Part shown: positions 1 to 64,000 of the stretch, piece by piece | Layout of the letters: every line of letters begins with the position of its first letter | How positions within the stretch are numbered: the first letter of the stretch is position 1 | DNA from: Pseudomonadota bacterium | GTDB taxonomy: Bacteria; Pseudomonadota; Gammaproteobacteria; Xanthomonadales; Rhodanobacteraceae | NCBI GenBank assembly: GCA_021793575.1 | Contig: JAJYSM010000003.1 | Span: 1 to 64,000 of the forward strand | DNA: 64,000 nt | Direction of reading: 5' to 3' | Notes under the pieces: generated by a model | Told to the model about the DNA's origin: nothing | What the model saw: the letters and a program-made list of their open reading frames with translations, nothing else | Databases searched by the model: none | Made by a program: the position numbers and the translations under genes

Positions 1-79
1 CATTGCAAAAGCAGCAGCATAGCCGAGCCCGCTGGCTGGCTGAGCAGAAGCGGGCGTCGATGGGCGGAGTTTGGAGGAA

Positions 80-156
80 TGGTGCGCTCGGCGGGATTCG
101 AACCCACGACCACCGCCTTCGGAGGGCGGTACTCTATCCAGCTGAGCTACGAGCGC
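80..156 (-). tRNA. tRNA-Arg (anticodon CCG)
   Basis: Read on the minus strand this is a 77-nt cloverleaf with an encoded CCA end. The acceptor stem is GCGCTCG/CGAGCGC. The anticodon arm is CCGCC-CTCCGAA-GGCGG, giving anticodon CCG, which reads the arginine codon CGG. The T-arm contains the usual GGTTCGAATCC. Discriminator base A and CCA follow. All stems pair, so identity and boundaries are secure. It is a stand-alone tRNA with no neighbouring tRNA. tRNA-Arg genes are common integration targets, but no integrase lies beside it in this window. Confidence 0.97.
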
Positions 157-494
157 ACGGTGCCTGCGCGACGACGGCAGCCGAGGGCTCGCGTCGCGGG
201 AGCGCAGTATAGCGGAGGTTGCAGGCGGCGACGATCGGGGCTGCCTGCGGGCGTGGCGGATGGCGTGACAGGCCGTGCTGACGACATCCATGCATGCGGC
301 TGTCGAGCGCACGCTCACTGCAGCTTTTTGATCGAACGGTTGACCCGGTGTGCAGCAAGAGCCGGCGGGCAGTGCCCGCCGGCTTCCAGCCGTGCCGTGT
401 CGCCTGGCGCGGCGGAGATGATGGCGAGCACCCGCGGATGGGAGCGGGGCCGGAGCATGCGCATCTCCCCGGCAGGGAGATGCGCCGGCGATCC
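157..494. other. Intergenic region with two perfect hairpins
   Basis: This gap between the tRNA and the M61 peptidase gene has no convincing gene. It holds two perfect inverted repeats. One is at 361-383, with a 10-bp stem GCCGGCGGGC and a 3-nt loop. The other is at 459-485, with an 11-bp stem GCGCATCTCCC and a 5-nt loop. The second lies only about 10 nt after the peptidase stop codon and is the likely transcription end of that minus-strand gene. Neither is followed by a clear T-tract, so calling either an intrinsic terminator is uncertain. Confidence 0.5.
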
Positions 495-2393
495 TCAGCG
501 CGGCTTGAGCAGCGCGTCGAGCGTGTCGGGCTTGCTGGTGTCGCGCACCAGGTGCGGGTACTTCAGGCCGCCGTGGTAGTCGATGCGCACGGTCTTGTAC
601 TCGTCGAAGTTCTTCAGCAGTAGTTCGACCGGCTGGCTCTTGTCGCTGGCCGCGGCGGCGACGGCGTCGGTGAGCGCCTCGCTGCTGTATTCGTGGCCGT
701 TGACGGCGACCACGGTCATGCCCGGCGAGATGCCGGCCTTGAACGCCGGGCCGTCCCACAGCACGTCGCCGATGGCGCCGCCCTTGCCCACCGAAAGGCC
801 GAGCGAGTAGGTGAGGTCGGCAAAGTGACGGTACGCCTCGACTGCCTTCACCGCGGCGGAGGGCTGGTCGGTGTAGACCAGCTTCCAGCCGTGCGCCTCG
901 ATGCCGCCGATCAGCGGGCCATGGCCGTCCAGACGGCTGCGCAGGTAGCTGGCCCAGTCGAACGGCTGGATCGCGTTGAGCGTCTTGACCACGTCGTCGA
1001 AGGTGTAGGTGCTGGTGACGAAGCTGCCGTTGTCCATGCCGAAGAACGCCTTGGCGAAATCGTCGATGGTGTGCTTGCCGTGGCTCAGCGCGCGCAGCTT
1101 GCCGTCGACATCGAGCCAGATCATCTGGCCGGCGGAGTAGTAGTCCTCGCTGCCCTGGTAGTTGCGGTACGGCAGCGGCGCGCGCTCGGCGATGATCGGG
1201 TCGTTGGTGGTGTCCTGCACGTTGCGCCAGCTGGCCAGGCCCGGGCGACCCTTGTCGTAGGTGGCGGCCACGTAGGCCAGCATGTCGCGCGTCTGCTGCG
1301 CGTTCCACAGGCCCGAACGCGCCGCCATCACGTAGCCCCAGAACTGGGTCTGGCCCTCGTACACCCACAGCAGCGAGTCCTGCATCGGCACGTTGAAGTT
1401 GGGCGTCCACAGGTCGGCCGGGCGGCGGAACTTGCCGTCCCACGAGTGGTTGAACTCGTGCGGCAGCAGGTCGCGCATCAGCACGTTCTTGTCCCACTCG
1501 GTGAAGTAGCCGGTGCCCACGCCGTCCTCGCTGGACTGGTGATGCTCCAGCCCGTTGCCGCCCATCTTGTCGCTCAGCGAAAACAGGAAGTCGTAGTGGC
1601 TGTAGTGGTGCGCGCCGTACAGCTTGTACATCTGCTGCACCAGGTTCCGGTGCGCCTGCAGCTGCGCCGGGGTGATCACCAGATACTTCGGCGCATCCGC
1701 CACGATGTCCATGTGCACCGGCGTCTTGGCGCCGGGATCGAGATCGACGCGCTTGAAGTAGCGGCCGGCGTAGATCGGCGAATCGACCAGCGTGTTGTAG
1801 GTGGTCGGCTTGAAATGCACCGTATCGCCGTCGCGCGAGGCAACCTCCAGCGCGCTGCCGAACTGCCAGCCGGCGGGGAACGTCACGCTGGCCTGGGTGG
1901 TGATGTCGCGGCTGTAGTAACCGGCCGGATACAGCGTGTTGGCGTTCCACTGCAGGTTCAACATCTCCGGCGTCATCACCACGCGGCCCTCGTGCGAGCT
2001 CTGCGGCGTGAGGTACTGGAACGCCACGTCGACGCTGCTGACGCCCTGCGGCACGGTGACATGGAACGCGAACACGTTGAGCGGATCGCGCAGCCATGGC
2101 AGCGTCTTGCCGTTGGCAGTCACCACCAGCCCGGCCAGCTTGTCGATCGGCCCATTCGGCGCGTGGTTGCCCGGCAGCCACTGCGGATACAGCAGGGTCA
2201 GCGGGCCCGGCTGCACCGGCAGCGTCTCGTGCACGCGAAAGATGCGGTGGCCCACGTCGCTGGCATCCACGCGGACCTGCAGGGTGCCCGGATACGGCAC
2301 ATCCTGCGGCGCCGGGACATCCGCCAGCGCGGCGAAGCTGATCAGGCCGAGGGCGCCGGCGACAAGGGCAGAAGCAAAGCGGGTGACTTTCAA
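495..2393 (-). CDS. Secreted M61-family metallopeptidase (glycyl aminopeptidase-like) with C-terminal PDZ
   Basis: This 632-residue protein belongs to peptidase family M61, zinc aminopeptidases that prefer N-terminal glycine or alanine. A signal peptide (residues 1 to about 24, ending ALA) predicts export to the periplasm. The N-terminal beta-rich domain is followed by the catalytic domain. Zinc motif HEFNH is at 312-316 with the third ligand in YEGQTQ near 346, and the family motif GLEHHQS is just before. A PDZ-like domain occupies roughly 515-610, containing GDVLWDGPAFKAGISPGM. The length is normal for the family. It stands alone and is divergent from the diguanylate cyclase gene. All zinc-site residues appear intact. 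The physiological substrate cannot be read from sequence. Confidence 0.93.
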   Translation of the reverse strand: MKVTRFASALVAGALGLISFAALADVPAPQDVPYPGTLQVRVDASDVGHRIFRVHETLPVQPGPLTLLYPQWLPGNHAPNGPIDKLAGLVVTANGKTLPWLRDPLNVFAFHVTVPQGVSSVDVAFQYLTPQSSHEGRVVMTPEMLNLQWNANTLYPAGYYSRDITTQASVTFPAGWQFGSALEVASRDGDTVHFKPTTYNTLVDSPIYAGRYFKRVDLDPGAKTPVHMDIVADAPKYLVITPAQLQAHRNLVQQMYKLYGAHHYSHYDFLFSLSDKMGGNGLEHHQSSEDGVGTGYFTEWDKNVLMRDLLPHEFNHSWDGKFRRPADLWTPNFNVPMQDSLLWVYEGQTQFWGYVMAARSGLWNAQQTRDMLAYVAATYDKGRPGLASWRNVQDTTNDPIIAERAPLPYRNYQGSEDYYSAGQMIWLDVDGKLRALSHGKHTIDDFAKAFFGMDNGSFVTSTYTFDDVVKTLNAIQPFDWASYLRSRLDGHGPLIGGIEAHGWKLVYTDQPSAAVKAVEAYRHFADLTYSLGLSVGKGGAIGDVLWDGPAFKAGISPGMTVVAVNGHEYSSEALTDAVAAAASDKSQPVELLLKNFDEYKTVRIDYHGGLKYPHLVRDTSKPDTLDALLKPR

Positions 2394-2615
2394 GCGATTC
2401 TCCGGTGAGCTGAGGGCAAAGCCACCGCGCGAAAACCTGTCGCGACATGGACTCAGATGGCGGATGCTAGCCCCCAGCCGCCATGCTTAACCCATGCCGA
2501 AGGTCACGGCCGGCGTCCGGAAACACCGCAGGCCCGCGGATCGCAGCCGATAATGGCACCCGTCTTGCATCACTCAGGCGATGGCGGGTTTCTGCCCCGC
2601 CGACCGAGACCCCGC

Positions 2616-3689
2616 ATGCTCGCCGTGTTCGTCAGCGTTCCACCGGACGCCGACGCGAATCAGCGCCGCGAATTCACGCACTACCTGGCGCAGCGCATGC
2701 GCCCGGTGATCCGTGCGCTGATGCTGGTGGCGGTGTTCGGCTATGTCGCCGGCACGGCGGCCAGCGCGTTGGTCGCCGCCAGCACGGTGCCGCTGTGGCT
2801 GCGCCTGCTGCCGATGTTGCCGCTGCTGCTGGTGGCCGCCTGCAGCGGGCGCGCCCAGCGACCGTGGCAGCTCAGCGTGCTGACGCTGAGCTGCGTGCTG
2901 CTGCTGGAGATCGGCAGCAACCTCAATGGATTCGGTCGGCTGCAGGGCCTGCCGTGGGTGATGCCGGGCACCCTGCTGATACCGGTGGCCTCGGCGGCGA
3001 TCTGGCTGGCACGCTGGGATTTCATCGCCGGCATGGTGCTGTGCGCGCTCGGGCCGATGCCGATGTTGCTGCTTGGCGATGCCGACTACGCACAGGTTTT
3101 TCCGTACTTGGTGTATCTGGTGATCGCCATTGCGCTGGCCAGCGTGCTGCGCGCCTTCATGGCGCGCACGCAGTTCGAGCATTTCCGGCTGGAGCGGCAG
3201 CTGCGCGAGCAGGCCAGCACCGACGGCCTCACCGGCCTGCTGCGGCGCAACCGCTTTCTGGAACTGGCGCGGCTCGCGCTGGACGAGGCGCGGCGCCAGC
3301 AGCAGCCGGCCTGCATGCTCTATCTGGATGCCGACCGCTTCAAGCAGCTCAACGACAGCCACGGTCACGCCGCCGGCGATGCCGCACTGGTCGCGCTGGC
3401 CGCCGCGCTGCGTGCTCAGACGCGCCAGAGCGACCTGATCGGGCGCATCGGCGGCGAGGAGTTCGGCCTGCTGCTGCCCGGCCTCGATCTGGCGCAGGCC
3501 AGCCAGCGTGCCGAGCGGCTGCGCGTGGCGATGCACGAGGTCCGGCGCCCGGACGGTCCGCTTACCGTCAGCATCGGCGTGGCTGCGCGCAGTACGCCCG
3601 ACGAGCCGCTCGAATCACTGCTGGCCCGCGCCGACAAGGCCATGCGTCAGGCCAAGGCCGACGGCCGCGACCGCATCGTCTGCGCCTGA
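2616..3689 (+). CDS. Membrane-anchored diguanylate cyclase (GGDEF)
   Basis: This protein of about 357 residues makes cyclic di-GMP from two GTP. The N-terminal half holds about six hydrophobic segments with no recognisable sensor family. The C-terminal GGDEF domain starts at STDGLTGLLRR. The active-site motif is GGEEF (about residues 279-283). An RQSD motif five residues upstream is the inhibitory I-site, so product feedback control is expected. The ORF is open from 2457, but the residues before MLAVFVSV look non-coding, so I chose the ATG at 2616. ATG 2553 is an alternative. It runs convergently into the permease gene with a 25-nt gap. Confidence 0.9.
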   Translation: MLAVFVSVPPDADANQRREFTHYLAQRMRPVIRALMLVAVFGYVAGTAASALVAASTVPLWLRLLPMLPLLLVAACSGRAQRPWQLSVLTLSCVLLLEIGSNLNGFGRLQGLPWVMPGTLLIPVASAAIWLARWDFIAGMVLCALGPMPMLLLGDADYAQVFPYLVYLVIAIALASVLRAFMARTQFEHFRLERQLREQASTDGLTGLLRRNRFLELARLALDEARRQQQPACMLYLDADRFKQLNDSHGHAAGDAALVALAAALRAQTRQSDLIGRIGGEEFGLLLPGLDLAQASQRAERLRVAMHEVRRPDGPLTVSIGVAARSTPDEPLESLLARADKAMRQAKADGRDRIVCA

Positions 3690-3714
3690 GCCACCGCGCA
3701 CGCGGCGGCGCGTT

Positions 3715-5220
3715 TCAGGCGTGGCTGGCCAGCCGGCTGTGGCGGATGCCGTAGCCGAAGTAGATCACGCAGCCCAGCGCCATCCAGATCACGAAGCGCT
3801 CGTAGGTGATCCACGGCAGGCCGTAGATCAGCACCGCGGAAAACGCGATGCCCAGCGGCGCGGTGAACCACACCGCCGGCGTCTTGAAATGGCGCGGCAG
3901 CTGCGGCCGGCGCACGCGCAGCAGCAGCACCGCAGCACAGATGATGATGAACGCGCTGAGCGTGCCGATGTTCACCAGCTCGGCCACTTCGCCAATCGGC
4001 AGCAGGCCCGCCACCACCGCCGTGAACAGCCCGAGGATGAGGGTGGGCCGCGCCGGCGTGCCGAAGCGCGGGCTCACTTTCGCAAACCAGCCAGGCAGCA
4101 GGCCGTCGCGCGCCAGCGCAAACCAGATCCGCGCCGCGCCCAGCATGAAGGCGAACAGCACGCTGGTGACGCCGATCACCGCCGCCGCCGCGACGGTGAT
4201 GCTGAGCCAGTTGAGGCCGATCGAGGCGAACGCGTCGGACACCGAGGCGTCGCCGCCCAGGTTGTGGTACGAGGTGATGCCGGTGAGCACCAGCGACACC
4301 GCGATATACAACACCATCGCCACCGCCAGCGACAGCAGCACCGCGCGCGGCAGGTCGCGCTGCGGATGCTTCGCCTCCTCCGCCGCGGTGGTCAGCGTGT
4401 CGTAGCCGAACACCGCGAAAAACACCACGCTGGCGCCGGTCAGTACGCCCTGCCAGCCGAAGTGGCCGACACCGGTCGCGGCATCGACCACGCGCGGCGG
4501 GATGAACGGATGCCAGTTCGCGGGGTGGATGTAGAACACGCCCACGCCGACCACCAGCAACACGCCGATCACCTTGATCGCCACCACCGCCGTGTTGAAG
4601 CGCGCGCCCCATTCGGTACGCACGGTGAGCAGCACGGCCACGGCCATCGACACCACGGCGGCAATCACGTTGAAGCGGTGGCCGTCGCCGGGCGCGGCGA
4701 TGGCGGTGCTGCCATGCAGCCCGAACAGCTGCTGCAGGTAATACTCCATCGTCGGCGCGCTCATGCTCTGCTGCGCCCACACCGGCAGATGCACGCCGGC
4801 CGAGCTCAGCAGCACCTGCACGTAGCCGGACCAGCCGATCGCCACCACCGCCACCACCAGCGCGTATTCCAGCAGCAGATCCCAGCCGATGATCCACGCG
4901 GCGAATTCGCCGAGCACCGCATAGCCGTAGGTATACGCGCTGCCGGTGACCGGGATCAGCCCGGCGAATTCGGCGTAGCACAGCGCAGCGCAGGCGCTGC
5001 CGGAACCGGCGATGAGAAAACTCAGCACCACCGCCGGCCCCGCATTGGCGGCGGCCTGCTGGCCGGCCAGCACGAAGATGCCGACCCCGATGATGCCGCC
5101 GATGCCGATCGCGGTGAGCTGCCACAGCCCCAGCACGCGGCGGAAATCGCGCCGCGTGACCACCTCGGTCTGCAGCTGTTCGATCGACTTGTGCCGCACC
5201 AGCTTGCTGAAGAAACCCAT
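3715..5220 (-). CDS. APC-superfamily amino acid permease (cationic amino acid transporter-like)
   Basis: This 501-residue protein has about 12 to 14 transmembrane segments. The APC signature GIGGIIGVGIFVLAG lies in TM1 (about 40-54) and a conserved SSVLFAF-like stretch lies later. Overall arrangement and length match the CAT/YfnA branch of the amino acid-polyamine-organocation superfamily, which takes up amino acids by proton symport in the inner membrane. The ATG is preceded by a GGGGGT ribosome-binding sequence. It is a single gene, convergent with the diguanylate cyclase and divergent from the methyltransferase. The substrate (cationic or broad neutral amino acid) cannot be decided from sequence. 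Confidence 0.93.
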   Translation of the reverse strand: MGFFSKLVRHKSIEQLQTEVVTRRDFRRVLGLWQLTAIGIGGIIGVGIFVLAGQQAAANAGPAVVLSFLIAGSGSACAALCYAEFAGLIPVTGSAYTYGYAVLGEFAAWIIGWDLLLEYALVVAVVAIGWSGYVQVLLSSAGVHLPVWAQQSMSAPTMEYYLQQLFGLHGSTAIAAPGDGHRFNVIAAVVSMAVAVLLTVRTEWGARFNTAVVAIKVIGVLLVVGVGVFYIHPANWHPFIPPRVVDAATGVGHFGWQGVLTGASVVFFAVFGYDTLTTAAEEAKHPQRDLPRAVLLSLAVAMVLYIAVSLVLTGITSYHNLGGDASVSDAFASIGLNWLSITVAAAAVIGVTSVLFAFMLGAARIWFALARDGLLPGWFAKVSPRFGTPARPTLILGLFTAVVAGLLPIGEVAELVNIGTLSAFIIICAAVLLLRVRRPQLPRHFKTPAVWFTAPLGIAFSAVLIYGLPWITYERFVIWMALGCVIYFGYGIRHSRLASHA

Positions 5221-5342
5221 TGTCTGACCCCCGTGAGCAAGCGGCGATCATAGCGAATACCTGTCCAGCTGCCTGCATGCGCGCTGCCTTACAGCGACGC
5301 GAACGGCTAGACTTCCAGCCCTGCTTCCATGCGAGCTCGCTG

Positions 5343-6248
5343 ATGAAGTCCCTGCTGCACCGATTGCGCAGAAAACTGGGCGACATCATCGGCACCACGA
5401 TTGCTCGTCCGGGCTTCTATTCACCCTTGGTGGACATTGCCGAAGTCATTCAGCGCGGCGATGACTTCTGGCGACCGCACGCGGACAGCATCGGCATTGA
5501 CTTCCGCGCCCGGCAACAAATCGAACTGCTGCAGGCGTGTGCCCCCTGGCTGGCGCAGTACGACTACCCGGTGAATGGCGCGGTGGATACGCAACTCGAC
5601 GCGTTCTATGACAACAACAGCCAGTTCGGTTATCTGGACGCGCGCATGTTGTTCGCCTTGATGCAGCTATGGCGACCGACCCGGATCATCGAGGTCGGCT
5701 CGGGCTATTCGACCCTGCTGATGGAAGACGTCAATCGCCGCCTGCTTGGCGGAGTCACCCGGATCACGGCGATCGAACCGTTTCCGCGCGCCTTCATGGG
5801 CCGGCTGCGCGAGCGCGGAGTCAATCTGATCGAACAGAAGGTGCAGGACGTGGCGCTTGCGCATTTCGCTGCGCTTGAGGCGGGCGACGTGCTGTTCATC
5901 GACTCCTCGCATGTGGTGAAGACCGGTTCGGATGTCAATCGACTGGTGTTCGAGATCCTGCCGCAGCTGCCTGCTGGAGTGCGCATCCACTTCCACGACA
6001 TCTTCCTGCCGCAAGAATATCCGCAGTCATGGATCCGCGAGGGTCGTTCGTGGAGCGAGCAATACCTGGTACGCGCGTTGCTGCAATTCGGCGCCAGCCA
6101 TTTTCGTGTGCTGTTCGGCAGTGCCTATGCCGCCAGCTGTCTGCCCGATGCGGTAGCCAGCGCGCTAGGTGGCCCGCCACAGGGCGGCGGCAGCCTGTGG
6201 ATCGAGAAGCTCTCGCCCCGCCAGTCACCCGGCGACTCAAGCCACTGA
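5343..6248 (+). CDS. Class I SAM-dependent methyltransferase (Methyltransf_24-like)
   Basis: This protein of about 301 residues has a Rossmann methyltransferase core. The SAM-binding motif I is IIEVGSGYST (about 118-127) and the acidic end of strand 4 is VLFIDSSHV. This layout is typical of Methyltransf_24 proteins, often linked to surface glycan or small-molecule methylation, but the acceptor is unknown. The track ORF starts at 5220 inside the divergent permease start region. The ATG at 5343 gives the more natural N-terminus MKSLLHRLRRK. The last 12 bases overlap the 3' end of the convergent desaturase-like gene. Confidence 0.85.
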   Translation: MKSLLHRLRRKLGDIIGTTIARPGFYSPLVDIAEVIQRGDDFWRPHADSIGIDFRARQQIELLQACAPWLAQYDYPVNGAVDTQLDAFYDNNSQFGYLDARMLFALMQLWRPTRIIEVGSGYSTLLMEDVNRRLLGGVTRITAIEPFPRAFMGRLRERGVNLIEQKVQDVALAHFAALEAGDVLFIDSSHVVKTGSDVNRLVFEILPQLPAGVRIHFHDIFLPQEYPQSWIREGRSWSEQYLVRALLQFGASHFRVLFGSAYAASCLPDAVASALGGPPQGGGSLWIEKLSPRQSPGDSSH

Positions 6249-7505
6249 AGTGAGATCGGCTTCCGCGCCTCGTGGACGCTGGCCGACAACCCACGGCAGC
6301 GCCAGCGCACTGAGTCCGAACAGCGCGGCGATGGCCAAGGCGATATGGCCGTCCAGACGGCTATCGCCGAACCACTGCCCGGTCAGCAGCGGCAGCAGCG
6401 CCGTGGCCAGCAGCCGCAGCGCTTCCGCCCACGGCGCCCAGCGCCGCCCTTCCATCAGCGCGCCCAGCACGCACAGGCCCGCCACCAGATAGGCGGCATA
6501 GGCCAGCAGCGTCGGCAGGCGCGCCGTGGCGGCCAGGCCGAGAAACTGCGTGGCCATCGCCAGCAGCAGCGCGAACTGCAGCAGCACATACACCGTCAGC
6601 GCCCGCGACAGCGGCGGATCGAAGCGCTCACCGCTCATCACGAAGGCCGGCTTCGGATAACGCGCCGCCACGTCGGCCGGCCGCCAGCCCGGCGGCTGCA
6701 GCCAGATCAGCAGCTTGTCGCGCCAGCGCCGCGCGTGCCATGCATCCACCGCCGTACTCCAGTACACCTCGGCATTCGCCCACAACGGGTTCCAGCTGCG
6801 CAGCGGCGAGCGCGTGCCGTACACCGGCGGCTCGTCGTCGCACTCCTCCACGAACGTGCCGAACAGCCGGTCCCACACGATCAGGATGCCGCCGTAGTTG
6901 CGGTCGAGGTAGCGCTCGTTCACCGCGTGATGGGCGCGGTGGTTGGACGGCGAGCAGAACACGCGATCGAACCAGCCGAGTCGGCCGATCTGTTCGGTAT
7001 GCACCCAGAACTGGTACAGCAGGTCGACCAGCGCCACCATCACGAACACGTCCAGCGGCACCCCGAGCAGCGCCAGCGGCAGATAGAACAGCCAGCCCAG
7101 CAGCACGCCGCTGCCGGTCTGGCGCAGCGCGGTGGACAGGTTGTAGTGCTCGCTCTGGTGATGCACCACGTGCGCGGCCCACAGGATGTTCACGCGGTGG
7201 CCGCAGCGGTGCAGCCAGTAGTAGCAGAAGTCGTACAGCAGCAGCGCCAGCGCCCATACCCACACGCTGTGCGGCGGCAGCGCGAACAGCGCCAGATGCT
7301 GCACGCACCACGCATAGATGCCGAACGTCAGCAGCTTGCCGAACACGCCGACGATCTGCGAGATCACCCCCAGCCCGATGCTGCTGACCGCATCGTTGCC
7401 GGCATACGCACGCCGACCGCGCCGGTGCGCCACCAGCAGCTCCAGCGCGATCAGCGCAAAGAACACCGGCGTGGCCCAGCGAATGATGGTTTCCTGCAGG
7501 TGCAT
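6237..7505 (-). CDS. Sterol desaturase / fatty acid hydroxylase family membrane protein
   Basis: This protein of 422 residues is a di-iron membrane oxygenase of the fatty acid hydroxylase superfamily. The histidine clusters are present: HRCGH, HVVHH and NHRAHH, with an additional HTEQIG. They lie between hydrophobic segments in the first 230 residues. After the catalytic domain comes a further C-terminal region of about 120 residues with four or so hydrophobic helices, the arrangement seen in alkylglycerol-monooxygenase-like proteins. I chose the start at 7505 because GGAGGGG sits about 6 nt upstream; the track start at 7550 has no such site. The gene ends inside the convergent methyltransferase gene. 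The likely role is hydroxylation or desaturation of a lipid; the substrate is unknown. Confidence 0.88.
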   Translation of the reverse strand: MHLQETIIRWATPVFFALIALELLVAHRRGRRAYAGNDAVSSIGLGVISQIVGVFGKLLTFGIYAWCVQHLALFALPPHSVWVWALALLLYDFCYYWLHRCGHRVNILWAAHVVHHQSEHYNLSTALRQTGSGVLLGWLFYLPLALLGVPLDVFVMVALVDLLYQFWVHTEQIGRLGWFDRVFCSPSNHRAHHAVNERYLDRNYGGILIVWDRLFGTFVEECDDEPPVYGTRSPLRSWNPLWANAEVYWSTAVDAWHARRWRDKLLIWLQPPGWRPADVAARYPKPAFVMSGERFDPPLSRALTVYVLLQFALLLAMATQFLGLAATARLPTLLAYAAYLVAGLCVLGALMEGRRWAPWAEALRLLATALLPLLTGQWFGDSRLDGHIALAIAALFGLSALALPWVVGQRPRGAEADLTSVA

Positions 7506-7609
7506 CGCAACCCCTCCGCTTCGATCGCGCTGTGCCGTTGCGCCATTCACCAGCCGACAGTCCTGGCGACGAAGCCGCAGTGTAAGTCAGCTTCGTCCCG
7601 CGCTGCCGC

Positions 7610-8407
7610 TCAGCCGCCGACGCGGGACGGCAGCCGCAGCCGATCGGTGAACAGCCCGTCCACGCCCAATGCCAGCAGTCGCGCGGCAGTGCGTGCGCGG
7701 TTGACGGTGTAAACGCGCAGTGCGAGACCGGCGTGGTGCACCGCCCGCACATCGGCGGCGCGCAACCCGCGCCATTCACAATGCAGCGCTTCCGCGCGCA
7801 ACACCTGCGCCACGCGGATGTCGCTGCGGGAAAAGCGCTCATGCAGACAGGCCAGCGGCAGCGCCACCGCCAGTGCATCGAGCTGCGCGCGCGCCGCCTG
7901 CAGTGCCGTCGGCGAGAATGACGACAGCAGCGGTGCCGGCACCGCCGGGTGCCGCCGCGCCCACGCGGCGGTGCGCGTCGCTACCGCGTGGCCGGTGGCG
8001 ACCTCGGTGCCCGGACAGGGCTTGATTTCGAGGTTCAGCCAGACCCCATGGGTGGCGGCAAACGCCAGCACCTGATCGAGGCTGGCCAGCGGCTCGCCGC
8101 GATAGCGCGCGCTGTGCCAGGCGCCGGCGTCCAGCCGTTGCAACCGCGCCCACGGCCATGCCGCCGCCGGGCCGTGCGCATCGGTGGTACGCGTCAGGGT
8201 GTCGTCGTGCAGCAGATAGGGCACGCCGTCGCTGCTGAGCTTCACATCGCATTCGAAGGCGCGGAAACCTGCCGCCAGCCCGGCCCGGAAAGCCGCCAGC
8301 GTGTTCTCCGGTGCCGCGCTGCCGCCGCCGCGGTGAGCCAGCCAGCGCCGGTCGATAGCGGCGCCATCGCGGCCAGTCACGCGATCATCCGGCGCAGCGG
8401 ACGTCAT
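7610..8407 (-). CDS. ugpQ: Glycerophosphodiester phosphodiesterase, last gene of the G3P operon
   Basis: This 265-residue protein hydrolyses glycerophosphodiesters to glycerol-3-phosphate and an alcohol. The GDPD motifs are clear: HRGG near residue 26, APENT, FECDVKLSSDG and LHDDTLTRTTD. There is no signal peptide, which fits the cytoplasmic UgpQ type. Its start overlaps the glpD stop by 4 bp (ATGA), so the two are translationally coupled. It lies at the end of a ugpB-A-E-C-glpD-ugpQ operon. G3P released from imported diesters would pass straight to GlpD. Confidence 0.93.
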   Translation of the reverse strand: MTSAAPDDRVTGRDGAAIDRRWLAHRGGGSAAPENTLAAFRAGLAAGFRAFECDVKLSSDGVPYLLHDDTLTRTTDAHGPAAAWPWARLQRLDAGAWHSARYRGEPLASLDQVLAFAATHGVWLNLEIKPCPGTEVATGHAVATRTAAWARRHPAVPAPLLSSFSPTALQAARAQLDALAVALPLACLHERFSRSDIRVAQVLRAEALHCEWRGLRAADVRAVHHAGLALRVYTVNRARTAARLLALGVDGLFTDRLRLPSRVGG

Positions 8408-10041
8408 GGTTCAGCCTCCACCCCGTTTGCCTCCAGCGTGCCTGCAGCGCTTGACGCCGCGGCGAACCACTCGGCCACTGCCGCGCATTGCGTTGCACTG
8501 TAGTGCAGGCCCAGTTTGCTGCGTCGCCACAGCACATCGTCGGCACTGCGCGCCCACTCCACCTGCCGCAGATAGCGCAACTCGGCGACGTGCAGGCCGG
8601 GCGCAATCTCGGCCCCCAGCTCGGCCAGCGACTGTGCCTCATCGCCGCTTGCAGGTTGCGCGTGCGGCGCGCGTAGCAGCAGCACAAGCCGGCTGCCGTA
8701 GGCGCGCGCCCAGCGCTCGCGCAACGCGGCGGGCAACCAGCCATGGCGGGTGGCGAGCGCCTGCAGAAACCGGCTGAAGTCGGCTGGCGGTGTCTGCGCC
8801 GCGCCCACCCAGCCGCCAAGATCGCCGCCGGGCAGCAGCGCGGCATGGGTCCACCCCGCACGCGGCTCGCCCAGCGCGCGGCACAGCAGATCGCCGGCCT
8901 CGGCGGCCAGCACGCGAAACGTGGTGAGCTTGCCGCCCCACACATTCAGCAGCGGCGCCGCCGCCTGCGGCTGGTTCAACTCCAGCCGATATTCGCGCGT
9001 CGCCGCGGCAGGGTCGGCGGCCGCGTCCTCCAGCAGCGGCCGCACGCCGGCATAGCACCACAGCATCTGCTCGGCACGCACCGGCGTGCGCAGAAAGGCG
9101 TTCGCTTCGCGACACAGATACTCGACCTCGGCGGCACTGACCACGTTGCCCTGGGCCAGCGTGTCGACTTCGACATCGGTGGTGCCGATCAGGGTGAAGT
9201 CGTGCTCGTACGGCAACGCAAAGATCACCCGCCGATCGCTGGCCTGGAACAGGTACGCGTCGTTGTGGCTGAACTGTCGCGGCAGCACGATGTGGCTGCC
9301 ACGCACCAGCCGCAGCTGCGCGTGCTGGCGCAGTGGCAGGCCCGCCTCGTCGCGCACGATCGTGGCGAGAAACTGCGCTGCCCACGGACCGGCGGCGTTG
9401 ACCAGCGCGCGCGCGCGCACGCGCTGCTCGCGGCCATCGCCATGGCGCAGCGTGGCCTGCCAGCTGGCGGCATCTCGCGCGACGTGCACGCAGGCGCAGC
9501 GCGTGTGCACGGTGGCGCCGCGTTCGACCGCATCCTGCGCGCAGGCCACGACCAGGCGCGCGTCGTCCACCCAGCCATCGGCGTAGGCAAAGCCGCGCGT
9601 GTAGTGCGGCTGCAGCGCGGCCCCGGCCACGTCGCGACGCAGGTCGAGCGTACGCGAAGCCGGCAGCCAGCTGCGCCGCGCCAGATGGTCGTACAGAAAC
9701 AAGCCGGCGCGGATCATCCACGCCGGGCGCATCGCCGGCTGCTGCGGCATCACGAAGCGCACAGGCCACGCCAGATGCGGCATCGCGCGCAGCAGCAGCT
9801 CGCGCTCGGCCAGCGCCTTGCGCACCAGCGCGAAGCGGTACTGTTCGAGATAGCGCAGGCCACCGTGGATCAGCTTGGTCGAGCACGACGAGGTGTGCGA
9901 AGCCAGATCGTCGCGCTCGACCAGCAGCACGCGCAGCCCGCGTCCGGCCAGATCGCGCGCGATGCCGGCGCCGTTGATGCCACCGCCGACGACCAGCACG
10001 TCAAAGTCGGTGGCGGAACTCGCGGGAGAGATGGACGTCAT
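8404..10041 (-). CDS. glpD: Aerobic FAD-dependent glycerol-3-phosphate dehydrogenase
   Basis: This 545-residue protein oxidises sn-glycerol-3-phosphate to dihydroxyacetone phosphate and passes electrons to quinone at the inner membrane. The FAD-binding Rossmann motif VVGGGINGAGIARDLAGRG lies near the N-terminus, followed by the family sequence STKLIHGGLRYLE. A C-terminal DAO_C domain is present. It is somewhat longer than the E. coli enzyme (about 501). It sits between ugpC (19-nt gap) and ugpQ (4-bp overlap), which differs from the E. coli ugpBAECQ order and directly couples uptake to oxidation. Confidence 0.95.
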   Translation of the reverse strand: MTSISPASSATDFDVLVVGGGINGAGIARDLAGRGLRVLLVERDDLASHTSSCSTKLIHGGLRYLEQYRFALVRKALAERELLLRAMPHLAWPVRFVMPQQPAMRPAWMIRAGLFLYDHLARRSWLPASRTLDLRRDVAGAALQPHYTRGFAYADGWVDDARLVVACAQDAVERGATVHTRCACVHVARDAASWQATLRHGDGREQRVRARALVNAAGPWAAQFLATIVRDEAGLPLRQHAQLRLVRGSHIVLPRQFSHNDAYLFQASDRRVIFALPYEHDFTLIGTTDVEVDTLAQGNVVSAAEVEYLCREANAFLRTPVRAEQMLWCYAGVRPLLEDAAADPAAATREYRLELNQPQAAAPLLNVWGGKLTTFRVLAAEAGDLLCRALGEPRAGWTHAALLPGGDLGGWVGAAQTPPADFSRFLQALATRHGWLPAALRERWARAYGSRLVLLLRAPHAQPASGDEAQSLAELGAEIAPGLHVAELRYLRQVEWARSADDVLWRRSKLGLHYSATQCAAVAEWFAAASSAAGTLEANGVEAEP

Positions 10042-10060
10042 CTAGACGACTCTAGGAGCC

Positions 10061-11131
<1,071 letters not shown>

Positions 11132-11137
11132 GGCGGG

Positions 11138-11968
11138 TCATTTCTCGATATCGGTCAGGCCGCGGATGAACCAGCGCTGCGCCAGCAGCAGCACCAGCAA
11201 CGGCGGCAGCAGCGCCAGCAGCGCGGTGGTCATCACCAAGTCCCAGCGCGGCAGCGCAAAGCTGGTGCCGGCATTGATCAGCCCCTGCATCCCCATCACG
11301 ACCGTGGCGTAGCGCGCATCGGTGGTGGTCAGCAGCGGCCACAGGTACTGGTTCCAGCCGTAGACGAACTCCAGCACGAACAGCGCCGCCAGCGGCGTGC
11401 GCGCCAATGGCAGCGCGCTGTGCAGGAAAAACTGCAACGGCCCGGCGCCATCCATGCGCGCCGCATCCAGCAGGCTCGGCGGCATGCTGGCAAAGAACTG
11501 GCGCAGCAGGAACGTGGCCGTCGCCGAGGCGATCAGCGGCACGATCAGCACCCCATAGCTGTTCAGCAGATGCAGCCCGGCGCTGACCTGGAAGGTGGGG
11601 TAGAAGCGCACCTCCAGCGGCAGCATCAGCGAGCTCAGGATCAGCACGAACGCGGTGCGCCGCAGCGGGAAGCGGAAGTACACCACCGCGTACGCGGACA
11701 GCGTGGCCAGCATGAGCTTGCCCAGCGCAATACCGAGTGCCATCACCAGGCTGTTGCCCAGCATCCGCAGCACGCTGGGCGAGCCGGGCAGCCCGGCACC
11801 CAGCACCGTGCGCAGGTTGGCCAGCAGCCTGTTGCCGGGCAGCCACGGCAGCCGCCCGAGCAGATCACCCGGCGCGTGGCTGGCGGCAATCAGCGCCGCG
11901 TACAGCGGCAACGCCAGCAGCAGCGCCTGCAACAACAGCGCGCTGCGCCGCAACCACTGGCGCTTCAC
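11138..11968 (-). CDS. ugpE: sn-glycerol-3-phosphate ABC transporter, permease
   Basis: This 276-residue inner-membrane permease has six predicted transmembrane segments. The EAA-loop contact sequence DAARMDGAGPLQFFLHSALP docks on the ATPase. It matches the MalG/UgpE branch of binding-protein-dependent permeases. Its start overlaps the ugpA stop by 4 bp (ATGA), and ugpC follows after 6 nt. With UgpA it forms the membrane channel for G3P and probably glycerophosphodiesters. Confidence 0.92.
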   Translation of the reverse strand: MKRQWLRRSALLLQALLLALPLYAALIAASHAPGDLLGRLPWLPGNRLLANLRTVLGAGLPGSPSVLRMLGNSLVMALGIALGKLMLATLSAYAVVYFRFPLRRTAFVLILSSLMLPLEVRFYPTFQVSAGLHLLNSYGVLIVPLIASATATFLLRQFFASMPPSLLDAARMDGAGPLQFFLHSALPLARTPLAALFVLEFVYGWNQYLWPLLTTTDARYATVVMGMQGLINAGTSFALPRWDLVMTTALLALLPPLLVLLLAQRWFIRGLTDIEK

Positions 11969-12873
11969 GCTGGCACCCGTCGCCGCTGCAGCCGCAGCTG
12001 CAGCACGCCCAGCCCGGTCACCAGCAGCATCAGCAGCAGCGACTGCACCGCGGCCGCGCCCTGATCGAAATTGCGGAAGGCATCCTCATACAGCTTGTAC
12101 ACCAGCGTCTCGGTGGCGTGGTCGGGACCGCCCTGGGTCAATACATCGATCAGGCCGAAGGTATCGAACAGCACGAAGGTCAGATCGGTCACCACCAGGA
12201 ACAGCGTGGTCGGCGCCAGCAGCGGCCAGATCACATCGCGCACCCGGCGCCAGCCACGCGCGCCGTCCAGCGCCGCCGCCTCCAGCAGCGAGGGCGGCAG
12301 CGATTGCAGCGCCGCGCCGTAGAACAGAAAGTTGTACGCCAGCAACTGCCACACCGTGGTGGCCAGCACCAGCGCCTGCGCCTGCCCCGTCTGCAGCGCC
12401 GGGTTCCAGTGCACGCCGGCGTGTTCCAGCAGCCCCGCGCCCAGCCCCACCTGCGGCCGAAACAGGAACACCCACAGTGCGGCGCTGATCGCCGGCGCCA
12501 ATGCGTACGGCCACAGAAACAGTGTGCGGAACAGCGTGCGGCCCGAGCGCAGTCCCTCCACCGCCACCGCCAGCGCAAACCCCCCGGCCAGCGCGAGCAC
12601 GCTGGTCAGCAGCGCATACGCCAGCGTCAGCAGCAAGGCGTGCCCGTATTCGGCACTGGACAGCGTGTGCGCAAAGTGCCGCAGCCCGACAAACTCCTCG
12701 CTGAGGCCGAACGCATCGCCCTGATAAAACGCATCGCGCAGCGCCCGCAGCGTCGGCCACAGGAAGAACACCGCGATCACCGCCAGCTGCGGTGCCAGCA
12801 GCAGCGACGGCAGCAGCCAGCCGCGAAACCACGCCCCCGGCAACGGCGCACCGGCAGCCTGCGAGCCGCCCAT
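11965..12873 (-). CDS. ugpA: sn-glycerol-3-phosphate ABC transporter, permease
   Basis: This 302-residue permease is of the MalF/UgpA type with six membrane helices and the EAA-loop sequence EAAALDGARGWRRVRDVIWP. E. coli UgpA has 295 residues. Start and ugpB stop share one base (TGATG), so translation is coupled. It pairs with UgpE in the inner membrane. Confidence 0.92.
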   Translation of the reverse strand: MGGSQAAGAPLPGAWFRGWLLPSLLLAPQLAVIAVFFLWPTLRALRDAFYQGDAFGLSEEFVGLRHFAHTLSSAEYGHALLLTLAYALLTSVLALAGGFALAVAVEGLRSGRTLFRTLFLWPYALAPAISAALWVFLFRPQVGLGAGLLEHAGVHWNPALQTGQAQALVLATTVWQLLAYNFLFYGAALQSLPPSLLEAAALDGARGWRRVRDVIWPLLAPTTLFLVVTDLTFVLFDTFGLIDVLTQGGPDHATETLVYKLYEDAFRNFDQGAAAVQSLLLMLLVTGLGVLQLRLQRRRVPA

Positions 12874-14189
12874 CAGCGTTCGCCGCCCGCCGTTTCACCG
12901 AAGCGCTGCAGCAGCCCGTCGCCTTGCTGCACGACCTGCTTCAGCGCCGCCTCCGGCGTCTGCTTGCCGGCCAGCACGGCCTCGAGCGCGTTGCGCTGGA
13001 TCTGCCGCAGCTGCGGCAGATAGCCCAGCCGCAGGCCGCGCGTCCACGCCAGCGGCGGCTTGTTGGACAGCTCCTGCACCGCCACCAGCGCGCCCGGATT
13101 CTGCCGGTAGTAACCGCTGGCCTGCAGCGCGTCGTAACCGCCGCGGGTCACCGGCACATAGCCGGTGGTGCGCGCCCACTGCGCCTGCACCGGCGCGCTC
13201 ATCAGGTAATGCAGAAACGCGGCGATGCCGGGCAGATGATCGGCCGGCACGCGTGCCATCACCCACAGCGAGGCGCCGCCGGTGAGGCTGTTCTGCGGCG
13301 CACCCGGCACACTGGCGGCATGCGGCATCGGCGCGATGCCCCAGGGGAAACGCGCGCCGCCCGCGATCGCCGCCATCGACGAGGAGCTGTCCATGTACAT
13401 CGCGCAGGTCTGGTTGATGAACAGCGGCAGCGCGTTGCTTTCCGGACCGCCGTAGCGGAACACGCCGCTGCGTGACCACGCCGCCAGGTCGCCGAGATGT
13501 TTGCGGAAGGCTGGCGCATCCAGCAGCAGATGCACACCGCGAAAGGTCTTGTAGCCGTTGTCGTCGCTGGCATACGGCAAGCCGTTCCAGGCCGCGAACT
13601 GCTCGAACTGGATCCACTCCGGCCAGCCCGTGCTGAAGCCGCATTTCGCGCCCGACGCCAGCAGCCGGGTGCCGGCCGCGCCCATCTGCGCCCAGCTGGT
13701 CGGCGGCGCCACGCCGGCGCGCGCCAGCATGGCCTTGTTGTAGTACAGCACCGGGGTCGAGGCATTGAACGGCAGCGACAGCAGCCGCCCCTGCGCGTCG
13801 GCGTAATAGCTGGCGGCCGCGGGGATGAACAGGCCGGTGGCGAACGGCTGCTTCTGCTGCTGCATCAGCGCATCCACCGGCACGGTCGCGCCGCGCGCGC
13901 TCATCATGGTGGCGGTGCCGACATCGAACACCTGCACGATGTCCGGCGGCGAGCCGGCACGAAACGCGGCGATCGCCGCCAGCATGGTCTGGTCGTAGCT
14001 GCCGCGGTTGACCGCGATGACCTGATAGCGATCCTGCGTGGCGTTGAAGCCGTCCACCAGGTGCTGCACTTCCACCCCCAGCTCGCCGCTCATGGCGTGC
14101 CAGAACTGGATCGGCACGCGCGCCGCGTGGGCGGGCACAGCCAGCATGATGGCGACCAGCCACAGGCCCGCACGGGCGAAGCGCCGCAT
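12873..14189 (-). CDS. ugpB: sn-glycerol-3-phosphate ABC transporter, periplasmic binding protein
   Basis: This protein of about 438 residues is an extracytoplasmic solute-binding protein of family 1 with a signal peptide ending AVPAHA. The mature start VPIQFWHAMSGELG and the later FNATQDRY resemble E. coli UgpB, where the loop FWHAM is part of the ligand region. It is the first gene of the operon. The ORF is open from 14207, but a Pho-box-like repeat and a TATCAT -10 candidate lie immediately before it, so a start at the third in-frame ATG (14189, MRRFARAG) is preferred. The start remains uncertain. Confidence 0.9.
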   Translation of the reverse strand: MRRFARAGLWLVAIMLAVPAHAARVPIQFWHAMSGELGVEVQHLVDGFNATQDRYQVIAVNRGSYDQTMLAAIAAFRAGSPPDIVQVFDVGTATMMSARGATVPVDALMQQQKQPFATGLFIPAAASYYADAQGRLLSLPFNASTPVLYYNKAMLARAGVAPPTSWAQMGAAGTRLLASGAKCGFSTGWPEWIQFEQFAAWNGLPYASDDNGYKTFRGVHLLLDAPAFRKHLGDLAAWSRSGVFRYGGPESNALPLFINQTCAMYMDSSSSMAAIAGGARFPWGIAPMPHAASVPGAPQNSLTGGASLWVMARVPADHLPGIAAFLHYLMSAPVQAQWARTTGYVPVTRGGYDALQASGYYRQNPGALVAVQELSNKPPLAWTRGLRLGYLPQLRQIQRNALEAVLAGKQTPEAALKQVVQQGDGLLQRFGETAGGER

Positions 14190-14209
14190 GGCGATGCGAA
14201 ACATCATGA

Positions 14210-14244
14210 TAAAAAAGCCCCGGTCGATGACACTACGGCGTCAG
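14210..14244 (-). promoter_or_regulatory. Candidate Pho box and -10 for the ugp operon
   Basis: Read on the minus strand, two 7-nt half-sites with 11-bp spacing occur: CTGACGC, then 4 nt, then GTGTCAT (14227-14244). The E. coli Pho box is CTGTCAT-N4-CTGTCAT; the second half matches 6 of 7 and the first 4 of 7. A TATCAT hexamer follows about 12 nt downstream. A further CTTGTCA lies 22 bp upstream. The ugp operon of E. coli is PhoB-activated, which supports the reading, but the match is imperfect. Confidence 0.4.
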
Positions 14245-14369
14245 GCTAGCCAGCCTGTGTGACAAGTTGACGACGCGCCGCCAAACGCCACCGGCACACT
14301 GCCGCCAAACTGCAACACGCGTTGACCAGCATGCCGGTTTGCCGCTCCTTTACTGCATCGAGGTCGCAC

Positions 14370-16397
14370 ATGTCCCGTCCTGCCCCGCTTCCGCTGCGCC
14401 TGCTGGCCGCCACCCTGCTGCTGGCCAGCCTGTCGCTGGCGCCCGCACTCGCCACCGGCCCGGCCCCCGCCACGCCGCCGGTCGCCGCCGCGCGGGCGGC
14501 CGGCACCCACCGCATCATCGTGTTCGTGTGGGACGGCATGCGGCCGGATGCGATCAGCGCGCAGGACACGCCGCACCTGCTGGCGCTGGCACAGCGCGGG
14601 GTGTGGTTCAGCGACAACCACGCCACCTACCCCACCTTCACCATGGCCAACGCGTCGAGCTTCGCCACCGGCGCGTTCCCCGGGCCGATCGGTTTCTACG
14701 GCAACAGCTTCTGGGCGCCCGGCGCCAAGGGCAGCAACGCGAAGGGCCAGCCGGCCAATTTCCAGAACCCGATCTTCACCGAGGACTACGCCGTGCTGCG
14801 CGATCTCGACGCACGCGACGACGGCGCCCTGCTGCAGGTGCCGACCCTGCTGGCCACCGCGCAGCAGGCCGGCCTGACCACCGCGGTGATCGGCAAGTCC
14901 GGCCCGGCGTTCCTGCAGAACTACAAGCTCGCCAACGATGGCAGCCTGCGCGGCGTGCTGCTGGATGAAAACACCGCGCTGCCGCTGGCCTTCGCCAAAG
15001 AGCTGCAGCGCGCCGGCTACCCGCTGCCGGCCAACAGCGTGCACACCTACCCGCCCGCGCAGCTGCAGCTGGCCGCCGACAACGGCGCGCCCACCGCGCC
15101 GGGCAAGCTGGTCACGCTGAAGGATGGCGTCACCTCCGACGCCAGCGCCGCGGTCGAGACCACGCCCGGGCCGGCCAATGCGTGGATGATGCAGGTGTAC
15201 CTGGACGAGGTGCTGCCCAAGCACCGGCCCGACGTGAGCGTGGTCTGGTTCCGCAACCCGGACACCACCCAGCACCAGTACGGCGTCGGCTCGCCGGAGT
15301 TCCACCTTGCGCTGCAGGCGCAGGACGAGCTGCTCGGCAAGCTGGAGGCGAAGCTGCGCGCGCTGGGGATGGCCGACAGCACCGACCTGATCGTGGTCTC
15401 CGACCACGGCCACAGCAACGTGGCCGGCCCGCGCGACCTGTTTCCGCTGCGCACGATCAACGACAGCCGCGTCGGCGGCATCGACAACGCGTGGGGCTAC
15501 TCGGTGTCCGGCAGCGTGCGCCTGGCCGACCAGCTCACCCGCGCCGGCTTCACCGCCTTCGACGGCCAGGGCTGCATCTACGCGCCGGTGATGAGCGGCG
15601 TGCGCGCCGACGGCACGCAGCTGCTGCCGACCCGCTACGACGACGACGGCAGCGTCTGCGGCAAGCCCGGCCCGTACACCACGCCCGGCTATCGTGTGCC
15701 GGACGTGCTGCCGAAGGGCGCGCTGGTGATCGCGCCGAACGACGGCACCGACTACTTCTACCAGCCCGAGCACGACGCCGCGGTGGTGAAGCGCGCGGTG
15801 CGCTTCCTGCAGTCGCGCGAATACGTCGGCGCGATCTTCGTGGCGCGCCGCTACGGCGCCATCCCCGGCACCCTGCCGGCCGAAGACGTGCACCTGGGCA
15901 ACGCGGCGCGCGGGCCGGACATCATCATCAGCTACGCGTGGGACGCGAACGCGGTGATCCAGGGTTTCCGCGGCACCGAATACGGCACCGTCTCCACCGA
16001 GCGCGGCCAGCACGGCAGCTTCAGCCCGATCGACGTGCACAACACCTTGCTCGCCGCCGGCCCGGATTTCCGCACGCGCTTCCGCGACCCGCTGCCCAGC
16101 GGCAACGTCGACCTGGCGCCCACCCTCGCCGCGCTGCTGGGGCTGAAGCTGCCGCAGGCGCAGGGCCGCGTGTTGCACGAGGCGCTCGCCGGCCAACTGG
16201 CGCAGCCGGTCAGCGCCTACCGCGTCACACCGGCGCAGCTGCGCCCGGCGCAGCCCGCCACCGGCCTGCGCATGCAGCGCATCGACGGCAGCCCGCTGCC
16301 GGCCACCCGGTTCGACTTCACCGTGCAGCTGAAGCAGCTGCAGCGCGGCGAGCAGCGCTGGACGTACTTCGATCAGGCCGGGCCGCAGCGGCAGTAA
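14370..16397 (+). CDS. Secreted alkaline-phosphatase-superfamily phosphodiesterase/pyrophosphatase
   Basis: This protein of about 675 residues has a signal peptide (ending APALATG) and the type I phosphodiesterase/nucleotide pyrophosphatase fold. Metal and nucleophile motifs are VFVWDGMRPD, the nucleophile region TYPTFTMANASS, NPDTTQHQ, VVSDHGHSN and GQHGSFSP. I chose ATG 14370, with CGAGG 7 nt upstream, over the track start at 14322. It is divergent from ugpB and shares its 160-bp control region, which suggests joint control and a role in releasing G3P or phosphate from external phosphodiesters. The precise substrate is unknown. Confidence 0.88.
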   Translation: MSRPAPLPLRLLAATLLLASLSLAPALATGPAPATPPVAAARAAGTHRIIVFVWDGMRPDAISAQDTPHLLALAQRGVWFSDNHATYPTFTMANASSFATGAFPGPIGFYGNSFWAPGAKGSNAKGQPANFQNPIFTEDYAVLRDLDARDDGALLQVPTLLATAQQAGLTTAVIGKSGPAFLQNYKLANDGSLRGVLLDENTALPLAFAKELQRAGYPLPANSVHTYPPAQLQLAADNGAPTAPGKLVTLKDGVTSDASAAVETTPGPANAWMMQVYLDEVLPKHRPDVSVVWFRNPDTTQHQYGVGSPEFHLALQAQDELLGKLEAKLRALGMADSTDLIVVSDHGHSNVAGPRDLFPLRTINDSRVGGIDNAWGYSVSGSVRLADQLTRAGFTAFDGQGCIYAPVMSGVRADGTQLLPTRYDDDGSVCGKPGPYTTPGYRVPDVLPKGALVIAPNDGTDYFYQPEHDAAVVKRAVRFLQSREYVGAIFVARRYGAIPGTLPAEDVHLGNAARGPDIIISYAWDANAVIQGFRGTEYGTVSTERGQHGSFSPIDVHNTLLAAGPDFRTRFRDPLPSGNVDLAPTLAALLGLKLPQAQGRVLHEALAGQLAQPVSAYRVTPAQLRPAQPATGLRMQRIDGSPLPATRFDFTVQLKQLQRGEQRWTYFDQAGPQRQ

Positions 16398-16542
16398 TCG
16401 TTGCAGCGTTGCGGTGGTTCCGGCGAAAGCGACTGCAGTCGCGATGCTCAGGCTTGCGCGCTGATCGCCGGCGACCGGGCCGGCATCAAACGGCTGGCGC
16501 GCGGGGCGGTGGGGTTGCGTCCGCAGTGATCACCACCTGCGT

Positions 16543-16570
16543 CCTCTCCCCAGGCCTTATTGGGGAGAGG
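16543..16570. terminator. Hairpin between convergent genes
   Basis: A perfect 10-bp inverted repeat CCTCTCCCCA / TGGGGAGAGG with an 8-nt loop lies between the hydrolase gene (plus) and the HTH gene (minus). The position suits a bidirectional transcription end. No long T-tract is visible. The 16398-16616 gap otherwise holds nothing that I recognise. Confidence 0.45.
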
Positions 16571-16616
16571 GGGCGCCCCGGCTCTTCGCTTTGACTGTCA
16601 GTGCCAGCGCAAACGC

Positions 16617-16898
16617 TCAGGCCGCCTGACGCACGCGGATTTCCACATGCAGACCCGCCGCCGCGGCCATGTTGACCAGCGCGTCGATGCCGAACAGGTT
16701 GATCTTGCCGCGCATCAAGTCGGAGACCTGCGGCTGCGTCACGCCAAACAGCTTGGCGGCCTGCGCCTGGCTCATTTCGGTGCGGGCGATGTGCTTCTTG
16801 AGCGCCATCATCAGCTCGGAACGCAGCTTCAAGTTCTCGACCTCGGCCGGGGTGTCCTCGATCGCTTCCCACACGCTGGCATGTCGTTGCTTGCTCAT
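16617..16898 (-). CDS. XRE-family antitoxin-type HTH protein (COG5606/HTH_37-like)
   Basis: This 93-residue DNA-binding protein has a helix-turn-helix at about 42-65 (SQAQAAKLFGVTQPQVSDLMRGK). The style is that of antitoxins paired with RelE/Gp49-like toxins. No toxin ORF is visible directly upstream or downstream; the upstream space is taken by a hairpin repeat cluster. It may therefore be an orphan antitoxin or a stand-alone regulator. The ATG is preceded by AAGGAGTTGGGAGC, a good ribosome-binding region. Confidence 0.85.
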   Translation of the reverse strand: MSKQRHASVWEAIEDTPAEVENLKLRSELMMALKKHIARTEMSQAQAAKLFGVTQPQVSDLMRGKINLFGIDALVNMAAAAGLHVEIRVRQAA

Positions 16899-16921
16899 GC
16901 TCCCAACTCCTTGGCTGGGTA

Positions 16922-17112
16922 GGTGAAAGAGCTTTCACCCTCCTGCGGAGGGCGAGGTACTTCTCTTTTGCTTGTCCAAAAGAGAAGTACCCAAGAGAAA
17001 ACGACACCCCACTTGGCGCTCGCCGGGCTGCGCCCGCCGAGTCCGTGAGCCGAGGCCGGGCTTTTCGACAGGACTCCTGTCCTGGCGAAAAGGCATCGAC
17101 ATCCTGTCGATG
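16922..17112. repeat. Cluster of palindromes (REP/BIME-like intergenic element)
   Basis: Four successive inverted repeats lie in 190 bp with no gene. They are GGTGAAA/TTTCACC (16922-16939), GTACTTCTCTTTTG with its exact complement after 6 nt (16957-16990), a composite hairpin at 17061-17090 (CTTTTCG...CGAAAAG enclosing CAGGAC/GTCCTG), and CATCGACA/TGTCGATG (17094-17112). The second one, reading through as KREVPRPP in a spurious ORF, resembles a sequence I associate with Xanthomonadales intergenic repeats. The rest of 16899-17245 shows nothing else. Confidence 0.7.
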
Positions 17113-17245
17113 CCCCTGCGGGCCTGATCGTCCTCGCCTCACCGCCGCACAGGGGAGGGGAAAGCAGAGCGATTCTCCGCAAGCCCCATGCAGCCAAGGA
17201 TTTGCTGGTACCCCGGTGACGCCGCCGGCATATGCCTTGGAAGTG

Positions 17246-17680
17246 TCAGCCAGCGCTGGTTGTACCCTGCAAGTAATAAGGCTCCATAGCCAGCTTCAAT
17301 GCTTTTGGTATGGACGGCCAGCTGTATTCGCCGTCCTCGGGACGCCAAGATTGCGATGAAGCAAATCGGGTGTATTGGCTTGCATGCGTGAGCAACTCAT
17401 CGTGCGGGTACAAATACCAGCCACCAGAGTGCGGAAAAACCACCCACAAGCCCTTGCCTCGATACTTGCGGCAGAGGGTGAGCCTACCCTTGAGTTGAAT
17501 TTTGACCGTCTCACCGGAGAGATGTTGGGCAAGGAAGTCTGCGCCGTTCCAATCGTCACTGAGCCGAATAGTTGCAAATCCGTAGTCAGCCAGAACCCCA
17601 GAAATCTTCTGGTAGTTGTAATTCTCTTTCTGGCGAGCTGAAAGTTCGGCGTAGGATATTTTGGGGAATCGAGTCTGCAT
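17246..17680 (-). CDS. Hypothetical protein, possible PD-(D/E)XK nuclease-like fold
   Basis: This 144-residue soluble protein has a visibly lower GC content and less biased codons than its neighbours, which suggests transfer. Residues 45-66 contain GADFLAQH followed by VKIQLKGR, giving D48 and Q62-x-K64. This spacing resembles the D...(E/Q)xK active site of PD-(D/E)XK endonucleases. There is no signal peptide or membrane segment. It lies between two antitoxin-type genes in an accessory patch. Function is not established; the nuclease idea rests on a short motif only. Confidence 0.7.
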   Translation of the reverse strand: MQTRFPKISYAELSARQKENYNYQKISGVLADYGFATIRLSDDWNGADFLAQHLSGETVKIQLKGRLTLCRKYRGKGLWVVFPHSGGWYLYPHDELLTHASQYTRFASSQSWRPEDGEYSWPSIPKALKLAMEPYYLQGTTSAG

Positions 17681-17829
17681 GTTTTGCTGCCTAACTGTCA
17701 GGTCCCGAATCTTGGGGACAACGCAGGATCATTCAGCAACACTTTGAAGCCGTCAACGACGGGCACGACGGGCATAAAAGTGTCTGATGGCCGCGTAGGG
17801 CAAGTTCATACGTGGTGCCGAGGACCAGA

Positions 17830-18123
17830 TCAGGCCGCCGCCAGCTTGAGCTTGCCGACGCGCTTGAGGTCGGTGTTCTGGCGAGCCACCCACAGATCAT
17901 GGGCGGTCTGCATGGCCAGCCAGCTCTCCGGGGTGCGGCCGATGGCCTTGGACAAACGCAGCGCCATTTCCGGCGTGATCCGGCTGCTGCCTTTCAGGAC
18001 GCGGCTGAGGGTGGAGGCAGCCACGTCGAGTTTGAGCGCAAGCTCGCGGCCGCTGTAGCCGTGCGGTTCAAGGTAGACCGCGGTGATGAACTCGCCGGGA
18101 TGGGGAGGGTTATGCATGGTCAT
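17830..18123 (-). CDS. higA: HigA-type addiction-module antitoxin (XRE HTH)
   Basis: This protein of about 97 residues starts NPPHPGEF, the hallmark N-terminus of HigA antidotes, followed by an HTH (about 25-50) and ITPEMALRLSKAIGRTPESWLAMQ. The start at 18123 was chosen because GCGGAGGA lies about 8 nt upstream; the track start at 18192 is too long for the family. In most systems higB (a RelE-fold RNase) precedes higA. Upstream of this gene there is only an inverted repeat and then the lipoprotein gene, so no toxin is visible. Confidence 0.87.
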   Translation of the reverse strand: MTMHNPPHPGEFITAVYLEPHGYSGRELALKLDVAASTLSRVLKGSSRITPEMALRLSKAIGRTPESWLAMQTAHDLWVARQNTDLKRVGKLKLAAA

Positions 18124-18226
18124 CAGCGGTAATCCTCCGCATGGCCTGGATGTTTTGCTGGCATCGGATCCAACGAGTGGGCCAAAGATCAATCAAACTC
18201 CATCAAAGGGTGAATCGCTTTGGGTC

Positions 18227-18259
18227 ATCCATCGCCACGATGACGCCATGGCGATGGAT
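18227..18259. repeat. Inverted repeat ATCCATCGCCA
   Basis: A perfect 11-bp inverted repeat with an 11-nt spacer lies between the higA-like gene and the lipoprotein gene, both on the minus strand. It could be an operator for the HTH protein or the lipoprotein gene's transcription end. Sequence alone does not separate these options. Confidence 0.4.
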
Positions 18260-18274
18260 TGAGTAACTGAACCA

Positions 18275-18538
18275 CTACTTGCAGCGGATCACCATGGTCT
18301 GGTTTGCCGCCGAGAAGAAGCGCTGAGGCTTGTTGCTCTGGTCAAAAATTTCATAGCCCCTGCCGCCGCAAAGCTCACCCGCCTTCTTGTAGCACTGTCC
18401 GATATCGTTCAATGCGGAGCAGTTTAGGCTGAAGCCCTGTTGACCTGATGGCGTCATGATGGGTGTGGCGGTAACACAGCCGGACAATGAAGCGACGACA
18501 GTCAATCCAGCCACAGCAAATGCGATCTTCAAATACAT
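18275..18538 (-). CDS. Small outer-membrane-type lipoprotein
   Basis: This 87-residue protein has a lipoprotein signal peptide with lipobox LSGC (Cys21) and a short mature domain with several cysteines (LNCSALNDIGQCYKKAGELCGG). These resemble small uncharacterised lipoproteins of Proteobacteria. The function is unknown. It stands alone; the upstream 18539-18665 gap has no other gene. Confidence 0.82.
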   Translation of the reverse strand: MYLKIAFAVAGLTVVASLSGCVTATPIMTPSGQQGFSLNCSALNDIGQCYKKAGELCGGRGYEIFDQSNKPQRFFSAANQTMVIRCK

Positions 18539-18665
18539 GTTGAGCCCCTGTTTTTACGCTTGATGGATGCCCGTTCCCGGGCATGTACCCGAAAGTATGC
18601 CGTGCACTTGGTCGATGTGCCATGCATACATTACGTGCATCGCTTATCGTCGCGACGAGCACGCG

Positions 18666-21113
18666 TCAGCCGCCTGCCCCACCCCCCTTCCCCGGCCTCA
18701 CATACGTCTCGAACAACTCATCAATCCGGCGGTATTCGTCGTACCAGGAATCGGCGTGGACGAAGCCGTGGCGTTCCAGTGGGTAGAGCGAGATCCAGAA
18801 GTTTTTCTTGTGCAGTTCGATGAAGCGCTGGTAGAGGCGGATCGAGTCGCCGGTCATCACGTTGTCGTCGATCAGGCCGTGTTCGATCAGCAGCGGGTCG
18901 CGCAGGTTGGCGGCGTATTCGATCGGCGAGCTGGTCTTGTAGGCCGCGGGGTCGAGCTGCGGGGTGTTGAGGATGTCGGAGGTGTATTCGTCGTTGTAGC
19001 TGGTCCAGTCGGACGGCGCGCGCAGGGCGGCGCCGGCGGCGAATTCGCCGGGCGCGCGCAGCAGCGCCATCTCGGTCATGAAGCCGCCGTAGCTGCCGCC
19101 ATAGACGCCCACGCGCCGGGGATCGACGCCGTGGTTTTTCACCAGCCACGCCTTGCCGTCGAGCAGGTCTTCCAGCTCGGGGTGGCCCATCTGCCGGTAA
19201 ATCGCGGTGCGCCACGCGCGGCCGTAGCCTTCGGAGGCGCGGTAGTCCATGTCGAGCACCACGTAGCCCTGCTGCACCAGCAGGTTGTGGAACATCTGCT
19301 CGCGGAAGTAGAACGTGGACGACAGCGTGACGTCCTGCAGGTAGCCGGCACCGTGGATGAAGATCACCGCCGGCCGCGAAGCGGGTGCGTCGGTCTCGGC
19401 GGCGGGGCCGTAGTACTTGGCGTAGATCACCCCGGCGCCGTGGCTGGAGGGCACCTGCACGATCTGCGGCGCGATCCAGGCGTGCGCCGTGTAGGCGGGC
19501 TTCATGGTGTCGGTGAGTTCGCGCGGCGCGCCGCCGCTGCTGGGCTGCACCGCCAGCTGGGCGAACACGTAGGGCGAGGAGTGCAGCACGGCCAGCTCGG
19601 TGCCGTCGGGCGACAGCCTGAAATCGTCCATGCCCTGGTACTGCGTGATGCGGGTCAGCGCGCCGCCCGTGGCGGGCAGCCGGTAGACGTCGTAGCTGTA
19701 GGGCGCGACCCGGTTGGTGCGCACATAGAACCACTGGCCGTCCTCGCTGAGCTGCGGATGGCTCACCTCGAAGCTGCCGGTGGTGAGCTGCGTGGGCTTG
19801 CCGTCCAGCGGCTTGCTGTAGAGCTGCGACCAGCCGCTCTGCTCGCTCAGATACCACAGCGTGCGGTTGTCCCTGAGCCAGCCGAAATCGTTGAAGTTCC
19901 AGTTGATCCATGCGCCATCGTGCAGGCGCTGCTGCGGCACCAGCGCGTGCTTGCTGAAATCCACGCTGGCGATCCAGCGGTCCTTGTTGTCGATCGCGCG
20001 CAGTTCGACCGCAGCCTGGCGACCGTCGTCGCTCCACGCGATGCCGCCGGCGGTCTCGAAGCCGGCGATGGTGACCGGGCGCACCGCGGGCGCCTTCAGG
20101 GCCTTGGCCTCGTCCGGCTGGCCGGCCTGGTCGAGCGCGGCGATGGCGGTGCGGCGCAGCGCCTGCAGCGGGTCGTCCTTGATGCCGGGCAGCTTGTCGG
20201 TGCTCAGCGGATACGCCTTGTGCGCGAGCAGATCCAGCAGCAGCAGCGACTGCGGCGCGGGCGTGTTGCGGCCCACGTAGGTGCGCGCGTTCTGCGGCTC
20301 GGTGTAGCCGCTGTCGGTGACGTAGTGATTGACCAGCGGCGCCTTGCCTTGGGGGTAGTCCTTCGGCGCGGTGATCAGCAGCATCCAGCGGCCGTCCGGC
20401 GACAGCTCGGTGTCCACCGGCTTGACCTTGTCGCCGAGCCAGAACGGCGCCGGCGCGCGGCCGGGGTCGGCCGCGTCGAGCGCCTTGTCCTCGTCGCGCT
20501 CGGCCTGCTGGTCGGCCTTGATGTGCCGCAGCGTCTTGAACAAGCTCAGCTGCAACTGGCCCAACTGGTCGGCCTGCTTCGCCTGCGGGTCGTCGGCGAA
20601 TTTCAGCGTCGCCACGGTCGACAGCGTGCCGCTGGCGAGGTCGTAGCTGGACCAGTCGTTGCCATCGCGAAACTGCAGCGCGCGGCCGTCGGCGGAGAAC
20701 TGCGGCGCGGACTCGCGCTGCGGCGTGCGCGTCACCTGGGTGCGGCGGCCGCTGGCCAGATCCACCACGAACACGTCGCCGTGCAGGATGAAGGCGGCAT
20801 GGCGATGCGCGCGGTCATACACCGCCGGGCCCTCGGCCTGCGCCATGGCGGCGGGGTCGAGCTTCACGCTCTGGCCGCTGGCCGCATCCACGCGGTACAG
20901 GTCGCGCACCGGGCTGCCGTCGCGCTGCACGCTGTAGTAGATGCTGCGGCCGTCCACGCTCCAGTACGGTGATTCCACCGGATGCCCGATCCAGTCCGGG
21001 TTGGCCATGATGGTTTCCATGTCCAGCGGCGGCGCCACCGATGCGGGTGCGGCCAGGATGGCCGCGGGCATCACGGACAGCGCAATGAGACCAGCAAGCA
21101 GCAGTCGACGCAT
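18666..21113 (-). CDS. Secreted S9-family peptidase (prolyl oligopeptidase / DPP-like)
   Basis: This protein of about 815 residues has a signal peptide (ending ILAAPAS), an N-terminal beta-propeller region of WD40-like repeats (about 35-560) and a C-terminal alpha/beta-hydrolase domain. The catalytic serine lies in GGSYGGF; the acid and histidine candidates are HGLIDDNV and LERHGF. It resembles periplasmic dipeptidyl-peptidase-IV and acylaminoacyl-peptidase enzymes that cut short peptides. ATG 21113 (MRRLLLAG) has GGGGG upstream and gives the natural signal peptide. It is a single gene, divergent from the esterase. Confidence 0.93.
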   Translation of the reverse strand: MRRLLLAGLIALSVMPAAILAAPASVAPPLDMETIMANPDWIGHPVESPYWSVDGRSIYYSVQRDGSPVRDLYRVDAASGQSVKLDPAAMAQAEGPAVYDRAHRHAAFILHGDVFVVDLASGRRTQVTRTPQRESAPQFSADGRALQFRDGNDWSSYDLASGTLSTVATLKFADDPQAKQADQLGQLQLSLFKTLRHIKADQQAERDEDKALDAADPGRAPAPFWLGDKVKPVDTELSPDGRWMLLITAPKDYPQGKAPLVNHYVTDSGYTEPQNARTYVGRNTPAPQSLLLLDLLAHKAYPLSTDKLPGIKDDPLQALRRTAIAALDQAGQPDEAKALKAPAVRPVTIAGFETAGGIAWSDDGRQAAVELRAIDNKDRWIASVDFSKHALVPQQRLHDGAWINWNFNDFGWLRDNRTLWYLSEQSGWSQLYSKPLDGKPTQLTTGSFEVSHPQLSEDGQWFYVRTNRVAPYSYDVYRLPATGGALTRITQYQGMDDFRLSPDGTELAVLHSSPYVFAQLAVQPSSGGAPRELTDTMKPAYTAHAWIAPQIVQVPSSHGAGVIYAKYYGPAAETDAPASRPAVIFIHGAGYLQDVTLSSTFYFREQMFHNLLVQQGYVVLDMDYRASEGYGRAWRTAIYRQMGHPELEDLLDGKAWLVKNHGVDPRRVGVYGGSYGGFMTEMALLRAPGEFAAGAALRAPSDWTSYNDEYTSDILNTPQLDPAAYKTSSPIEYAANLRDPLLIEHGLIDDNVMTGDSIRLYQRFIELHKKNFWISLYPLERHGFVHADSWYDEYRRIDELFETYVRPGKGGGAGG

Positions 21114-21266
21114 GGTGAAGCCCCCGTGCAAAAAATCAGCATAGCCGAGCGTAACCGCAGCGCGTGGCCACCGTGTCGTCAGTCAGGGGTGGCGATCGCG
21201 CCGCGCATCCCTGCGCCGCGCCCGCTCGCGCTAAGCTCGAACTCTGTCGCCTGCATCGAGCCGCCC

Positions 21267-21929
21267 ATGACCCTGCCCACCGCCGAACACGAAACCGCCG
21301 CGCATCCGACCCACAGCGTGATCTGGCTGCACGGCCTGGGCGCGGACGGGCATGACTTCGCGCCGATCGTGCCGCAGCTGGTCGACCCTGCCGGGCCGCC
21401 GCTGCGCTTCGTGTTTCCACATGCGCCGGTGCGCCCGGTGACGGTCAACAACGGCATGTCGATGCGCGCGTGGTACGACATCGCCGCGTTCGATCTGCTG
21501 GCGCGGCAGGACGTGGCCGGCATGCGCGCGTCGGTGGGCGAGGTGGAAACGCTGATCGCCCGCGAGCACAGCCGCGGCGTGCCGAGCGAACGCATCGTGC
21601 TGGCCGGCTTCTCGCAGGGCGGCGCCATCGCGCTGGCCGCCGGCCTGCAGCATGCGCAGCGACTGGCCGGCATCGTCGCGCTGTCGACCTACCTGCCCGC
21701 CCACGCGGCGCTGGCCGCCGAACACAGCGTGGCGAACGCGGCCACGCCGATCTTCTGGGGCCACGGCCTGCTCGACCCGGTGGTGATTCTGCAGCGCGGC
21801 ATCGAGTCGCGCGATGCGCTGCAGGCGCAGGGCTATGCGGTCGAATGGCACAGCTACCCGATGGCCCATGCGGTGTGCCCGGAGGAAATCGCCGACCTGG
21901 GTGCCTGGCTGGGCCGGCAGCTGACGTAG
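21267..21929 (+). CDS. Phospholipase/carboxylesterase family hydrolase (acyl-protein thioesterase-like)
   Basis: This 220-residue alpha/beta hydrolase of the carboxylesterase type 2 family has oxyanion sequence LHGLGADGHD. The catalytic triad is readable as S116 in GFSQGG, D170 in GLLDPVV and H201 in MAHAVCPEE. There is no signal peptide, so it is cytoplasmic. The ORF is open from 20982, but the family N-terminus begins at ATG 21267. The sensor kinase gene follows after 30 nt. The biological ester substrate is unknown. Confidence 0.92.
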   Translation: MTLPTAEHETAAHPTHSVIWLHGLGADGHDFAPIVPQLVDPAGPPLRFVFPHAPVRPVTVNNGMSMRAWYDIAAFDLLARQDVAGMRASVGEVETLIAREHSRGVPSERIVLAGFSQGGAIALAAGLQHAQRLAGIVALSTYLPAHAALAAEHSVANAATPIFWGHGLLDPVVILQRGIESRDALQAQGYAVEWHSYPMAHAVCPEEIADLGAWLGRQLT

Positions 21930-21959
21930 CCTGCGCCGGGCATGCGGCATACTTCGCGC

Positions 21960-23012
21960 ATGTCCGTCCCTCCGCTCCAACACGCTGCGCGTGCGCGCGC
22001 CGAGTCCAGCCAGCTGCCTGACTTCTGCCGGCTGCCGGCGTTGTTCGCGCTGATCGTGGTGGGCGCGCTGACGGTGACGGTGATGTGGCTGGCGCGCGAC
22101 CACCAGCGCGACTGGCCGGCCTACAGCGTCAGCATGCTGTTCGTGACCTGGCTGACGCTGGTGCTTGCGGTGACCCTGTGCAAGCTGCGCCCCACGCTGG
22201 AGCGCCTGCCCGGACGGCTGCCGTATGTGGCCGTGTGGCTGCTGATCGTGCTGATCGTGGCAGTAGCCAGCACGGTGGCGCGCTGGCTCGACGACGCGCT
22301 GCAGATGCAGCTGATCCTCGGCAAGATGGGCATCTTCGTGCGCGACAACGTGCTGATCGCGGCCCTGCTCGGCGCCGCCATGCTGCGCTACTTCTATGTG
22401 CTGACGCAGTGGCAGGCGCGCGTGGCGGCGGTGACGCGGGCGCAGGTGGAGGCGCTGCAGGCGCGCATCCGGCCGCACTTCCTGTTCAACAGCATGAACA
22501 CCGTGGCGGCGCTGATCCGGGTCGATCCGGACGCGGCCGAACGCACGGTGGAGGATCTGTGCGAACTGTTCCGCGCCGCGCTCGGCCAGCACGATACCGG
22601 CGACGGCACGCTGGGCGAGGAGCTGACGCTGATCGAGCGCTACCTGGCGATCGAGCAGCTGCGCCTGGGCGCGCGCTTGCGCGTGCGGCGCGAGCTGGAC
22701 GGGCTGCCGGCGGAGTTCCCGCTGCCGCGCCTGTTGCTGCAGCCGCTGGTGGAGAATGCGGTGCGCCACGGCATCCAGCCGCTGCGCGAGGGTGGCGAGG
22801 TGATCGTGCGCGGCCGGCGCGAGGGCCGCGGCATCCGCATCGAGATCATCAACCCGCTGCCGGCGACGCCCGCCGAGTCCGGCCACGGCCACGGTCTGGA
22901 CAGCGTGCGCCAGCGCATCGCCTATCGCTACGGACCGCAGGCGCTGGTGCAGGCCGGGCCGCAGGGCGACCACTTCGTGGTGCTGCTGCAGCTGCCCGGA
23001 GCCACCGCATGA
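21960..23012 (+). CDS. algZ: LytS-type sensor histidine kinase (AlgZ/FimS-like)
   Basis: This protein of about 350 residues has four hydrophobic segments in residues 25-150 and then a His_kinase/HATPase module. The phosphorylated histidine is H173 in RIRPHFLFNSMN, the N-box is PLVENAVRHGI and the G-box is GHGHGLDSVRQRI. Architecture and partner match the AlgZ (FimS) kinases that pair with AlgR. The stop overlaps the start of the response regulator (ATGA), so the two are coupled. The first in-frame ATG is 21942; 21960 is preferred. The symbol is by family resemblance. Confidence 0.88.
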   Translation: MSVPPLQHAARARAESSQLPDFCRLPALFALIVVGALTVTVMWLARDHQRDWPAYSVSMLFVTWLTLVLAVTLCKLRPTLERLPGRLPYVAVWLLIVLIVAVASTVARWLDDALQMQLILGKMGIFVRDNVLIAALLGAAMLRYFYVLTQWQARVAAVTRAQVEALQARIRPHFLFNSMNTVAALIRVDPDAAERTVEDLCELFRAALGQHDTGDGTLGEELTLIERYLAIEQLRLGARLRVRRELDGLPAEFPLPRLLLQPLVENAVRHGIQPLREGGEVIVRGRREGRGIRIEIINPLPATPAESGHGHGLDSVRQRIAYRYGPQALVQAGPQGDHFVVLLQLPGATA

Positions 23013-23716
23013 TGCGCGTGCTGGTGGTCGACGACGAGCCGCTGGCGCGCGCGCGGCTGGTCGCGCTGCTGGACGAGTGCGCTGACGTGACGCTCGTCGG
23101 CCACGCCGGCGACGGCGAGGCCGCGATGGCGGCGATCGGCGAGCTGCAGCCGGACGTGCTGCTGCTGGACATCAACATGCCCGGCGTCAACGGCACCGCG
23201 CTGGCCCAGCGGCTGGCCGGCCGCGTGCGGCCGCAGGTGATCTTCTGCACTGCCTACGAGGTGCACGCGTTCAAGGCATTCGAGCTCGGCGCGGTCGACT
23301 ACCTGCTCAAGCCGGTGCGGCTGGAGCGCCTGCGCGACGCGCTGCAGCGGACGCAGCGGCGGCTGGCCGACGCGTCGCGCGAATCGGCCGGCTTCCTCCA
23401 CGGCCGGCTGCGCGGCGAACAGATCCGCATCGCGCTGGACGAAGTGATCAGCCTGCTCGCCGAGGAGAAATACGTGGCCGTGAAGCATCAGCGCGGCGAA
23501 CTGCTGATCGAGGAGTCGCTGCGCCAGCTGGAAGAAGCCTACCCGCAGCAGCTGGTGCGCCTGCACCGCAACTGCCTGGTGCCCGCCGCGCGCCTGCTCG
23601 GCCTGAAAAACCTGCCCGACGGCCGCGTGCTGGCCCGCCTCGCCGGCACCGACCTCAGTCCCGAAATCAGCCGCCGCAACCTGCCCGCGGTGCGCAAGCT
23701 GCTGCGGCTGGGGTGA
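23009..23716 (+). CDS. algR: LytTR-family response regulator (AlgR-like)
   Basis: This protein of about 235 residues has an N-terminal receiver domain with phosphoacceptor D54 in LLLDINMPG and a C-terminal LytTR DNA-binding domain (about 135-235, including EEKYVAVKHQRGELLIEESL and LHRNCLV). It is translationally coupled to the LytS-type kinase. AlgR-type regulators control motility, exopolysaccharide and virulence genes in pseudomonads and xanthomonads; the target genes here are unknown. It runs convergently toward icd. Confidence 0.9.
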   Translation: MMRVLVVDDEPLARARLVALLDECADVTLVGHAGDGEAAMAAIGELQPDVLLLDINMPGVNGTALAQRLAGRVRPQVIFCTAYEVHAFKAFELGAVDYLLKPVRLERLRDALQRTQRRLADASRESAGFLHGRLRGEQIRIALDEVISLLAEEKYVAVKHQRGELLIEESLRQLEEAYPQQLVRLHRNCLVPAARLLGLKNLPDGRVLARLAGTDLSPEISRRNLPAVRKLLRLG

Positions 23717-23752
23717 GGGTGATTGCGGCGCACGCGCTGTGCGCATTCCGGA

Positions 23753-23779
23753 CGAAAACGGGGCGCCGAAGCGCCCCGT
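23753..23779 (-). terminator. Intrinsic terminator of icd
   Basis: On the minus strand there is a 9-bp GC-rich stem ACGGGGCGC / GCGCCCCGT closed by a TTCG tetraloop and followed by TTTTCG. It sits 25 nt after the icd stop. UUCG-loop hairpins with a short T-tract are typical Rho-independent terminators. Confidence 0.8.
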
Positions 23780-23803
23780 CGAACCGCCGAATGGACGGCT
23801 GAA

Positions 23804-25063
<1,260 letters not shown>

Positions 25064-25379
25064 GGATATCTCCTGGGAAGGGCACGAAATGGATGGCGTG
25101 GATCAGCATAAGGTACAGCAGCGCATTTTCACCCGAACCGGGCGGGATCGCACATGCCACCGCGACAACTTGCCCGACCTGGATGGCACAAGGCGCGGCA
25201 ACTGGCTTGCCATGAGGCGAACGCAGCGTATGCCCGAACGGACCCGATTTGCGCCCCGGCTCAAGTAATCCGCTGCACGTCCGATACAGCGGCTACTGCC
25301 GTGCCTGGACGGGGCTGAAATGGCGGCGACCACGACCACCTGCCCATGGTGTGCCATCCGCAATGCATAACAACACCAC
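25064..25379. other. Intergenic region between icd and the c-di-GMP gene
   Basis: This 316-bp gap between divergent genes must hold both promoters. I see no conserved motif strong enough to call, no hairpin of note and no credible small gene; the short ORFs here lack a ribosome-binding site. Confidence 0.5.
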
Positions 25380-28300
25380 ATGAAAGCCGAGCGGATTCTC
25401 CTGGCATTTGCCGATGCGGCCGCTAGCGAAACCGCCCGGGGGCAACTGCTGGCGGCGGGTTACCCGTGGGTCGGGCAAGCCCGCGATGCGGCGCACGCCA
25501 TCGCGTTGGCACGGGCGCATCCGCCCGCGTTGGCGTTGCTCGATTGCCGGTTGGCGGACAGCACCGGCAACGCACTCCTGCAACGCTTTCGGGCCGACCC
25601 GCTGCTGACCGATGTCTTCGTGGTGCTGCAGCGCGCGCCCGCCGACGATGCTGCTGCGGGGCCGCTGCAGGCCGATGCCCACGTCCATTCGTTCCCGTTG
25701 CAGGCGGGCCTCGATGATCTGGTCGCCGGCTGGCTGCGGCAACGTCGCACGACCACCATGCTGCAAGAGGTGATCGCGCGCCAGCAACCGCCGCCGCTGC
25801 AGACCGATCACGCGGTGATCCTGGAGCAAGTCGCGCTTGGCACGCCGCTGCCCGAAGTGCTCGCCCGGCTGGCCCAAGTGGTCGAGGCGCAATGTCCGTA
25901 CACGTTCTGCTCGATCCTGCAGGCCGCCGATGACGGTACCTATCTGCGCCTGCGCGCCGCACCCAGCCTGCCTGGTGCGTTCACGCAGGTGCTCGACGGA
26001 ACCGCGATCAGTCCCGGCGCCAACTGTTGCGGCATCGCCGCTTACGAGCGCCGAACCGTCGTGGTGGCCGATATCGCGCAGGAACCGCGTTGGCGTGACG
26101 GTCGACCGATGGAGCTGGAACACGGACTGCACGCATGCGTGGCGCTCCCGCTGTTCGACAGCGACGGTCACGTCCTGGGCATCCTTGCCACCCATTCGCG
26201 CACCCCGGGGCATCCGGATGCGCGGGTGATGGACCTGCTCGAGTCGTGTGCGCACGTCGCCAGCATCGCCATCGCGCGCCAGCGGGTGGAGGACCGGCAG
26301 CGTGCCGGCGCGAGCCTGTTGCAGACGGCGCAGACGATCGCCGATCTGGGCTACTGGGACTATGACCTGCAGACCAACCGGATGGAGTGGTCAGCGGACG
26401 CCTGCCGCCTGTTCGGTGTCACCGCGGGTGCATTCGATGGCGTCACGCGGGCGTTTCTCGAATACGTTCACCCGGACGACCGCGAGCGCGTGCGACAGGC
26501 CAACGACCGGGCGATCGAAACCCAGCAACCGGTCGAGCTCGAATACCGCATCTGCCGGCCGGACGGCGCGGAGTGCGTGCTGTTCTCACGCTGCGACGTG
26601 GTGCGCGCCGATGATGGCACGGCATTGCGCGTAGCCGGCGTGGTCATGGATGTCACCGCGGCGCGACGCACCGCTTCTGCATTGAATGAAAGCGAGCAGC
26701 GCTATCAATCGCTGTTTTCGCAGAATCCCGATGCCGTCTATTCGCTCGACCTGAAAGGAAATTTCCTGAGCGTCAACCCGGTGTTTTCACGCCTCACCGG
26801 ATACAGCGAGGACGAGATCCGCGTGCTGGGCGGGCGGCAACTCGTCGCGGAAGCGTCCACCACCCTGACCGGCGCCCATTTCATCCGGGCGACCCGCGGC
26901 GAGGCGGTCAGCTTTGAAGTCGAATGCATCGCCCGTGATGGTCACCGCTTCCAGGCACTGATCACCAATGTGCCGATCGTGGTCGATGGGCAGATCACCG
27001 GTGTCTACGGCATTGCCAGGGACATCACCCAGCGCAAACACGCCGAAGATCACCTGCGGACAACCCAGGAACGCATGCGGCTGGCCAGCCAGATGGCCCG
27101 CCTCGGCAGCTGGGAGATCGACGTGCAAGGCGACCGCGTCAGCTGGTCGGAGGAAGTATGCGCGATCTTCGGGCTGCCGCCAGGAACCATGCCGCGCCGA
27201 GGCGATGGGCTGCGCCACTACGCACCGGAATACCGCGAACGGGCCCATGCCCTGTTCGACGCCTGCGCCCGCGATGGCACACCGTTTGACGAAGAGCTGC
27301 AGATCACGTCTGCGCATGGGCAGCGATTGTGGGTGCGCAGCATCGGCCAGGCGGTGCGCGACGAGAGCGGTACGGTGGTGCGGGTGCAGGGCGTGCTGCA
27401 GGACATCAGCGAGCGCAAGCAAGCCGATGCCGAGGTGCAGCATCTGGAACGGCAGCTCACCGCCACCCTCGAAAGCATGACCGACGGCTTCGCGATGCTC
27501 GATCGCGTGGGCCACTTCATCTACCTCAATGCCAAAGCGGAGCGGGTGCTGCAAACCCGCCATGGCCGGGTCCTCGGCAAGCTGATCTGGCAGGAATTCG
27601 AGCTGGTTGCGGGCAGCAACTTCGAGCGCCAGTTTCACGTGGTATTGGCCGAACAGCGCGCGGTGGCCTTCGAGGAATTCTATGCGCCGCTGAATGTCTG
27701 GCTGGACATGCGGTTTTATCCGACCAACGACGGCGTGGCGATCTATTTCCGCGATGTCAGTGAACGCAAGCTCGCCACCCGACAGCTCGCCCGCAACCAT
27801 CGCGCGCTGGACATGCTCAATGGCTGCAACGAGGCCCTGCTCCGGATCAAGGATGAGCGCGAGCTGCTCGATCAGATCTGCCGCATCGTGGTGGAGCGCG
27901 GCAACTACAAGGGTGCCTGGGTCGGTTTCGCCCGCCACGATGCTACGCGCAGCATCAGTTGCGAAGCGCTGGCCGGCGATGGCGCGCTCGCCGCCTACGT
28001 GGATGGCCTCCAGCTGAGTTGGGACGAAACCTCGGTGCTGGGGCTGGGCCCCGCCGGACGCACCATCCGCAGCGGCATGCCGACGTTCATCGAAGACGTG
28101 GCGGAAGATCCCGGCTTCGCACCGTGGCGAGCAGCGGCAAAGGCCTGCGGCTACGGCAGCGGAGTCTGTCTGCCACTGCGCCATGACGGCCACACCTTCG
28201 GCCTGATGACGATGTACGCCGAGCGCAAGCAAGCCATGGCCAGTGAGGAAACCGGCCTGCTGCAGAAACTGGCCGACGACCTCGCGTTCGGCATCCACTA

Positions 28301-30494
28301 TCTGCGTGCGCAAGCCGAACAACAGCGCATCCAGGCGGCCGTGGCAAAGGTGGCCAGCGGCGTCACCGCGCGCATCGGCGATGATTTTTTCCAGCATCTG
28401 GCGCTGTGCATGGCGGAGGCCCTCGGCGCCCAGGCCGGCTTCATCGCCCGCCTGCTGCCGGGCAGTCCACCAACAGCACGCACCATCGCGGTCGCGACAG
28501 GCGGCCACGCGGCCGCCAATTTCGAATACGCACTGCAAGGTCGTCCATGCATGCGCATGATCGAGGTCGATGAGTGCGTCATCGTCAATACATCGGCTGC
28601 AGAATTCCCGGCTATCGGCATCAGCCTCGACTTTGACGTGCAGGCCTACGTGGGGCGCCGGCTGGACAACCTCGCGGGCGAGCCGATCGGACTGCTGGTG
28701 GTGCTCTATCGCGAACCGATCCGCGCTCCGGCGTTCATTACCTCCACGCTGCAGATCTTCGCGGCGCGTGCCTGCGCCGAACTGGAACGCGAGGCCACCG
28801 ACGCCCGCATCCGCGCCCAGGCATCGCTGCTGGACAAGGCACAGGATGCCATCATCGTGCGTCGCCTCGACGACTGCGTCGACTACTGGAACAAGAGCGC
28901 CGAACGCCTGTATGGCTGGACTGCCGACGAAGTCGCCAACCGTCCGCTGCCCACGCTGCTGTTCGATGAGGAGACGAAGGCCAGTTACGACGCCGCGGTC
29001 GAGCACACGCGGCAGCATGGCGAATGGCATGGTGAACTCGCGCAGCGTCACAAGAACGGCAGCAAGCTGACCGTGGAAGGGCGCTGGACGCTGGTGAATG
29101 ATGCCAGCGGCCAGCCCTTCTCGATCCTGGCCATCAACACCGACATCACCGCACGCAAGGCAGCCGAACACAAGATCCAGCACCTCGCCTTCTACGATCC
29201 GCTCACCGGCCTGCCCAATCGCCAGCTGCTGCTTGATCGGCTGCACCAGGCATTGAGTTCACACGCCCGCAGCGGCAACCATGGCGCCCTGCTGTTCATT
29301 GACCTGGACAACTTCAAGGCGCTCAACGACACGCTCGGACACGCCAAGGGGGATCAGCTGTTGACCGAGGTGGCGCATCGACTGAGCCGCCTGGTCCGCG
29401 ACAACGACACCGTGGCGCGGCTCGGTGGCGACGAGTTCGTGGTGATGCTGGAGGGCCTCAACGGCAACCTCGCCAAGGCCGCGATCCAGACCAAGTCCAT
29501 CGCCGAAACCCTGCTTGCCGCGCTCAGCCTCAGCTACGAGCTGGACAACCTCAGCCATCACGGCTCGGCCAGCATCGGTGTCACGCTGTTCAGCGATGCC
29601 AGCGAAGGCACCGATGAGCTGCTCAAGCGCGCCGACATGGCGATGTACCAGGCCAAGGCCGCCGGCCGCGATACGGTGTGCTTCTTCGATCCGGAGATGC
29701 AGGCGACCGTGAATACCCGCGCGGTGCTGGAGGCGGATCTGCGCGAAGGTCTGCAACTGCAGCATTTCGAGTTGTTCTATCAGCCCCAGGTGGATCAGGC
29801 CGGCCGGCCCACCGGTGTCGAGGCACTGCTGCGCTGGAATCACCCGCGTCGCGGGATGGTTTTCCCGGATGCCTTCATTCCGCTGGCCGAAGAAACCCGA
29901 TTGATCCTTCCCTTGGGCCAGTGGGTACTGGAAACCGCCTGCAACCAGCTCGCCGCCTGGTCGAAAATGCCGGCCACCGCCGGACTCGAGATGTCGGTCA
30001 ACGTCAGCGCACGCCAGTTCCACCATCGCGATTTTGTGCAGCAGGTGATCGACACCCTGGTCCGCAGCGGTGCCGATCCGGCGCGACTGAAGCTGGAACT
30101 GACCGAGAGCCTGCTGCTGATCGATGCCGAGGATGTGATCGACAAAATGACCGCGCTCAAGAACTACGGCGTCGGTTTTTCGCTCGACGATTTTGGCACC
30201 GGCTATTCGTCGCTGTCCTACCTGAAGCGCTTGCCGCTGGATCAGCTGAAGATCGACCGCTCATTCGTCAATGATGTGCTGACCGACTCGAATGATGCAG
30301 TGATCGTGCGCACGATCGTCGCGCTTGGCCAGAGCCTTGGCCTGTCGGTGCTCGCCGAAGGTGTGGAAACCGAGGGGCAGCGGGACTTCCTGACCCGGCA
30401 TGACTGCCGTGCACACCAGGGTTATCTGTTCAGCCGTCCGATTCCGATTGATCAGTTCGACCACTGGCTCAGCCAGCAGGTGGCGGCGGCGTGA
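25380..30494 (+). CDS. REC-GAF-PAS multi-sensor GGDEF-EAL protein (c-di-GMP turnover)
   Basis: This 1704-residue cytoplasmic protein has no membrane segment. Domains in order (approximate) are receiver 5-118 with D55, GAF 140-300, PAS 314-430, PAS 435-555, PAS 565-685, PAS 690-800, GAF 805-980, GAF 985-1140, PAS 1150-1265, GGDEF 1270-1430 and EAL 1440-1695. The cyclase motif GGDEF starts at about 1349 and is intact, with an RDND I-site before it. The EAL motif begins at 1481 and the catalytic sequences ELTES and DDFGTGYSS are intact, so both synthesis and hydrolysis of c-di-GMP are possible. The receiver suggests control by an unlinked kinase. Confidence 0.93.
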   Translation: MKAERILLAFADAAASETARGQLLAAGYPWVGQARDAAHAIALARAHPPALALLDCRLADSTGNALLQRFRADPLLTDVFVVLQRAPADDAAAGPLQADAHVHSFPLQAGLDDLVAGWLRQRRTTTMLQEVIARQQPPPLQTDHAVILEQVALGTPLPEVLARLAQVVEAQCPYTFCSILQAADDGTYLRLRAAPSLPGAFTQVLDGTAISPGANCCGIAAYERRTVVVADIAQEPRWRDGRPMELEHGLHACVALPLFDSDGHVLGILATHSRTPGHPDARVMDLLESCAHVASIAIARQRVEDRQRAGASLLQTAQTIADLGYWDYDLQTNRMEWSADACRLFGVTAGAFDGVTRAFLEYVHPDDRERVRQANDRAIETQQPVELEYRICRPDGAECVLFSRCDVVRADDGTALRVAGVVMDVTAARRTASALNESEQRYQSLFSQNPDAVYSLDLKGNFLSVNPVFSRLTGYSEDEIRVLGGRQLVAEASTTLTGAHFIRATRGEAVSFEVECIARDGHRFQALITNVPIVVDGQITGVYGIARDITQRKHAEDHLRTTQERMRLASQMARLGSWEIDVQGDRVSWSEEVCAIFGLPPGTMPRRGDGLRHYAPEYRERAHALFDACARDGTPFDEELQITSAHGQRLWVRSIGQAVRDESGTVVRVQGVLQDISERKQADAEVQHLERQLTATLESMTDGFAMLDRVGHFIYLNAKAERVLQTRHGRVLGKLIWQEFELVAGSNFERQFHVVLAEQRAVAFEEFYAPLNVWLDMRFYPTNDGVAIYFRDVSERKLATRQLARNHRALDMLNGCNEALLRIKDERELLDQICRIVVERGNYKGAWVGFARHDATRSISCEALAGDGALAAYVDGLQLSWDETSVLGLGPAGRTIRSGMPTFIEDVAEDPGFAPWRAAAKACGYGSGVCLPLRHDGHTFGLMTMYAERKQAMASEETGLLQKLADDLAFGIHYLRAQAEQQRIQAAVAKVASGVTARIGDDFFQHLALCMAEALGAQAGFIARLLPGSPPTARTIAVATGGHAAANFEYALQGRPCMRMIEVDECVIVNTSAAEFPAIGISLDFDVQAYVGRRLDNLAGEPIGLLVVLYREPIRAPAFITSTLQIFAARACAELEREATDARIRAQASLLDKAQDAIIVRRLDDCVDYWNKSAERLYGWTADEVANRPLPTLLFDEETKASYDAAVEHTRQHGEWHGELAQRHKNGSKLTVEGRWTLVNDASGQPFSILAINTDITARKAAEHKIQHLAFYDPLTGLPNRQLLLDRLHQALSSHARSGNHGALLFIDLDNFKALNDTLGHAKGDQLLTEVAHRLSRLVRDNDTVARLGGDEFVVMLEGLNGNLAKAAIQTKSIAETLLAALSLSYELDNLSHHGSASIGVTLFSDASEGTDELLKRADMAMYQAKAAGRDTVCFFDPEMQATVNTRAVLEADLREGLQLQHFELFYQPQVDQAGRPTGVEALLRWNHPRRGMVFPDAFIPLAEETRLILPLGQWVLETACNQLAAWSKMPATAGLEMSVNVSARQFHHRDFVQQVIDTLVRSGADPARLKLELTESLLLIDAEDVIDKMTALKNYGVGFSLDDFGTGYSSLSYLKRLPLDQLKIDRSFVNDVLTDSNDAVIVRTIVALGQSLGLSVLAEGVETEGQRDFLTRHDCRAHQGYLFSRPIPIDQFDHWLSQQVAAA

Positions 30495-30557
30495 GCCAGG
30501 TTTGCCAGCCACCCGGCCCGTCAAACCCCCGACGGTAGTCGAGTACCTGCACCATCG

Positions 30558-30581
30558 GCTATCCGACTTAGGTCGGATAGC
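30558..30581. repeat. Perfect palindrome before the OFA transporter gene
   Basis: A 10-bp perfect inverted repeat GCTATCCGAC / GTCGGATAGC with a 4-nt loop lies 64 nt after the GGDEF-EAL stop and about 92 nt before the transporter start. It may terminate the upstream transcript or act as a regulator site. It is not followed by a T-tract. Confidence 0.5.
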
Positions 30582-30672
30582 GAATGACTGGGACAGCCCC
30601 AAGGATCGGCCACTGATGCCGACCCGTCGATGTATCTGGCGGATGCTGTTTTCATCCAACAGGGGGATGTTC

Positions 30673-32328
30673 ATGACCAGTGTGCCGGATGCCGTTGATG
30701 TGACCGCCGGAAAGGGAACGCCGGGGTTTTTCGCCAGGGAAAACACCATCGCCGGGCCGCGCTTCAACCGCTGGCTGGTGCCACCGGCCGCACTGGCGAT
30801 CCACCTGTGCATCGGCATGGCGTACGGCTTCTCGGTGTTCTGGCTGCCGATGAGCAAGCTGCTGACCGAGAGCGATCCGGCGATGTGCGTGAAGCTGGGC
30901 TTCCTTGCCTCGCTGACCACCACCAGCTGCAACTGGACCGTGCCGCAGGTCACCCACATTTTTGAAACCTTTATCGCCATGCTCGGCATCTCCGCCGCGA
31001 TCTGGGGCGGCTGGCTGGAGCATGCCGGGCCGCGCAAGGCCGGCTTCATCGCCGCGCTGTGCTGGGGCGGCGGGCTGGTGCTGGGCGGCATCGGCGTGTC
31101 GATGCATCAGCTGTGGCTGGTGTTTCTCGGCTGCGGCGTGCTCGGCGGCGTCGGCATGGGGCTCGGCTACATCACGCCGGTGTCGACCCTGATCAAATGG
31201 TTTCCGGACCGCCGCGGCATGGCCACCGGCTTCGCCATCATGGGCTTCGGCGGCGGCGCGATGATCGGCGCCCCGCTGGCGGTGGCGCTGATGAAGCACT
31301 TCTCGGCGACCAGCGCGCAGGGCGTGGCCACGACCCTGATGGTGATGGGCGTGATCTATTTCATCGCGATGTCCTGTGGCGCCTTCGGCTTCCGGGTGAC
31401 CCCGCGCGGCTGGCACCCGACCGGCTGGACGCCACCCGCCGCGAACGCCAGGGCGATGATCACGCACGGCCAGGTGCACCTGAACCGCGCATGGAAAACC
31501 CCGCAGTTCTGGCTGGTCTGGGGCGTGCTGTTTCTCAACGTGACTGCCGGTATCGCGGTGATCGCGATGGCCAGCCCGATGCTGCAGGACGTGTTCGGCG
31601 GCAAGCTGGCCGGCCTCACCGAGGCGACGGCCAGCCTCAGCCCGGCGCAGAAGGCGGCGGTGGTGGCTGCAGCCGCGGGCCTGGTCGGCCTGATCAGCCT
31701 GTTCAACAGCCTCGGCCGCCTGTTCTGGGCCGCGCTGTCGGACAAGATCGGGCGCAAGAACACTTATTTCATCTTTTTCGGGCTGGGCTTCGTGCTGTAT
31801 TGCCTGCTGCCGACCTGGGGCCATCTGGGCATGGCCGGCATGTTCGTGGTCACCGTGTGCGTGATCATGAGCATGTATGGCGGCGGCTTCTCCACCGTGC
31901 CGGCCTACCTGGCCGACCTGTTTGGCACCCAGATGGTCGGTGCGATCCACGGTCGGCTGCTCACCGCGTGGTCGGCGGCCGGCATCTTCGGCCCGTTCCT
32001 GATCGCCGCGATCCGCCAGACCCAGCTGGATGCGGGCGTGGCGAAAAACCTGGTGTACGACCGCACGCTGTACATCATGGCCGCGCTGCTGCTGCTGGGG
32101 CTGATCTGCAACGCGCTGGTCAAGCCGGTGAAGGCCTCCGTATTCATGTCGGATGCCGAACTGGCCCGCGAGCGCGCGCTGCAGCATGAGGACCGCGTCA
32201 CCGTCAGCGCCGAAACCTCGGCGCGCGGTGCCTTCGGTGTCATCGAGGTGCTGGCCTGGCTGGCCGTGGGTGTACCTTTCCTCATCGGTTTGTATATCGC
32301 GCTGGCCAAGGCCGCCGCATTGTTCTAG
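30673..32328 (+). CDS. OFA-family major facilitator (oxalate/formate antiporter-like)
   Basis: This protein of about 551 residues has about 12 transmembrane helices. The first helix region is [21 protein letters not shown] and the MFS loop motif is [25 protein letters not shown], both typical of the oxalate/formate antiporter family (TC 2.A.1.11). I chose the ATG at 30673, 6 nt after AGGGGG; earlier in-frame codons overlap the EAL gene. It lies 11 nt before the fds operon, which strongly suggests uptake or exchange of formate or a related acid for the dehydrogenase. Confidence 0.9.
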
Positions 32329-32339
32329 AGGCAGGTTTG

Positions 32340-32861
32340 ATGAAGCAGGCGGAACCAGCGGCCTCCGGGCCGCTCAGCACAACCCGGTGGCTGTCGCCGG
32401 AGAACCACGCCGCGGTGCTCGCCGTCACTGCCCGGCTGAAGGATCAGCCGGGCGCCCTGCTGCCGATACTGCATGGCGTGCAGCAGGCGCTGGGCCACGT
32501 GCCCGAGGGGGCAATCGGACTGATCGCGCGGGAGCTCAACCTGTCCCGCGCCGAGGTGCACGGCGTGGTCAGCTTCTACCATTTCTTCCGCACCCGGCCG
32601 GGCGGCCGGCAGGTGATCCACCTGTGCCGCGCCGAGTCCTGCCAGGCGATGGGCGCGGTGGCGCTGGAGGCGCACGTGAAGCAGCGGCTCGGCGTGGATT
32701 TCCACGAAACCACCGCTGACGGCGCCTTTACGCTGGAACCGGTTTACTGCCTGGGCAACTGCGCCTGCTCGCCAGCCATGCTGGTGGACGAGACGCTGCA
32801 CGGCCGGGTCACCCCGGCCAGTTTCGACGCCTGGTTGAAGACGGCGCGGGAGGCTTCATGA
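32340..32861 (+). CDS. fdsG: NAD-dependent formate dehydrogenase, gamma subunit
   Basis: This 173-residue protein has a thioredoxin-like [2Fe-2S] fold of the NuoE type. The cluster cysteines are in CRAESC and CLGNCAC. It starts 11 nt after the transporter stop and overlaps fdsB by 4 bp (ATGA). In the soluble FdsABG(D) complex it relays electrons toward the NAD-binding FdsB subunit. The preceding TTG at 32337 is a possible but less likely start. Confidence 0.93.
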
Positions 32862-34396
32862 GTTTCACCGTCTATGTACCCCGCGATGCCGGCGCGCTGT
32901 CACTGGGCGCCGAGACGACGGCCGAGACCATCGCCAGCGAGGCGCAGCGGCGCGAGCTGGAGGTACAGGTGGTGCGCAACGGCTCGCGCGGCCTGTACTG
33001 GCTGGAGCCGCTGGTCGAAGTGGTCACACCGGCAGGCCGCGTGGCCTACGGCCCGGTGCAGGCCGGGGACGTCGCCGGCCTGTTCGACGCCGATTTCCTG
33101 CACGGCGGCGCGCACGCGCTGGGCCACGGCCGCACCGAACAGATTCCGTATCTGGCGAAGCAGGAGCGGCTCACCTTCGCCCGCGTCGGCATCGTCGACC
33201 CGCGCAGCCTGGCCGACTACCGCGCCCATGGCGGCTACCGCGGGCTGCACAACGCGCTGCAGCTGGCGCCCGCCGAGATCGTCAAGGCGGTCACCGACTC
33301 CGGCCTGCGCGGCCGCGGCGGCGCGGCCTTCCCGACCGGCATCAAGTGGAAGACCTGCATGGATGCGTCGGCGGCGCAGAAATACATCGTCTGCAACGCC
33401 GACGAGGGCGACTCGGGCACCTACGCCGACCGCATGATCATGGAAGGCGATCCGTTCGTGCTGATCGAGGGCATGACCATCGCCGGCCTCGCCGTGGGCG
33501 CCACGCAGGGCTACATCTACCTGCGCTGCGAGTACCCGCACGCGCGCGACGCGCTGAATGCCGCGATCGCCACCGCCGCGTCCGCCGGCCATCTCGGCGC
33601 GGATATCCTGGGCAGCGGCCGGGCCTTCCAGCTGGAAGTGCGGATGGCCGCTGGCGCCTACATCTGCGGCGAGGAGACCTCGCTGCTGGAATCGCTGGAA
33701 GGCAAGCGCGGCCAGGTGCGCTTCAAGCCGCCGCTGCCGGCGATCGAGGGCCTGTTCGGCCAGCCCACGGTGATCAACAACGTGGTCACGCTGGCCTCGG
33801 TGCCGATCATCCTGGACCAGGGCGGCGCGCATTACCGCGACTTCGGCATGGGCCGCTCGCGCGGCACGCTGCCGATCCAGCTGGCCGGCAACCTCAGGCG
33901 CGCGGGACTGGTCGAGAAGGCGTTCGGCGTGACGCTGCGCGAGCTGATCGAGGATTTCGGCGGCGGCACCTTCAGCGGCCGGCCGCTGAAGACAGTGCAG
34001 ATCGGCGGCCCGCTCGGCGCCTATATTCCGCTGTCGCGACTGGATACGCCGATCGACTACGAGGCGTTCGCGGCGATCGGCGGCATGTTAGGCCACGGCG
34101 GCATCGTGGCGTTCGACGACAGCGTCGACATGGCCGCGCAGGCGCGCTACGCGATGGAGTTCTGCGCCATCGAATCCTGCGGCAAGTGCACGCCGTGCCG
34201 CATCGGCTCCACCCGCGGCGTCGAGGTGATCGATCGCCTGCTTGCCGGCGCCGAGCGCACGCAAAACGAAGTGCTGCTGCGCGACCTCTGCCAGACCATG
34301 CTGCACGGCTCGCTGTGCGCGCTGGGCGGCATGGCGCCGTTCCCGGTGTTGAGCGCGCTGGATCACTATCCCGAAGATTTTTCGCGCCCCGCCTGA
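32858..34396 (+). CDS. fdsB: NAD-dependent formate dehydrogenase, beta subunit (NuoF-like)
   Basis: This 512-residue flavoprotein has an N-terminal thioredoxin-like extension (about 1-110) and then the NuoF module with the FMN/NADH site [16 protein letters not shown] and [13 protein letters not shown]. The C-terminal [4Fe-4S] ligands are [12 protein letters not shown], with a further cysteine later. It takes electrons from FdsG/FdsA to reduce NAD+. It is coupled to fdsG (4-bp overlap) and followed by fdsA after 25 nt with a GGAGGAGG ribosome-binding site. Confidence 0.94.
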
Positions 34397-34421
34397 CGGC
34401 CGGCGCGAGGAGGAGGCACCG

Positions 34422-37352
34422 ATGCTTTCCATCGTCGAAATCGACCGCGGCACGCCCGCCGTGAAGTCCGCCGCCAGCGTCGGCGTGGAGATCGACGGCC
34501 GCGTGCTGCAGGTGCCCGAGGGCACCTCGATCATGCGCGCCGCCGCGCAGGCCGGCATCGCCATCCCCAAGCTGTGCGCCACCGACATGCTCGACGCGTT
34601 CGGCTCGTGCCGGCTGTGCCTGGTCGAAGTGGAAGGCCGCAAGGGCTACCCCGCCTCGTGCACCACGCCGGTGAGCGAGGGCATGAAAGTCAGCACGCAG
34701 ACGAAAAAACTGGCCGAGATCCGCCGCGGCGTGATGGAGCTGTACATCTCCGACCATCCGCTGGACTGCCTCACCTGCCCCGCCAACGGCCACTGCGAGC
34801 TGCAGGACATGGCCGGCGTGGTCGGCCTGCGCGAGGTGCGCTACGGCTATGACGGCGCGAATCATGTTTTTGCGAGCATCCCTGCTCGCGAAGATCAAAA
34901 AGCGGCCATCCCTGGCCGCACTCCTCAATTCATTCCCAACCCGCTGTTCGCGGCGAAGGACACGTCGACGCCCTATTTCACCTTCGACCCGTCCAAGTGC
35001 ATCGTCTGCTCGCGCTGCGTGCGCGCCTGCGACGAGGTGCAGGGCACGTTCGCGCTGACCATCCAGGGTCGCGGCTTCGCCTCCAAGGTGGCGGCCAGCC
35101 AGAATGAAAATTTCCTCGGCTCCGAGTGCGTGTCCTGCGGCGCCTGCGTGCAGGCCTGCCCCACCGCCACGCTGAGCGAGAACACGCTGATCGAGCGCGG
35201 CCAGGCCGAGCACAGCGTCACCACCACCTGCGCCTACTGCGGCGTCGGCTGCAGCTTCCGCGCCGAGATGAAGGGCGAGGAAATCGTGCGCATGGTGCCG
35301 AACAAGGACGGCCAGGCGAACCACGGCCACTCCTGCGTCAAGGGCCGCTTCGCGATTGGCTACGCCAGCCATCCGGACCGCCTCACCGCGCCGATGATCC
35401 GCGCCCGGATCTCCGACCCGTGGCAGACGGTGAGCTGGGCCGAGGCGTTCGCCCACGTCGCCAGCGAGTTCAGGCGCATCCAGGCCAGCCACGGCACGCA
35501 TGCGATCGGCGGCATCACCTCCTCGCGCTGCACCAACGAGGAGACCTATCTGGTGCAGAAACTGGTGCGCGCCGGCTTCGGCAACAATAACGTCGACACC
35601 TGCGCCCGCGTCTGCCACTCGCCGACCGGCTACGGGCTGAAGGCGACCCTGGGCGAATCCGCCGGCACGCAGGATTTCGACTCGATCGAGCAGACCGACG
35701 TGGTGCTGGTGATCGGCGCCAACCCCACCGACGCGCATCCGGTGTTCGGCTCACAGATGAAGCAGCGGTTGCGCCGTGGCGCCAAGCTGATCGTGGTCGA
35801 CCCGCGCCGCATCGACCTGGTGCGCACGCCGCACATCCAGGCCGACTACCACTTGAAGCTCAAGCCCGGCACGAATGTCGCGGTGCTCAACACGCTGGCG
35901 CACGTGATCGTCACCGAGCGCCTGGTCGACGAGGCGTTCGTCGCCGCCCGCTGCGAGCCGGAGGCGTTCAACCGCTGGCGCGCCTTCGTGGCGCAGGACC
36001 AGCACAGCCCCGAGGCGATGGAAGCGGTCACCGGCGTGCCGGCGGCGCTGGCGCGCGGCGCGGCGCGGCTGTATGCCACCGGCGGCAACGGCGCGATCTA
36101 CTACGGGCTCGGCGTCACCGAGCACGCGCAGGGCTCCACCGCGGTGATGGGCATCGCCAACCTTGCCATGGCCACCGGCAACATCGGCCGCGAGGGCGTG
36201 GGCGTGAACCCGCTGCGCGGCCAGAACAACGTGCAGGGATCGTGCGACATGGGCTCGTTCCCGCACGAGTTCCCCGGCTACCGTCACGTCAGCGACGTGG
36301 CCACCCGCCGGCTGTTCGAGCAGGCATGGGGCGTGCCGCTGTACGACGAGCCCGGCCTGCGCATTCCGAACATGTTCGAGGCGGCACTCGACGGCACTTT
36401 CCTGGGTCTGTACATCGAAGGCGAGGACATCGCCCAGTCCGATCCGGACACCCAGCACGTCACCGCCGCGCTGTCGGCGATGGAATGCGTGGTGGTGCAG
36501 GACCTGTTCCTCAACGAGACGGCCAAATACGCCCACGTATTCCTGCCCGGCAGCTCGTTCCTGGAGAAGGACGGCACCTTCACCAACGCCGAACGCCGCA
36601 TCTCGCGCGTGCGCAAGGTGATGAAACCGCTGGCCGGCTACGCCGACTGGGAGATCACCCAGGAGCTGGCCCGCGCCATGGGCTACCCGATGAACTACAC
36701 CCACCCGTCGCAGATCATGGACGAGATCGCCGCACTCACGCCGACCTTCCACGGCGTCAGCTTCGAGCGCATCGACCAGCTCGGCTCGATCCAGTGGCCA
36801 TGCAACGACGCCGCGCCCGCAGGCACACCGGTGATGCACGTGGATGAATTCGTGCGCGGCAAGGGTCGCTTCATGCTCACCGAGTACGTGCCCACTCGCG
36901 AGAAGGTCAACGCGGCGCATCCGCTGATCCTCACCACCGGGCGCATTCTCAGCCAGTACAACGTGGGCGCGCAGACGCGGCGCACCGCCAACTCGGTCTG
37001 GCACGACGAGGATCGACTGGAAATCCACCCGCACGACGCGGAGGAACGCGGCGTCAGCGACGGCGACTGGGTCGGCATCACCAGCCGCGCCGGCGACACC
37101 GTGCTACGCGCGATGGTGTCCGGGCGGATGCAGCCGGGCGTGGTCTACACCACCTTCCACTTCCCCGGCTCCGGCGCCAACGTGATCACCACCGAGAACT
37201 CCGACTGGGCCACCAACTGCCCCGAGTACAAGGTCACCGCGGTGCAGGTGGTGCGGGTCAATCAGCCATCCGAATGGCAGAAGCGCCACCAGGCGTTCGA
37301 CCGGCAGCAGCAGGAATTGCTGCAAGCCGCCGAGCCAGCCGCCGGCCGCTGA
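34422..37352 (+). CDS. fdsA: NAD-dependent formate dehydrogenase, catalytic alpha subunit
   Basis: This 976-residue molybdopterin enzyme oxidises formate to CO2. Domains are [2Fe-2S] plus NuoG-like N-terminus (cysteines FGSCRLCLVE, LTCPANGHC), two ferredoxin-type [4Fe-4S] motifs (CIVCSRCVRAC, CVSCGACVQAC), the [4Fe-4S] motif CAYCGVGC near 270, and the bis-MGD domains. The molybdenum ligand is a cysteine (about C398, in RVCHSPTGYG), not selenocysteine. Residues about 149-170 are encoded by a pair of REP-like palindromes inserted in frame, between the GANHV sequence and the ferredoxin domain. The reading frame stays open and all cofactor ligands are present. Confidence 0.95.
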   Translation: MLSIVEIDRGTPAVKSAASVGVEIDGRVLQVPEGTSIMRAAAQAGIAIPKLCATDMLDAFGSCRLCLVEVEGRKGYPASCTTPVSEGMKVSTQTKKLAEIRRGVMELYISDHPLDCLTCPANGHCELQDMAGVVGLREVRYGYDGANHVFASIPAREDQKAAIPGRTPQFIPNPLFAAKDTSTPYFTFDPSKCIVCSRCVRACDEVQGTFALTIQGRGFASKVAASQNENFLGSECVSCGACVQACPTATLSENTLIERGQAEHSVTTTCAYCGVGCSFRAEMKGEEIVRMVPNKDGQANHGHSCVKGRFAIGYASHPDRLTAPMIRARISDPWQTVSWAEAFAHVASEFRRIQASHGTHAIGGITSSRCTNEETYLVQKLVRAGFGNNNVDTCARVCHSPTGYGLKATLGESAGTQDFDSIEQTDVVLVIGANPTDAHPVFGSQMKQRLRRGAKLIVVDPRRIDLVRTPHIQADYHLKLKPGTNVAVLNTLAHVIVTERLVDEAFVAARCEPEAFNRWRAFVAQDQHSPEAMEAVTGVPAALARGAARLYATGGNGAIYYGLGVTEHAQGSTAVMGIANLAMATGNIGREGVGVNPLRGQNNVQGSCDMGSFPHEFPGYRHVSDVATRRLFEQAWGVPLYDEPGLRIPNMFEAALDGTFLGLYIEGEDIAQSDPDTQHVTAALSAMECVVVQDLFLNETAKYAHVFLPGSSFLEKDGTFTNAERRISRVRKVMKPLAGYADWEITQELARAMGYPMNYTHPSQIMDEIAALTPTFHGVSFERIDQLGSIQWPCNDAAPAGTPVMHVDEFVRGKGRFMLTEYVPTREKVNAAHPLILTTGRILSQYNVGAQTRRTANSVWHDEDRLEIHPHDAEERGVSDGDWVGITSRAGDTVLRAMVSGRMQPGVVYTTFHFPGSGANVITTENSDWATNCPEYKVTAVQVVRVNQPSEWQKRHQAFDRQQQELLQAAEPAAGR
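34868..34925. repeat. Pair of REP-like palindromes inside fdsA
   Basis: Two short palindromes share the same TCCC loop: GCGAGCA-TCCC-TGCTCGC (34872-34889) and GCGGCCA-TCCC-TGGCCGC (34902-34919). They are separated by 12 nt with A-runs. They resemble paired extragenic palindromes but lie within coding sequence and translate as ASIPAR and AAIPGR. The insertion keeps the frame. Confidence 0.8.
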
Positions 37353-37401
37353 CCTCTTCACCCGTTCGACTCCCACTATCCAGGACCACACCGATCCCGC
37401 C

Positions 37402-37638
37402 ATGAACGTCGAACACCTCAGCCAGATGGTCAACGACATCGCGCACTACTTCGCCGCCGAGCCCGAGCATGCCGCCGGCGTGAGCGGCATCGCCGACCAC
37501 CTGATCCGCTTCTGGGACCCCTCGATGCGGCGCCGGATCATCGACCACCTTGGCGCCGGCGGCGCGGGGCTGGAGCCGCTGGCGCGCGAGGCGGTGCAGC
37601 AGCTGGCGGCGCGGCAGCCCGATATCGGCCGCGGTTGA
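37402..37638 (+). CDS. fdsD: Formate dehydrogenase delta subunit
   Basis: This 78-residue protein begins MNVEHLSQMVNDIAHYF and contains IADHLIRFWDPSMRRRI, the recognisable pattern of FdsD, a small protein of FDH operons that helps assembly or stability of the complex. It follows fdsA after 49 nt and ends the operon. No fdhD or molybdopterin gene follows in the window. Confidence 0.93.
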   Translation: MNVEHLSQMVNDIAHYFAAEPEHAAGVSGIADHLIRFWDPSMRRRIIDHLGAGGAGLEPLAREAVQQLAARQPDIGRG

Positions 37639-37685
37639 TGCCTGCGGCGCGCGGCCCGCGCCAGCGGCCGGTCGTCTGATCCCAC

Positions 37686-37718
37686 TCAAAAAAACGGGGC
37701 GCCATGCCTCGGCGCCCC
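37686..37718 (-). terminator. Intrinsic terminator of the Ala/Pro-rich lipoprotein gene
   Basis: On the minus strand an 8-bp stem GGGGCGCC / GGCGCCCC with a 7-nt loop is followed by G and seven T residues. It is a clear Rho-independent terminator. A second perfect 11-bp palindrome (ACGGCAGCGCA, 37738-37760) lies between it and the stop codon. Read from the plus side the same hairpin could also end the fds transcript, but without a T-tract. Confidence 0.85.
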
Positions 37719-37768
37719 AGGGTGTCACATCGCTCGAACGGCAGCGCAGTGCGCTGCCGTCTTGCGTA

Positions 37769-38050
37769 TTACTTGCCGGCGGTGCTGCTGGCGGCCGGCA
37801 TGGCAGCGGTGGCGCTGCTCATCGGAGCCATCGCGGTGCTGGCGGCGGCCGGCGCGGCGGCGGTGCTGGCCGGTGCGGCGGCGGGTGCGGCGGCGGGGGC
37901 GGTGGCAGCCGGTGCCGGTGCCGGAGCAGCGGTGGCGGCGGCGGCCGGCGCCTGCGTGGCGGACTCGTCGCTCTTGCTGCATGCGCCGAGGGCCAGCACG
38001 GCGGCCAGGGTCAAACTGACCATCAGGGTCTGGCGAATCATCTTCTTCAT
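37769..38050 (-). CDS. Small Ala/Pro-rich lipoprotein
   Basis: This 93-residue protein has a signal peptide with lipobox LGAC (Cys24). The mature part begins SKSDESATQ and is then almost entirely alanine, proline, serine and threonine, a low-complexity spacer. No domain is recognised. The start has GGAGT upstream. It may act as a cell-envelope spacer or small stress lipoprotein; this is only inference. Confidence 0.78.
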   Translation of the reverse strand: MKKMIRQTLMVSLTLAAVLALGACSKSDESATQAPAAAATAAPAPAPAATAPAAAPAAAPASTAAAPAAASTAMAPMSSATAAMPAASSTAGK

Positions 38051-38403
38051 GGGTAACTCCTGCTCAAAAGTTTAAGGACGGGCGGGGATCTTCAACAAAA
38101 AATCCTCCGCATCAGATCGGATCGGACCGGTTTTGACCCACAGGGCGGCGCTGAGCGCGCTGTGCGTCATGTGTAGCTTGCACGTATTTGCGCCGGGATG
38201 GAATGCAGTGCGATCCGCAACCGGCACTGATGGCCGCCTCAGGCCAGGCATCGGGGCGATTTTAGCACCCACCGAGGCATAAACGCAGCGCGTCGCGCAC
38301 GGCGCCGGCAGCCGCCCGAACTTCCCGACCGCTATCCAGCCCGCCCGGACACCCAGTGGGCTGCACCCGCATGCGAAAATGCCCGGTCACCTCTCACCCG
38401 GCC
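38051..38403. other. Intergenic region between lipoprotein and SNF2 helicase genes
   Basis: This 353-bp gap separates divergent genes. It holds a short degenerate repeat (GATCGGATCGGA near 38115) and AT-rich stretches at about 38090-38105 that could contain the lipoprotein promoter. I see no convincing gene or structured RNA. Confidence 0.45.
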
Positions 38404-41400
38404 ATGCCATTGATGATGAGTACGCTTACGCTGCAGGAAGTGCTCGACCAGCGAGCGTGGGAGGATACATTCGACGATCGCACCTTCGCGCGCGCCGCGG
38501 TGTACTACCGCAAGGGCCACGTGGTGGAGCTGCGGCATCAGCCAGGCGAGCGGGTCAATGTGCTGATCGGCGCCGTGCGTGGCAGCCAGCGGCAGCCGTA
38601 CCGATGCACCATCCAGTTGCAGGTTGCCAACGACCAGCTCAGCCTCGACTGCGACTGCAGCTGCCCGGTGGGCCTTGACTGCAAGCACGCTGCCGCGCTG
38701 ATGATGATGGCCACCGCCACACCATGCGAATTCTGGCCTGGCGGCCCAGCGCCGGTGCCCGCGCCGGGCTGGATGAAGACACCAAAGACCGCGCCGACAG
38801 CCAGACCACCGGACGAACTGGCCGAATGGACGCGCTGGCTGCGCCAGCTTGAGCGCTTGCGTCAGCCCGAGCTGGAGGCGCAGCCGGAGCGGCAGTTCGG
38901 CGTGCTGCTGCGCGCCCACCAGCACGGCACGCCGCCCGGGCTGCTGGTCAACCCGGCCTGGCTGCGCCCGGGGCTCAGCACGTCCGGCAAAGCCAAGCCG
39001 GGCGGCAACCTGGTCGACCCGCAGCCGCTGCGGCTGGATCCCCGCCACGGTCCCGTGCCGACCCCGCCCGGCGGCTGGCCGCCCGAGGTGGTGCCGGCGC
39101 TGGCGCTGCTGCTGCAGGAGCAGCACAGCCAGGCTGTCGGCCAGAGCTGGATCGCGGTGCACGCCGCCTATCAGGAGTCTGCGCTGGCCACCGTGCTGGC
39201 GCACTACCCGGCCTACCACGAGCGCGGCGCGGTGCCACTGAGCCGCGGCGAACCGCTGCCGCTGCAGTTGCAGTGGAGCGATCAGGCCGACGGCAGCCAG
39301 CGCCTGCAGGCCACCGTGATGGCAGGCTCCGGAGTCCAGCTGCTGCGCGGGCATCGCCTGTGGTACGTGCTGCCGAAGCCGCGTCAGTTCGGACTGGTGA
39401 AAGGCGATGCCGGGCTGATCGCGGCGCTGGACGAGGCGCCGCCGCTGCTGCCCGAACAGGTACCCGCGCTGCGCCATCTCCTGCAGCAATCCACCGGCAC
39501 CACGCTGCCGCCGCCGAACGAGCGCGCGCCGCTGCAGGTCATCAACGCGCCACCGGTGCCGGTGCTGCAGCTGCGCATGCTGAACACCGTGCCGGCGCGC
39601 GGCAAGCCGGCGGTGGCGCTGGGCATCGCCCGGCTGGCGTTCGATTACGACGCGATCCGGCTGCCCGCGGACACGCCGCAGCGCCACGTGCGCCGTCTGC
39701 ACGGCAGCCGCGTGCTGGAAATCCACCGCCAGCTGACCGCCGAGGCGCAGGCCGAACAGCGCCTGCAGCGCGCGGGGTTGAACGCCGTGGGCTGGCACTC
39801 GGACTCTCGCGGCATTTCGTCGCGACTGACCCGCCCGGATGATCTTCTGCTGCAGCCCCATCCGAACCAGGCCGCGCTGCCCGCCAGCGCGTGGCAGCCG
39901 GTGCTGGAACAGCTCGCCGCCGACGGTTTCCGGATCGAGTACGCCGACGACTTCCCGCGTCAGCGGCAGGTCGCCATCGAGCAATGGCACGCCGACGTGC
40001 AGGCGGCCGGCCAGCACTGGTTCGACGTCAGCCTGGGCATCGACGTGGCCGGCGAGCGCATCGACCTGCTGCCGCTGCTGCGCCGCATGCTGAACGATCC
40101 CGCCTTCCCGCGGGTGGCGCCGGCGCGCGAGAAAAAGGATGCCAGCTGGCGCATCGCGCTGGACGAGATCCGCAGCGTGGAGATCCCGCTCAGCCGCTTG
40201 CGCGCGCTGATCGAGCCGCTGCTGGAATGGCTCGAGGGCGACGGCGCGTTGCGCCTGCACCGCACCCGCGCCGACGCCCTGCTGGCGATGGCCGACAGCA
40301 CCCAACTGAGCTGGCGCGGCGGCGAGCTGCTGCGCGCCCAGCTCGACCTGCTGCCCACCGCCAGCCGCGACGCCAGGGCGCCCAAGGGCTTCAAGGCCAC
40401 GCTGCGACCGTACCAGCGCGAGGGGCTGGCGTGGCTGGACTTTCTCGGCGCCGCCGGCCTCGGCGGCATCCTCGCCGACGACATGGGGCTGGGCAAGACG
40501 GTGCAGGTGCTGGCGCACATCCTGGGCGAAAAGCAGCGCGGCCGGCTCGGGCAGCCGGCGCTGGTGGTGGCGCCGACCAGCCTGGTCGGCAACTGGCGCG
40601 ACGAGGCCGCGCGCTTCGCGCCGGCGCTGAAGGTGCTGGTGATCCACGGCGCCGACCGCGCCGACCGCTACGACGCGATCGCCGCGCACGATCTGGTGAT
40701 CACCACCTACCCGCTGCTGCCGCGCGACCGCGAGCAACTGCTGGCGCAGCGTTTCGCGCTGCTGGTGCTGGACGAGGCGCAGGCGATCAAGAACGCCAGC
40801 AGCCAGGCCGCCCAGGTGGTGCGCGAGATCCCCGCCACGCGCCGGCTGGCGATGACTGGCACGCCGCTGGAAAACCATCTGGGCGAACTGTGGGCGCAGT
40901 TCGACGCGGTGGAACCGGGCCTGCTCGGCAGCCAGCGCCAGTTCGTCAAGCTCTACCGCACGCCGATCGAAAAGCACGCCGATGCCGACCGCCAGCAGCG
41001 GCTGAACCGTCGCATCGGCCCGCTGCTGCTGCGCCGGCGCAAGGACGACGTGCTCACCGACCTGCCGGCCAAGACCGAGATCGTGCGCATGCTGGAGCTG
41101 GCCGGCGACCAGCGCGCGCTGTACGAGACCCTGCGCCTGGCGCAGCACGAGCGCGTGCAGCAGGCGGTGCGCGAACGCGGCCTGGCGCAGTCCGGCATCA
41201 TCGTGCTGGACGCGCTGCTCAAGCTGCGCCAGGCCTGCTGCGACCCGCGCCTGGTGAAGCTGGCCAGCGCGAAAAAGATCCAGGCCAGCGCCAAGCTCGA
41301 CGCCCTGCTCGAGCTGCTCGACGGGCTGCTCGGCGAAGGCCGCCGCGTGCTGCTGTTCTCGCAGTTCACCGAGATGCTGGCGCTGATCGAGACGGCGCTG

Positions 41401-41805
41401 GACAAGCGCCGCGTCACCTACCAGCTCCTCACCGGGCAGACCCCCGCGAAAGATCGCGGCGCGCTGGTGAAGCGCTTCCAGAGCGGCGCCGTGCCGGTGT
41501 TCCTGATCAGCCTGAAGGCCGGCGGCGTCGGCCTCAACCTCACCGCCGCCGACACCGTGATCCACTACGACCCGTGGTGGAACCCGGCGGTGGAGGCGCA
41601 GGCCACCGACCGCGCCCACCGCATCGGCCAGGACAAGCCGGTGTTCGTCTACCGGCTGATCTGCGCCGGCACGGTGGAGGAAAAAATCCAGGCCATGCAG
41701 GGGCGCAAGGCCGAACTCGCCCGCGCCGTGCTCGAAGGCGGCGGCGCCACCCGGCAGCTGCGTTTCGACGAGGGCGACCTGGCGGAGCTGTTTGCGCCGC
41801 TGTGA
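38404..41805 (+). CDS. SWIM-zinc-finger SNF2/SWI2 family helicase (RapA/HepA-like)
   Basis: This protein of about 1133 residues is a DNA/RNA-dependent translocase. The N-terminus holds a SWIM zinc finger (CDCSCPVGLDCKH, about 80-95), then a long middle region, then the SNF2 ATPase core at about 660-930 with Walker A DDMGLGKT and Walker B LDEAQ, and a helicase C-terminal domain (SLKAGGVGLNLTAADTVI, QATDRAHRIGQ). The order matches bacterial SNF2 proteins of the HepA class. The track start is 38356; ATG 38404 or 38416 are more natural, with no strong ribosome site to decide. The specific process is unknown. Confidence 0.92.
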   Translation: MPLMMSTLTLQEVLDQRAWEDTFDDRTFARAAVYYRKGHVVELRHQPGERVNVLIGAVRGSQRQPYRCTIQLQVANDQLSLDCDCSCPVGLDCKHAAALMMMATATPCEFWPGGPAPVPAPGWMKTPKTAPTARPPDELAEWTRWLRQLERLRQPELEAQPERQFGVLLRAHQHGTPPGLLVNPAWLRPGLSTSGKAKPGGNLVDPQPLRLDPRHGPVPTPPGGWPPEVVPALALLLQEQHSQAVGQSWIAVHAAYQESALATVLAHYPAYHERGAVPLSRGEPLPLQLQWSDQADGSQRLQATVMAGSGVQLLRGHRLWYVLPKPRQFGLVKGDAGLIAALDEAPPLLPEQVPALRHLLQQSTGTTLPPPNERAPLQVINAPPVPVLQLRMLNTVPARGKPAVALGIARLAFDYDAIRLPADTPQRHVRRLHGSRVLEIHRQLTAEAQAEQRLQRAGLNAVGWHSDSRGISSRLTRPDDLLLQPHPNQAALPASAWQPVLEQLAADGFRIEYADDFPRQRQVAIEQWHADVQAAGQHWFDVSLGIDVAGERIDLLPLLRRMLNDPAFPRVAPAREKKDASWRIALDEIRSVEIPLSRLRALIEPLLEWLEGDGALRLHRTRADALLAMADSTQLSWRGGELLRAQLDLLPTASRDARAPKGFKATLRPYQREGLAWLDFLGAAGLGGILADDMGLGKTVQVLAHILGEKQRGRLGQPALVVAPTSLVGNWRDEAARFAPALKVLVIHGADRADRYDAIAAHDLVITTYPLLPRDREQLLAQRFALLVLDEAQAIKNASSQAAQVVREIPATRRLAMTGTPLENHLGELWAQFDAVEPGLLGSQRQFVKLYRTPIEKHADADRQQRLNRRIGPLLLRRRKDDVLTDLPAKTEIVRMLELAGDQRALYETLRLAQHERVQQAVRERGLAQSGIIVLDALLKLRQACCDPRLVKLASAKKIQASAKLDALLELLDGLLGEGRRVLLFSQFTEMLALIETALDKRRVTYQLLTGQTPAKDRGALVKRFQSGAVPVFLISLKAGGVGLNLTAADTVIHYDPWWNPAVEAQATDRAHRIGQDKPVFVYRLICAGTVEEKIQAMQGRKAELARAVLEGGGATRQLRFDEGDLAELFAPL

Positions 41806-41839
41806 TCATGGCGACCATGATCCGCCGAGCACCGCCGCC

Positions 41840-42289
41840 ATGGCCCGGGCCGAATCAGCGAAACCAGTCGCAGCCACCGTCCACTGGTTCAAGCTCACCC
41901 TCAACGGCATCCGGCCACTGATCCGACGCCGCATCGAACTGCTCAGCGACGCCAGCTTCCGGGATCTGCACGGCGCCATCCACGACGCCATGGGCTGGGA
42001 AGACATGTACCTGCACGAGTTCCGCATCGGCCTGCTGCACGACAGCGTGCGCATCGGCATCCCGCTGGACGACGGCTCAGGCCGGTTCGATGACACCTGC
42101 CTCGCCGGTGGGAAGGTGCCGATCGCCACCCACTTCGCCGCACCGGGCGCGCGCCGCGTCTACCTCTACGACTTCGGCGACGACTGGAGCCAGCAGGTGC
42201 GGCTCGAAGCGAGCCTGCCGCACGAGGCCGGGGTGCGATACCCGAGCTTTCAGCCAGTGACCCTCGCAAACGCAACGCGTCAATCGTGA
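41840..42289 (+). pseudogene. Truncated plasmid pRiA4b ORF-3-like protein
   Basis: The 149-residue product has the pRiA4b ORF-3 fold: VHWFKLTLNGIRPLIRRRIEL, MGWEDMYLHEFRI and YLYDFGDDWSQQVRLE. Family members continue past GVRYP with a conserved Cys/Gly/Pro-rich tail (typically ...RACPPEDCGG). Here the frame leaves the family after GVRYP and stops within 15 residues, inside the 3' end of the convergent PepSY-like gene. This looks like loss of the C-terminal part by a deletion. It may still be expressed. It starts 34 nt after the SNF2 gene. Confidence 0.7.
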
Positions 42290-42783
42290 GACTTGGCCAC
42301 CACGCTGCCATCGTTCGGATCGACCAGCAGATCGACGTCGTCGCCTCGCGCAGTCTTGGCGTCAGCGCGCCACAGACCGCCATCGAACTCCACCTCCTTG
42401 ACGTTCTGATAGCCCGCCGCAGCCAGCTTGGCCTTGACCTCGTCTGCGTTGAGTCTGGACGGCGCATCGGCCGGATATACCCTGCCGTTGACCGGGCCGA
42501 CCGCGAGCTTGGACCATGTCTTGTTGCCGCCGCGGGCCTTGCTGCGCCATACACCGCCCTTGAACTCCAGGCCCTTCACTTCCTTGTAGCCGGCGCTGGC
42601 GATCGCGCTTTTGATGGCGTCCTCGCTCAACGCTCCAGCGGGCGGTCGGGTTGTCCACGTGGTCACCGTGGTAGTGGTCTGGATGGCGCGTGTGGTCGCT
42701 TGTGCGGCGGCAGGAACAGCCTGCGCCAGGGTAACCGAGCAAACCGACAATCCAATCAACAGGGGAAGCATGCGCTTGATCAT
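42280..42783 (-). CDS. Secreted protein with two PepSY-like repeats
   Basis: This 167-residue protein has a signal peptide (ending VPAAAQA), a Thr-rich linker and two tandem repeats of about 52 residues: LSEDAIKSAIASAGYKEV...WR and LNADEVKAKLAAAGYQNV...WR. Each resembles the PepSY fold and ends in a segment like VDLLVDPNDGSVV. Periplasmic location is likely. PepSY domains are often regulatory or inhibitory for peptidases; the role here is unknown. Its last 10 bases overlap the truncated pRiA4b-like gene. Confidence 0.8.
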   Translation of the reverse strand: MIKRMLPLLIGLSVCSVTLAQAVPAAAQATTRAIQTTTTVTTWTTRPPAGALSEDAIKSAIASAGYKEVKGLEFKGGVWRSKARGGNKTWSKLAVGPVNGRVYPADAPSRLNADEVKAKLAAAGYQNVKEVEFDGGLWRADAKTARGDDVDLLVDPNDGSVVAKSHD

Positions 42784-42870
42784 GGTGAAGTCCTTCTGGT
42801 GCTAGTTCGAAATAGTGTCGCCAGCTTGCGCGGGCGTCGTTCAAAACCGGTGTGCGTAGGCGGCTGATAC

Positions 42871-43473
42871 TCAGCGCCGACTCACCCAGTCGCATGGAAC
42901 CATCATGTCCGGAACGACGGCGTGAAAACGCGCGCACCCCGCAGCGCCGCCTGGACGCGCGGCTGCAAGGCTGCCGTTGTCGCAGCGCGCGAATTCAACT
43001 CGCCGCCGCCGTCCGCTCCTGGCCTTGGGTGGCCCTTGCGGCTCCGCTGACGGCCCGGTGTTCCGCTCAACTGCACCGATCTGCCCACTGCGTAGCCGAA
43101 CCACGATTGGCCATCCATACGCATCGACCAACCCGGATGGATGCATGGCCGTGATCCGTCCACGGTGGATGTAAAACTGGTCCACTCCGCGTTCGGCATC
43201 TCCACGAGCTGACAAAACCGGGCCATCAACAAGCTGGCCTGGTCAGCGCTCGACCTCCGCCCGGTCGCCCGGTGTTTGCTGAGCGCGGGCGCATGATCCC
43301 GAAGCCGAAGGGCATCGGCCATCCAGCGCTCCGGCATCGCTTGCTTGCTCAAGCCACGCTCGGCGCGAACGGCATAGGTGTCAAGTCCCGGTGGGATGAT
43401 CATCCGTCTGTACTGCCATTGCTGCGGTGGACAGCAGCACAGCGCACGCACCCAAAATAAGTTTCGTTTTCAT
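42871..43473 (-). pseudogene. Decayed secreted-protein gene
   Basis: An ATG at 43473, with GAGGGA upstream, opens a clean signal peptide (MKTKLILGACAVLLSTAAMA) but the frame stops after 30 codons at 43381. A different frame (ORF 42903-43451) continues with high-GC3 codons from the same place (LDTYAVRAERGLSKQ onward), which suggests a single frameshift just after the signal peptide. A third frame takes over near 43215. I do not recognise the protein family. The call rests on the signal peptide and codon pattern. Confidence 0.5.
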
Positions 43474-43937
43474 GAAATGTCCCTCGCGAATGCCGAGCTT
43501 GTGGCGGCACCACAGGTCAAAGACAGCGGCAGATGTCTGCGCACGCACTCACCCGCAGGCGAGGCCGTACTCAAGGCATGGCTACTGTGGATGCAGCATG
43601 GTGAGCCGCCGACGCGCGGCTCCGCTCGCCGCTCAGCGTCATGGCTTGTGGCTCATGCGTCGTGGGGGACGCCGTCGACTGCGCGCCGTGCTCCGGCAAC
43701 GCCGGGTACGGCGGCCAGCCCGGCGACGGCGAAGCGCTTGATGACGCGCTCCACCAGGGAACGTATCGCGCACAGGCTGCGCGCGATCAGGCGCTGACTG
43801 AGGCTTCGTTCACATGCAGGTGAACCAGAATCTATGCAACGGGAGTCGAACGCGATGATCCTTGGCGCCCACAGCACCGGCTTCAGTCTGCGACGCATGA
43901 CGCTCTTCTCCTGCCTGGCGCCGGAGTCTCGAACGCT
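43474..43937. other. 464-bp stretch without a supported gene
   Basis: No intact gene is supported. The minus ORF 43653-43949 contains a segment (SLSQRLIARSLCAIRSLVERVIKRF) that vaguely resembles the N-terminal HTH of transposases, but there are no flanking ends, no catalytic residues and no further homology that I can see. The stretch looks like decayed sequence. Confidence 0.4.
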
Positions 43938-43977
43938 ACAGACAAGCACGGGCGCCGAGGCGCCCGTGCTTGTCTGT
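43938..43977. terminator. Very long perfect hairpin after glnA
   Basis: An 18-bp perfect stem (ACAGACAAGCACGGGCGC and its complement) with a CGAG loop lies 20 nt after the glnA stop. It is the likely transcription end of glnA, possibly bidirectional. No T-tract follows on the minus strand. Confidence 0.7.
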
Positions 43978-43996
43978 CCTCGCGCTGTCGCCGCGA

Positions 43997-45406
43997 TCAG
44001 ATCGCGTAGTACATCTGAAACTCCAGCGGGTGCGTGCTGGCGCGGTAGCGGGTGACTTCCTTCATCTTCACTTCGATGTAAGCGTCGATGAAGTCATCGG
44101 TGAACACACCGCCGGCCTTGAGGAAGTCGCGATCCTTGTCCAGCGCCTCCAGCGCCTGGTCGAGGCTGGAGCACACCTGCGGAATGTTCTTCTCCTCTTC
44201 CGGCGGCAGGTCGTACAGATCCTTGTCAGCCGGCGCGCCGGGGTCGATCTTGTTGAGGATGCCGTCGAGGCCAGCCATCATCAGCGCGGTGAAGGTGAGG
44301 TAGCCGGACTGCATCGGATCGGGGAAGCGCACCTCGATGCGCCGACCCTTGGGGCTGGCCACGTACGGGATGCGGCAGCTGGCCGAGCGGTTGCGCGCGG
44401 AGTACGCCAGCATCACCGGCGCCTCGAAGCCCGGCACCAGCCGCTTGTAGCTGTTGGTGGTGGAGTTGGCGAACGCGTTGATCGCCTTGGCATGCTTGAA
44501 GATGCCGCCGATGTACCACAGCGCGGTCTGCGACAGGCCGCCGTAGAGGTCGCCGGCGAACAGGTTGGTGCCGTCCTTGGACAGCGACTGGTGCACGTGC
44601 ATGCCGCTGCCGTTGTCGCCGACGATCGGCTTGGGCATGAAGGTGACGGTCTTGCCGTTCTGGTGCGCCACGTTCTTCACCACGTACTTCATGGTGATCA
44701 GCTCGTCGGCCTTCTTCACCAGCGTGTTGAACTTGACGCCGATCTCGCACTGGCCGGCGTTGGCCACTTCGTGATGGTGCACTTCGACCGTCTGGCCGAG
44801 CGATTCGAGCACTTTGCACATGTCGGCGCGCAGGTCGCCCAGCGAATCGACCGGGCTGACCGGAAAATAGCCGCCCTTCACGCCCGGCCGGTGGCCGCTG
44901 TTGCCTTCGTCGTACTTGTTGCGCGAGGACCAGGCCGCTTCCTCAGACTCGATCTCGTAGAACACGCGGCCCATGTCGTTCTGCCAGCGCACCGAGTCGA
45001 AGATGAAGAATTCCGGCTCCGGACCGAAGTACGCGGTGTCGGCGATCCCGGTGGATTTGAGGAACGCCTCGCCGCGCTTGGCGATCGAGCGCGGGTCGCG
45101 ACCATAGGCCTGCATGGTGCTCGGCTCCAGCACGTCGCAGTGCACGATCAGCTGGGTGTGCGAGCTGAACGGATCCAGGTGCGCGGTCGCCGGATCGGGC
45201 AGCAACACCATGTCCGACTCGTTGATGCCCTTCCAGCCGGTGATCGACGAGCCGTCGAACATCTTGCCGTCCTCGAACGTCGACTCGTCGATGGCGTGCG
45301 CCGGAAAGGTGACGTGGTGGTGCACGCCGAGCATGTCGGCAAAGCGGAAGTCGACAAACTCGACCTCGTGTTCCTGAATCAGATCGAGCACTTTCTTGGC
45401 GGACAT
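43997..45406 (-). CDS. glnA: Glutamine synthetase, type I (adenylylated form)
   Basis: This 469-residue enzyme makes glutamine from glutamate, ammonia and ATP. It shows [18 protein letters not shown], the metal/glutamate site sequence [11 protein letters not shown], the ATP region [17 protein letters not shown] and the adenylylation site [10 protein letters not shown], so regulation by GlnE is expected. Translation likely starts at 45406 (MSAKKVLDL), with CGAGG upstream; the track start at 45445 lies at the sigma-54 promoter. It is transcribed alone, from a -24/-12 promoter. Confidence 0.97.
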
Positions 45407-45440
45407 AACGCAACCTCGGACGTGGGTGATAGCCGGTTTT

Positions 45441-45456
45441 AGCAAGCCTCATGCCA
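45441..45456 (-). promoter_or_regulatory. Sigma-54 promoter of glnA
   Basis: The minus strand reads TGGCATG-AGGC-TTGCT, against the consensus TGGCACG-N4-TTGCW, with exact GG/GC spacing. Predicted transcription starts about 12 nt downstream, leaving a leader of about 25 nt before the glnA ATG. It is the expected kind of promoter for NtrC-controlled glnA. Confidence 0.8.
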
Positions 45457-45550
45457 TAACGTGAAAGCGCGGGGCCACAGGCCGTGACGCTTCGGAACCG
45501 CGCCGCGGGCTTGGCCTGTCGCATCATGCTCGGGCAATTTCAGGATAGTT

Positions 45551-45567
45551 TGCACCAAATTGTGGCG
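45551..45567. promoter_or_regulatory. Candidate NtrC enhancer site for glnA
   Basis: TGCACCAAATTGTGGCG matches the first half of the NtrC site (TGCACC-N5-GGTGCA) exactly and the second half partly. It lies about 100 bp upstream of the glnA -24 element, the normal distance for an enhancer. Confidence 0.55.
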
Positions 45568-45621
45568 TCGCGACCACACGGCCAACAGCGGGTTCGCGCA
45601 ACTGGCACGAACCCGCCGCGA

Positions 45622-46983
45622 TCACGCCTCGTAGGCGCTCTCGCCATGCGAGCTGATATCCAGCCCCTCGCGCTCGGCCTCGGCGCTGACGCGCAGTCCG
45701 AACACCTGCTTGACGATGAAGTAGGCGAGCAGCGAAACCCCGCCGCTCCACGCCAGGGTGATGCCCACGCCGAGCGCCTGCACGCCGACCTGCTGCGCCA
45801 TCGTGGTGATGCCGGCGCCGAAGCCGGTGCCGCCCAGGATCGGCGCGCTGAACACGCCGGTCAGGATCGCCCCGAGGATGCCGCCGACGCCGTGCACGCC
45901 GAACACGTCGAGCGCGTCGTCCGCCTTGAGGATCTTCTTCAGCCCGGTCACGCCCCAGACGCACGCCGCGCTGGCCAGCGCGCCGATGGCGATGGCGCCC
46001 ATCGGGCCGACCGTGCCGCAGGCCGGGGTGATGGCGACCAGTCCCGCCACGGCGCCGGAGGCGCCGCCCACCATCGAGGGCTTGCCCTTGGTGATGGCCT
46101 CGACCGCCAGCCACGACAGCACCGCCGCCGCCGTCGCCACCATCGTGTTGATGAAGGCCAGCCCCGCGCCGCCGTTGGCCTCCAGGTTGGAGCCGGCATT
46201 GAAGCCGAACCAGCCCACCCACAGCAGCGACGCGCCGATCATGGTGAAGGTCACGCTGTGCGGCTTCATCGACTCGCGGCCCAGGCCGAGGCGCGGCCCG
46301 AGCATGTAGGCGCCGACCAGGCCGGCGATACCGGCGTTGATGTGCACCACCGTGCCGCCGGCGAAATCCAGCACGCCCCTGGCGAACATGAAACCGCTCG
46401 GCCCGTACCACACCATGTGGGCGATCGGCAGATAGGCGAAGGTGAACCACAGCGCGGTGAACGCCAGCACCGCGCGGAAGCGCACCCGCTCGGCCAGCGC
46501 GCCGACGATCAGCGCACAGGTGATGCCGGCAAAGGTGGCCTGGAACATCACGAACACGTATTCCGGCAGGCCCACGCCGGCGCTGAAGGTAGCCGCCAGC
46601 GAGTCCTTGGTGATGCCCTTGAGGAAGAGTTTGTCGAAATTGCCGATGAAGGCATTGCCGCCGTTGAACGCCAGCGTGTAGCCGTAGATCACCCACAGCA
46701 CCACGATCATCGAGAACACCGTCATCACCTGCATCAGCATCGACAGCACGTTCTTGGAGCGCAACAGACCGCCGTAGAACAGCGCCAGCCCCGGCACCGT
46801 CATCATCAACACCAGCAACGTGGAGGTCAGCATCCACGCCACATCGCCCTTGTGCATCACCAGCGGTGGCGCCGCCACGGCGGCCTGCGCCCACGCCAGC
46901 GGCGCGAGCAGACTCAGCAGCAGGCCGATGGCGAGGATGGCCCAGCCCTTGCGCATGTCACGAAACAACTTGATGTCTTTCAT
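45622..46983 (-). CDS. amtB: Ammonium transporter
   Basis: This 453-residue inner-membrane protein has an N-terminal signal-like segment and 11 transmembrane helices. Family sequences include MVWYGPSGFMFARGVLDFAGGTVVHINAGIAGL and FGFNAGSNLEANGGAGLAF, with the twin histidines expected for AmtB channels (HINAG; HGVGG). It conducts ammonia and is blocked by the P-II protein GlnK encoded 21 nt upstream. It is the last gene of the porin-glnK-amtB unit; an intergenic gap with the glnA promoter follows. Confidence 0.96.
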   Translation of the reverse strand: MKDIKLFRDMRKGWAILAIGLLLSLLAPLAWAQAAVAAPPLVMHKGDVAWMLTSTLLVLMMTVPGLALFYGGLLRSKNVLSMLMQVMTVFSMIVVLWVIYGYTLAFNGGNAFIGNFDKLFLKGITKDSLAATFSAGVGLPEYVFVMFQATFAGITCALIVGALAERVRFRAVLAFTALWFTFAYLPIAHMVWYGPSGFMFARGVLDFAGGTVVHINAGIAGLVGAYMLGPRLGLGRESMKPHSVTFTMIGASLLWVGWFGFNAGSNLEANGGAGLAFINTMVATAAAVLSWLAVEAITKGKPSMVGGASGAVAGLVAITPACGTVGPMGAIAIGALASAACVWGVTGLKKILKADDALDVFGVHGVGGILGAILTGVFSAPILGGTGFGAGITTMAQQVGVQALGVGITLAWSGGVSLLAYFIVKQVFGLRVSAEAEREGLDISSHGESAYEA

Positions 46984-47004
46984 GGAAACCTCACGGGATT
47001 CGAG

Positions 47005-48679
<1,675 letters not shown>

Positions 48680-48684
48680 CACGG

Positions 48685-48713
48685 GCCTCCTGCAACCGCT
48701 TCGGTTTGGAGGC
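48685..48713 (-). promoter_or_regulatory. Hairpin that covers the porin ribosome-binding site
   Basis: On the minus strand GCCTCC pairs with GGAGGC, and the inner AACCG pairs with CGGTT around a 3-nt loop. The 3' arm contains the AGGAGG Shine-Dalgarno sequence of the porin gene. In the folded form the ribosome site would be masked, so translation may be regulated or delayed. This is structural inference from the sequence. Confidence 0.55.
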
Positions 48714-48943
48714 TGAAAAAGTGGGCGCTGCCTGGTGCAGGTCTGGCCGATGAACATCCTGTGGCTGCGGCGGCGCGAATGGCGCGGGAGACTGCTGCCT
48801 TGATCGACCGGCACACAGACACAGCGGACACATCCGCAACCTTCGCCGGCATATCGGCATTGACGAACGGAGGCACAGACAAGGGTCGTACATCGCTTCA
48901 TCGACTTGGCTCCAGTTGAGATCAGGAGTAGCTCGATGGGTTT

Positions 48944-48959
48944 AGCAAGACCGGTGCCA
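48944..48959 (-). promoter_or_regulatory. Sigma-54 promoter of the porin-glnK-amtB unit
   Basis: The minus strand reads TGGCACC-GGTC-TTGCT, matching the -24/-12 consensus with correct spacing. Two NtrC-like half-sites (TGCACCAAA at 49053 and TGCACCGG at 49087) lie about 95 to 145 bp upstream. The porin ATG is about 250 nt downstream of the predicted start, leaving an unusually long leader. Confidence 0.8.
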
Positions 48960-49195
48960 TGCAATTACATTAATGAATACAATACGTTGGGTTGAACCAG
49001 TGGCCCGACTCATGCTGCATTGCATCATTCAAGAGCAAGAGGCTGAGCGATTTGCACCAAACCCGCCAACCGGAAAGTGGAGCGGATGCACCGGTCTGCC
49101 GATTGCCCACGGAATAATCATGCCGTGCCGCGCAGGCAGTAAACTGCTGCGCTTTGCCGTAACCCTCGCGCCATCTACCCCGGACCCGCCAACCC

Positions 49196-49996
49196 GTGAG
49201 CGATCTCATTCGCGTCATCCTGCTCGGCATCATCGAAGGCATCACCGAGTTCCTGCCCATCTCCAGCACCGGACATTTGCTGATCGCCGAAAAATTCGGC
49301 CTCGGCGCGCGTTCGGATCTGTTCAACGTGGGCATCCAGGCGGGCGCGATCCTGGCGGTAACGATGGTGTACTGGTCGCGCATCTGGCAGTTGTTCACGC
49401 AGTGGCGCGTGCCGGCCAACCGCGATTACCTGCTGAAGCTGTTCGTCAGCTTCATGATCACCAGCGCGATCGGTGCGGTGGTGGTCATGCATTTCCACTT
49501 CAAGCTGCCCGCCACGGTGACCCCGATCGCGTGGGCGCTGGTGCTCGGCGGCGTGTGGATGATCGCGGCCGAACAGCTGGCCGCGCGCCAGCCCGATCGC
49601 AGCGAAGTCACCTGGCGAGTGGCGATCCTGGTCGGCATCGCGCAGATGGTGGCCGGTATCTTTCCCGGCACCTCGCGCTCGTCGGCGACCATCTTCACCG
49701 CCATGCTGGCGGGTACCAGCAACCGCGCCGCGGCCACCGAGTTCGCTTTCCTGGTGGGCATCCCCACCATGTACGCCGCCACCGGCTACGAGCTGCTGAA
49801 AGTGCTCAAGGACGGCGGCGCGGCCAGCGAGGACTGGACCGCGCTGGCGGTGGGCTTCGTGGTCTCGGCGATCGTCGCGTTCATCGCCATCAAGTGGCTG
49901 CTCGGCTATATCCGCAGCCACCGTTTCACCGCGTTCTCGATCTACCGCATCGCGCTCGGTATCGCGCTGCTGTGGCTGATGCCGGCAGGCGCGTAA
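49196..49996 (+). CDS. uppP: Undecaprenyl-diphosphate phosphatase
   Basis: This 266-residue polytopic membrane protein recycles the lipid carrier for cell-wall synthesis by removing one phosphate from undecaprenyl diphosphate. The two signature motifs are EGITEFLPISSTGHL (about 14-28) and PGTSRSSATI. Length equals the BacA/UppP family norm. It begins at GTG; no ATG gives a fitting N-terminus. It also confers tolerance to bacitracin in other species. It converges with the AI-2E-type gene. Confidence 0.96.
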   Translation: MSDLIRVILLGIIEGITEFLPISSTGHLLIAEKFGLGARSDLFNVGIQAGAILAVTMVYWSRIWQLFTQWRVPANRDYLLKLFVSFMITSAIGAVVVMHFHFKLPATVTPIAWALVLGGVWMIAAEQLAARQPDRSEVTWRVAILVGIAQMVAGIFPGTSRSSATIFTAMLAGTSNRAAATEFAFLVGIPTMYAATGYELLKVLKDGGAASEDWTALAVGFVVSAIVAFIAIKWLLGYIRSHRFTAFSIYRIALGIALLWLMPAGA

Positions 49997-50023
49997 GCCC
50001 GCGCACGGCCGCGCGCTGCAGGC

Positions 50024-51214
50024 TCAGCGTGCCACGATCATCGCGAACCAGCGCCAGCCGCGCACGCGCTCGGTGACCAGCTTGGCGCAGGTCAGCATCG
50101 GCACCGCCAGCAGTGCGCCGGGCACGCCCCACAACCAGCTCCATACCAGCAGCCACAGCAGGATCGCGATCGGGCTCAGGCGCATGCTGCGGCCCTGGAT
50201 CATCGGCGTGATCAGGTTGCCTTCAAGCACCGTGATGGTCGTGAAGGTCAGCGCCGGCAGAAAGGCGTGCAGCGTGGCGTCATGGGTGCTGAGCATGCCG
50301 ACCAGAGCGAGAATGATCGCCGTGCAGATCGCGCCCACGTAGGGAATGAAATTGGCGAACATCGCCACCGTGCCCCACAACAGCGGGTCGGGCATCTTGT
50401 AGACCCACAGCATGGCCGCGGTGAGCGCGCCCAACGCCGCGTTGATCAGCAGCGCCGTGAGCAGGTAGCGCGACACCTCGGTCTGGATACCGCGCACGAT
50501 CACCACCGCGTGCCGCTTGTAGGCAAAGCCCGGGGTGATTTCCACCAGCCGGCGCAGCATCGAGTCGCCGTACACCAAAAAGAAGAACACCAGCAGCATC
50601 ACCCCGAGCACCGCCGCCAGCACCTTGGGTGCGGTCGACACCACGTCCCAGGCGGTGATCGCCACGGCGGCCGGCGCCGCGGCGACGGCGCGCGGGTTCT
50701 GCGTGTTGACCAGACTCTGGGTGGCGCGGTTGGCCGCCTCCAGCGGCTGGGTCATGCTTTTGAGTTTGGGCATGAAGTGGCGGATCGCTGCGGGCGCACC
50801 GTGAAACCAGCCGATCGCCGGCTGCGCCAGCAGGCCGATGCCGCCGCCGATGCCCAGCAGCAGGGCGAGCATCAGTACGCTGGCGCTGAGCCAGCGCGGC
50901 AGATGCCAGCGCGTGCCGGCCGCCACCACCGGGTTCAGCGCCAGGCCCAGGAACGCGGCCAGCACCAAGGGAATCAGCAGCGCGCGGGTCAGCGTGGCCG
51001 TATACATCAGCGCCAGAAACAGCAGCGCGCCGAGCAGCCCGCGCACTGCGCGCAGGTGACGGCGCATGCCGTGTGTGGTCTGCAGTCCGCGCGCCATCTG
51101 CCGCGGCGGATAACCGGGCGCGACCGGTACCAGCACCGCAAGCGGCGGCACCCCGCCGGGTTCCGGCAGGCCCTCGGACGGCGGCACCGACCGCGTTTCG
51201 GGTTCGACGCTCAC
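50024..51214 (-). CDS. AI-2E family transporter (PerM-type membrane protein)
   Basis: This 396-residue protein has about eight membrane segments and the family region ITPMIQGRSMRLSPIAILLWLLVWSWLWG near the C-terminus. The N-terminus is a soluble Pro/Glu-rich tail. Members are annotated as AI-2 exporters or PerM-like permeases, often of unproved substrate. The start is GTG and overlaps the preceding gene's stop (GTGA). It is the last gene of a five-gene minus-strand cluster. Confidence 0.9.
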   Translation of the reverse strand: MSVEPETRSVPPSEGLPEPGGVPPLAVLVPVAPGYPPRQMARGLQTTHGMRRHLRAVRGLLGALLFLALMYTATLTRALLIPLVLAAFLGLALNPVVAAGTRWHLPRWLSASVLMLALLLGIGGGIGLLAQPAIGWFHGAPAAIRHFMPKLKSMTQPLEAANRATQSLVNTQNPRAVAAAPAAVAITAWDVVSTAPKVLAAVLGVMLLVFFFLVYGDSMLRRLVEITPGFAYKRHAVVIVRGIQTEVSRYLLTALLINAALGALTAAMLWVYKMPDPLLWGTVAMFANFIPYVGAICTAIILALVGMLSTHDATLHAFLPALTFTTITVLEGNLITPMIQGRSMRLSPIAILLWLLVWSWLWGVPGALLAVPMLTCAKLVTERVRGWRWFAMIVAR

Positions 51215-51552
51215 GGCGCGTCGTCGCCTGCTGGCCGGGTGTCCGCGGGCGACTCGCGGCGGCGTTCGGCGGCGAACGCGGCCGGTCCAAGTTCGGCGAT
51301 CAGCCGGGTGCCGTAGGCGACCGCCTCGGCAAGGCCGCCGCCGAGCAAGGCACCAAAGCCCGGGATACGCAGCGGATGCACGTTCAGCCGGCCCAGCACG
51401 AAGCCGGCGCCGGCCGCAACGCTCACCGTGCCCAGCGGATGCCGCCGGCTGCGCACCAGCAGCGCGGCGGCGGACGGACTCACCGCCAGTCGCGCCGCGC
51501 GCATGCGCAGACGGGCCGTGCGCACCCTGGCCAGCCGTTGAAAGATGCTCAT
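51211..51552 (-). CDS. Small hypothetical protein of the membrane-stress cluster
   Basis: This 113-residue protein is basic at the N-terminus (MSIFQRLARVRTARLRMRAARLA) with weak hydrophobic segments in the middle (GTVSVAAGAGFVLGRL). I do not recognise a domain. It overlaps the upstream holin-like gene by 4 bp and the downstream AI-2E-type gene by 4 bp, so it is certainly part of the operon. Confidence 0.72.
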   Translation of the reverse strand: MSIFQRLARVRTARLRMRAARLAVSPSAAALLVRSRRHPLGTVSVAAGAGFVLGRLNVHPLRIPGFGALLGGGLAEAVAYGTRLIAELGPAAFAAERRRESPADTRPAGDDAP

Positions 51553-52031
51553 GTCGACTCCTGCCTGCGGGTGCCGTCGGCCTCGACCCGGTGATCGGCC
51601 GCGCGCACGGTGTCGCGCATCATCGCACCCCATTCGCCGCGGGTGGCAGGCAGGCTCAGCCAGTGCATGCAGCGGCGGAAAAGCAGGATCGATCCGCACA
51701 GAAAGAGCAGCTGCAGCACGCACAGCGCCAGCAGCGCCAGCAACCACGAGCCGAACCACTTGGCCAGCAGCAGGCCGATGAAGGCCAGCACGCTCAGACC
51801 CAGGCCGACGCCGGCCACGGTGGCGGCCAGTCCGGCCAGCAGCATCCACGACACCGCGCTGCGTGCCAGCCCGAGCTCCGCCGCCAGCAGCTGCAGCTGG
51901 GCACTGAACAGTAGCCGCATCGCGCGCAGCAGCTGCGCCAGCTCGTCAAGCAATCCGGGCGGAGGCCCAGACGACGGCGGCGCCGGATTCGGCGCCGTCG
52001 TGTCGCAGCCAGGTTCGACCTGCTCGTGCAT
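51549..52031 (-). CDS. Phage-holin-superfamily (holin_3_6-like) membrane protein
   Basis: This 160-residue protein has a soluble N-terminus, two strong hydrophobic hairpin helices (about 60-115: WMLLAGLAATVAGVGLGLSV and WLLALLALCVLQLLFLCGS) and a charged C-terminal tail. This is the pattern of the holin_3_6 superfamily (YqjE-like), which are chromosomal membrane proteins, not lysis genes. A GGGGGAG ribosome site precedes the ATG at 52031. It follows the DUF883 gene. Confidence 0.78.
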   Translation of the reverse strand: MHEQVEPGCDTTAPNPAPPSSGPPPGLLDELAQLLRAMRLLFSAQLQLLAAELGLARSAVSWMLLAGLAATVAGVGLGLSVLAFIGLLLAKWFGSWLLALLALCVLQLLFLCGSILLFRRCMHWLSLPATRGEWGAMMRDTVRAADHRVEADGTRRQEST

Positions 52032-52054
52032 GTGCTCCCCCGCGGTGATGTCGC

Positions 52055-52417
52055 TCAACGGCGCAGGATGCGTCCGAGCAGCCAGCCGGCACCGAGCGCG
52101 ATCGCCACCGACTGTACCGGCTTCTCGCGCACATATTCGCGCGCCTGCTCCAGCCACGCATCAGCGCGATCCATGGTGTCGTCGTAGACCTCGCGGCCGC
52201 GCTCACCGAGTTCGGCCGCCTTGTCGGTGGCGCGGTTGGCTACGTCGGCAGCCTTGTCGGTAGCCCGATGCAGGCCTTCCTCGACGTGGTCGGCGGCGCG
52301 ATCGACCGCGTCCCGGGTGCTGCTGACGGCGCTGCTGGTGGCCTGCTTGATCCTCTCGGCGCTCTCGTCGATGCGGCTGCCGGCGAGCGTTTCGGGGGGG
52401 GTGACCTGCTTGTTCAT
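52055..52417 (-). CDS. DUF883 (ElaB/YqjD-like) ribosome/membrane-anchored protein
   Basis: This 120-residue protein has a long coiled region rich in Ala, Asp and Lys (DESAERIKQATSSAVSSTRD, DKAADVANRATDKAAELGERGREVY) and ends in a C-terminal hydrophobic anchor SVAIALGAGWLLGRILRR. ElaB/YqjD proteins tether ribosomes to the membrane in stationary phase. The start at 52417 has GGAG upstream. Confidence 0.88.
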   Translation of the reverse strand: MNKQVTPPETLAGSRIDESAERIKQATSSAVSSTRDAVDRAADHVEEGLHRATDKAADVANRATDKAAELGERGREVYDDTMDRADAWLEQAREYVREKPVQSVAIALGAGWLLGRILRR

Positions 52418-52473
52418 GAGGTGCTCCGGTGAAAAATCGGGAAGGCGTGGGCGGCTCACGGTGGCCGCCCCGG

Positions 52474-52629
52474 TCAGCTGGCGCGGCGGAAGAACGCGAT
52501 GATCGCCAGGATCAGGAAGATGATGAACAGGATCTTCGCGATACCGGTGGCGGCGCCCGCAATGCCGCCGAAGCCGAGTACCGCGGCGATGATGGCGATG
52601 ACCAGAAAAACCAGTGCGTAGTGAAGCAT
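52474..52629 (-). CDS. DUF1328 (YtjA-like) small membrane protein
   Basis: This 51-residue protein is almost wholly hydrophobic: [25 protein letters not shown] followed by [19 protein letters not shown]. It matches the DUF1328 family of two-helix membrane proteins. It is the first gene of the cluster, 56 nt before the DUF883 gene. Its function is unknown, but such genes are often osmotic- or stress-induced. Confidence 0.9.
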
Positions 52630-52776
52630 GGCGGTGTCCTCTCGAAAGGGAAAGCCGGGAAGGGGAGGGCCGGAGGCGGCCGCGACAGCCGCGCGACGCC
52701 ATTCACCCATAGCCGCCGCCATGCGCATGTGAAGATGGCCGGCGCCGCCGTGCACGCGGCGCCGACGCCGACCCGG

Positions 52777-53415
52777 CTACCCGCCGGAGGCCCGCAGCGC
52801 CGGATTGAGGCTGTAGGTGCCGACGATCGCCGCGTCGGCCAGCACGTGACCGGCCATCGCCGCGCGCAGTTCGGTCAGTGTGAAGCCAGCGGCCAGGCCC
52901 AGCGTGGGCACGTCCAGTGCGCTCACGCTGAAGTGATAGTGGTGCAGCCGCGCGTCGTTCCACGGCGGGCACGGGCCGTCGTAGCCCAGGTAGGTGCCGG
53001 CCATCCCGGCGTCGCCGGCGAACCAGCCGGTGTAGTCGTTGACGCCCTGCACGCTGCCCGGCGGCCCGAACGGCTGGCGCTTGCCGCGAGGGGTGACCTC
53101 GTCGCTGCAGGCGCCGGCGGCCAGCTCGCCGCATTCGGCGGGGATGTCGGCCATCAACCAGTGCACAAACTCCACCCGCGGCAAGTCGGCCGGCACCGTG
53201 CGCCCGGGCTGGTTGACGTCGTCGCCGCGGCTGGGCACGTCGGGGTCGATGCAGGTGAGCACGAACGAGCGCGTGCCGGCCGGGGCATGCTTCCACGCCA
53301 GATGAGGGCTGCGATTGTCCGACAGCGCCACCGGCGCGTCGGCGGCCGGCTGGCCGAAGGCGAACCCGGCCGGGATCGGCTGGCCCGTTGCAAAACTGTC
53401 GCTGCGTAGCTGCAT
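52777..53415 (-). CDS. YbhB/YbcL-type phosphatidylethanolamine-binding (PEBP) protein
   Basis: This 212-residue protein has the PEBP fold: LSDNRSPHLAWKHAPAGTRSFVLTCIDPDVP, FVHWLMADIP and the C-terminal GTYLGYDGPCPPWND. It lacks a signal peptide. The length exceeds E. coli YbhB (158) because of extra loops. The family binds phospholipid-like anions; physiological function in bacteria is poorly known. It is a single gene. Confidence 0.9.
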   Translation of the reverse strand: MQLRSDSFATGQPIPAGFAFGQPAADAPVALSDNRSPHLAWKHAPAGTRSFVLTCIDPDVPSRGDDVNQPGRTVPADLPRVEFVHWLMADIPAECGELAAGACSDEVTPRGKRQPFGPPGSVQGVNDYTGWFAGDAGMAGTYLGYDGPCPPWNDARLHHYHFSVSALDVPTLGLAAGFTLTELRAAMAGHVLADAAIVGTYSLNPALRASGG

Positions 53416-53477
53416 GGCATCTCTCCGTCGGAAGGAACGCTAACTATTTGGGGCGGATGGCGGCCCGGACAACCGCC

Positions 53478-54569
53478 TCACGGCTTGCGGTAGGTGACCC
53501 GATACACGGCGCCGGCCAGATCGTCGCTGACCAGCACGCTGCCGTCGGGCAGCGGCTGCACGTCGGCCGGGCGACCCCACGCGCGCTGGTTCTGCTCGAA
53601 GCCGGTCAGCAGCGGCTGGTAGGACAGCACCTTGCTGCCGTCCAGGCGCACCACCATCACCCGGTAACCGGATTTTCGGGAGCGATTCCACGAGCCGTGT
53701 TCGGCGACCAGGATCGCGCCCCGATAGCGCGCCGGAAACTGCTGCCCCCGGTAGAAGCGCATGCCCAGCGGCGCCACGTGCGCGCCGAATTTCAGCACCG
53801 GCGGCACGAATTCGCTGCAGTGGCGCCCCTTGCCGAACTCGGGGTCGAGCGTGTCGCCCTGATGGCAGTACGGATAGCCGAAATGTTCGCCGGCGCGGGT
53901 GATCTCGTTCAACTCGTCGCTGGGCATGTCGTCGCCCATCAGGTCGCGGCCGTTGTCGGTGAACCACAGGCGACCGCTACCGGGCTGCCAGTCGAAACCG
54001 ACCGAGTTGCGGATACCGCGCGCCACGTCCTGCCAGCCGCTGCCGTCGGCCTGCATGCGGATCAGCTTGGCGTAACCGGCGCCCGGCTCGCAGATGTTGC
54101 ACGGCGCACCGATCGGCACGTACAGCCTGCCGTCCGGCCCGAACGCGATGAATCTGCCGCCGTGTGCGGTTTCGCGCGGCAGCTTGTCGGTGATCAGCAC
54201 GGGCGCGGGCGGATCGTCCAGATGGCGCTCGATGTCGCGCAGCACCAGGATCCGGCGCACCGCCGAGATGTACAGGTCGCCATGGTGGAACGCCACGCCG
54301 ATCGGCTGCTGCAGGCCGCTGGCGATCACCTGCACGCGGTCGGCCACGCCGTCGCCGTGCGTGTCGGTGAGCGCGTAGACCTTGCCGGCGCTGGTCGATC
54401 CGACAAACACGGTGCCGTGCGCGCCCAGCGCCAGCTCGCGCGCGTCCGGCACCTGGTCGCTGTACAGCGCCACGTGGAAACCCGGCGGCAGCACCAGCCG
54501 ATCCAGCTGCGCCGCGGCCAGCGCCGGCAGCGGCAGCAGCGCAAGCAACAACGGCAGCAGCAGGCGCAT
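53478..54569 (-). CDS. Secreted PQQ-type sugar/sorbosone dehydrogenase
   Basis: This protein of about 363 residues has a signal peptide (ending PALAAA) and a six-bladed beta-propeller of the glucose/sorbosone dehydrogenase family. Typical repeats are ELALGAHGTVFVGS, GVAFHHGDLYIS, GRLWFTDNGRD and ADVQPLPDGSVLVSDD. It probably oxidises aldoses in the periplasm with PQQ. ATG 54569 with GGGGAG upstream gives the signal peptide; the track start 54782 is too early. It is divergent from the TonB receptor gene. Confidence 0.88.
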   Translation of the reverse strand: MRLLLPLLLALLPLPALAAAQLDRLVLPPGFHVALYSDQVPDARELALGAHGTVFVGSTSAGKVYALTDTHGDGVADRVQVIASGLQQPIGVAFHHGDLYISAVRRILVLRDIERHLDDPPAPVLITDKLPRETAHGGRFIAFGPDGRLYVPIGAPCNICEPGAGYAKLIRMQADGSGWQDVARGIRNSVGFDWQPGSGRLWFTDNGRDLMGDDMPSDELNEITRAGEHFGYPYCHQGDTLDPEFGKGRHCSEFVPPVLKFGAHVAPLGMRFYRGQQFPARYRGAILVAEHGSWNRSRKSGYRVMVVRLDGSKVLSYQPLLTGFEQNQRAWGRPADVQPLPDGSVLVSDDLAGAVYRVTYRKP

Positions 54570-54741
54570 GGCAAGGCTCCCCGGGTGGCGGACGAGCAGC
54601 GTATACCGCCGCGGTCTGTCGCTGCCATCGGCCGGGCCGGCCGCGCGGCTGACATCACAGCCTGCGCAAGGGCGAATGCATGAACGCACTGGACAAGCCC
54701 ATCGCGCTGGCGCACGCCGGCCGCAGGAACTTTCGTCATCG

Positions 54742-54770
54742 CTGACATCCCGGGGTAACCGCGCTGACAT
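54742..54770 (+). promoter_or_regulatory. Candidate Pho box upstream of the TonB receptor gene
   Basis: CTGACAT occurs at 54742 and again at 54764, exactly 22 bp (two 11-bp units) apart, with GGGTAAC in the middle unit. A third CTGACAT is at 54649. The Pho box consists of CTGTCAT-like heptamers every 11 bp; each CTGACAT differs by one base. The distance to the receptor ATG is about 64 nt. Confidence 0.45.
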
Positions 54771-54833
54771 CTCCGCCCCCAAGACTTAACCGCTAAATAA
54801 CACGTCATTTGCACTCACTCGAGAGAAAAGTCC

Positions 54834-57053
54834 ATGACCATCGATTCCCTGGCGCGGCCCTCCGCGCTTGCCTCCGCCGTGGCGACTGCGCTCGGCGTGC
54901 TGCTCGTGAGCCTGCTGCCGCTGCGCAGTGCACACGCGGCGGCCGCCGTCGCGGCGACGCCGCCACAGGGCACCACCGGCACCATGGGCAGCGATACGCG
55001 GATCACCCAGCTGAAGAAGATCGTGGTGAAAATGGGTGCCGAAACCACCGGTGACCAGGCGCCTTCACAGGCGTCACTGGTGGCCACCGAGCCACAGTCG
55101 ATCATCGGCGAGCGCTACATCGAGAACGTCGCCGCCGCCACCGCCAACTACAGCGACATCGTGAAGATCGCGCCCAGCGTGTCCGACGTCGATCCGAACG
55201 GCCCCGGCCTGATGGAGTCGCAGGGCCTGTCGATACGCGGCTTCCAGAACGGCGAGTACAACGTCGCCTTCGATGGCATTCCGTGGGGCGACTCGAACGA
55301 CTTCACCCAGCACTCGACTTCCTACTTCATGCCGCAGGACATCGGCCAGGTCACCGTCGACCGCGGCCCCGGCAGCGCGCGCACGCTCGGCAACGCCACC
55401 TTCGGCGGCACCCTGTCGGTGGATTCGAAAGACCCCAGGCCGGTGATGTCGGTCAATCCGTTCTTCAGCGTGGCCAGCTTCAACACCCAGGTCGAGGGCC
55501 TGCGCTTCGATACCGGCAAGCTCGACCGGTACGGCGGCACCAGTGCCTATTTCAGTGCGAAGAATCTCAGTTCGGACGGCTATCTGACGCATGCCGGTCA
55601 GAGCCGCCAGAACTTCTTCAGCAAGGTGATCCAGCCACTGGGCAATGACACCACGCTGACCTTCGCCAGCAACCTGACCCGGCTGCACCAGAACGTGTCG
55701 CTCGGCGCCACGCAGGCGCAGATCAAGCAGTACGGTCCCAACTACGGCCTCAGCGCCGATCCCACCAGCCAGTCCTACTACGGCTACAACTACGACGACA
55801 TCAGCACCGACTTCGAGTACCTCGACCTGGAGACCATGCTGGCCGGCTGGACCGTTGGCGACAAGCTCTACACCTATGGCTATCGGCACAAGGGCTACAA
55901 CGGTTCCGACCCGAATGGCGAGCAGCCGAACGGCACCGTCTACGGGCCGAACAACGTGCCGGGCCAGCGCATGCGCATGGACTACCGCTCGATCGGCGAC
56001 ATCCTGCGGCTGAGCCACGACCTCGGCCCAGGCGAGGTGCATCTGGGCGGCTGGATCGATCGCCAGACCAACCAGCGCCTGCAGTACGAGATCGACTGGA
56101 GCAACGGCGGCGCGCTCAACGCCGTGCCGACCAGCGCCGCGGTCGATCGCTACCTGAGCGACAGCCTCACCGACATGCAGACGTATGCCGAATACCAGTG
56201 GCACGTCACCGACAAGCTGGACCTCACCGGCGGCGTCAAGTTTGTGGACTTCCGCCGCACGCTGGATGCCACGGTGAACCAGGGGACCGGCCAACCGATC
56301 AACTATGCACATTCCTGGACACGCAGCCTGCCCTCGCTGGACCTGCACTACGCGCTGAGCGACCACTGGAGCGCCTACGCACAGTGGGCCAAGGGCTTCC
56401 TGGCGCCGAACCTCAACGTGTTCTACACCGTCGACCCGTCGATGAACCAGGTCAAGCCCGAAGGCACCACCAACCAGCAGATCGGCACCGCCTGGAACAG
56501 TGATGGCCTGACCCTGTCGGTCGATGCCTACCACATCGACTTCAGCAACAAGATCTCCAGCCGCAAGATCGCCGGCCAGACCCTGTTCTACAACGCCGGT
56601 GGCGCGATCTACAAAGGCATGGAAGCGGAGGCCACGGTGGCCATCGCCCATGGCTTCAGCCTGTACGGCAACGCCTCGCGGAACAGCGCCAGAGTGAAGG
56701 CCACCGGGCAGTGGCTGCCGAATGCGCCGGATCGCACCGCCGCGCTCGGCCTGCTCTACGACGGCGGTCCGTGGTCGCTGTCACTGATCGACAAGTACGT
56801 GGGCGTGCGCTACGGCGACAGCGGCCAGACCCAGCGTCTGGGCGGCTACGCCACGGCTGATTTCGCCGCCAGCTATTCCTTCGAGCACCCGCTGCCGGAA
56901 CTGCGCGACGCCACGCTGACCTTCAAGATCGCCAACCTCGCCGACAACAAGCGGATCTACGCGCTGGCCGGCTACACCAGCCAGGACAACACGCCGCTGT
57001 ACTGGACGATCCCCGAGCGCAGCTTCGAGCTGGACGTGTCGGCGCACTTCTGA
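54834..57053 (+). CDS. TonB-dependent outer membrane receptor
   Basis: This 739-residue protein has a signal peptide ending SAHAAAA, a plug domain (about 85-215, with SIRGFQNGEYNVAFDGIPWGDSND and VTVDRGPGSARTLG) and a 22-strand beta-barrel ending in an aromatic residue (FELDVSAHF). I do not see a convincing TonB box. It is followed 95 nt later by a secreted phosphodiesterase gene, so the receptor may import the product of that enzyme or a phosphorylated substrate. The ligand is not predictable. Confidence 0.9.
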   Translation: MTIDSLARPSALASAVATALGVLLVSLLPLRSAHAAAAVAATPPQGTTGTMGSDTRITQLKKIVVKMGAETTGDQAPSQASLVATEPQSIIGERYIENVAAATANYSDIVKIAPSVSDVDPNGPGLMESQGLSIRGFQNGEYNVAFDGIPWGDSNDFTQHSTSYFMPQDIGQVTVDRGPGSARTLGNATFGGTLSVDSKDPRPVMSVNPFFSVASFNTQVEGLRFDTGKLDRYGGTSAYFSAKNLSSDGYLTHAGQSRQNFFSKVIQPLGNDTTLTFASNLTRLHQNVSLGATQAQIKQYGPNYGLSADPTSQSYYGYNYDDISTDFEYLDLETMLAGWTVGDKLYTYGYRHKGYNGSDPNGEQPNGTVYGPNNVPGQRMRMDYRSIGDILRLSHDLGPGEVHLGGWIDRQTNQRLQYEIDWSNGGALNAVPTSAAVDRYLSDSLTDMQTYAEYQWHVTDKLDLTGGVKFVDFRRTLDATVNQGTGQPINYAHSWTRSLPSLDLHYALSDHWSAYAQWAKGFLAPNLNVFYTVDPSMNQVKPEGTTNQQIGTAWNSDGLTLSVDAYHIDFSNKISSRKIAGQTLFYNAGGAIYKGMEAEATVAIAHGFSLYGNASRNSARVKATGQWLPNAPDRTAALGLLYDGGPWSLSLIDKYVGVRYGDSGQTQRLGGYATADFAASYSFEHPLPELRDATLTFKIANLADNKRIYALAGYTSQDNTPLYWTIPERSFELDVSAHF

Positions 57054-57148
57054 GGTCAGCCAGGTGTGCGCCGGTCGTCCCCCGCGGACGACCGGCGCAG
57101 CACTGCCCGCCCGGCACGCGCCGCGGCACCTTTGACGGACATTCCTTG

Positions 57149-58657
57149 ATGAAAAACCTGCTCGCCGTAATGGCCGCCGCCGGCATGGCTTTGTCCTTTG
57201 CGCCGGTCGCCCGCGCCGGCATGCCGGCGTCGGCGATCCGCCACGTGCTGGTCATCAGCATCGATGGCCTGCACGCGACCGACCTGCAGCACTATCTCGC
57301 GGCCTATCCGCATTCGACCCTGGCCGCGCTGGCCGCCGACGGCGTGCAGTACACCGACGCCCATGCCGCGGTGCCGGCGGATTCCTTCCCCGGCCTGCTC
57401 GGCCTGATGACCGGCGGCACGCCGGCGATCACCGGCGTGTACTTCGACGTCAGCTACGCCCGCGACCTGGCCAGCTCGGAGGCCGCCTGCAGGGCCGGTC
57501 AGCTCGGAACCACGGTGGCCTTCACCGAGGCCGCCGACGGCCCGCGCGACCGCCACGGTCAACGCACGCTCGACCCCGCGCGGCTGCCGCGCCGGGCGGG
57601 ATCGTGCGCGCCGGTCTACCCGCACGATTATCTGCGCACCAACACGGTCTTCAACGTGGTGCAGGCAGCCGGCGGCTACACCGCCTGGATCGACAAGCAC
57701 CCGGTCTACGAGATCCTCAACGGCCCCGACGGCCGCGGCGTCGACGACCTCTACACGCCGGAAATCGGCGGCGACTACGAGGGCGTGCAGGCCACGCCGG
57801 CCGACCACATCACCGGCTCGATCCAGCGCACCGAACGCTACGACGCGATGAAGGCCGACGCCCTGCTCAACCAGATCGACGGCTGGACCCACGACCGCGC
57901 ACAACGCGCGCCGGTGCCGACGCTGTTCGGCATGAACATGCAGGCGGTCAACGTGGCGCAGAAGCTCGCCGGCTACCGCGACGCCCGCGGCACGCCCACG
58001 CCCTCGCTGACGAATGCGCTGGCCCACTGCGACGCGCTGCTCGGGCGCATGCGGCAGGCGCTGCAGCGGCGCGGACTGCTCGACTCCACCCTGTTCGTGG
58101 TGACCGCCAAGCACGGCAACGCGCCGATCGATCCGCGCCTGTTGCGGCATGTCGAGAAAAAAGCGCTGGCACAAACCATTCGCGCCGCCGCGCCGCACGG
58201 GCTGGCCCAGCTCACCGCCGACCAGGGCGCACTTATCTGGCTGCACGATCGCGCTGACGCGGCGCGCGTGGCCGCCACGCTGCGCGCCGCGCCGGCGTCG
58301 CTGGGCATCCGAAAGGTCATCGCCGGTGCCGGTGTAGCGCGCTACTTCGGCACCGCCACCGGCGACCCGCGCACGCCCGACCTGCTGGTGCTGCCGCAGC
58401 CGGGTGTGATCTACGGCAAGCCCGGCGACGCCAAGCTGGCCGAGCACGGCGGCTTCGACGACGACGACACCCACGTGGCGCTGCTGCTCAGCAATCCGCA
58501 GCTGCCGCAGCGCGGCGAGCAGCTAGGCATGCGCGTCAGCACCACCGAGTTGGCGCCGACCATGCTGCAAGCGCTGGGGCTTTCCGCGCAGCGCCTGCAG
58601 GCGGTGCAGGCACTGCATACGTCGTCGCTGCCGGGCGTGCGCTGGCCGGCTTTCTGA
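57149..58657 (+). CDS. Secreted alkaline-phosphatase-superfamily hydrolase (variant active site)
   Basis: This 502-residue protein has a signal peptide (ending PVARAG) and the type I phosphodiesterase/alkaline-phosphatase fold. Metal motif DGLHATD is present; the nucleophile region is PADSFPGLLG, so serine replaces threonine; the usual SDHG is replaced by TAKHGNAPID; EHGGFDDDDTHV follows. This pattern is shared by a subgroup of bacterial family members. ATG 57149 is chosen over TTG 57146. It is likely co-transcribed with the upstream TonB receptor. Confidence 0.88.
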   Translation: MKNLLAVMAAAGMALSFAPVARAGMPASAIRHVLVISIDGLHATDLQHYLAAYPHSTLAALAADGVQYTDAHAAVPADSFPGLLGLMTGGTPAITGVYFDVSYARDLASSEAACRAGQLGTTVAFTEAADGPRDRHGQRTLDPARLPRRAGSCAPVYPHDYLRTNTVFNVVQAAGGYTAWIDKHPVYEILNGPDGRGVDDLYTPEIGGDYEGVQATPADHITGSIQRTERYDAMKADALLNQIDGWTHDRAQRAPVPTLFGMNMQAVNVAQKLAGYRDARGTPTPSLTNALAHCDALLGRMRQALQRRGLLDSTLFVVTAKHGNAPIDPRLLRHVEKKALAQTIRAAAPHGLAQLTADQGALIWLHDRADAARVAATLRAAPASLGIRKVIAGAGVARYFGTATGDPRTPDLLVLPQPGVIYGKPGDAKLAEHGGFDDDDTHVALLLSNPQLPQRGEQLGMRVSTTELAPTMLQALGLSAQRLQAVQALHTSSLPGVRWPAF

Positions 58658-58662
58658 GCCGT

Positions 58663-59040
58663 TCAATCCGATGCGCTGAGCGCAGGGTTCAGCAGCTCAC
58701 GCACGGTTCGCTCCAGCTGCGCCTTGCCAAACGGTTTGGGCAACAGGCGCACCTGTGGGAACTCCTGCTGCAATGCCGACTGGTCGCTGCCGGAGAGCAC
58801 CGCAAAGGGCAGTTTGCGCTCGATCAGCGCCAGCACCATGGGACGGGCGCTTTCGCCGCGCAGGTGCATGTCCAGCAACACCGCATCGACCTCGTGCGTA
58901 TCGATCTCCAGCAGCGCATGCGCCAGGGTGAGATTGACGAACACCTCGTGCCCCAGGTCGCGCAGGATGTCCTCCATCAGCATCGCAATCACCGGGTCGT
59001 CCTCGACCACCAGCAGACGCTTCGCTTCAGCAGATGTCAC
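58663..59040 (-). CDS. Stand-alone receiver-domain response regulator
   Basis: This 125-residue protein is a single receiver domain: acidic pair EDD (residues 13-15), phosphoacceptor D57 in VLLDMHL, and Lys in LLPKPFG. There is no output domain. It lies 79 nt after the hybrid kinase gene on the same strand and probably belongs to the same phosphorelay. Confidence 0.92.
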   Translation of the reverse strand: MTSAEAKRLLVVEDDPVIAMLMEDILRDLGHEVFVNLTLAHALLEIDTHEVDAVLLDMHLRGESARPMVLALIERKLPFAVLSGSDQSALQQEFPQVRLLPKPFGKAQLERTVRELLNPALSASD

Positions 59041-59119
59041 GTGCCCGCTCCTTCGCCCGGGATTTCGAGTCTGGCAGCCTCCGGGGTACCGCGCCAGATT
59101 GCCGGCGCACCATCGCCCC

Positions 59120-61174
59120 TCAATCGTCGTGCGTCAGGTGGGCCACGCGGGCAGCCAGCTCCGCCATGCTGAAAGGCTTGTTCAGAAGCTCCGTGCCCGG
59201 CATCGCATCGACATCGAAAATGGCCTCGGTGGCATAGCCGGTGATGAACAGCACTTTCAGCTGCGGCCGCAGTGCGCGCGCCTGGGCGGCCAGCTGCCGG
59301 CCGCCCAGGCCAGGCAGCCCCACATCGGTAATCAGCAGGTCGATGACCAGCGCGAGGGAACTCACCAACTGCAACCCACCGGGCCCGTCGTGAGCCTCGA
59401 TGCAGTGGTGCCCGAGATCCTGCAGCAGCGCCATGATCAGCTCGCGCACCGGCGGCTCGTCGTCCACCACCAGAATGGTCTTCGGCACCGTCGCGGCGGA
59501 TCGCGCAGGCCGTGATGCCGGCGACAGCTCCGTCGCGCGCTCGCCATGCAACCGCGGCAGATACAGGTGCACATCGGTACCTGCACCCAGCCGGCTGTCG
59601 ATCTGCACCATGCCACCGGACTGCCGCGCAAAGCCGTACACCATCGACAGCCCCAGGCCGGTGCCATGTCCGATCGGCTTGGTGGTGAAGAACGGCTCGA
59701 ACACGCGGCTGATGGTTTCCGGCGTCATGCCGACGCCGGTGTCGCTGACCGTCAGGCGGACGTAGTCACCCACCCCTGCCTGAGCTTGCACGGGGGCCCC
59801 GGCATCGAGCGGGCAGTTGGCGGTGCTGATGGTCAGCAAGCCGCTATCCGCCATCGCATCGCGCGCGTTGATGACCAGGTTCAGCAAGGCGTTTTCGAGC
59901 TGGTTGGGATCGCAGCGTGTCGCCCACAAGTCCGCCGACGCATGCACCTCGAGCCGGATCGCCGGGCCGAGGGTGCGGCGGAGCATTTCCGCCATCGAGT
60001 CGATCTGCGCATGGATGGACACCGCGCGCGGTTCCAGCGGCTGACGCCGGGAGAATGCCAGCAAGCGGTGCGTGAGCGCCGCGGCCCGCTGGGCCGAATG
60101 CATCGCCAGGCCGGCGCAGCGCTCGGCCTCGACACTGCGCCCCTGCGCCAGCCGGGCCTGCATCATCTCGATACCGCCGATCACGCCGGTCAGCAGGTTG
60201 TTGAAGTCGTGCGCGATACCGCCGGTGAGCTGGCCCACGGCCTCCATTTTCTGCGCCTGCCGCAGCGCCTCGTGTGCCTTCTCCAGCTCGCCGCTGCGCT
60301 CGGCCATGGCGATCTCGAGCAGGTCGGCGGCGCGCTTGCGCTCCTCGATATCGGTATTGGTGCCGATCCAGCGTTCCACGCTGCCATCCTCGGCGAGGAT
60401 CGGCACGGCGCGGGCGATGTGCCAGCGATGGACGCCATCCAGGCGGCGCAACCGGAACTCGGTCTGAAAGGGGCATCCGGTGGCCACGCTGCACGCCCAG
60501 GCCGCAGCCGCCGCGGCAATATCCTCCGGGTGCACGATGCGCGCGCGGCGAATCCCGTCCGGATCACCGGCGGCCACGCCCGCGTAGTCGTAGACACGGT
60601 CGTTGAACCAGTCCAGCGAGCCATCCGGCCGCGCCGTCCAGGCCTGGTTGGGCATCGCCTGCGCCAGACCGCGAAACTGCGCCTCGCTGCGGCGCAGCGC
60701 GCTTTCGGCACGCAATTGCACGGTCGTCTCCATGCAGGTGCAGAACATGCCTTCGATATCGCCCCGCGGGCCGCGCAACGGCGAATAGGAGAACGTGAAG
60801 CAGGCCTGTTCCTGAAAACCGTTGCGCTCGATCTGCAGCGGCAAATTCTCGAAAAATGTCGGCAGGCCGGCATAGGCGCGATCGATCAGCGGACTGATCT
60901 CATTCCAGATCTCCGGCCACACTTCGTGCATCGGCTGCGCCAGCGCCGCCGGATGCCGCCGGCCCAGGATCGGGATGTAGCCATCGTTGTACAGGCACAC
61001 GCGCTGCTTGCCCCACAGCAGGAACATCGGGAACTGCGAATTGAGCATCAGCGTGACCACGGTGCGCAGCGCGTCGGGCCACGTCTCAACGGCACCGAGC
61101 CGCGACTGCTGCCACGGATGGCTGCGCATCAGCGCACCCGCCGCGCCGCCGCCGCTGAGAAATCCGGTTTTCAT
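59120..61174 (-). CDS. Hybrid sensor histidine kinase (PAS-PAS-HisKA-HATPase-REC)
   Basis: This 684-residue protein has no membrane segment. Domains are PAS-like 30-155, PAS 165-285 with the PAC motif WIGTNTDIEERK, HisKA with H322 in GIAHDFNNLL, HATPase 415-540 (N-box LLNLVINARDAM, G-boxes DTGVGM and GTGLGLS), and receiver 565-680 with D617. The lack of an own output domain and the nearby receiver-only protein suggest a relay. The signal is unknown; the first PAS contains several cysteines (CFTFSYS, FCTCMET). Confidence 0.92.
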   Translation of the reverse strand: MKTGFLSGGGAAGALMRSHPWQQSRLGAVETWPDALRTVVTLMLNSQFPMFLLWGKQRVCLYNDGYIPILGRRHPAALAQPMHEVWPEIWNEISPLIDRAYAGLPTFFENLPLQIERNGFQEQACFTFSYSPLRGPRGDIEGMFCTCMETTVQLRAESALRRSEAQFRGLAQAMPNQAWTARPDGSLDWFNDRVYDYAGVAAGDPDGIRRARIVHPEDIAAAAAAWACSVATGCPFQTEFRLRRLDGVHRWHIARAVPILAEDGSVERWIGTNTDIEERKRAADLLEIAMAERSGELEKAHEALRQAQKMEAVGQLTGGIAHDFNNLLTGVIGGIEMMQARLAQGRSVEAERCAGLAMHSAQRAAALTHRLLAFSRRQPLEPRAVSIHAQIDSMAEMLRRTLGPAIRLEVHASADLWATRCDPNQLENALLNLVINARDAMADSGLLTISTANCPLDAGAPVQAQAGVGDYVRLTVSDTGVGMTPETISRVFEPFFTTKPIGHGTGLGLSMVYGFARQSGGMVQIDSRLGAGTDVHLYLPRLHGERATELSPASRPARSAATVPKTILVVDDEPPVRELIMALLQDLGHHCIEAHDGPGGLQLVSSLALVIDLLITDVGLPGLGGRQLAAQARALRPQLKVLFITGYATEAIFDVDAMPGTELLNKPFSMAELAARVAHLTHDD

Positions 61175-61360
61175 GCTGTCCCTGATCTACCGCCAATGTC
61201 TCCCGGATCTTAGCGCCAGACGATGAAAGACCTGCATGCGCGCCAGGTGATTCCCGTGCGGGAGCTTCGATCACCCGCTCGATCACGCCGACCGTCTCGA
61301 CGGCGCCGACCTGCTTTTGCCATGCTGCGCCGTGCCGCGATCACCTTGCCGGAGCCCCGC

Positions 61361-61783
61361 ATGACCGAGCTGCCCCCGTTCCACCTCGCCTTTCCGGTGA
61401 CTTCGCTGGCCAGCGCGCGCGCGTTCTATGGCGGCCTGCTCGGCTGTCCCGAGGGCCGCTCCAGCGACGACTGGGTGGACTTCGATTTCCACGGCCACCA
61501 GATCGTGGCGCACCTGGCGCCGGACGAAGTGCGCGCCGCTGCCGCGCACGACGTCGACGGCGACGCGGTGCCGGTGCGCCACTTCGGGCTGGTGCTGGCG
61601 CTGGACGACTGGCAGGCGCTGGCCGGGCGCCTGCGCGCGGCCGGCACGCGCTTCGTGATCGAGCCGCATATCCGCTTCGCGGGCCAGCCCGGCGAGCAGG
61701 CCACGATGTTCCTGCGCGACCCCTGCGGCAACGCGCTGGAGTTCAAGGCGTTCGCCGACCGCGCGCAGCTGTTCGCGAAATAG
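61361..61783 (+). CDS. VOC-family protein (glyoxalase/bleomycin-resistance-like)
   Basis: This 140-residue protein is a vicinal-oxygen-chelate fold of two beta-alpha-beta-beta-beta modules. It begins FHLAFPVTSLASARAFYGGLLG, with a possible metal ligand H8 and the C-terminal NALEFKAF glutamate. ATG 61361 has GGAG upstream; the track start 61223 is earlier than the fold. The reaction is unknown. A DUF3820 gene follows after 9 nt. Confidence 0.88.
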   Translation: MTELPPFHLAFPVTSLASARAFYGGLLGCPEGRSSDDWVDFDFHGHQIVAHLAPDEVRAAAAHDVDGDAVPVRHFGLVLALDDWQALAGRLRAAGTRFVIEPHIRFAGQPGEQATMFLRDPCGNALEFKAFADRAQLFAK

Positions 61784-61792
61784 GCCCGCACG

Positions 61793-62014
61793 GTGGAGGC
61801 GCAGGACCTGCAGAAACTGGTGCGCGTGCGCATGCCATACGGCAAGTATCAAGGCCGGCTGCTGGCCGACCTGCCCGGCGCGTACCTGGCGTGGTTCGCG
61901 CGCAAGGGTTTCCCCGCCGGCGAGCTGGGGCACCTGCTGGCGCTGATGCTGGAGCTGGACCACAACGGGCTGTCGCCGCTGCTGGAGCCGCTGCGCGATC
62001 GATCCGGCCCGTGA
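61793..62014 (+). CDS. DUF3820 small protein
   Basis: This 73-residue protein starts with GTG and shows the DUF3820 pattern VRMPYGKYQGRLLADLPGAYLAWFARKGFP. The family is widespread and uncharacterised, sometimes named putative quorum-sensing-regulated virulence factor. It is probably co-transcribed with the VOC gene 9 nt upstream. Confidence 0.85.
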   Translation: MEAQDLQKLVRVRMPYGKYQGRLLADLPGAYLAWFARKGFPAGELGHLLALMLELDHNGLSPLLEPLRDRSGP

Positions 62015-62241
62015 ATGCGTTGCCTCATCCGCTGCCGAGCGCAGGTGCGTAGCGCCGGAGCCGAAGAGTATCGGCCACCGAGTGCTGCGCCTTGGCCTGC
62101 TTGGCGCAAGCTGCGCTCAGCGCGAACGGGTTCCGCTGGCTGAGGTTCGACACCGCCCAGGAAGCGGAAACGAAGGCTCGTTGTCATGCGCTTGCAGCGC
62201 AAGCCACCGAGCATGCGGCGGACCTCCCACGGAATTCTCGC

Positions 62242-63585
62242 ATGCGCCACCTTCTGTCCGCCCTGCTGTTGGGCCTCGTGTCACTGCTTGCATCGGGCGC
62301 CAGCTTCGCGCGGCCGCTGCTGCTGATCTCGATCGACGGCCTGCGTCCGGCCGACGTGATCGACGCGCAGCAGCGCGGCCTCAAGTTGCCGAACCTGCAG
62401 GCCTTCCTCACCCGCGGCGCCTACGCCAGCGACGTGCGCGGCGTGCTGCCCACGCTGACCTATCCCAGCCACACCACCATCCTCACCGGCGTGTCGCCGA
62501 ACCTGCACGGGATCGGCGGCAACCTCACCTTCGATCCCTACAACAAGAACCAGCAGGGCTGGGACTGGTATGCCAGCGACATCCGCGTGCCCACGCTGTG
62601 GGACGCGGCGCGCGCGGCCGGCATGACCACCGCCAACGTGCACTGGCCGGTCAGCGTGGGCGCGCCGGTGGACTGGAACCTGCCGCAGATCTGGCGCAGC
62701 GGCACCCCCGACGACCGCAAGCTGCTCGCCGCGCTGGCCACCCCGGGCCTGCTGCCGGCGCTGGAACAAGGCCTCGGCCCGTATGCCGACGGCATCGACG
62801 AGAGCCTCGCCGGCGACCAGAACCGCGCCCGCTTCATGGTGAAACTGCTGGAGACACGCAAGCCGCAGTTCATGACCGCCTACTTCGCTTCGCTGGATGA
62901 CATGGAGCACGCCCGCGGCCCCGGCACGCCGGCGGCGAACCGCGTGCTCGAAGGCATCGACGCGCTGGTCGGCGAGCTGGTGGCGGCGGCGCAGCGCGTG
63001 CATCCGGACGGCGTGGTGGCGGTGGTCTCCGATCACGGCTTCGCGCCGGTGCAGCACGACGTGAACCTCTACGCGCCGTTCATCCAGGCCGGCCTGATCA
63101 CGTTCAAGGACGGCGCGGTCACCGACTGGCAGGCGATGCCGTGGAACGACGGCGGCAGCGCGGCGATCGTGCTGCGCCACCCCGACGATGCGGCGCTGCA
63201 GGCCAAAGTAGCCGCGCTGCTGAAACAGCTGCAGCATGACCCGCGCTACGCCATCGACAAAGTGCTCGACCACCGCCAGCTGGTGGCTGCCGGCGGCACC
63301 GCGCAGGCCAGCTGGTTCGTGCTGTTCAAGACCGGCGCCGAGATGGGCATCAAGGCGGATGCACCGCCGCTCACGCCGGGTCACTACCTGGGCATGCACG
63401 GCTACGACCCGGCGCTGCCGGCGATGCGCTCGACCTTCCTGATCGCCGGCGCCGGCATTCGGGCGGGCAGGAACCTCGGCTCGATCGACATGCGTGACAT
63501 CGCGCCGACGCTGGCGGCGCTGATGGGCGTCAGCCTGCCGCAGGCGCAGGGACACGCCCTGCTGCCGGCGGCGATGCCGCACTGA
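62242..63585 (+). CDS. Secreted nucleotide pyrophosphatase/phosphodiesterase (NPP-like)
   Basis: This protein of about 447 residues has a signal peptide (ending GASFARP). NPP motifs are intact: LISIDGLRPAD, the nucleophile region LTYPSHTTILTG, SLDDMEHARGPG, VVSDHGFAP and MHGYDP. Similar bacterial NPPs are known from Xanthomonas. The ATG at 62242 gives the signal peptide; the track ORF 62092 adds unrelated residues. It could release nucleotides or phosphate outside the cytoplasm. A TonB receptor gene follows 213 bp downstream. Confidence 0.92.
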   Translation: MRHLLSALLLGLVSLLASGASFARPLLLISIDGLRPADVIDAQQRGLKLPNLQAFLTRGAYASDVRGVLPTLTYPSHTTILTGVSPNLHGIGGNLTFDPYNKNQQGWDWYASDIRVPTLWDAARAAGMTTANVHWPVSVGAPVDWNLPQIWRSGTPDDRKLLAALATPGLLPALEQGLGPYADGIDESLAGDQNRARFMVKLLETRKPQFMTAYFASLDDMEHARGPGTPAANRVLEGIDALVGELVAAAQRVHPDGVVAVVSDHGFAPVQHDVNLYAPFIQAGLITFKDGAVTDWQAMPWNDGGSAAIVLRHPDDAALQAKVAALLKQLQHDPRYAIDKVLDHRQLVAAGGTAQASWFVLFKTGAEMGIKADAPPLTPGHYLGMHGYDPALPAMRSTFLIAGAGIRAGRNLGSIDMRDIAPTLAALMGVSLPQAQGHALLPAAMPH

Positions 63586-63798
63586 CCTGCTCCACACGGC
63601 TGCACGCGTTCGCACCGCTGCCATCCGTCTGGACGTCCATGTGAATCTGCAACAAAGCTGTAAGGCCTCGTACACAGAGCGTCATCAAGATTCACGCTGA
63701 TGGTCGCCAGGGGTGGCCACACCGATTTCCCACTCATCGCAGGCCCAGGGCCGCCCGCAGGGGCGTCCGTGCGGGCGTCTGCGCAAACAGGATCACTT

Positions 63799-64000
63799 AT
63801 GTCCCGCCTACATGCTCCACGCCGTACCAGTCTCGTGCTCGCGCTGCTGGTCGCCCTGCACGGCGTGCCGGCCTTCGCCGCCGACACCGGCGCCGCGGCC
63901 ACTCCCTCGCCGGAGCCGGCCGCGGCCGACAAGGCCCAGACGCTGCAATCGGTGTCGGTGATCGGTCAGGGCGAGACACGCCAGGTGCAGCGCATCACTG
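63799..64000 (+). CDS. TonB-dependent receptor, 5' end only (runs off the window)
   Basis: The first 67 codons are present. A signal peptide ends at about residue 27 (VPAFAA), followed by a Pro/Ala linker and then LQSVSVIGQGETRQVQRIT, which reads like a TonB-box/plug start of TonB-dependent receptors. AGGAT lies before the ATG. The rest is outside the window, so only the class can be stated. Confidence 0.75.
   Translation, partial: MSRLHAPRRTSLVLALLVALHGVPAFAADTGAAATPSPEPAAADKAQTLQSVSVIGQGETRQVQRIT

Follow-up and report, generated by a model that had tools for sequence, protein, structure and literature searches.

The fdsA gene, encoding the alpha subunit of NAD-dependent formate dehydrogenase, occupies positions 34422..37352 on the plus strand of the window (the whole 64-kb stretch of DNA that was analysed) as an intact open reading frame of 976 aa, within which a palindromic element lies in frame. 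The reading frame scores 928.6 bits against the NCBIfam model TIGR01591 (Fdh-alpha; cut-off 666.25) and is homologous to the solved FdsA structures 6tg9/6tga and 9wxb, with an alignment that extends across nearly the whole length of FdsA. The Cys and His positions expected to serve as cofactor ligands are invariant in an alignment of 40 homologous sequences, which agrees with the description, in an earlier note on this DNA, of an insertion that keeps both frame and ligands.

The whole bipartite element, as delimited by a covariance model (R1), spans 34868..34929 and is predicted to be read as residues ~150-171 of the protein (FASIPAREDQKAAIPGRTPQFI). All of its parts are given here on the plus strand. 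Hairpin 1, GCGAGCA-TCCC-TGCTCGC (GCGAGCATCCCTGCTCGC, 34872..34889), has a perfect 7-bp stem in a variant seen at fdsA only, and is separated by a 12-nt linker common to intergenic copies (GAAGATCAAAAA, 34890..34901) from hairpin 2, GCGGCCA-TCCC-TGGCCGC (GCGGCCATCCCTGGCCGC, 34902..34919), which also has a perfect 7-bp stem and is the most conserved part of the element; a conserved 3' tail follows (ACTCCTCAAT, 34920..34929; consensus ACTCYTCAAn). The two palindromes with TCCC loops that the earlier note had recognized in the fdsA frame are present, 12 nt apart; of the extent it had proposed, 34868-34925, the start stands, whereas the R1 match reaches slightly farther at the other end, to 34929. 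Nowhere else in the 64 kb do two perfect 7-bp stems, each with a TCCC loop, occur as a pair, and RNA folding of the element is far better than that of shuffled sequences (z = -5.3). When read on the minus strand, hairpin 2 (34902-34919) is followed by TTTTT and looks terminator-like for antisense transcription. A search of the window against Rfam at the gathering score gave no match to the element and found a tRNA alone.

R1 was built from 13 copies of the repeat, all of them located outside fdsA. The aligned copies define an architecture of about 62 bp (TTTTGCG..[A/G]TCCnTG..CGC, the linker GAAGATCAARAA, GCGGCCATCCATGGCCGC, and the tail ACTCYTCAA), with two 7-bp hairpins closed by TCCN loops, the linker of 12 nt and the conserved tail; the first stem differs among copies with its pairing retained. 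The element itself is gene-free. The consensus has no terminal inverted repeat, and its flanks (TTTTGCG, GAAGATCAARAA, ACTCYTCA) contain no GTAG or CGTC tag at the hairpin end. R1 matches the fdsA copy at exactly 34868-34929 with 81.1 bits (E 5.9e-21 in the window search and 2.9e-19 in the genome search), the second-best match within the 64-kb window reaching 14.3 bits.

This genome (G000, 3.2 Mb) contains 9 occurrences of the core GCCATCCCTGGC and 0 of the reversed control, and hairpin 2 (GCGGCCATCCNTGGCCGC) is found in nearly all genomes of the genus, in exact copies that number 0-18 per genome, the reversed controls giving 0. A genome search for the unit, a check that had been proposed beforehand, returned 20 R1 matches here, most of them without a coding frame running through them. 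R1 also matches all 45 searched genomes of the genus (probably Rhodanobacter), with 3-57 matches each and the largest number of copies in G013. The element is dispersed and mostly intergenic, and it is present in every genus genome searched, in line with its initial description as REP-like and normally intergenic. The order-wide R1 search found matches in 14/19 genomes of the Rhodanobacteraceae, a family of soil bacteria; outside the family 5 genomes matched, mostly weakly. Dyella, Oleiagrimonas and Dokdonella are further named carriers. The repeat is a Rhodanobacteraceae-specific dispersed family that is rare beyond it. The copy at G000:C56:73299-73360 (L224, minus strand) seems to provide the last codons and the stop of the upstream gene (..VEKCGQGRPLSDARAQG and stop). 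This genome also has five similar copies of another, longer repeat with several hairpins, CCTGTGGTTTTCTTC...CCGGCCATCCCTGGCCGG...CCTCTCAG, which have the GGCCATCCCTGGCC hairpin in common (loci L001, L003, L004, L006 and L008, ~1410-1640).

We consider it very probable that the fdsA segment is one copy of this mostly intergenic, dispersed palindromic repeat of the Rhodanobacteraceae, predicted to be translated as about 20 extra residues of FdsA. The length of this FdsA loop varies across Proteobacteria, and one might instead think of a plain variable loop with chance palindromes or of an error of assembly. Such explanations have a negligible probability, given that R1, built from dispersed copies, matches at 81 bits and that the same insert recurs in other genomes, those of G011, G019 and Oleiagrimonas and, in decayed form, that of Dyella jiangningensis, which is complete. 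The insert lies between NHV and NPLF and displaces about six loop residues, so that FdsA has a net 14 residues more than the closest empty alleles and not the approximately 20 that the earlier note had counted as added. The comparison of FdsA homologues for which it had called places the insert residues outside the distant homologues, which lack them, and family members with similar residues around imperfect palindromes resemble eroded copies. AlphaFold2 models, computed with alignments from the sequences of this analysis, have a mean pLDDT of 66 for FdsA (~50 in the insert region) and of 36 for MutS, another host of the repeat; because of this low pLDDT they are too poor to place the loops of either protein.

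At the fdsA site, close relatives have an empty loop, the same element, an eroded copy or a reversed copy. The empty loop (xxDGSANPLF, xxGEANPLF) is ancestral-looking and is also found in Pseudoxanthomonas and in Alphaproteobacteria. When the insert is left out of the fdsA tree, alleles with a filled, an empty or a reversed site are intermingled and ten state changes are needed: G000, with its forward insert, is sister to the empty G047; one tight clade contains G019 (forward), G010 (empty) and G043 (reverse, with R1 matching the opposite strand at 72.9 bits); Oleiagrimonas (filled) groups with G056 (empty), and D. jiangningensis (partly eroded) with G057 (empty). A single clade of forward copies is rejected (AU p 4.6e-8), and so is one that unites the lineages with the unique first stem (p 5e-58), both values being somewhat weakened by the naming of the groups after the alleles had been seen. 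The unique hairpin-1 variant occurs in four non-sister lineages (G000, G011, G019 and Oleiagrimonas), and the reverse allele, with its YPEM flank, is common to G043 and REEB27. In the eroded copies of G044/G029, G048 and Dokdonella the palindromes have decayed and part of the peptide remains. L025 (G052), from another genus, has a different extension of the FdsA loop, ESRQPVPKGFGEITAVRTQNGK, with a GCCGAAGGGTTTCGGC hairpin, in a genome that is element-rich.

The mutS gene, in which the insert replaces a loop of the LREQIAALD type, has 11 filled and 21 empty alleles with 8 state changes on the tree, and a single filled clade is rejected (AU p 3.2e-7). G000 itself gives no MutS match at a genome completeness of 99.8%, and nearly all other genomes of the genus have MutS; loss of the gene and an assembly gap are both possible. 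A single deep entry into fdsA and mutS within the family, followed by many losses, would account for the eroded forward copies in basal lineages (Dokdonella, G048), which imply at least one old insertion. It would, however, require many exact losses that restore an ancestral-looking loop, and it leaves the reverse-orientation copy at the fdsA site unexplained; we therefore regard it as unlikely.

Coding calls were based on an open frame, codon-position GC and NCBIfam; a codon-score gene caller was dropped because it mislabelled fdsA itself. The 71 matches in G000, G043 and G024 yielded five open reading frames with an open frame through the element and coding composition, the coding copies of G000 being those in FdsA and in valyl-tRNA synthetase (ValS). 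A genus-wide peptide search, after which 60 long-frame cases were read, showed that MutS, DnaG, DapE, HutF and GcvP contain the peptide REDQEAAIHGRT or a variant of it internally and that IlvE and LeuD carry it at their C-termini. This search favours a single frame; in ValS the copy is in another frame, and one fdsA copy lies on the opposite strand. R1 matches with open frames show in-frame copies in RecJ and another GcvP. The in-frame hosts, with identities confirmed by NCBIfam, are about ten unrelated core proteins (FdsA, ValS, MutS, DnaG, GcvP, DapE, HutF, RecJ, IlvE and LeuD); for FdsA and MutS, relatives were shown to have empty alleles. The copies in RlmN, named from its protein sequence, are N-terminal and may precede the true start. 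Units of 63-66 bp are arranged in tandem, three in IlvE of G043 and three in MutS of G010. At least three of the six reading frames are open in typical copies; because the frames are usually stop-free to this extent and the length can be a multiple of three, phase-matched copies in tolerant loops or C-termini would be survivable.

A different account of the scattered alleles attributes the spread of filled ones chiefly to interspecies homologous recombination over short tracts, not to fresh insertion. The unique hairpin-1 variant in non-sister fdsA lineages fits allele exchange as well as it fits reinsertion, and both the reverse allele shared with its flank by G043 and REEB27 and the ~100 nt common tract beside the mutS insert of G013 and G030 speak for exchange; from the latter tract, transfer between species has had at least some part. 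On the other hand, the right flank of fdsA in G000 is nearest to that of its empty sister G047, flanks are not shared among the carriers of most mutS inserts, the flanks of both genes mostly track the host gene, and the many different host genes would remain unexplained. As the principal route, recombination appears to us a serious contender that falls somewhat short of an even chance.

The repeat is conserved to the same degree at the three codon positions in coding copies (0.90/0.92/0.94) and in intergenic copies (0.90/0.92/0.94), the third position being the least variable in both. Intact fdsA inserts show many nonsynonymous changes and few synonymous ones, the latter below the prediction from the flanks (e.g. 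0.7 vs 5.0, P 0.02, with ~15 synonymous sites per pair, pairs that are not independent and P values uncorrected for multiple testing). Conservation follows the DNA, not the peptide. Recruitment of the inserted peptide for a protein function could explain why a related peptide is retained in eroded alleles (ASIPAGGNHEAAVHGRTA in G048), but it is hard to reconcile with the accumulation of nonsynonymous changes where synonymous ones are scarce, with third positions that vary least, and with the many relatives that have no insert; we hold it to be quite improbable. The conservation of the DNA with its pairing retained, the terminator-like minus-strand hairpin with its TTTTT and the position of many intergenic copies just upstream of apparent start codons would fit hairpins that are kept for a structural job in DNA or mRNA, such as mRNA stability, antisense termination or protein binding. 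Recent copying alone would likewise yield conservation at the DNA level, however, and the frequency of empty alleles in close relatives implies that there is no essential role in fdsA, so that this explanation is, on balance, rather unlikely.

Neither a target-site duplication nor a transposase was found for the element, and for this reason we infer its movement from the distribution alone; at fdsA and mutS no duplication is readable because filled and empty sites differ by replacement. The fetched flanks of 28 Y1_Tnp loci contained 0 copies of the element, and a Y1_Tnp gene is absent from G013, the genome richest in copies; these results led us to reject RAYT as the mover. Membership in the RAYT-linked GTAG/CGTC REPs is not supported, there being no tag and no linked RAYT. 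The RAYT-like Y1_Tnp gene of G000 (L191 1100-1500 and right flank, G000:C118) is flanked by a different REP, GTGGGAGCGGCTTCAGCCGCGATGC. The repeat would then be a non-autonomous element, mobile or copied, that is moved by some other activity. Its entry into genes may be through new insertions at preferred sites, through short-tract recombination from one species to another, or through both routes, its spread in loops and tails being presumably tolerated rather than selected for the peptide, and the inserted element may later erode into ordinary peptide. We put forward tentatively, as a possibility that we judge to be less than even by a clear measure, that this non-RAYT element repeatedly invades the same codon positions of conserved genes in separate lineages and in both orientations, replacing the native loop in phase. 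If true, such repeated invasion would imply a targeted, sequence-guided insertion process that acts on coding DNA.

In-frame palindromic elements have so far been a curiosity mainly of Rickettsia and Wolbachia, which are obligate intracellular bacteria, apart from scattered REP examples in other organisms. The family described here lives in free-living, often culturable bacteria and in dozens of genomes, and close relatives show the same gene empty, filled or eroded, and with the element reversed or in tandem; because these states co-occur in close, culturable relatives, the route of entry into coding DNA and the effect on enzymes become testable. No report of such elements in Rhodanobacteraceae was found in the open-access literature searched, most subscription journals being outside its scope, and a literature search for the core sequence found nothing; this family, its hosts and the interleaved same-site states of fdsA and mutS were likewise not found in the searchable, mainly open-access literature.

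The closest counterparts are the Rickettsia palindromic elements (RPEs), reportedly the work of Ogata and Claverie, to which the earlier note had already likened the fdsA copy, a likeness that extends to the other genes in which the element lies in frame. RPEs and their Wolbachia counterparts are also dispersed palindromes, intergenic as well as in frame in many conserved genes, with the insert read as extra protein residues, which in the present case are predicted from sequence. In contrast to RPEs, which are 105-146 bp long and have terminal inverted repeats (PMC2229807), the element is about 62 bp long with two separate hairpins, and it belongs to a free-living gammaproteobacterial family in which it recurs at the same site in separate lineages. 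As far as sequence can tell, the repeat is of the RPE-like, protein-coding palindromic kind and not one of the Rickettsia RPE families proper.

Intragenic GTAG/CGTC REPs that keep the frame have been described in genes for DNA repair and for tRNA synthetases (Di Nocera 2013, PMC3733652), with a REP at about the same site in recB of two Xanthomonas species (PMC3733652). These are similarly short REP-like hairpins, often paired, mostly intergenic and sometimes in frame; the present element differs in having no GTAG/CGTC tag and no linked RAYT, and in hosts that include MutS, DnaG, GcvP, DapE, HutF, FdsA, IlvE and LeuD. REPINs, the short paired palindromes dispersed by the REPIN/RAYT system, resemble it in form, but the element is absent from the fetched flanks of the 28 Y1_Tnp loci. 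Intragenic MITEs of the ERIC and Correia types (~100-200 bp; PMC2229807) are, like the repeat, non-autonomous and have open frames fused into genes; they differ in having terminal inverted repeats and, in many cases, duplicated target sites, neither of which is seen here. The element works like the Rickettsia coding palindromes and the REPs of Di Nocera, yet it is a separate family.

Follow-up and report, generated by a model that had tools for sequence, protein, structure and literature searches.

A BBP2 (OmpL-like) outer-membrane porin gene was found at the head of a glnK-amtB unit on the minus strand of the window, which is the whole 64,000-nucleotide stretch of DNA analysed and comes from a Rhodanobacter-like bacterium. 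At this place most loci of the same genus carry the gene of an unrelated barrel protein, TorF (Gcw_chp). The reading preferred here, to which a probability of about 0.68 is given, is that of a nitrogen-starvation operon under NtrC and sigma-54, in which a porin of a family mainly linked to Kdp and ammonium uptake displaced TorF, kept its promoter and would provide a route for ammonium across the outer membrane. The promoter, the enhancer motif, the gene identities, the displacement, the TorF fossil and the distribution of neighbours were each established by sequence comparison.

Gene organisation of the unit

The P-II gene is followed by the ammonium transporter gene on one strand, as in a glnK-amtB operon (unit 45622-48679; Table 1). 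The first-pass annotation had placed an outer-membrane porin rather than glnK at the start of this unit, and the gene order BBP2 porin-glnK-amtB bears this out. The porin matched PF07642 over residues 71-399, far above the cut-off of 26.2 bits. BBP2 was the only profile matched by this protein, with no match to Gcw_chp (PF09694), and neither Gcw_chp nor KdpA was found anywhere in the window genome.

Table 1. Features of the porin-glnK-amtB unit and of the glnA unit downstream, in window coordinates
Feature	Position	Strand	Evidence or remark
glnA, type I glutamine synthetase, own unit downstream	43997-45406	-	TIGR00653
glnA -24/-12 promoter TGGCATGAGGCTTGCT	45441-45456	-	pattern match
Second TTTGGTGCAAA copy, at glnA promoter	45549-45559	-	genome-wide 11-mer occurrence
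amtB, ammonium transporter, 453 aa	45622-46983	-	PF00909, TIGR00836
glnK, P-II, 112 aa, Tyr51 present	47005-47343	-	PF00543
BBP2 (OmpL-like) outer-membrane porin, 399 aa, N-terminal signal peptide	47480-48679	-	PF07642, 232.7 bits
Leader, 254 nt, predicted start to porin ATG	48680-48933	-	sequence
Shine-Dalgarno AGGAGG of porin	48686-48691	-	six bases before ATG; similar element in L146
Fossil 5' end of displaced TorF/Gcw_chp	48824-48901	-	alignment with TorF genes of relatives
Predicted sigma-54 -24/-12 promoter TGGCACCGGTCTTGCT	48944-48959	-	exact consensus match; predicted +1 = 48933
NtrC-like enhancer half-site TTTGGTGCAAA	49051-49061	-	92 bp upstream of porin-unit -24 element

Promoter, enhancer and regulators

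The element upstream of the porin gene reads TGGCAC-N5-TTGC with GG and GC 12 bp apart, and its -12 C at 48945 sets the predicted start. It had been annotated as near-consensus; it is a full match and was correctly located. For the pattern TGGCAYN5TTGCW, 0.12 matches were expected in the window and three were observed; the 3.2-Mb genome gave 15, and none for the reversed pattern. The genome contains a single rpoN and one ntrC above the curated cut-off. The third match in the window, at 2554-2569 (+), lies near the start of an open reading frame (2457-3689) resembling a membrane-bound GGDEF protein, and 12 further strict sites in the window genome (G000; L005, L006, L010-L019) are candidate sigma-54 targets.

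The first-pass annotation had called NtrC-like half-sites; one such half-site is the 11-mer TTTGGTGCAAA, of which the genome contains exactly two copies, the other one lying 93 bp upstream of the -24/-12 element of glnA. In a second Rhodanobacter clade the enhancer position is occupied by the palindrome GCACTGGAACAGTGC, which we take to resemble the NtrC consensus. The GTGCAA half is common to both clades; in the clade of the window the right half of the site is kept and the left half is degenerate. On these grounds, binding of NtrC at TTTGGTGCAAA is likely.

A -24/-12 element was observed at the matching place upstream of TorF- or BBP2-glnK-amtB in many genomes of the genus, while 8 of the 30 same-genus loci (L123, L124, L126-L131), all with TorF-glnK-amtB, showed no strict element in the upstream DNA fetched. 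Because the place of the promoter recurs in the genus and TTTGGTGCAAA stands at like spacing at this unit and at glnA alone, the predicted control of the unit by sigma-54 and NtrC, as first annotated, is well supported. The opposing case, a sigma-70-type promoter adjoining the porin ATG, was rejected, as a search of the minus strand over 45350-49400 gave no sigma-70-like site.

Sigma-54 control as a general trait of BBP2 genes was also considered and rejected. A strict -24/-12 element preceded none of 26 BBP2 genes in kdp contexts, and in amt contexts none outside Rhodanobacter, so the regulation is a property of the slot and not of the porin. Upstream of TorF elsewhere in Gammaproteobacteria the pattern used was matched at just 1 of 18 loci, and the control region is therefore not established as general for TorF.

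Displacement of TorF by BBP2

The slot between the promoter region and glnK was compared across 30 glnK loci of the genus. TorF, a protein of about 250 aa, occupied it in 25 (by tblastn on all, with PF09694 confirmed on two), BBP2 in three and neither in two. The arrangement first annotated, a porin ahead of glnK, stands, but it is not unusual in itself since a membrane-protein gene, that of TorF, is normal at this place in the genus and in many other Gammaproteobacteria; the odd part is BBP2 displacing TorF. As to the check proposed in the first-pass annotation, whether a porin-2-type gene accompanies glnK-amtB in related genomes, BBP2 does so within the genus at those three loci, the window included, the usual companion being TorF. 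Among the best TorF loci across Gammaproteobacteria, glnK and amt follow TorF in 18 of 30. Of the two loci with neither gene, L141 is empty and L134 has an apparent remnant of the TorF 3' end; both retain the sigma-54 promoter and glnK-amtB. With no slot gene in these two genomes, the slot protein is dispensable.

BBP2 is carried by the window, by FW106_bin.6 (L036/L120/L146) and by a third genome (L119/L147); the contig of this third genome ends in an exact 113-bp overlap with contig L037 of FW021_bin.58. The sequences of the window, FW106 and FW021 are from draft genomes, and FW106 confirms the arrangement of the window. As regards DISPLACEMENT and the leader region, TorF is present in G129, to which the window is most closely related by GlnK and AmtB (96%). 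The DNA of G129 matched the window at 89% over 50319-48881 and at 91.5% over 47408-44374 with TorF between, so the two differ in the slot alone, and the upstream match breaks off shortly after the start of the TorF coding sequence. L037 (5902-6100) carries an in-frame fusion in which the signal peptide and the first mature residues of TorF lead into the barrel of mature BBP2; this fusion is known from one genome, and the contig breaks later in that gene. FW106 and FW021 were 95% identical in the porin and 92% in glnK-amtB and just 78% in the upstream region; parts of the locus thus appear to move by recombination. Taken together, the alignments indicate that BBP2 displaced TorF in place and kept the TorF promoter.

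Two side observations concern TorF. In L143 the TorF match upstream of glnK falls in two separate pieces, possibly through a frameshift. In L093 a TorF-like sequence (7107-7889, +), recognised by eye, is the immediate downstream neighbour of a BBP2 porin gene; the two barrels can therefore coexist.

The first-pass estimate of a leader of about 250 nt agrees with the 254 nt counted from the predicted sigma-54 start. Within it lies the fossil of TorF, comprising the former start codon, ATGAAGCGATG at 48901, together with a signal-peptide region that carries an 8-nt deletion. When the first codons are left aside, its local similarity to TorF genes scored 48, and the highest score among 500 shuffles was 36. 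The length of the leader is accounted for by this decayed 5' end, and the best account of the leader is that of a scar containing this fragment rather than a purpose-made regulatory leader. The kdpB-porin spacer was tried as the source of the lower leader (about 48680-48823) and rejected, the kdp spacers tested showing no similarity above shuffles.

Family and predicted structure of the porin

The AlphaFold2 model of the porin, built from a 44-sequence alignment, gave a pLDDT of 75.7 and a barrel of about 16 strands. The best solved matches by Foldseek were the general porins BpsOmp38, OmpT and Omp32 (E about 1e-13, 11-15% identity); a search by sequence returned no solved structure. The model is that of an outer-membrane beta-barrel of porin fold. 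The most conserved motif of the porin (26 letters) sits in a long, poorly resolved loop, and selectivity cannot be read from the model.

Distribution and neighbours of BBP2 porins

The porin is uncommon. In the family it was present in 6 of 118 genomes, with none among the seven other same-genus genomes of that sample, and in the class in 9 of 369, some matches being distant. The neighbours of 80 related BBP2 loci were kdpABC in 24, amt, glnK, glnA or gltBD in 22 and an amino-acid permease alone in 6; the remaining 28 had no marker neighbour, some of them explained by short contigs. For any one locus, the chance of kdp lying within 4.5 kb is estimated at a fraction of a percent. A Kup gene adjoins BBP2 in L061. 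The nearest outgroups of the window porin, L030 and L038 (71%) and L039 (69%), lie inside kdp operons, as do three further close members from the class (L157-L159). BBP2 was also found before glnK-amtB in other lineages (L031, L033, L040, L051, L055, L082).

On the BBP2 tree, parsimony required no fewer than 11 switches between kdp contexts and nitrogen or permease ones; this tree was built quickly and many of its forks are weak, and the directions of change are not established by it. Within genus g25, closely related porins belong to a kdp operon in one genome and precede glnK-amtB in a second.

In Acidobacteria (L088, L092, L106-L108 and others) a recurrent cluster of BBP2 porin, APC permease, PP2C phosphatase and Ser/Thr kinase was observed, often beside gltBD, amt or glnA; it is possibly a phosphorylation-controlled module for nitrogen or cation uptake. 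Viral carriage of the window porin was considered and rejected, as a scan of viral contigs with the porin family gave no relative of it.

Proposed mechanism and alternative roles

Under nitrogen limitation, phosphorylated NtrC and RNA polymerase with sigma-54 would transcribe porin-glnK-amtB, and glnA would be activated likewise. The porin would insert as a 16-stranded channel and render the outer membrane more permeable to ammonium, and probably to K+-sized cations too. It would feed import by AmtB, which GlnK would gate, and GlnA would assimilate the ammonium. The substrate is inferred from the use of the slot by two unrelated barrels, the K+/NH4+ pattern of partners and the induction of a Kuenenia BBP2 gene described below. 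A dedicated outer-membrane ammonium route, as suggested in the first-pass annotation, is plausible, and it has gained support, since TorF or BBP2 is widely found with glnK-amtB and K+ transporters, too, have BBP2 beside them. K+ and NH4+ are ions of similar size. As a wider and tentative proposal, with the odds somewhat against it, BBP2 porins may be channels for small monovalent cations (K+, NH4+) that swap their inner partners between Kdp or Kup and Amt, and bacteria may keep under nitrogen control a dedicated ammonium channel in the outer membrane, drawn from either of the unrelated barrels TorF and BBP2.

The porin may instead admit small organic nitrogen compounds such as amino acids and urea, or be a starvation-induced general diffusion channel, and this role is somewhat unlikely. 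An APC amino-acid permease lies near 12 BBP2 loci of Acidobacteria and Opitutaceae, 6 of the 22 nitrogen-type loci among them; the solved structures closest to the model are general porins; and in L081 a divergent gene for a UrtA-like urea-binding protein, recognised by eye (3937-5325, -), adjoins the porin, upstream of which TGGCAT..TTGCA is read. However, the commonest partner of BBP2 is Kdp, followed by amt and glnK, and an organic solute leaves the kdp linkage unexplained.

That the window porin serves K+ rather than ammonium, for charge balance or as K-glutamate in nitrogen shifts, is improbable. The kdp neighbours described above, those of the nearest outgroups included, would suit such a role, as would the published Leptospirillum case cited below; yet the window genome lacks KdpA, and the porin gene forms a unit with glnK-amtB whose promoter is of nitrogen type. 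Equally improbable is a neutral replacement, in which TorF was lost and the incoming porin landed in a dispensable slot without any role in ammonium uptake. Complete loss of the slot gene in two members of the genus is consistent with this, but the porins of the window and L146 differ at codon positions 3:1:2 in the ratio 75:41:22, a third-position bias that points to purifying selection, and BBP2 precedes glnK-amtB in the other lineages listed. Least probable, and very much so, is a leader acting as a regulatory RNA or carrying a functional upstream peptide: the fossil start codon retains a ribosome-binding-like sequence, its frame is open into the porin in the window and L146, and the leader diverges between these two less (12%) than the third positions of the porin (19%), but its fold was no better than shuffles (z -0.13) and its sequence gave no Rfam match above the gathering score, its differences are spread over codon positions 1:2:3 (9:6:11), and it aligns with the TorF 5' end. 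The lower part of the leader is also missing from L037, whose BBP2 frame stays open, and a protein begun at the fossil start would have its signal peptide buried behind an N-terminal extension.

Ammonium is usually assumed to pass the outer membrane via general porins. On the preferred reading of a nitrogen-starvation operon, the outer-membrane protein of a nitrogen-controlled slot has given way to a second, unrelated one, from a family linked elsewhere to K+ uptake. This suggests a likely role for two barrel families with no assigned substrate, PF09694 and PF07642, and raises the question whether a nitrogen-induced porin is limiting for the entry of ammonium or K+ at low concentration.

Comparison with known systems

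BBP2/OmpL porins beside kdp and beside PII-Amt, and an NtrC-dependent membrane protein-glnK-amtB unit, are each already known. No report of the displacement of TorF by BBP2, of the leader fossil or of BBP2 as a common partner of K+ and NH4+ uptake was found in the literature searched, which covered few subscription journals, nor was a paper joining porin, kdp operon and amtB; priority for the displacement and the K+/NH4+ pattern is not certain.

In Herbaspirillum seropedicae the nlmA-glnK-amtB operon is NtrC-dependent and strongly induced in nitrogen limitation (PMC3023670). Both units carry the gene of a membrane-associated protein ahead of glnK-amtB, the NtrC dependence being predicted for the window; the first gene there encodes NlmA, a membrane protein with no assigned function, and here a BBP2 porin. 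A BBP2 porin occurs with kdpABC in Leptospirillum (PMC7231039). The kdpABC-BBP2 operons of this organism and of Rhodanobacteraceae (L030/L038/L039) resemble the window unit in that a homologue of its porin, with identity of up to 71%, goes with an inner-membrane uptake system, but the partner is K+ uptake, and 26 kdp loci showed no strict -24/-12 element upstream. In Flavobacteriales and in marine viral contigs, PII-Amt-OmpL clusters (PMC8115048) likewise link an OmpL-like porin to glnK-amt, whereas the porin there lies downstream of amtB.

In Kuenenia stuttgartiensis the BBP2 gene KSMBR1_3177 is strongly upregulated under ammonium limitation, and ammonium influx was proposed by its authors (PMC7438415). 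It has the BBP2 family in common with the window porin, and unlike the latter it was not reported inside a glnK-amtB unit. A further close counterpart is the TorF/Gcw_chp-glnK-amtB operon of Rhodanobacter and other Gammaproteobacteria, which has the same slot, gene order and downstream genes, and the promoter in many members of the genus. It differs in the slot protein, TorF (PF09694) there being replaced here by an unrelated 399-aa BBP2, with TorF present only as a fragment in the leader.
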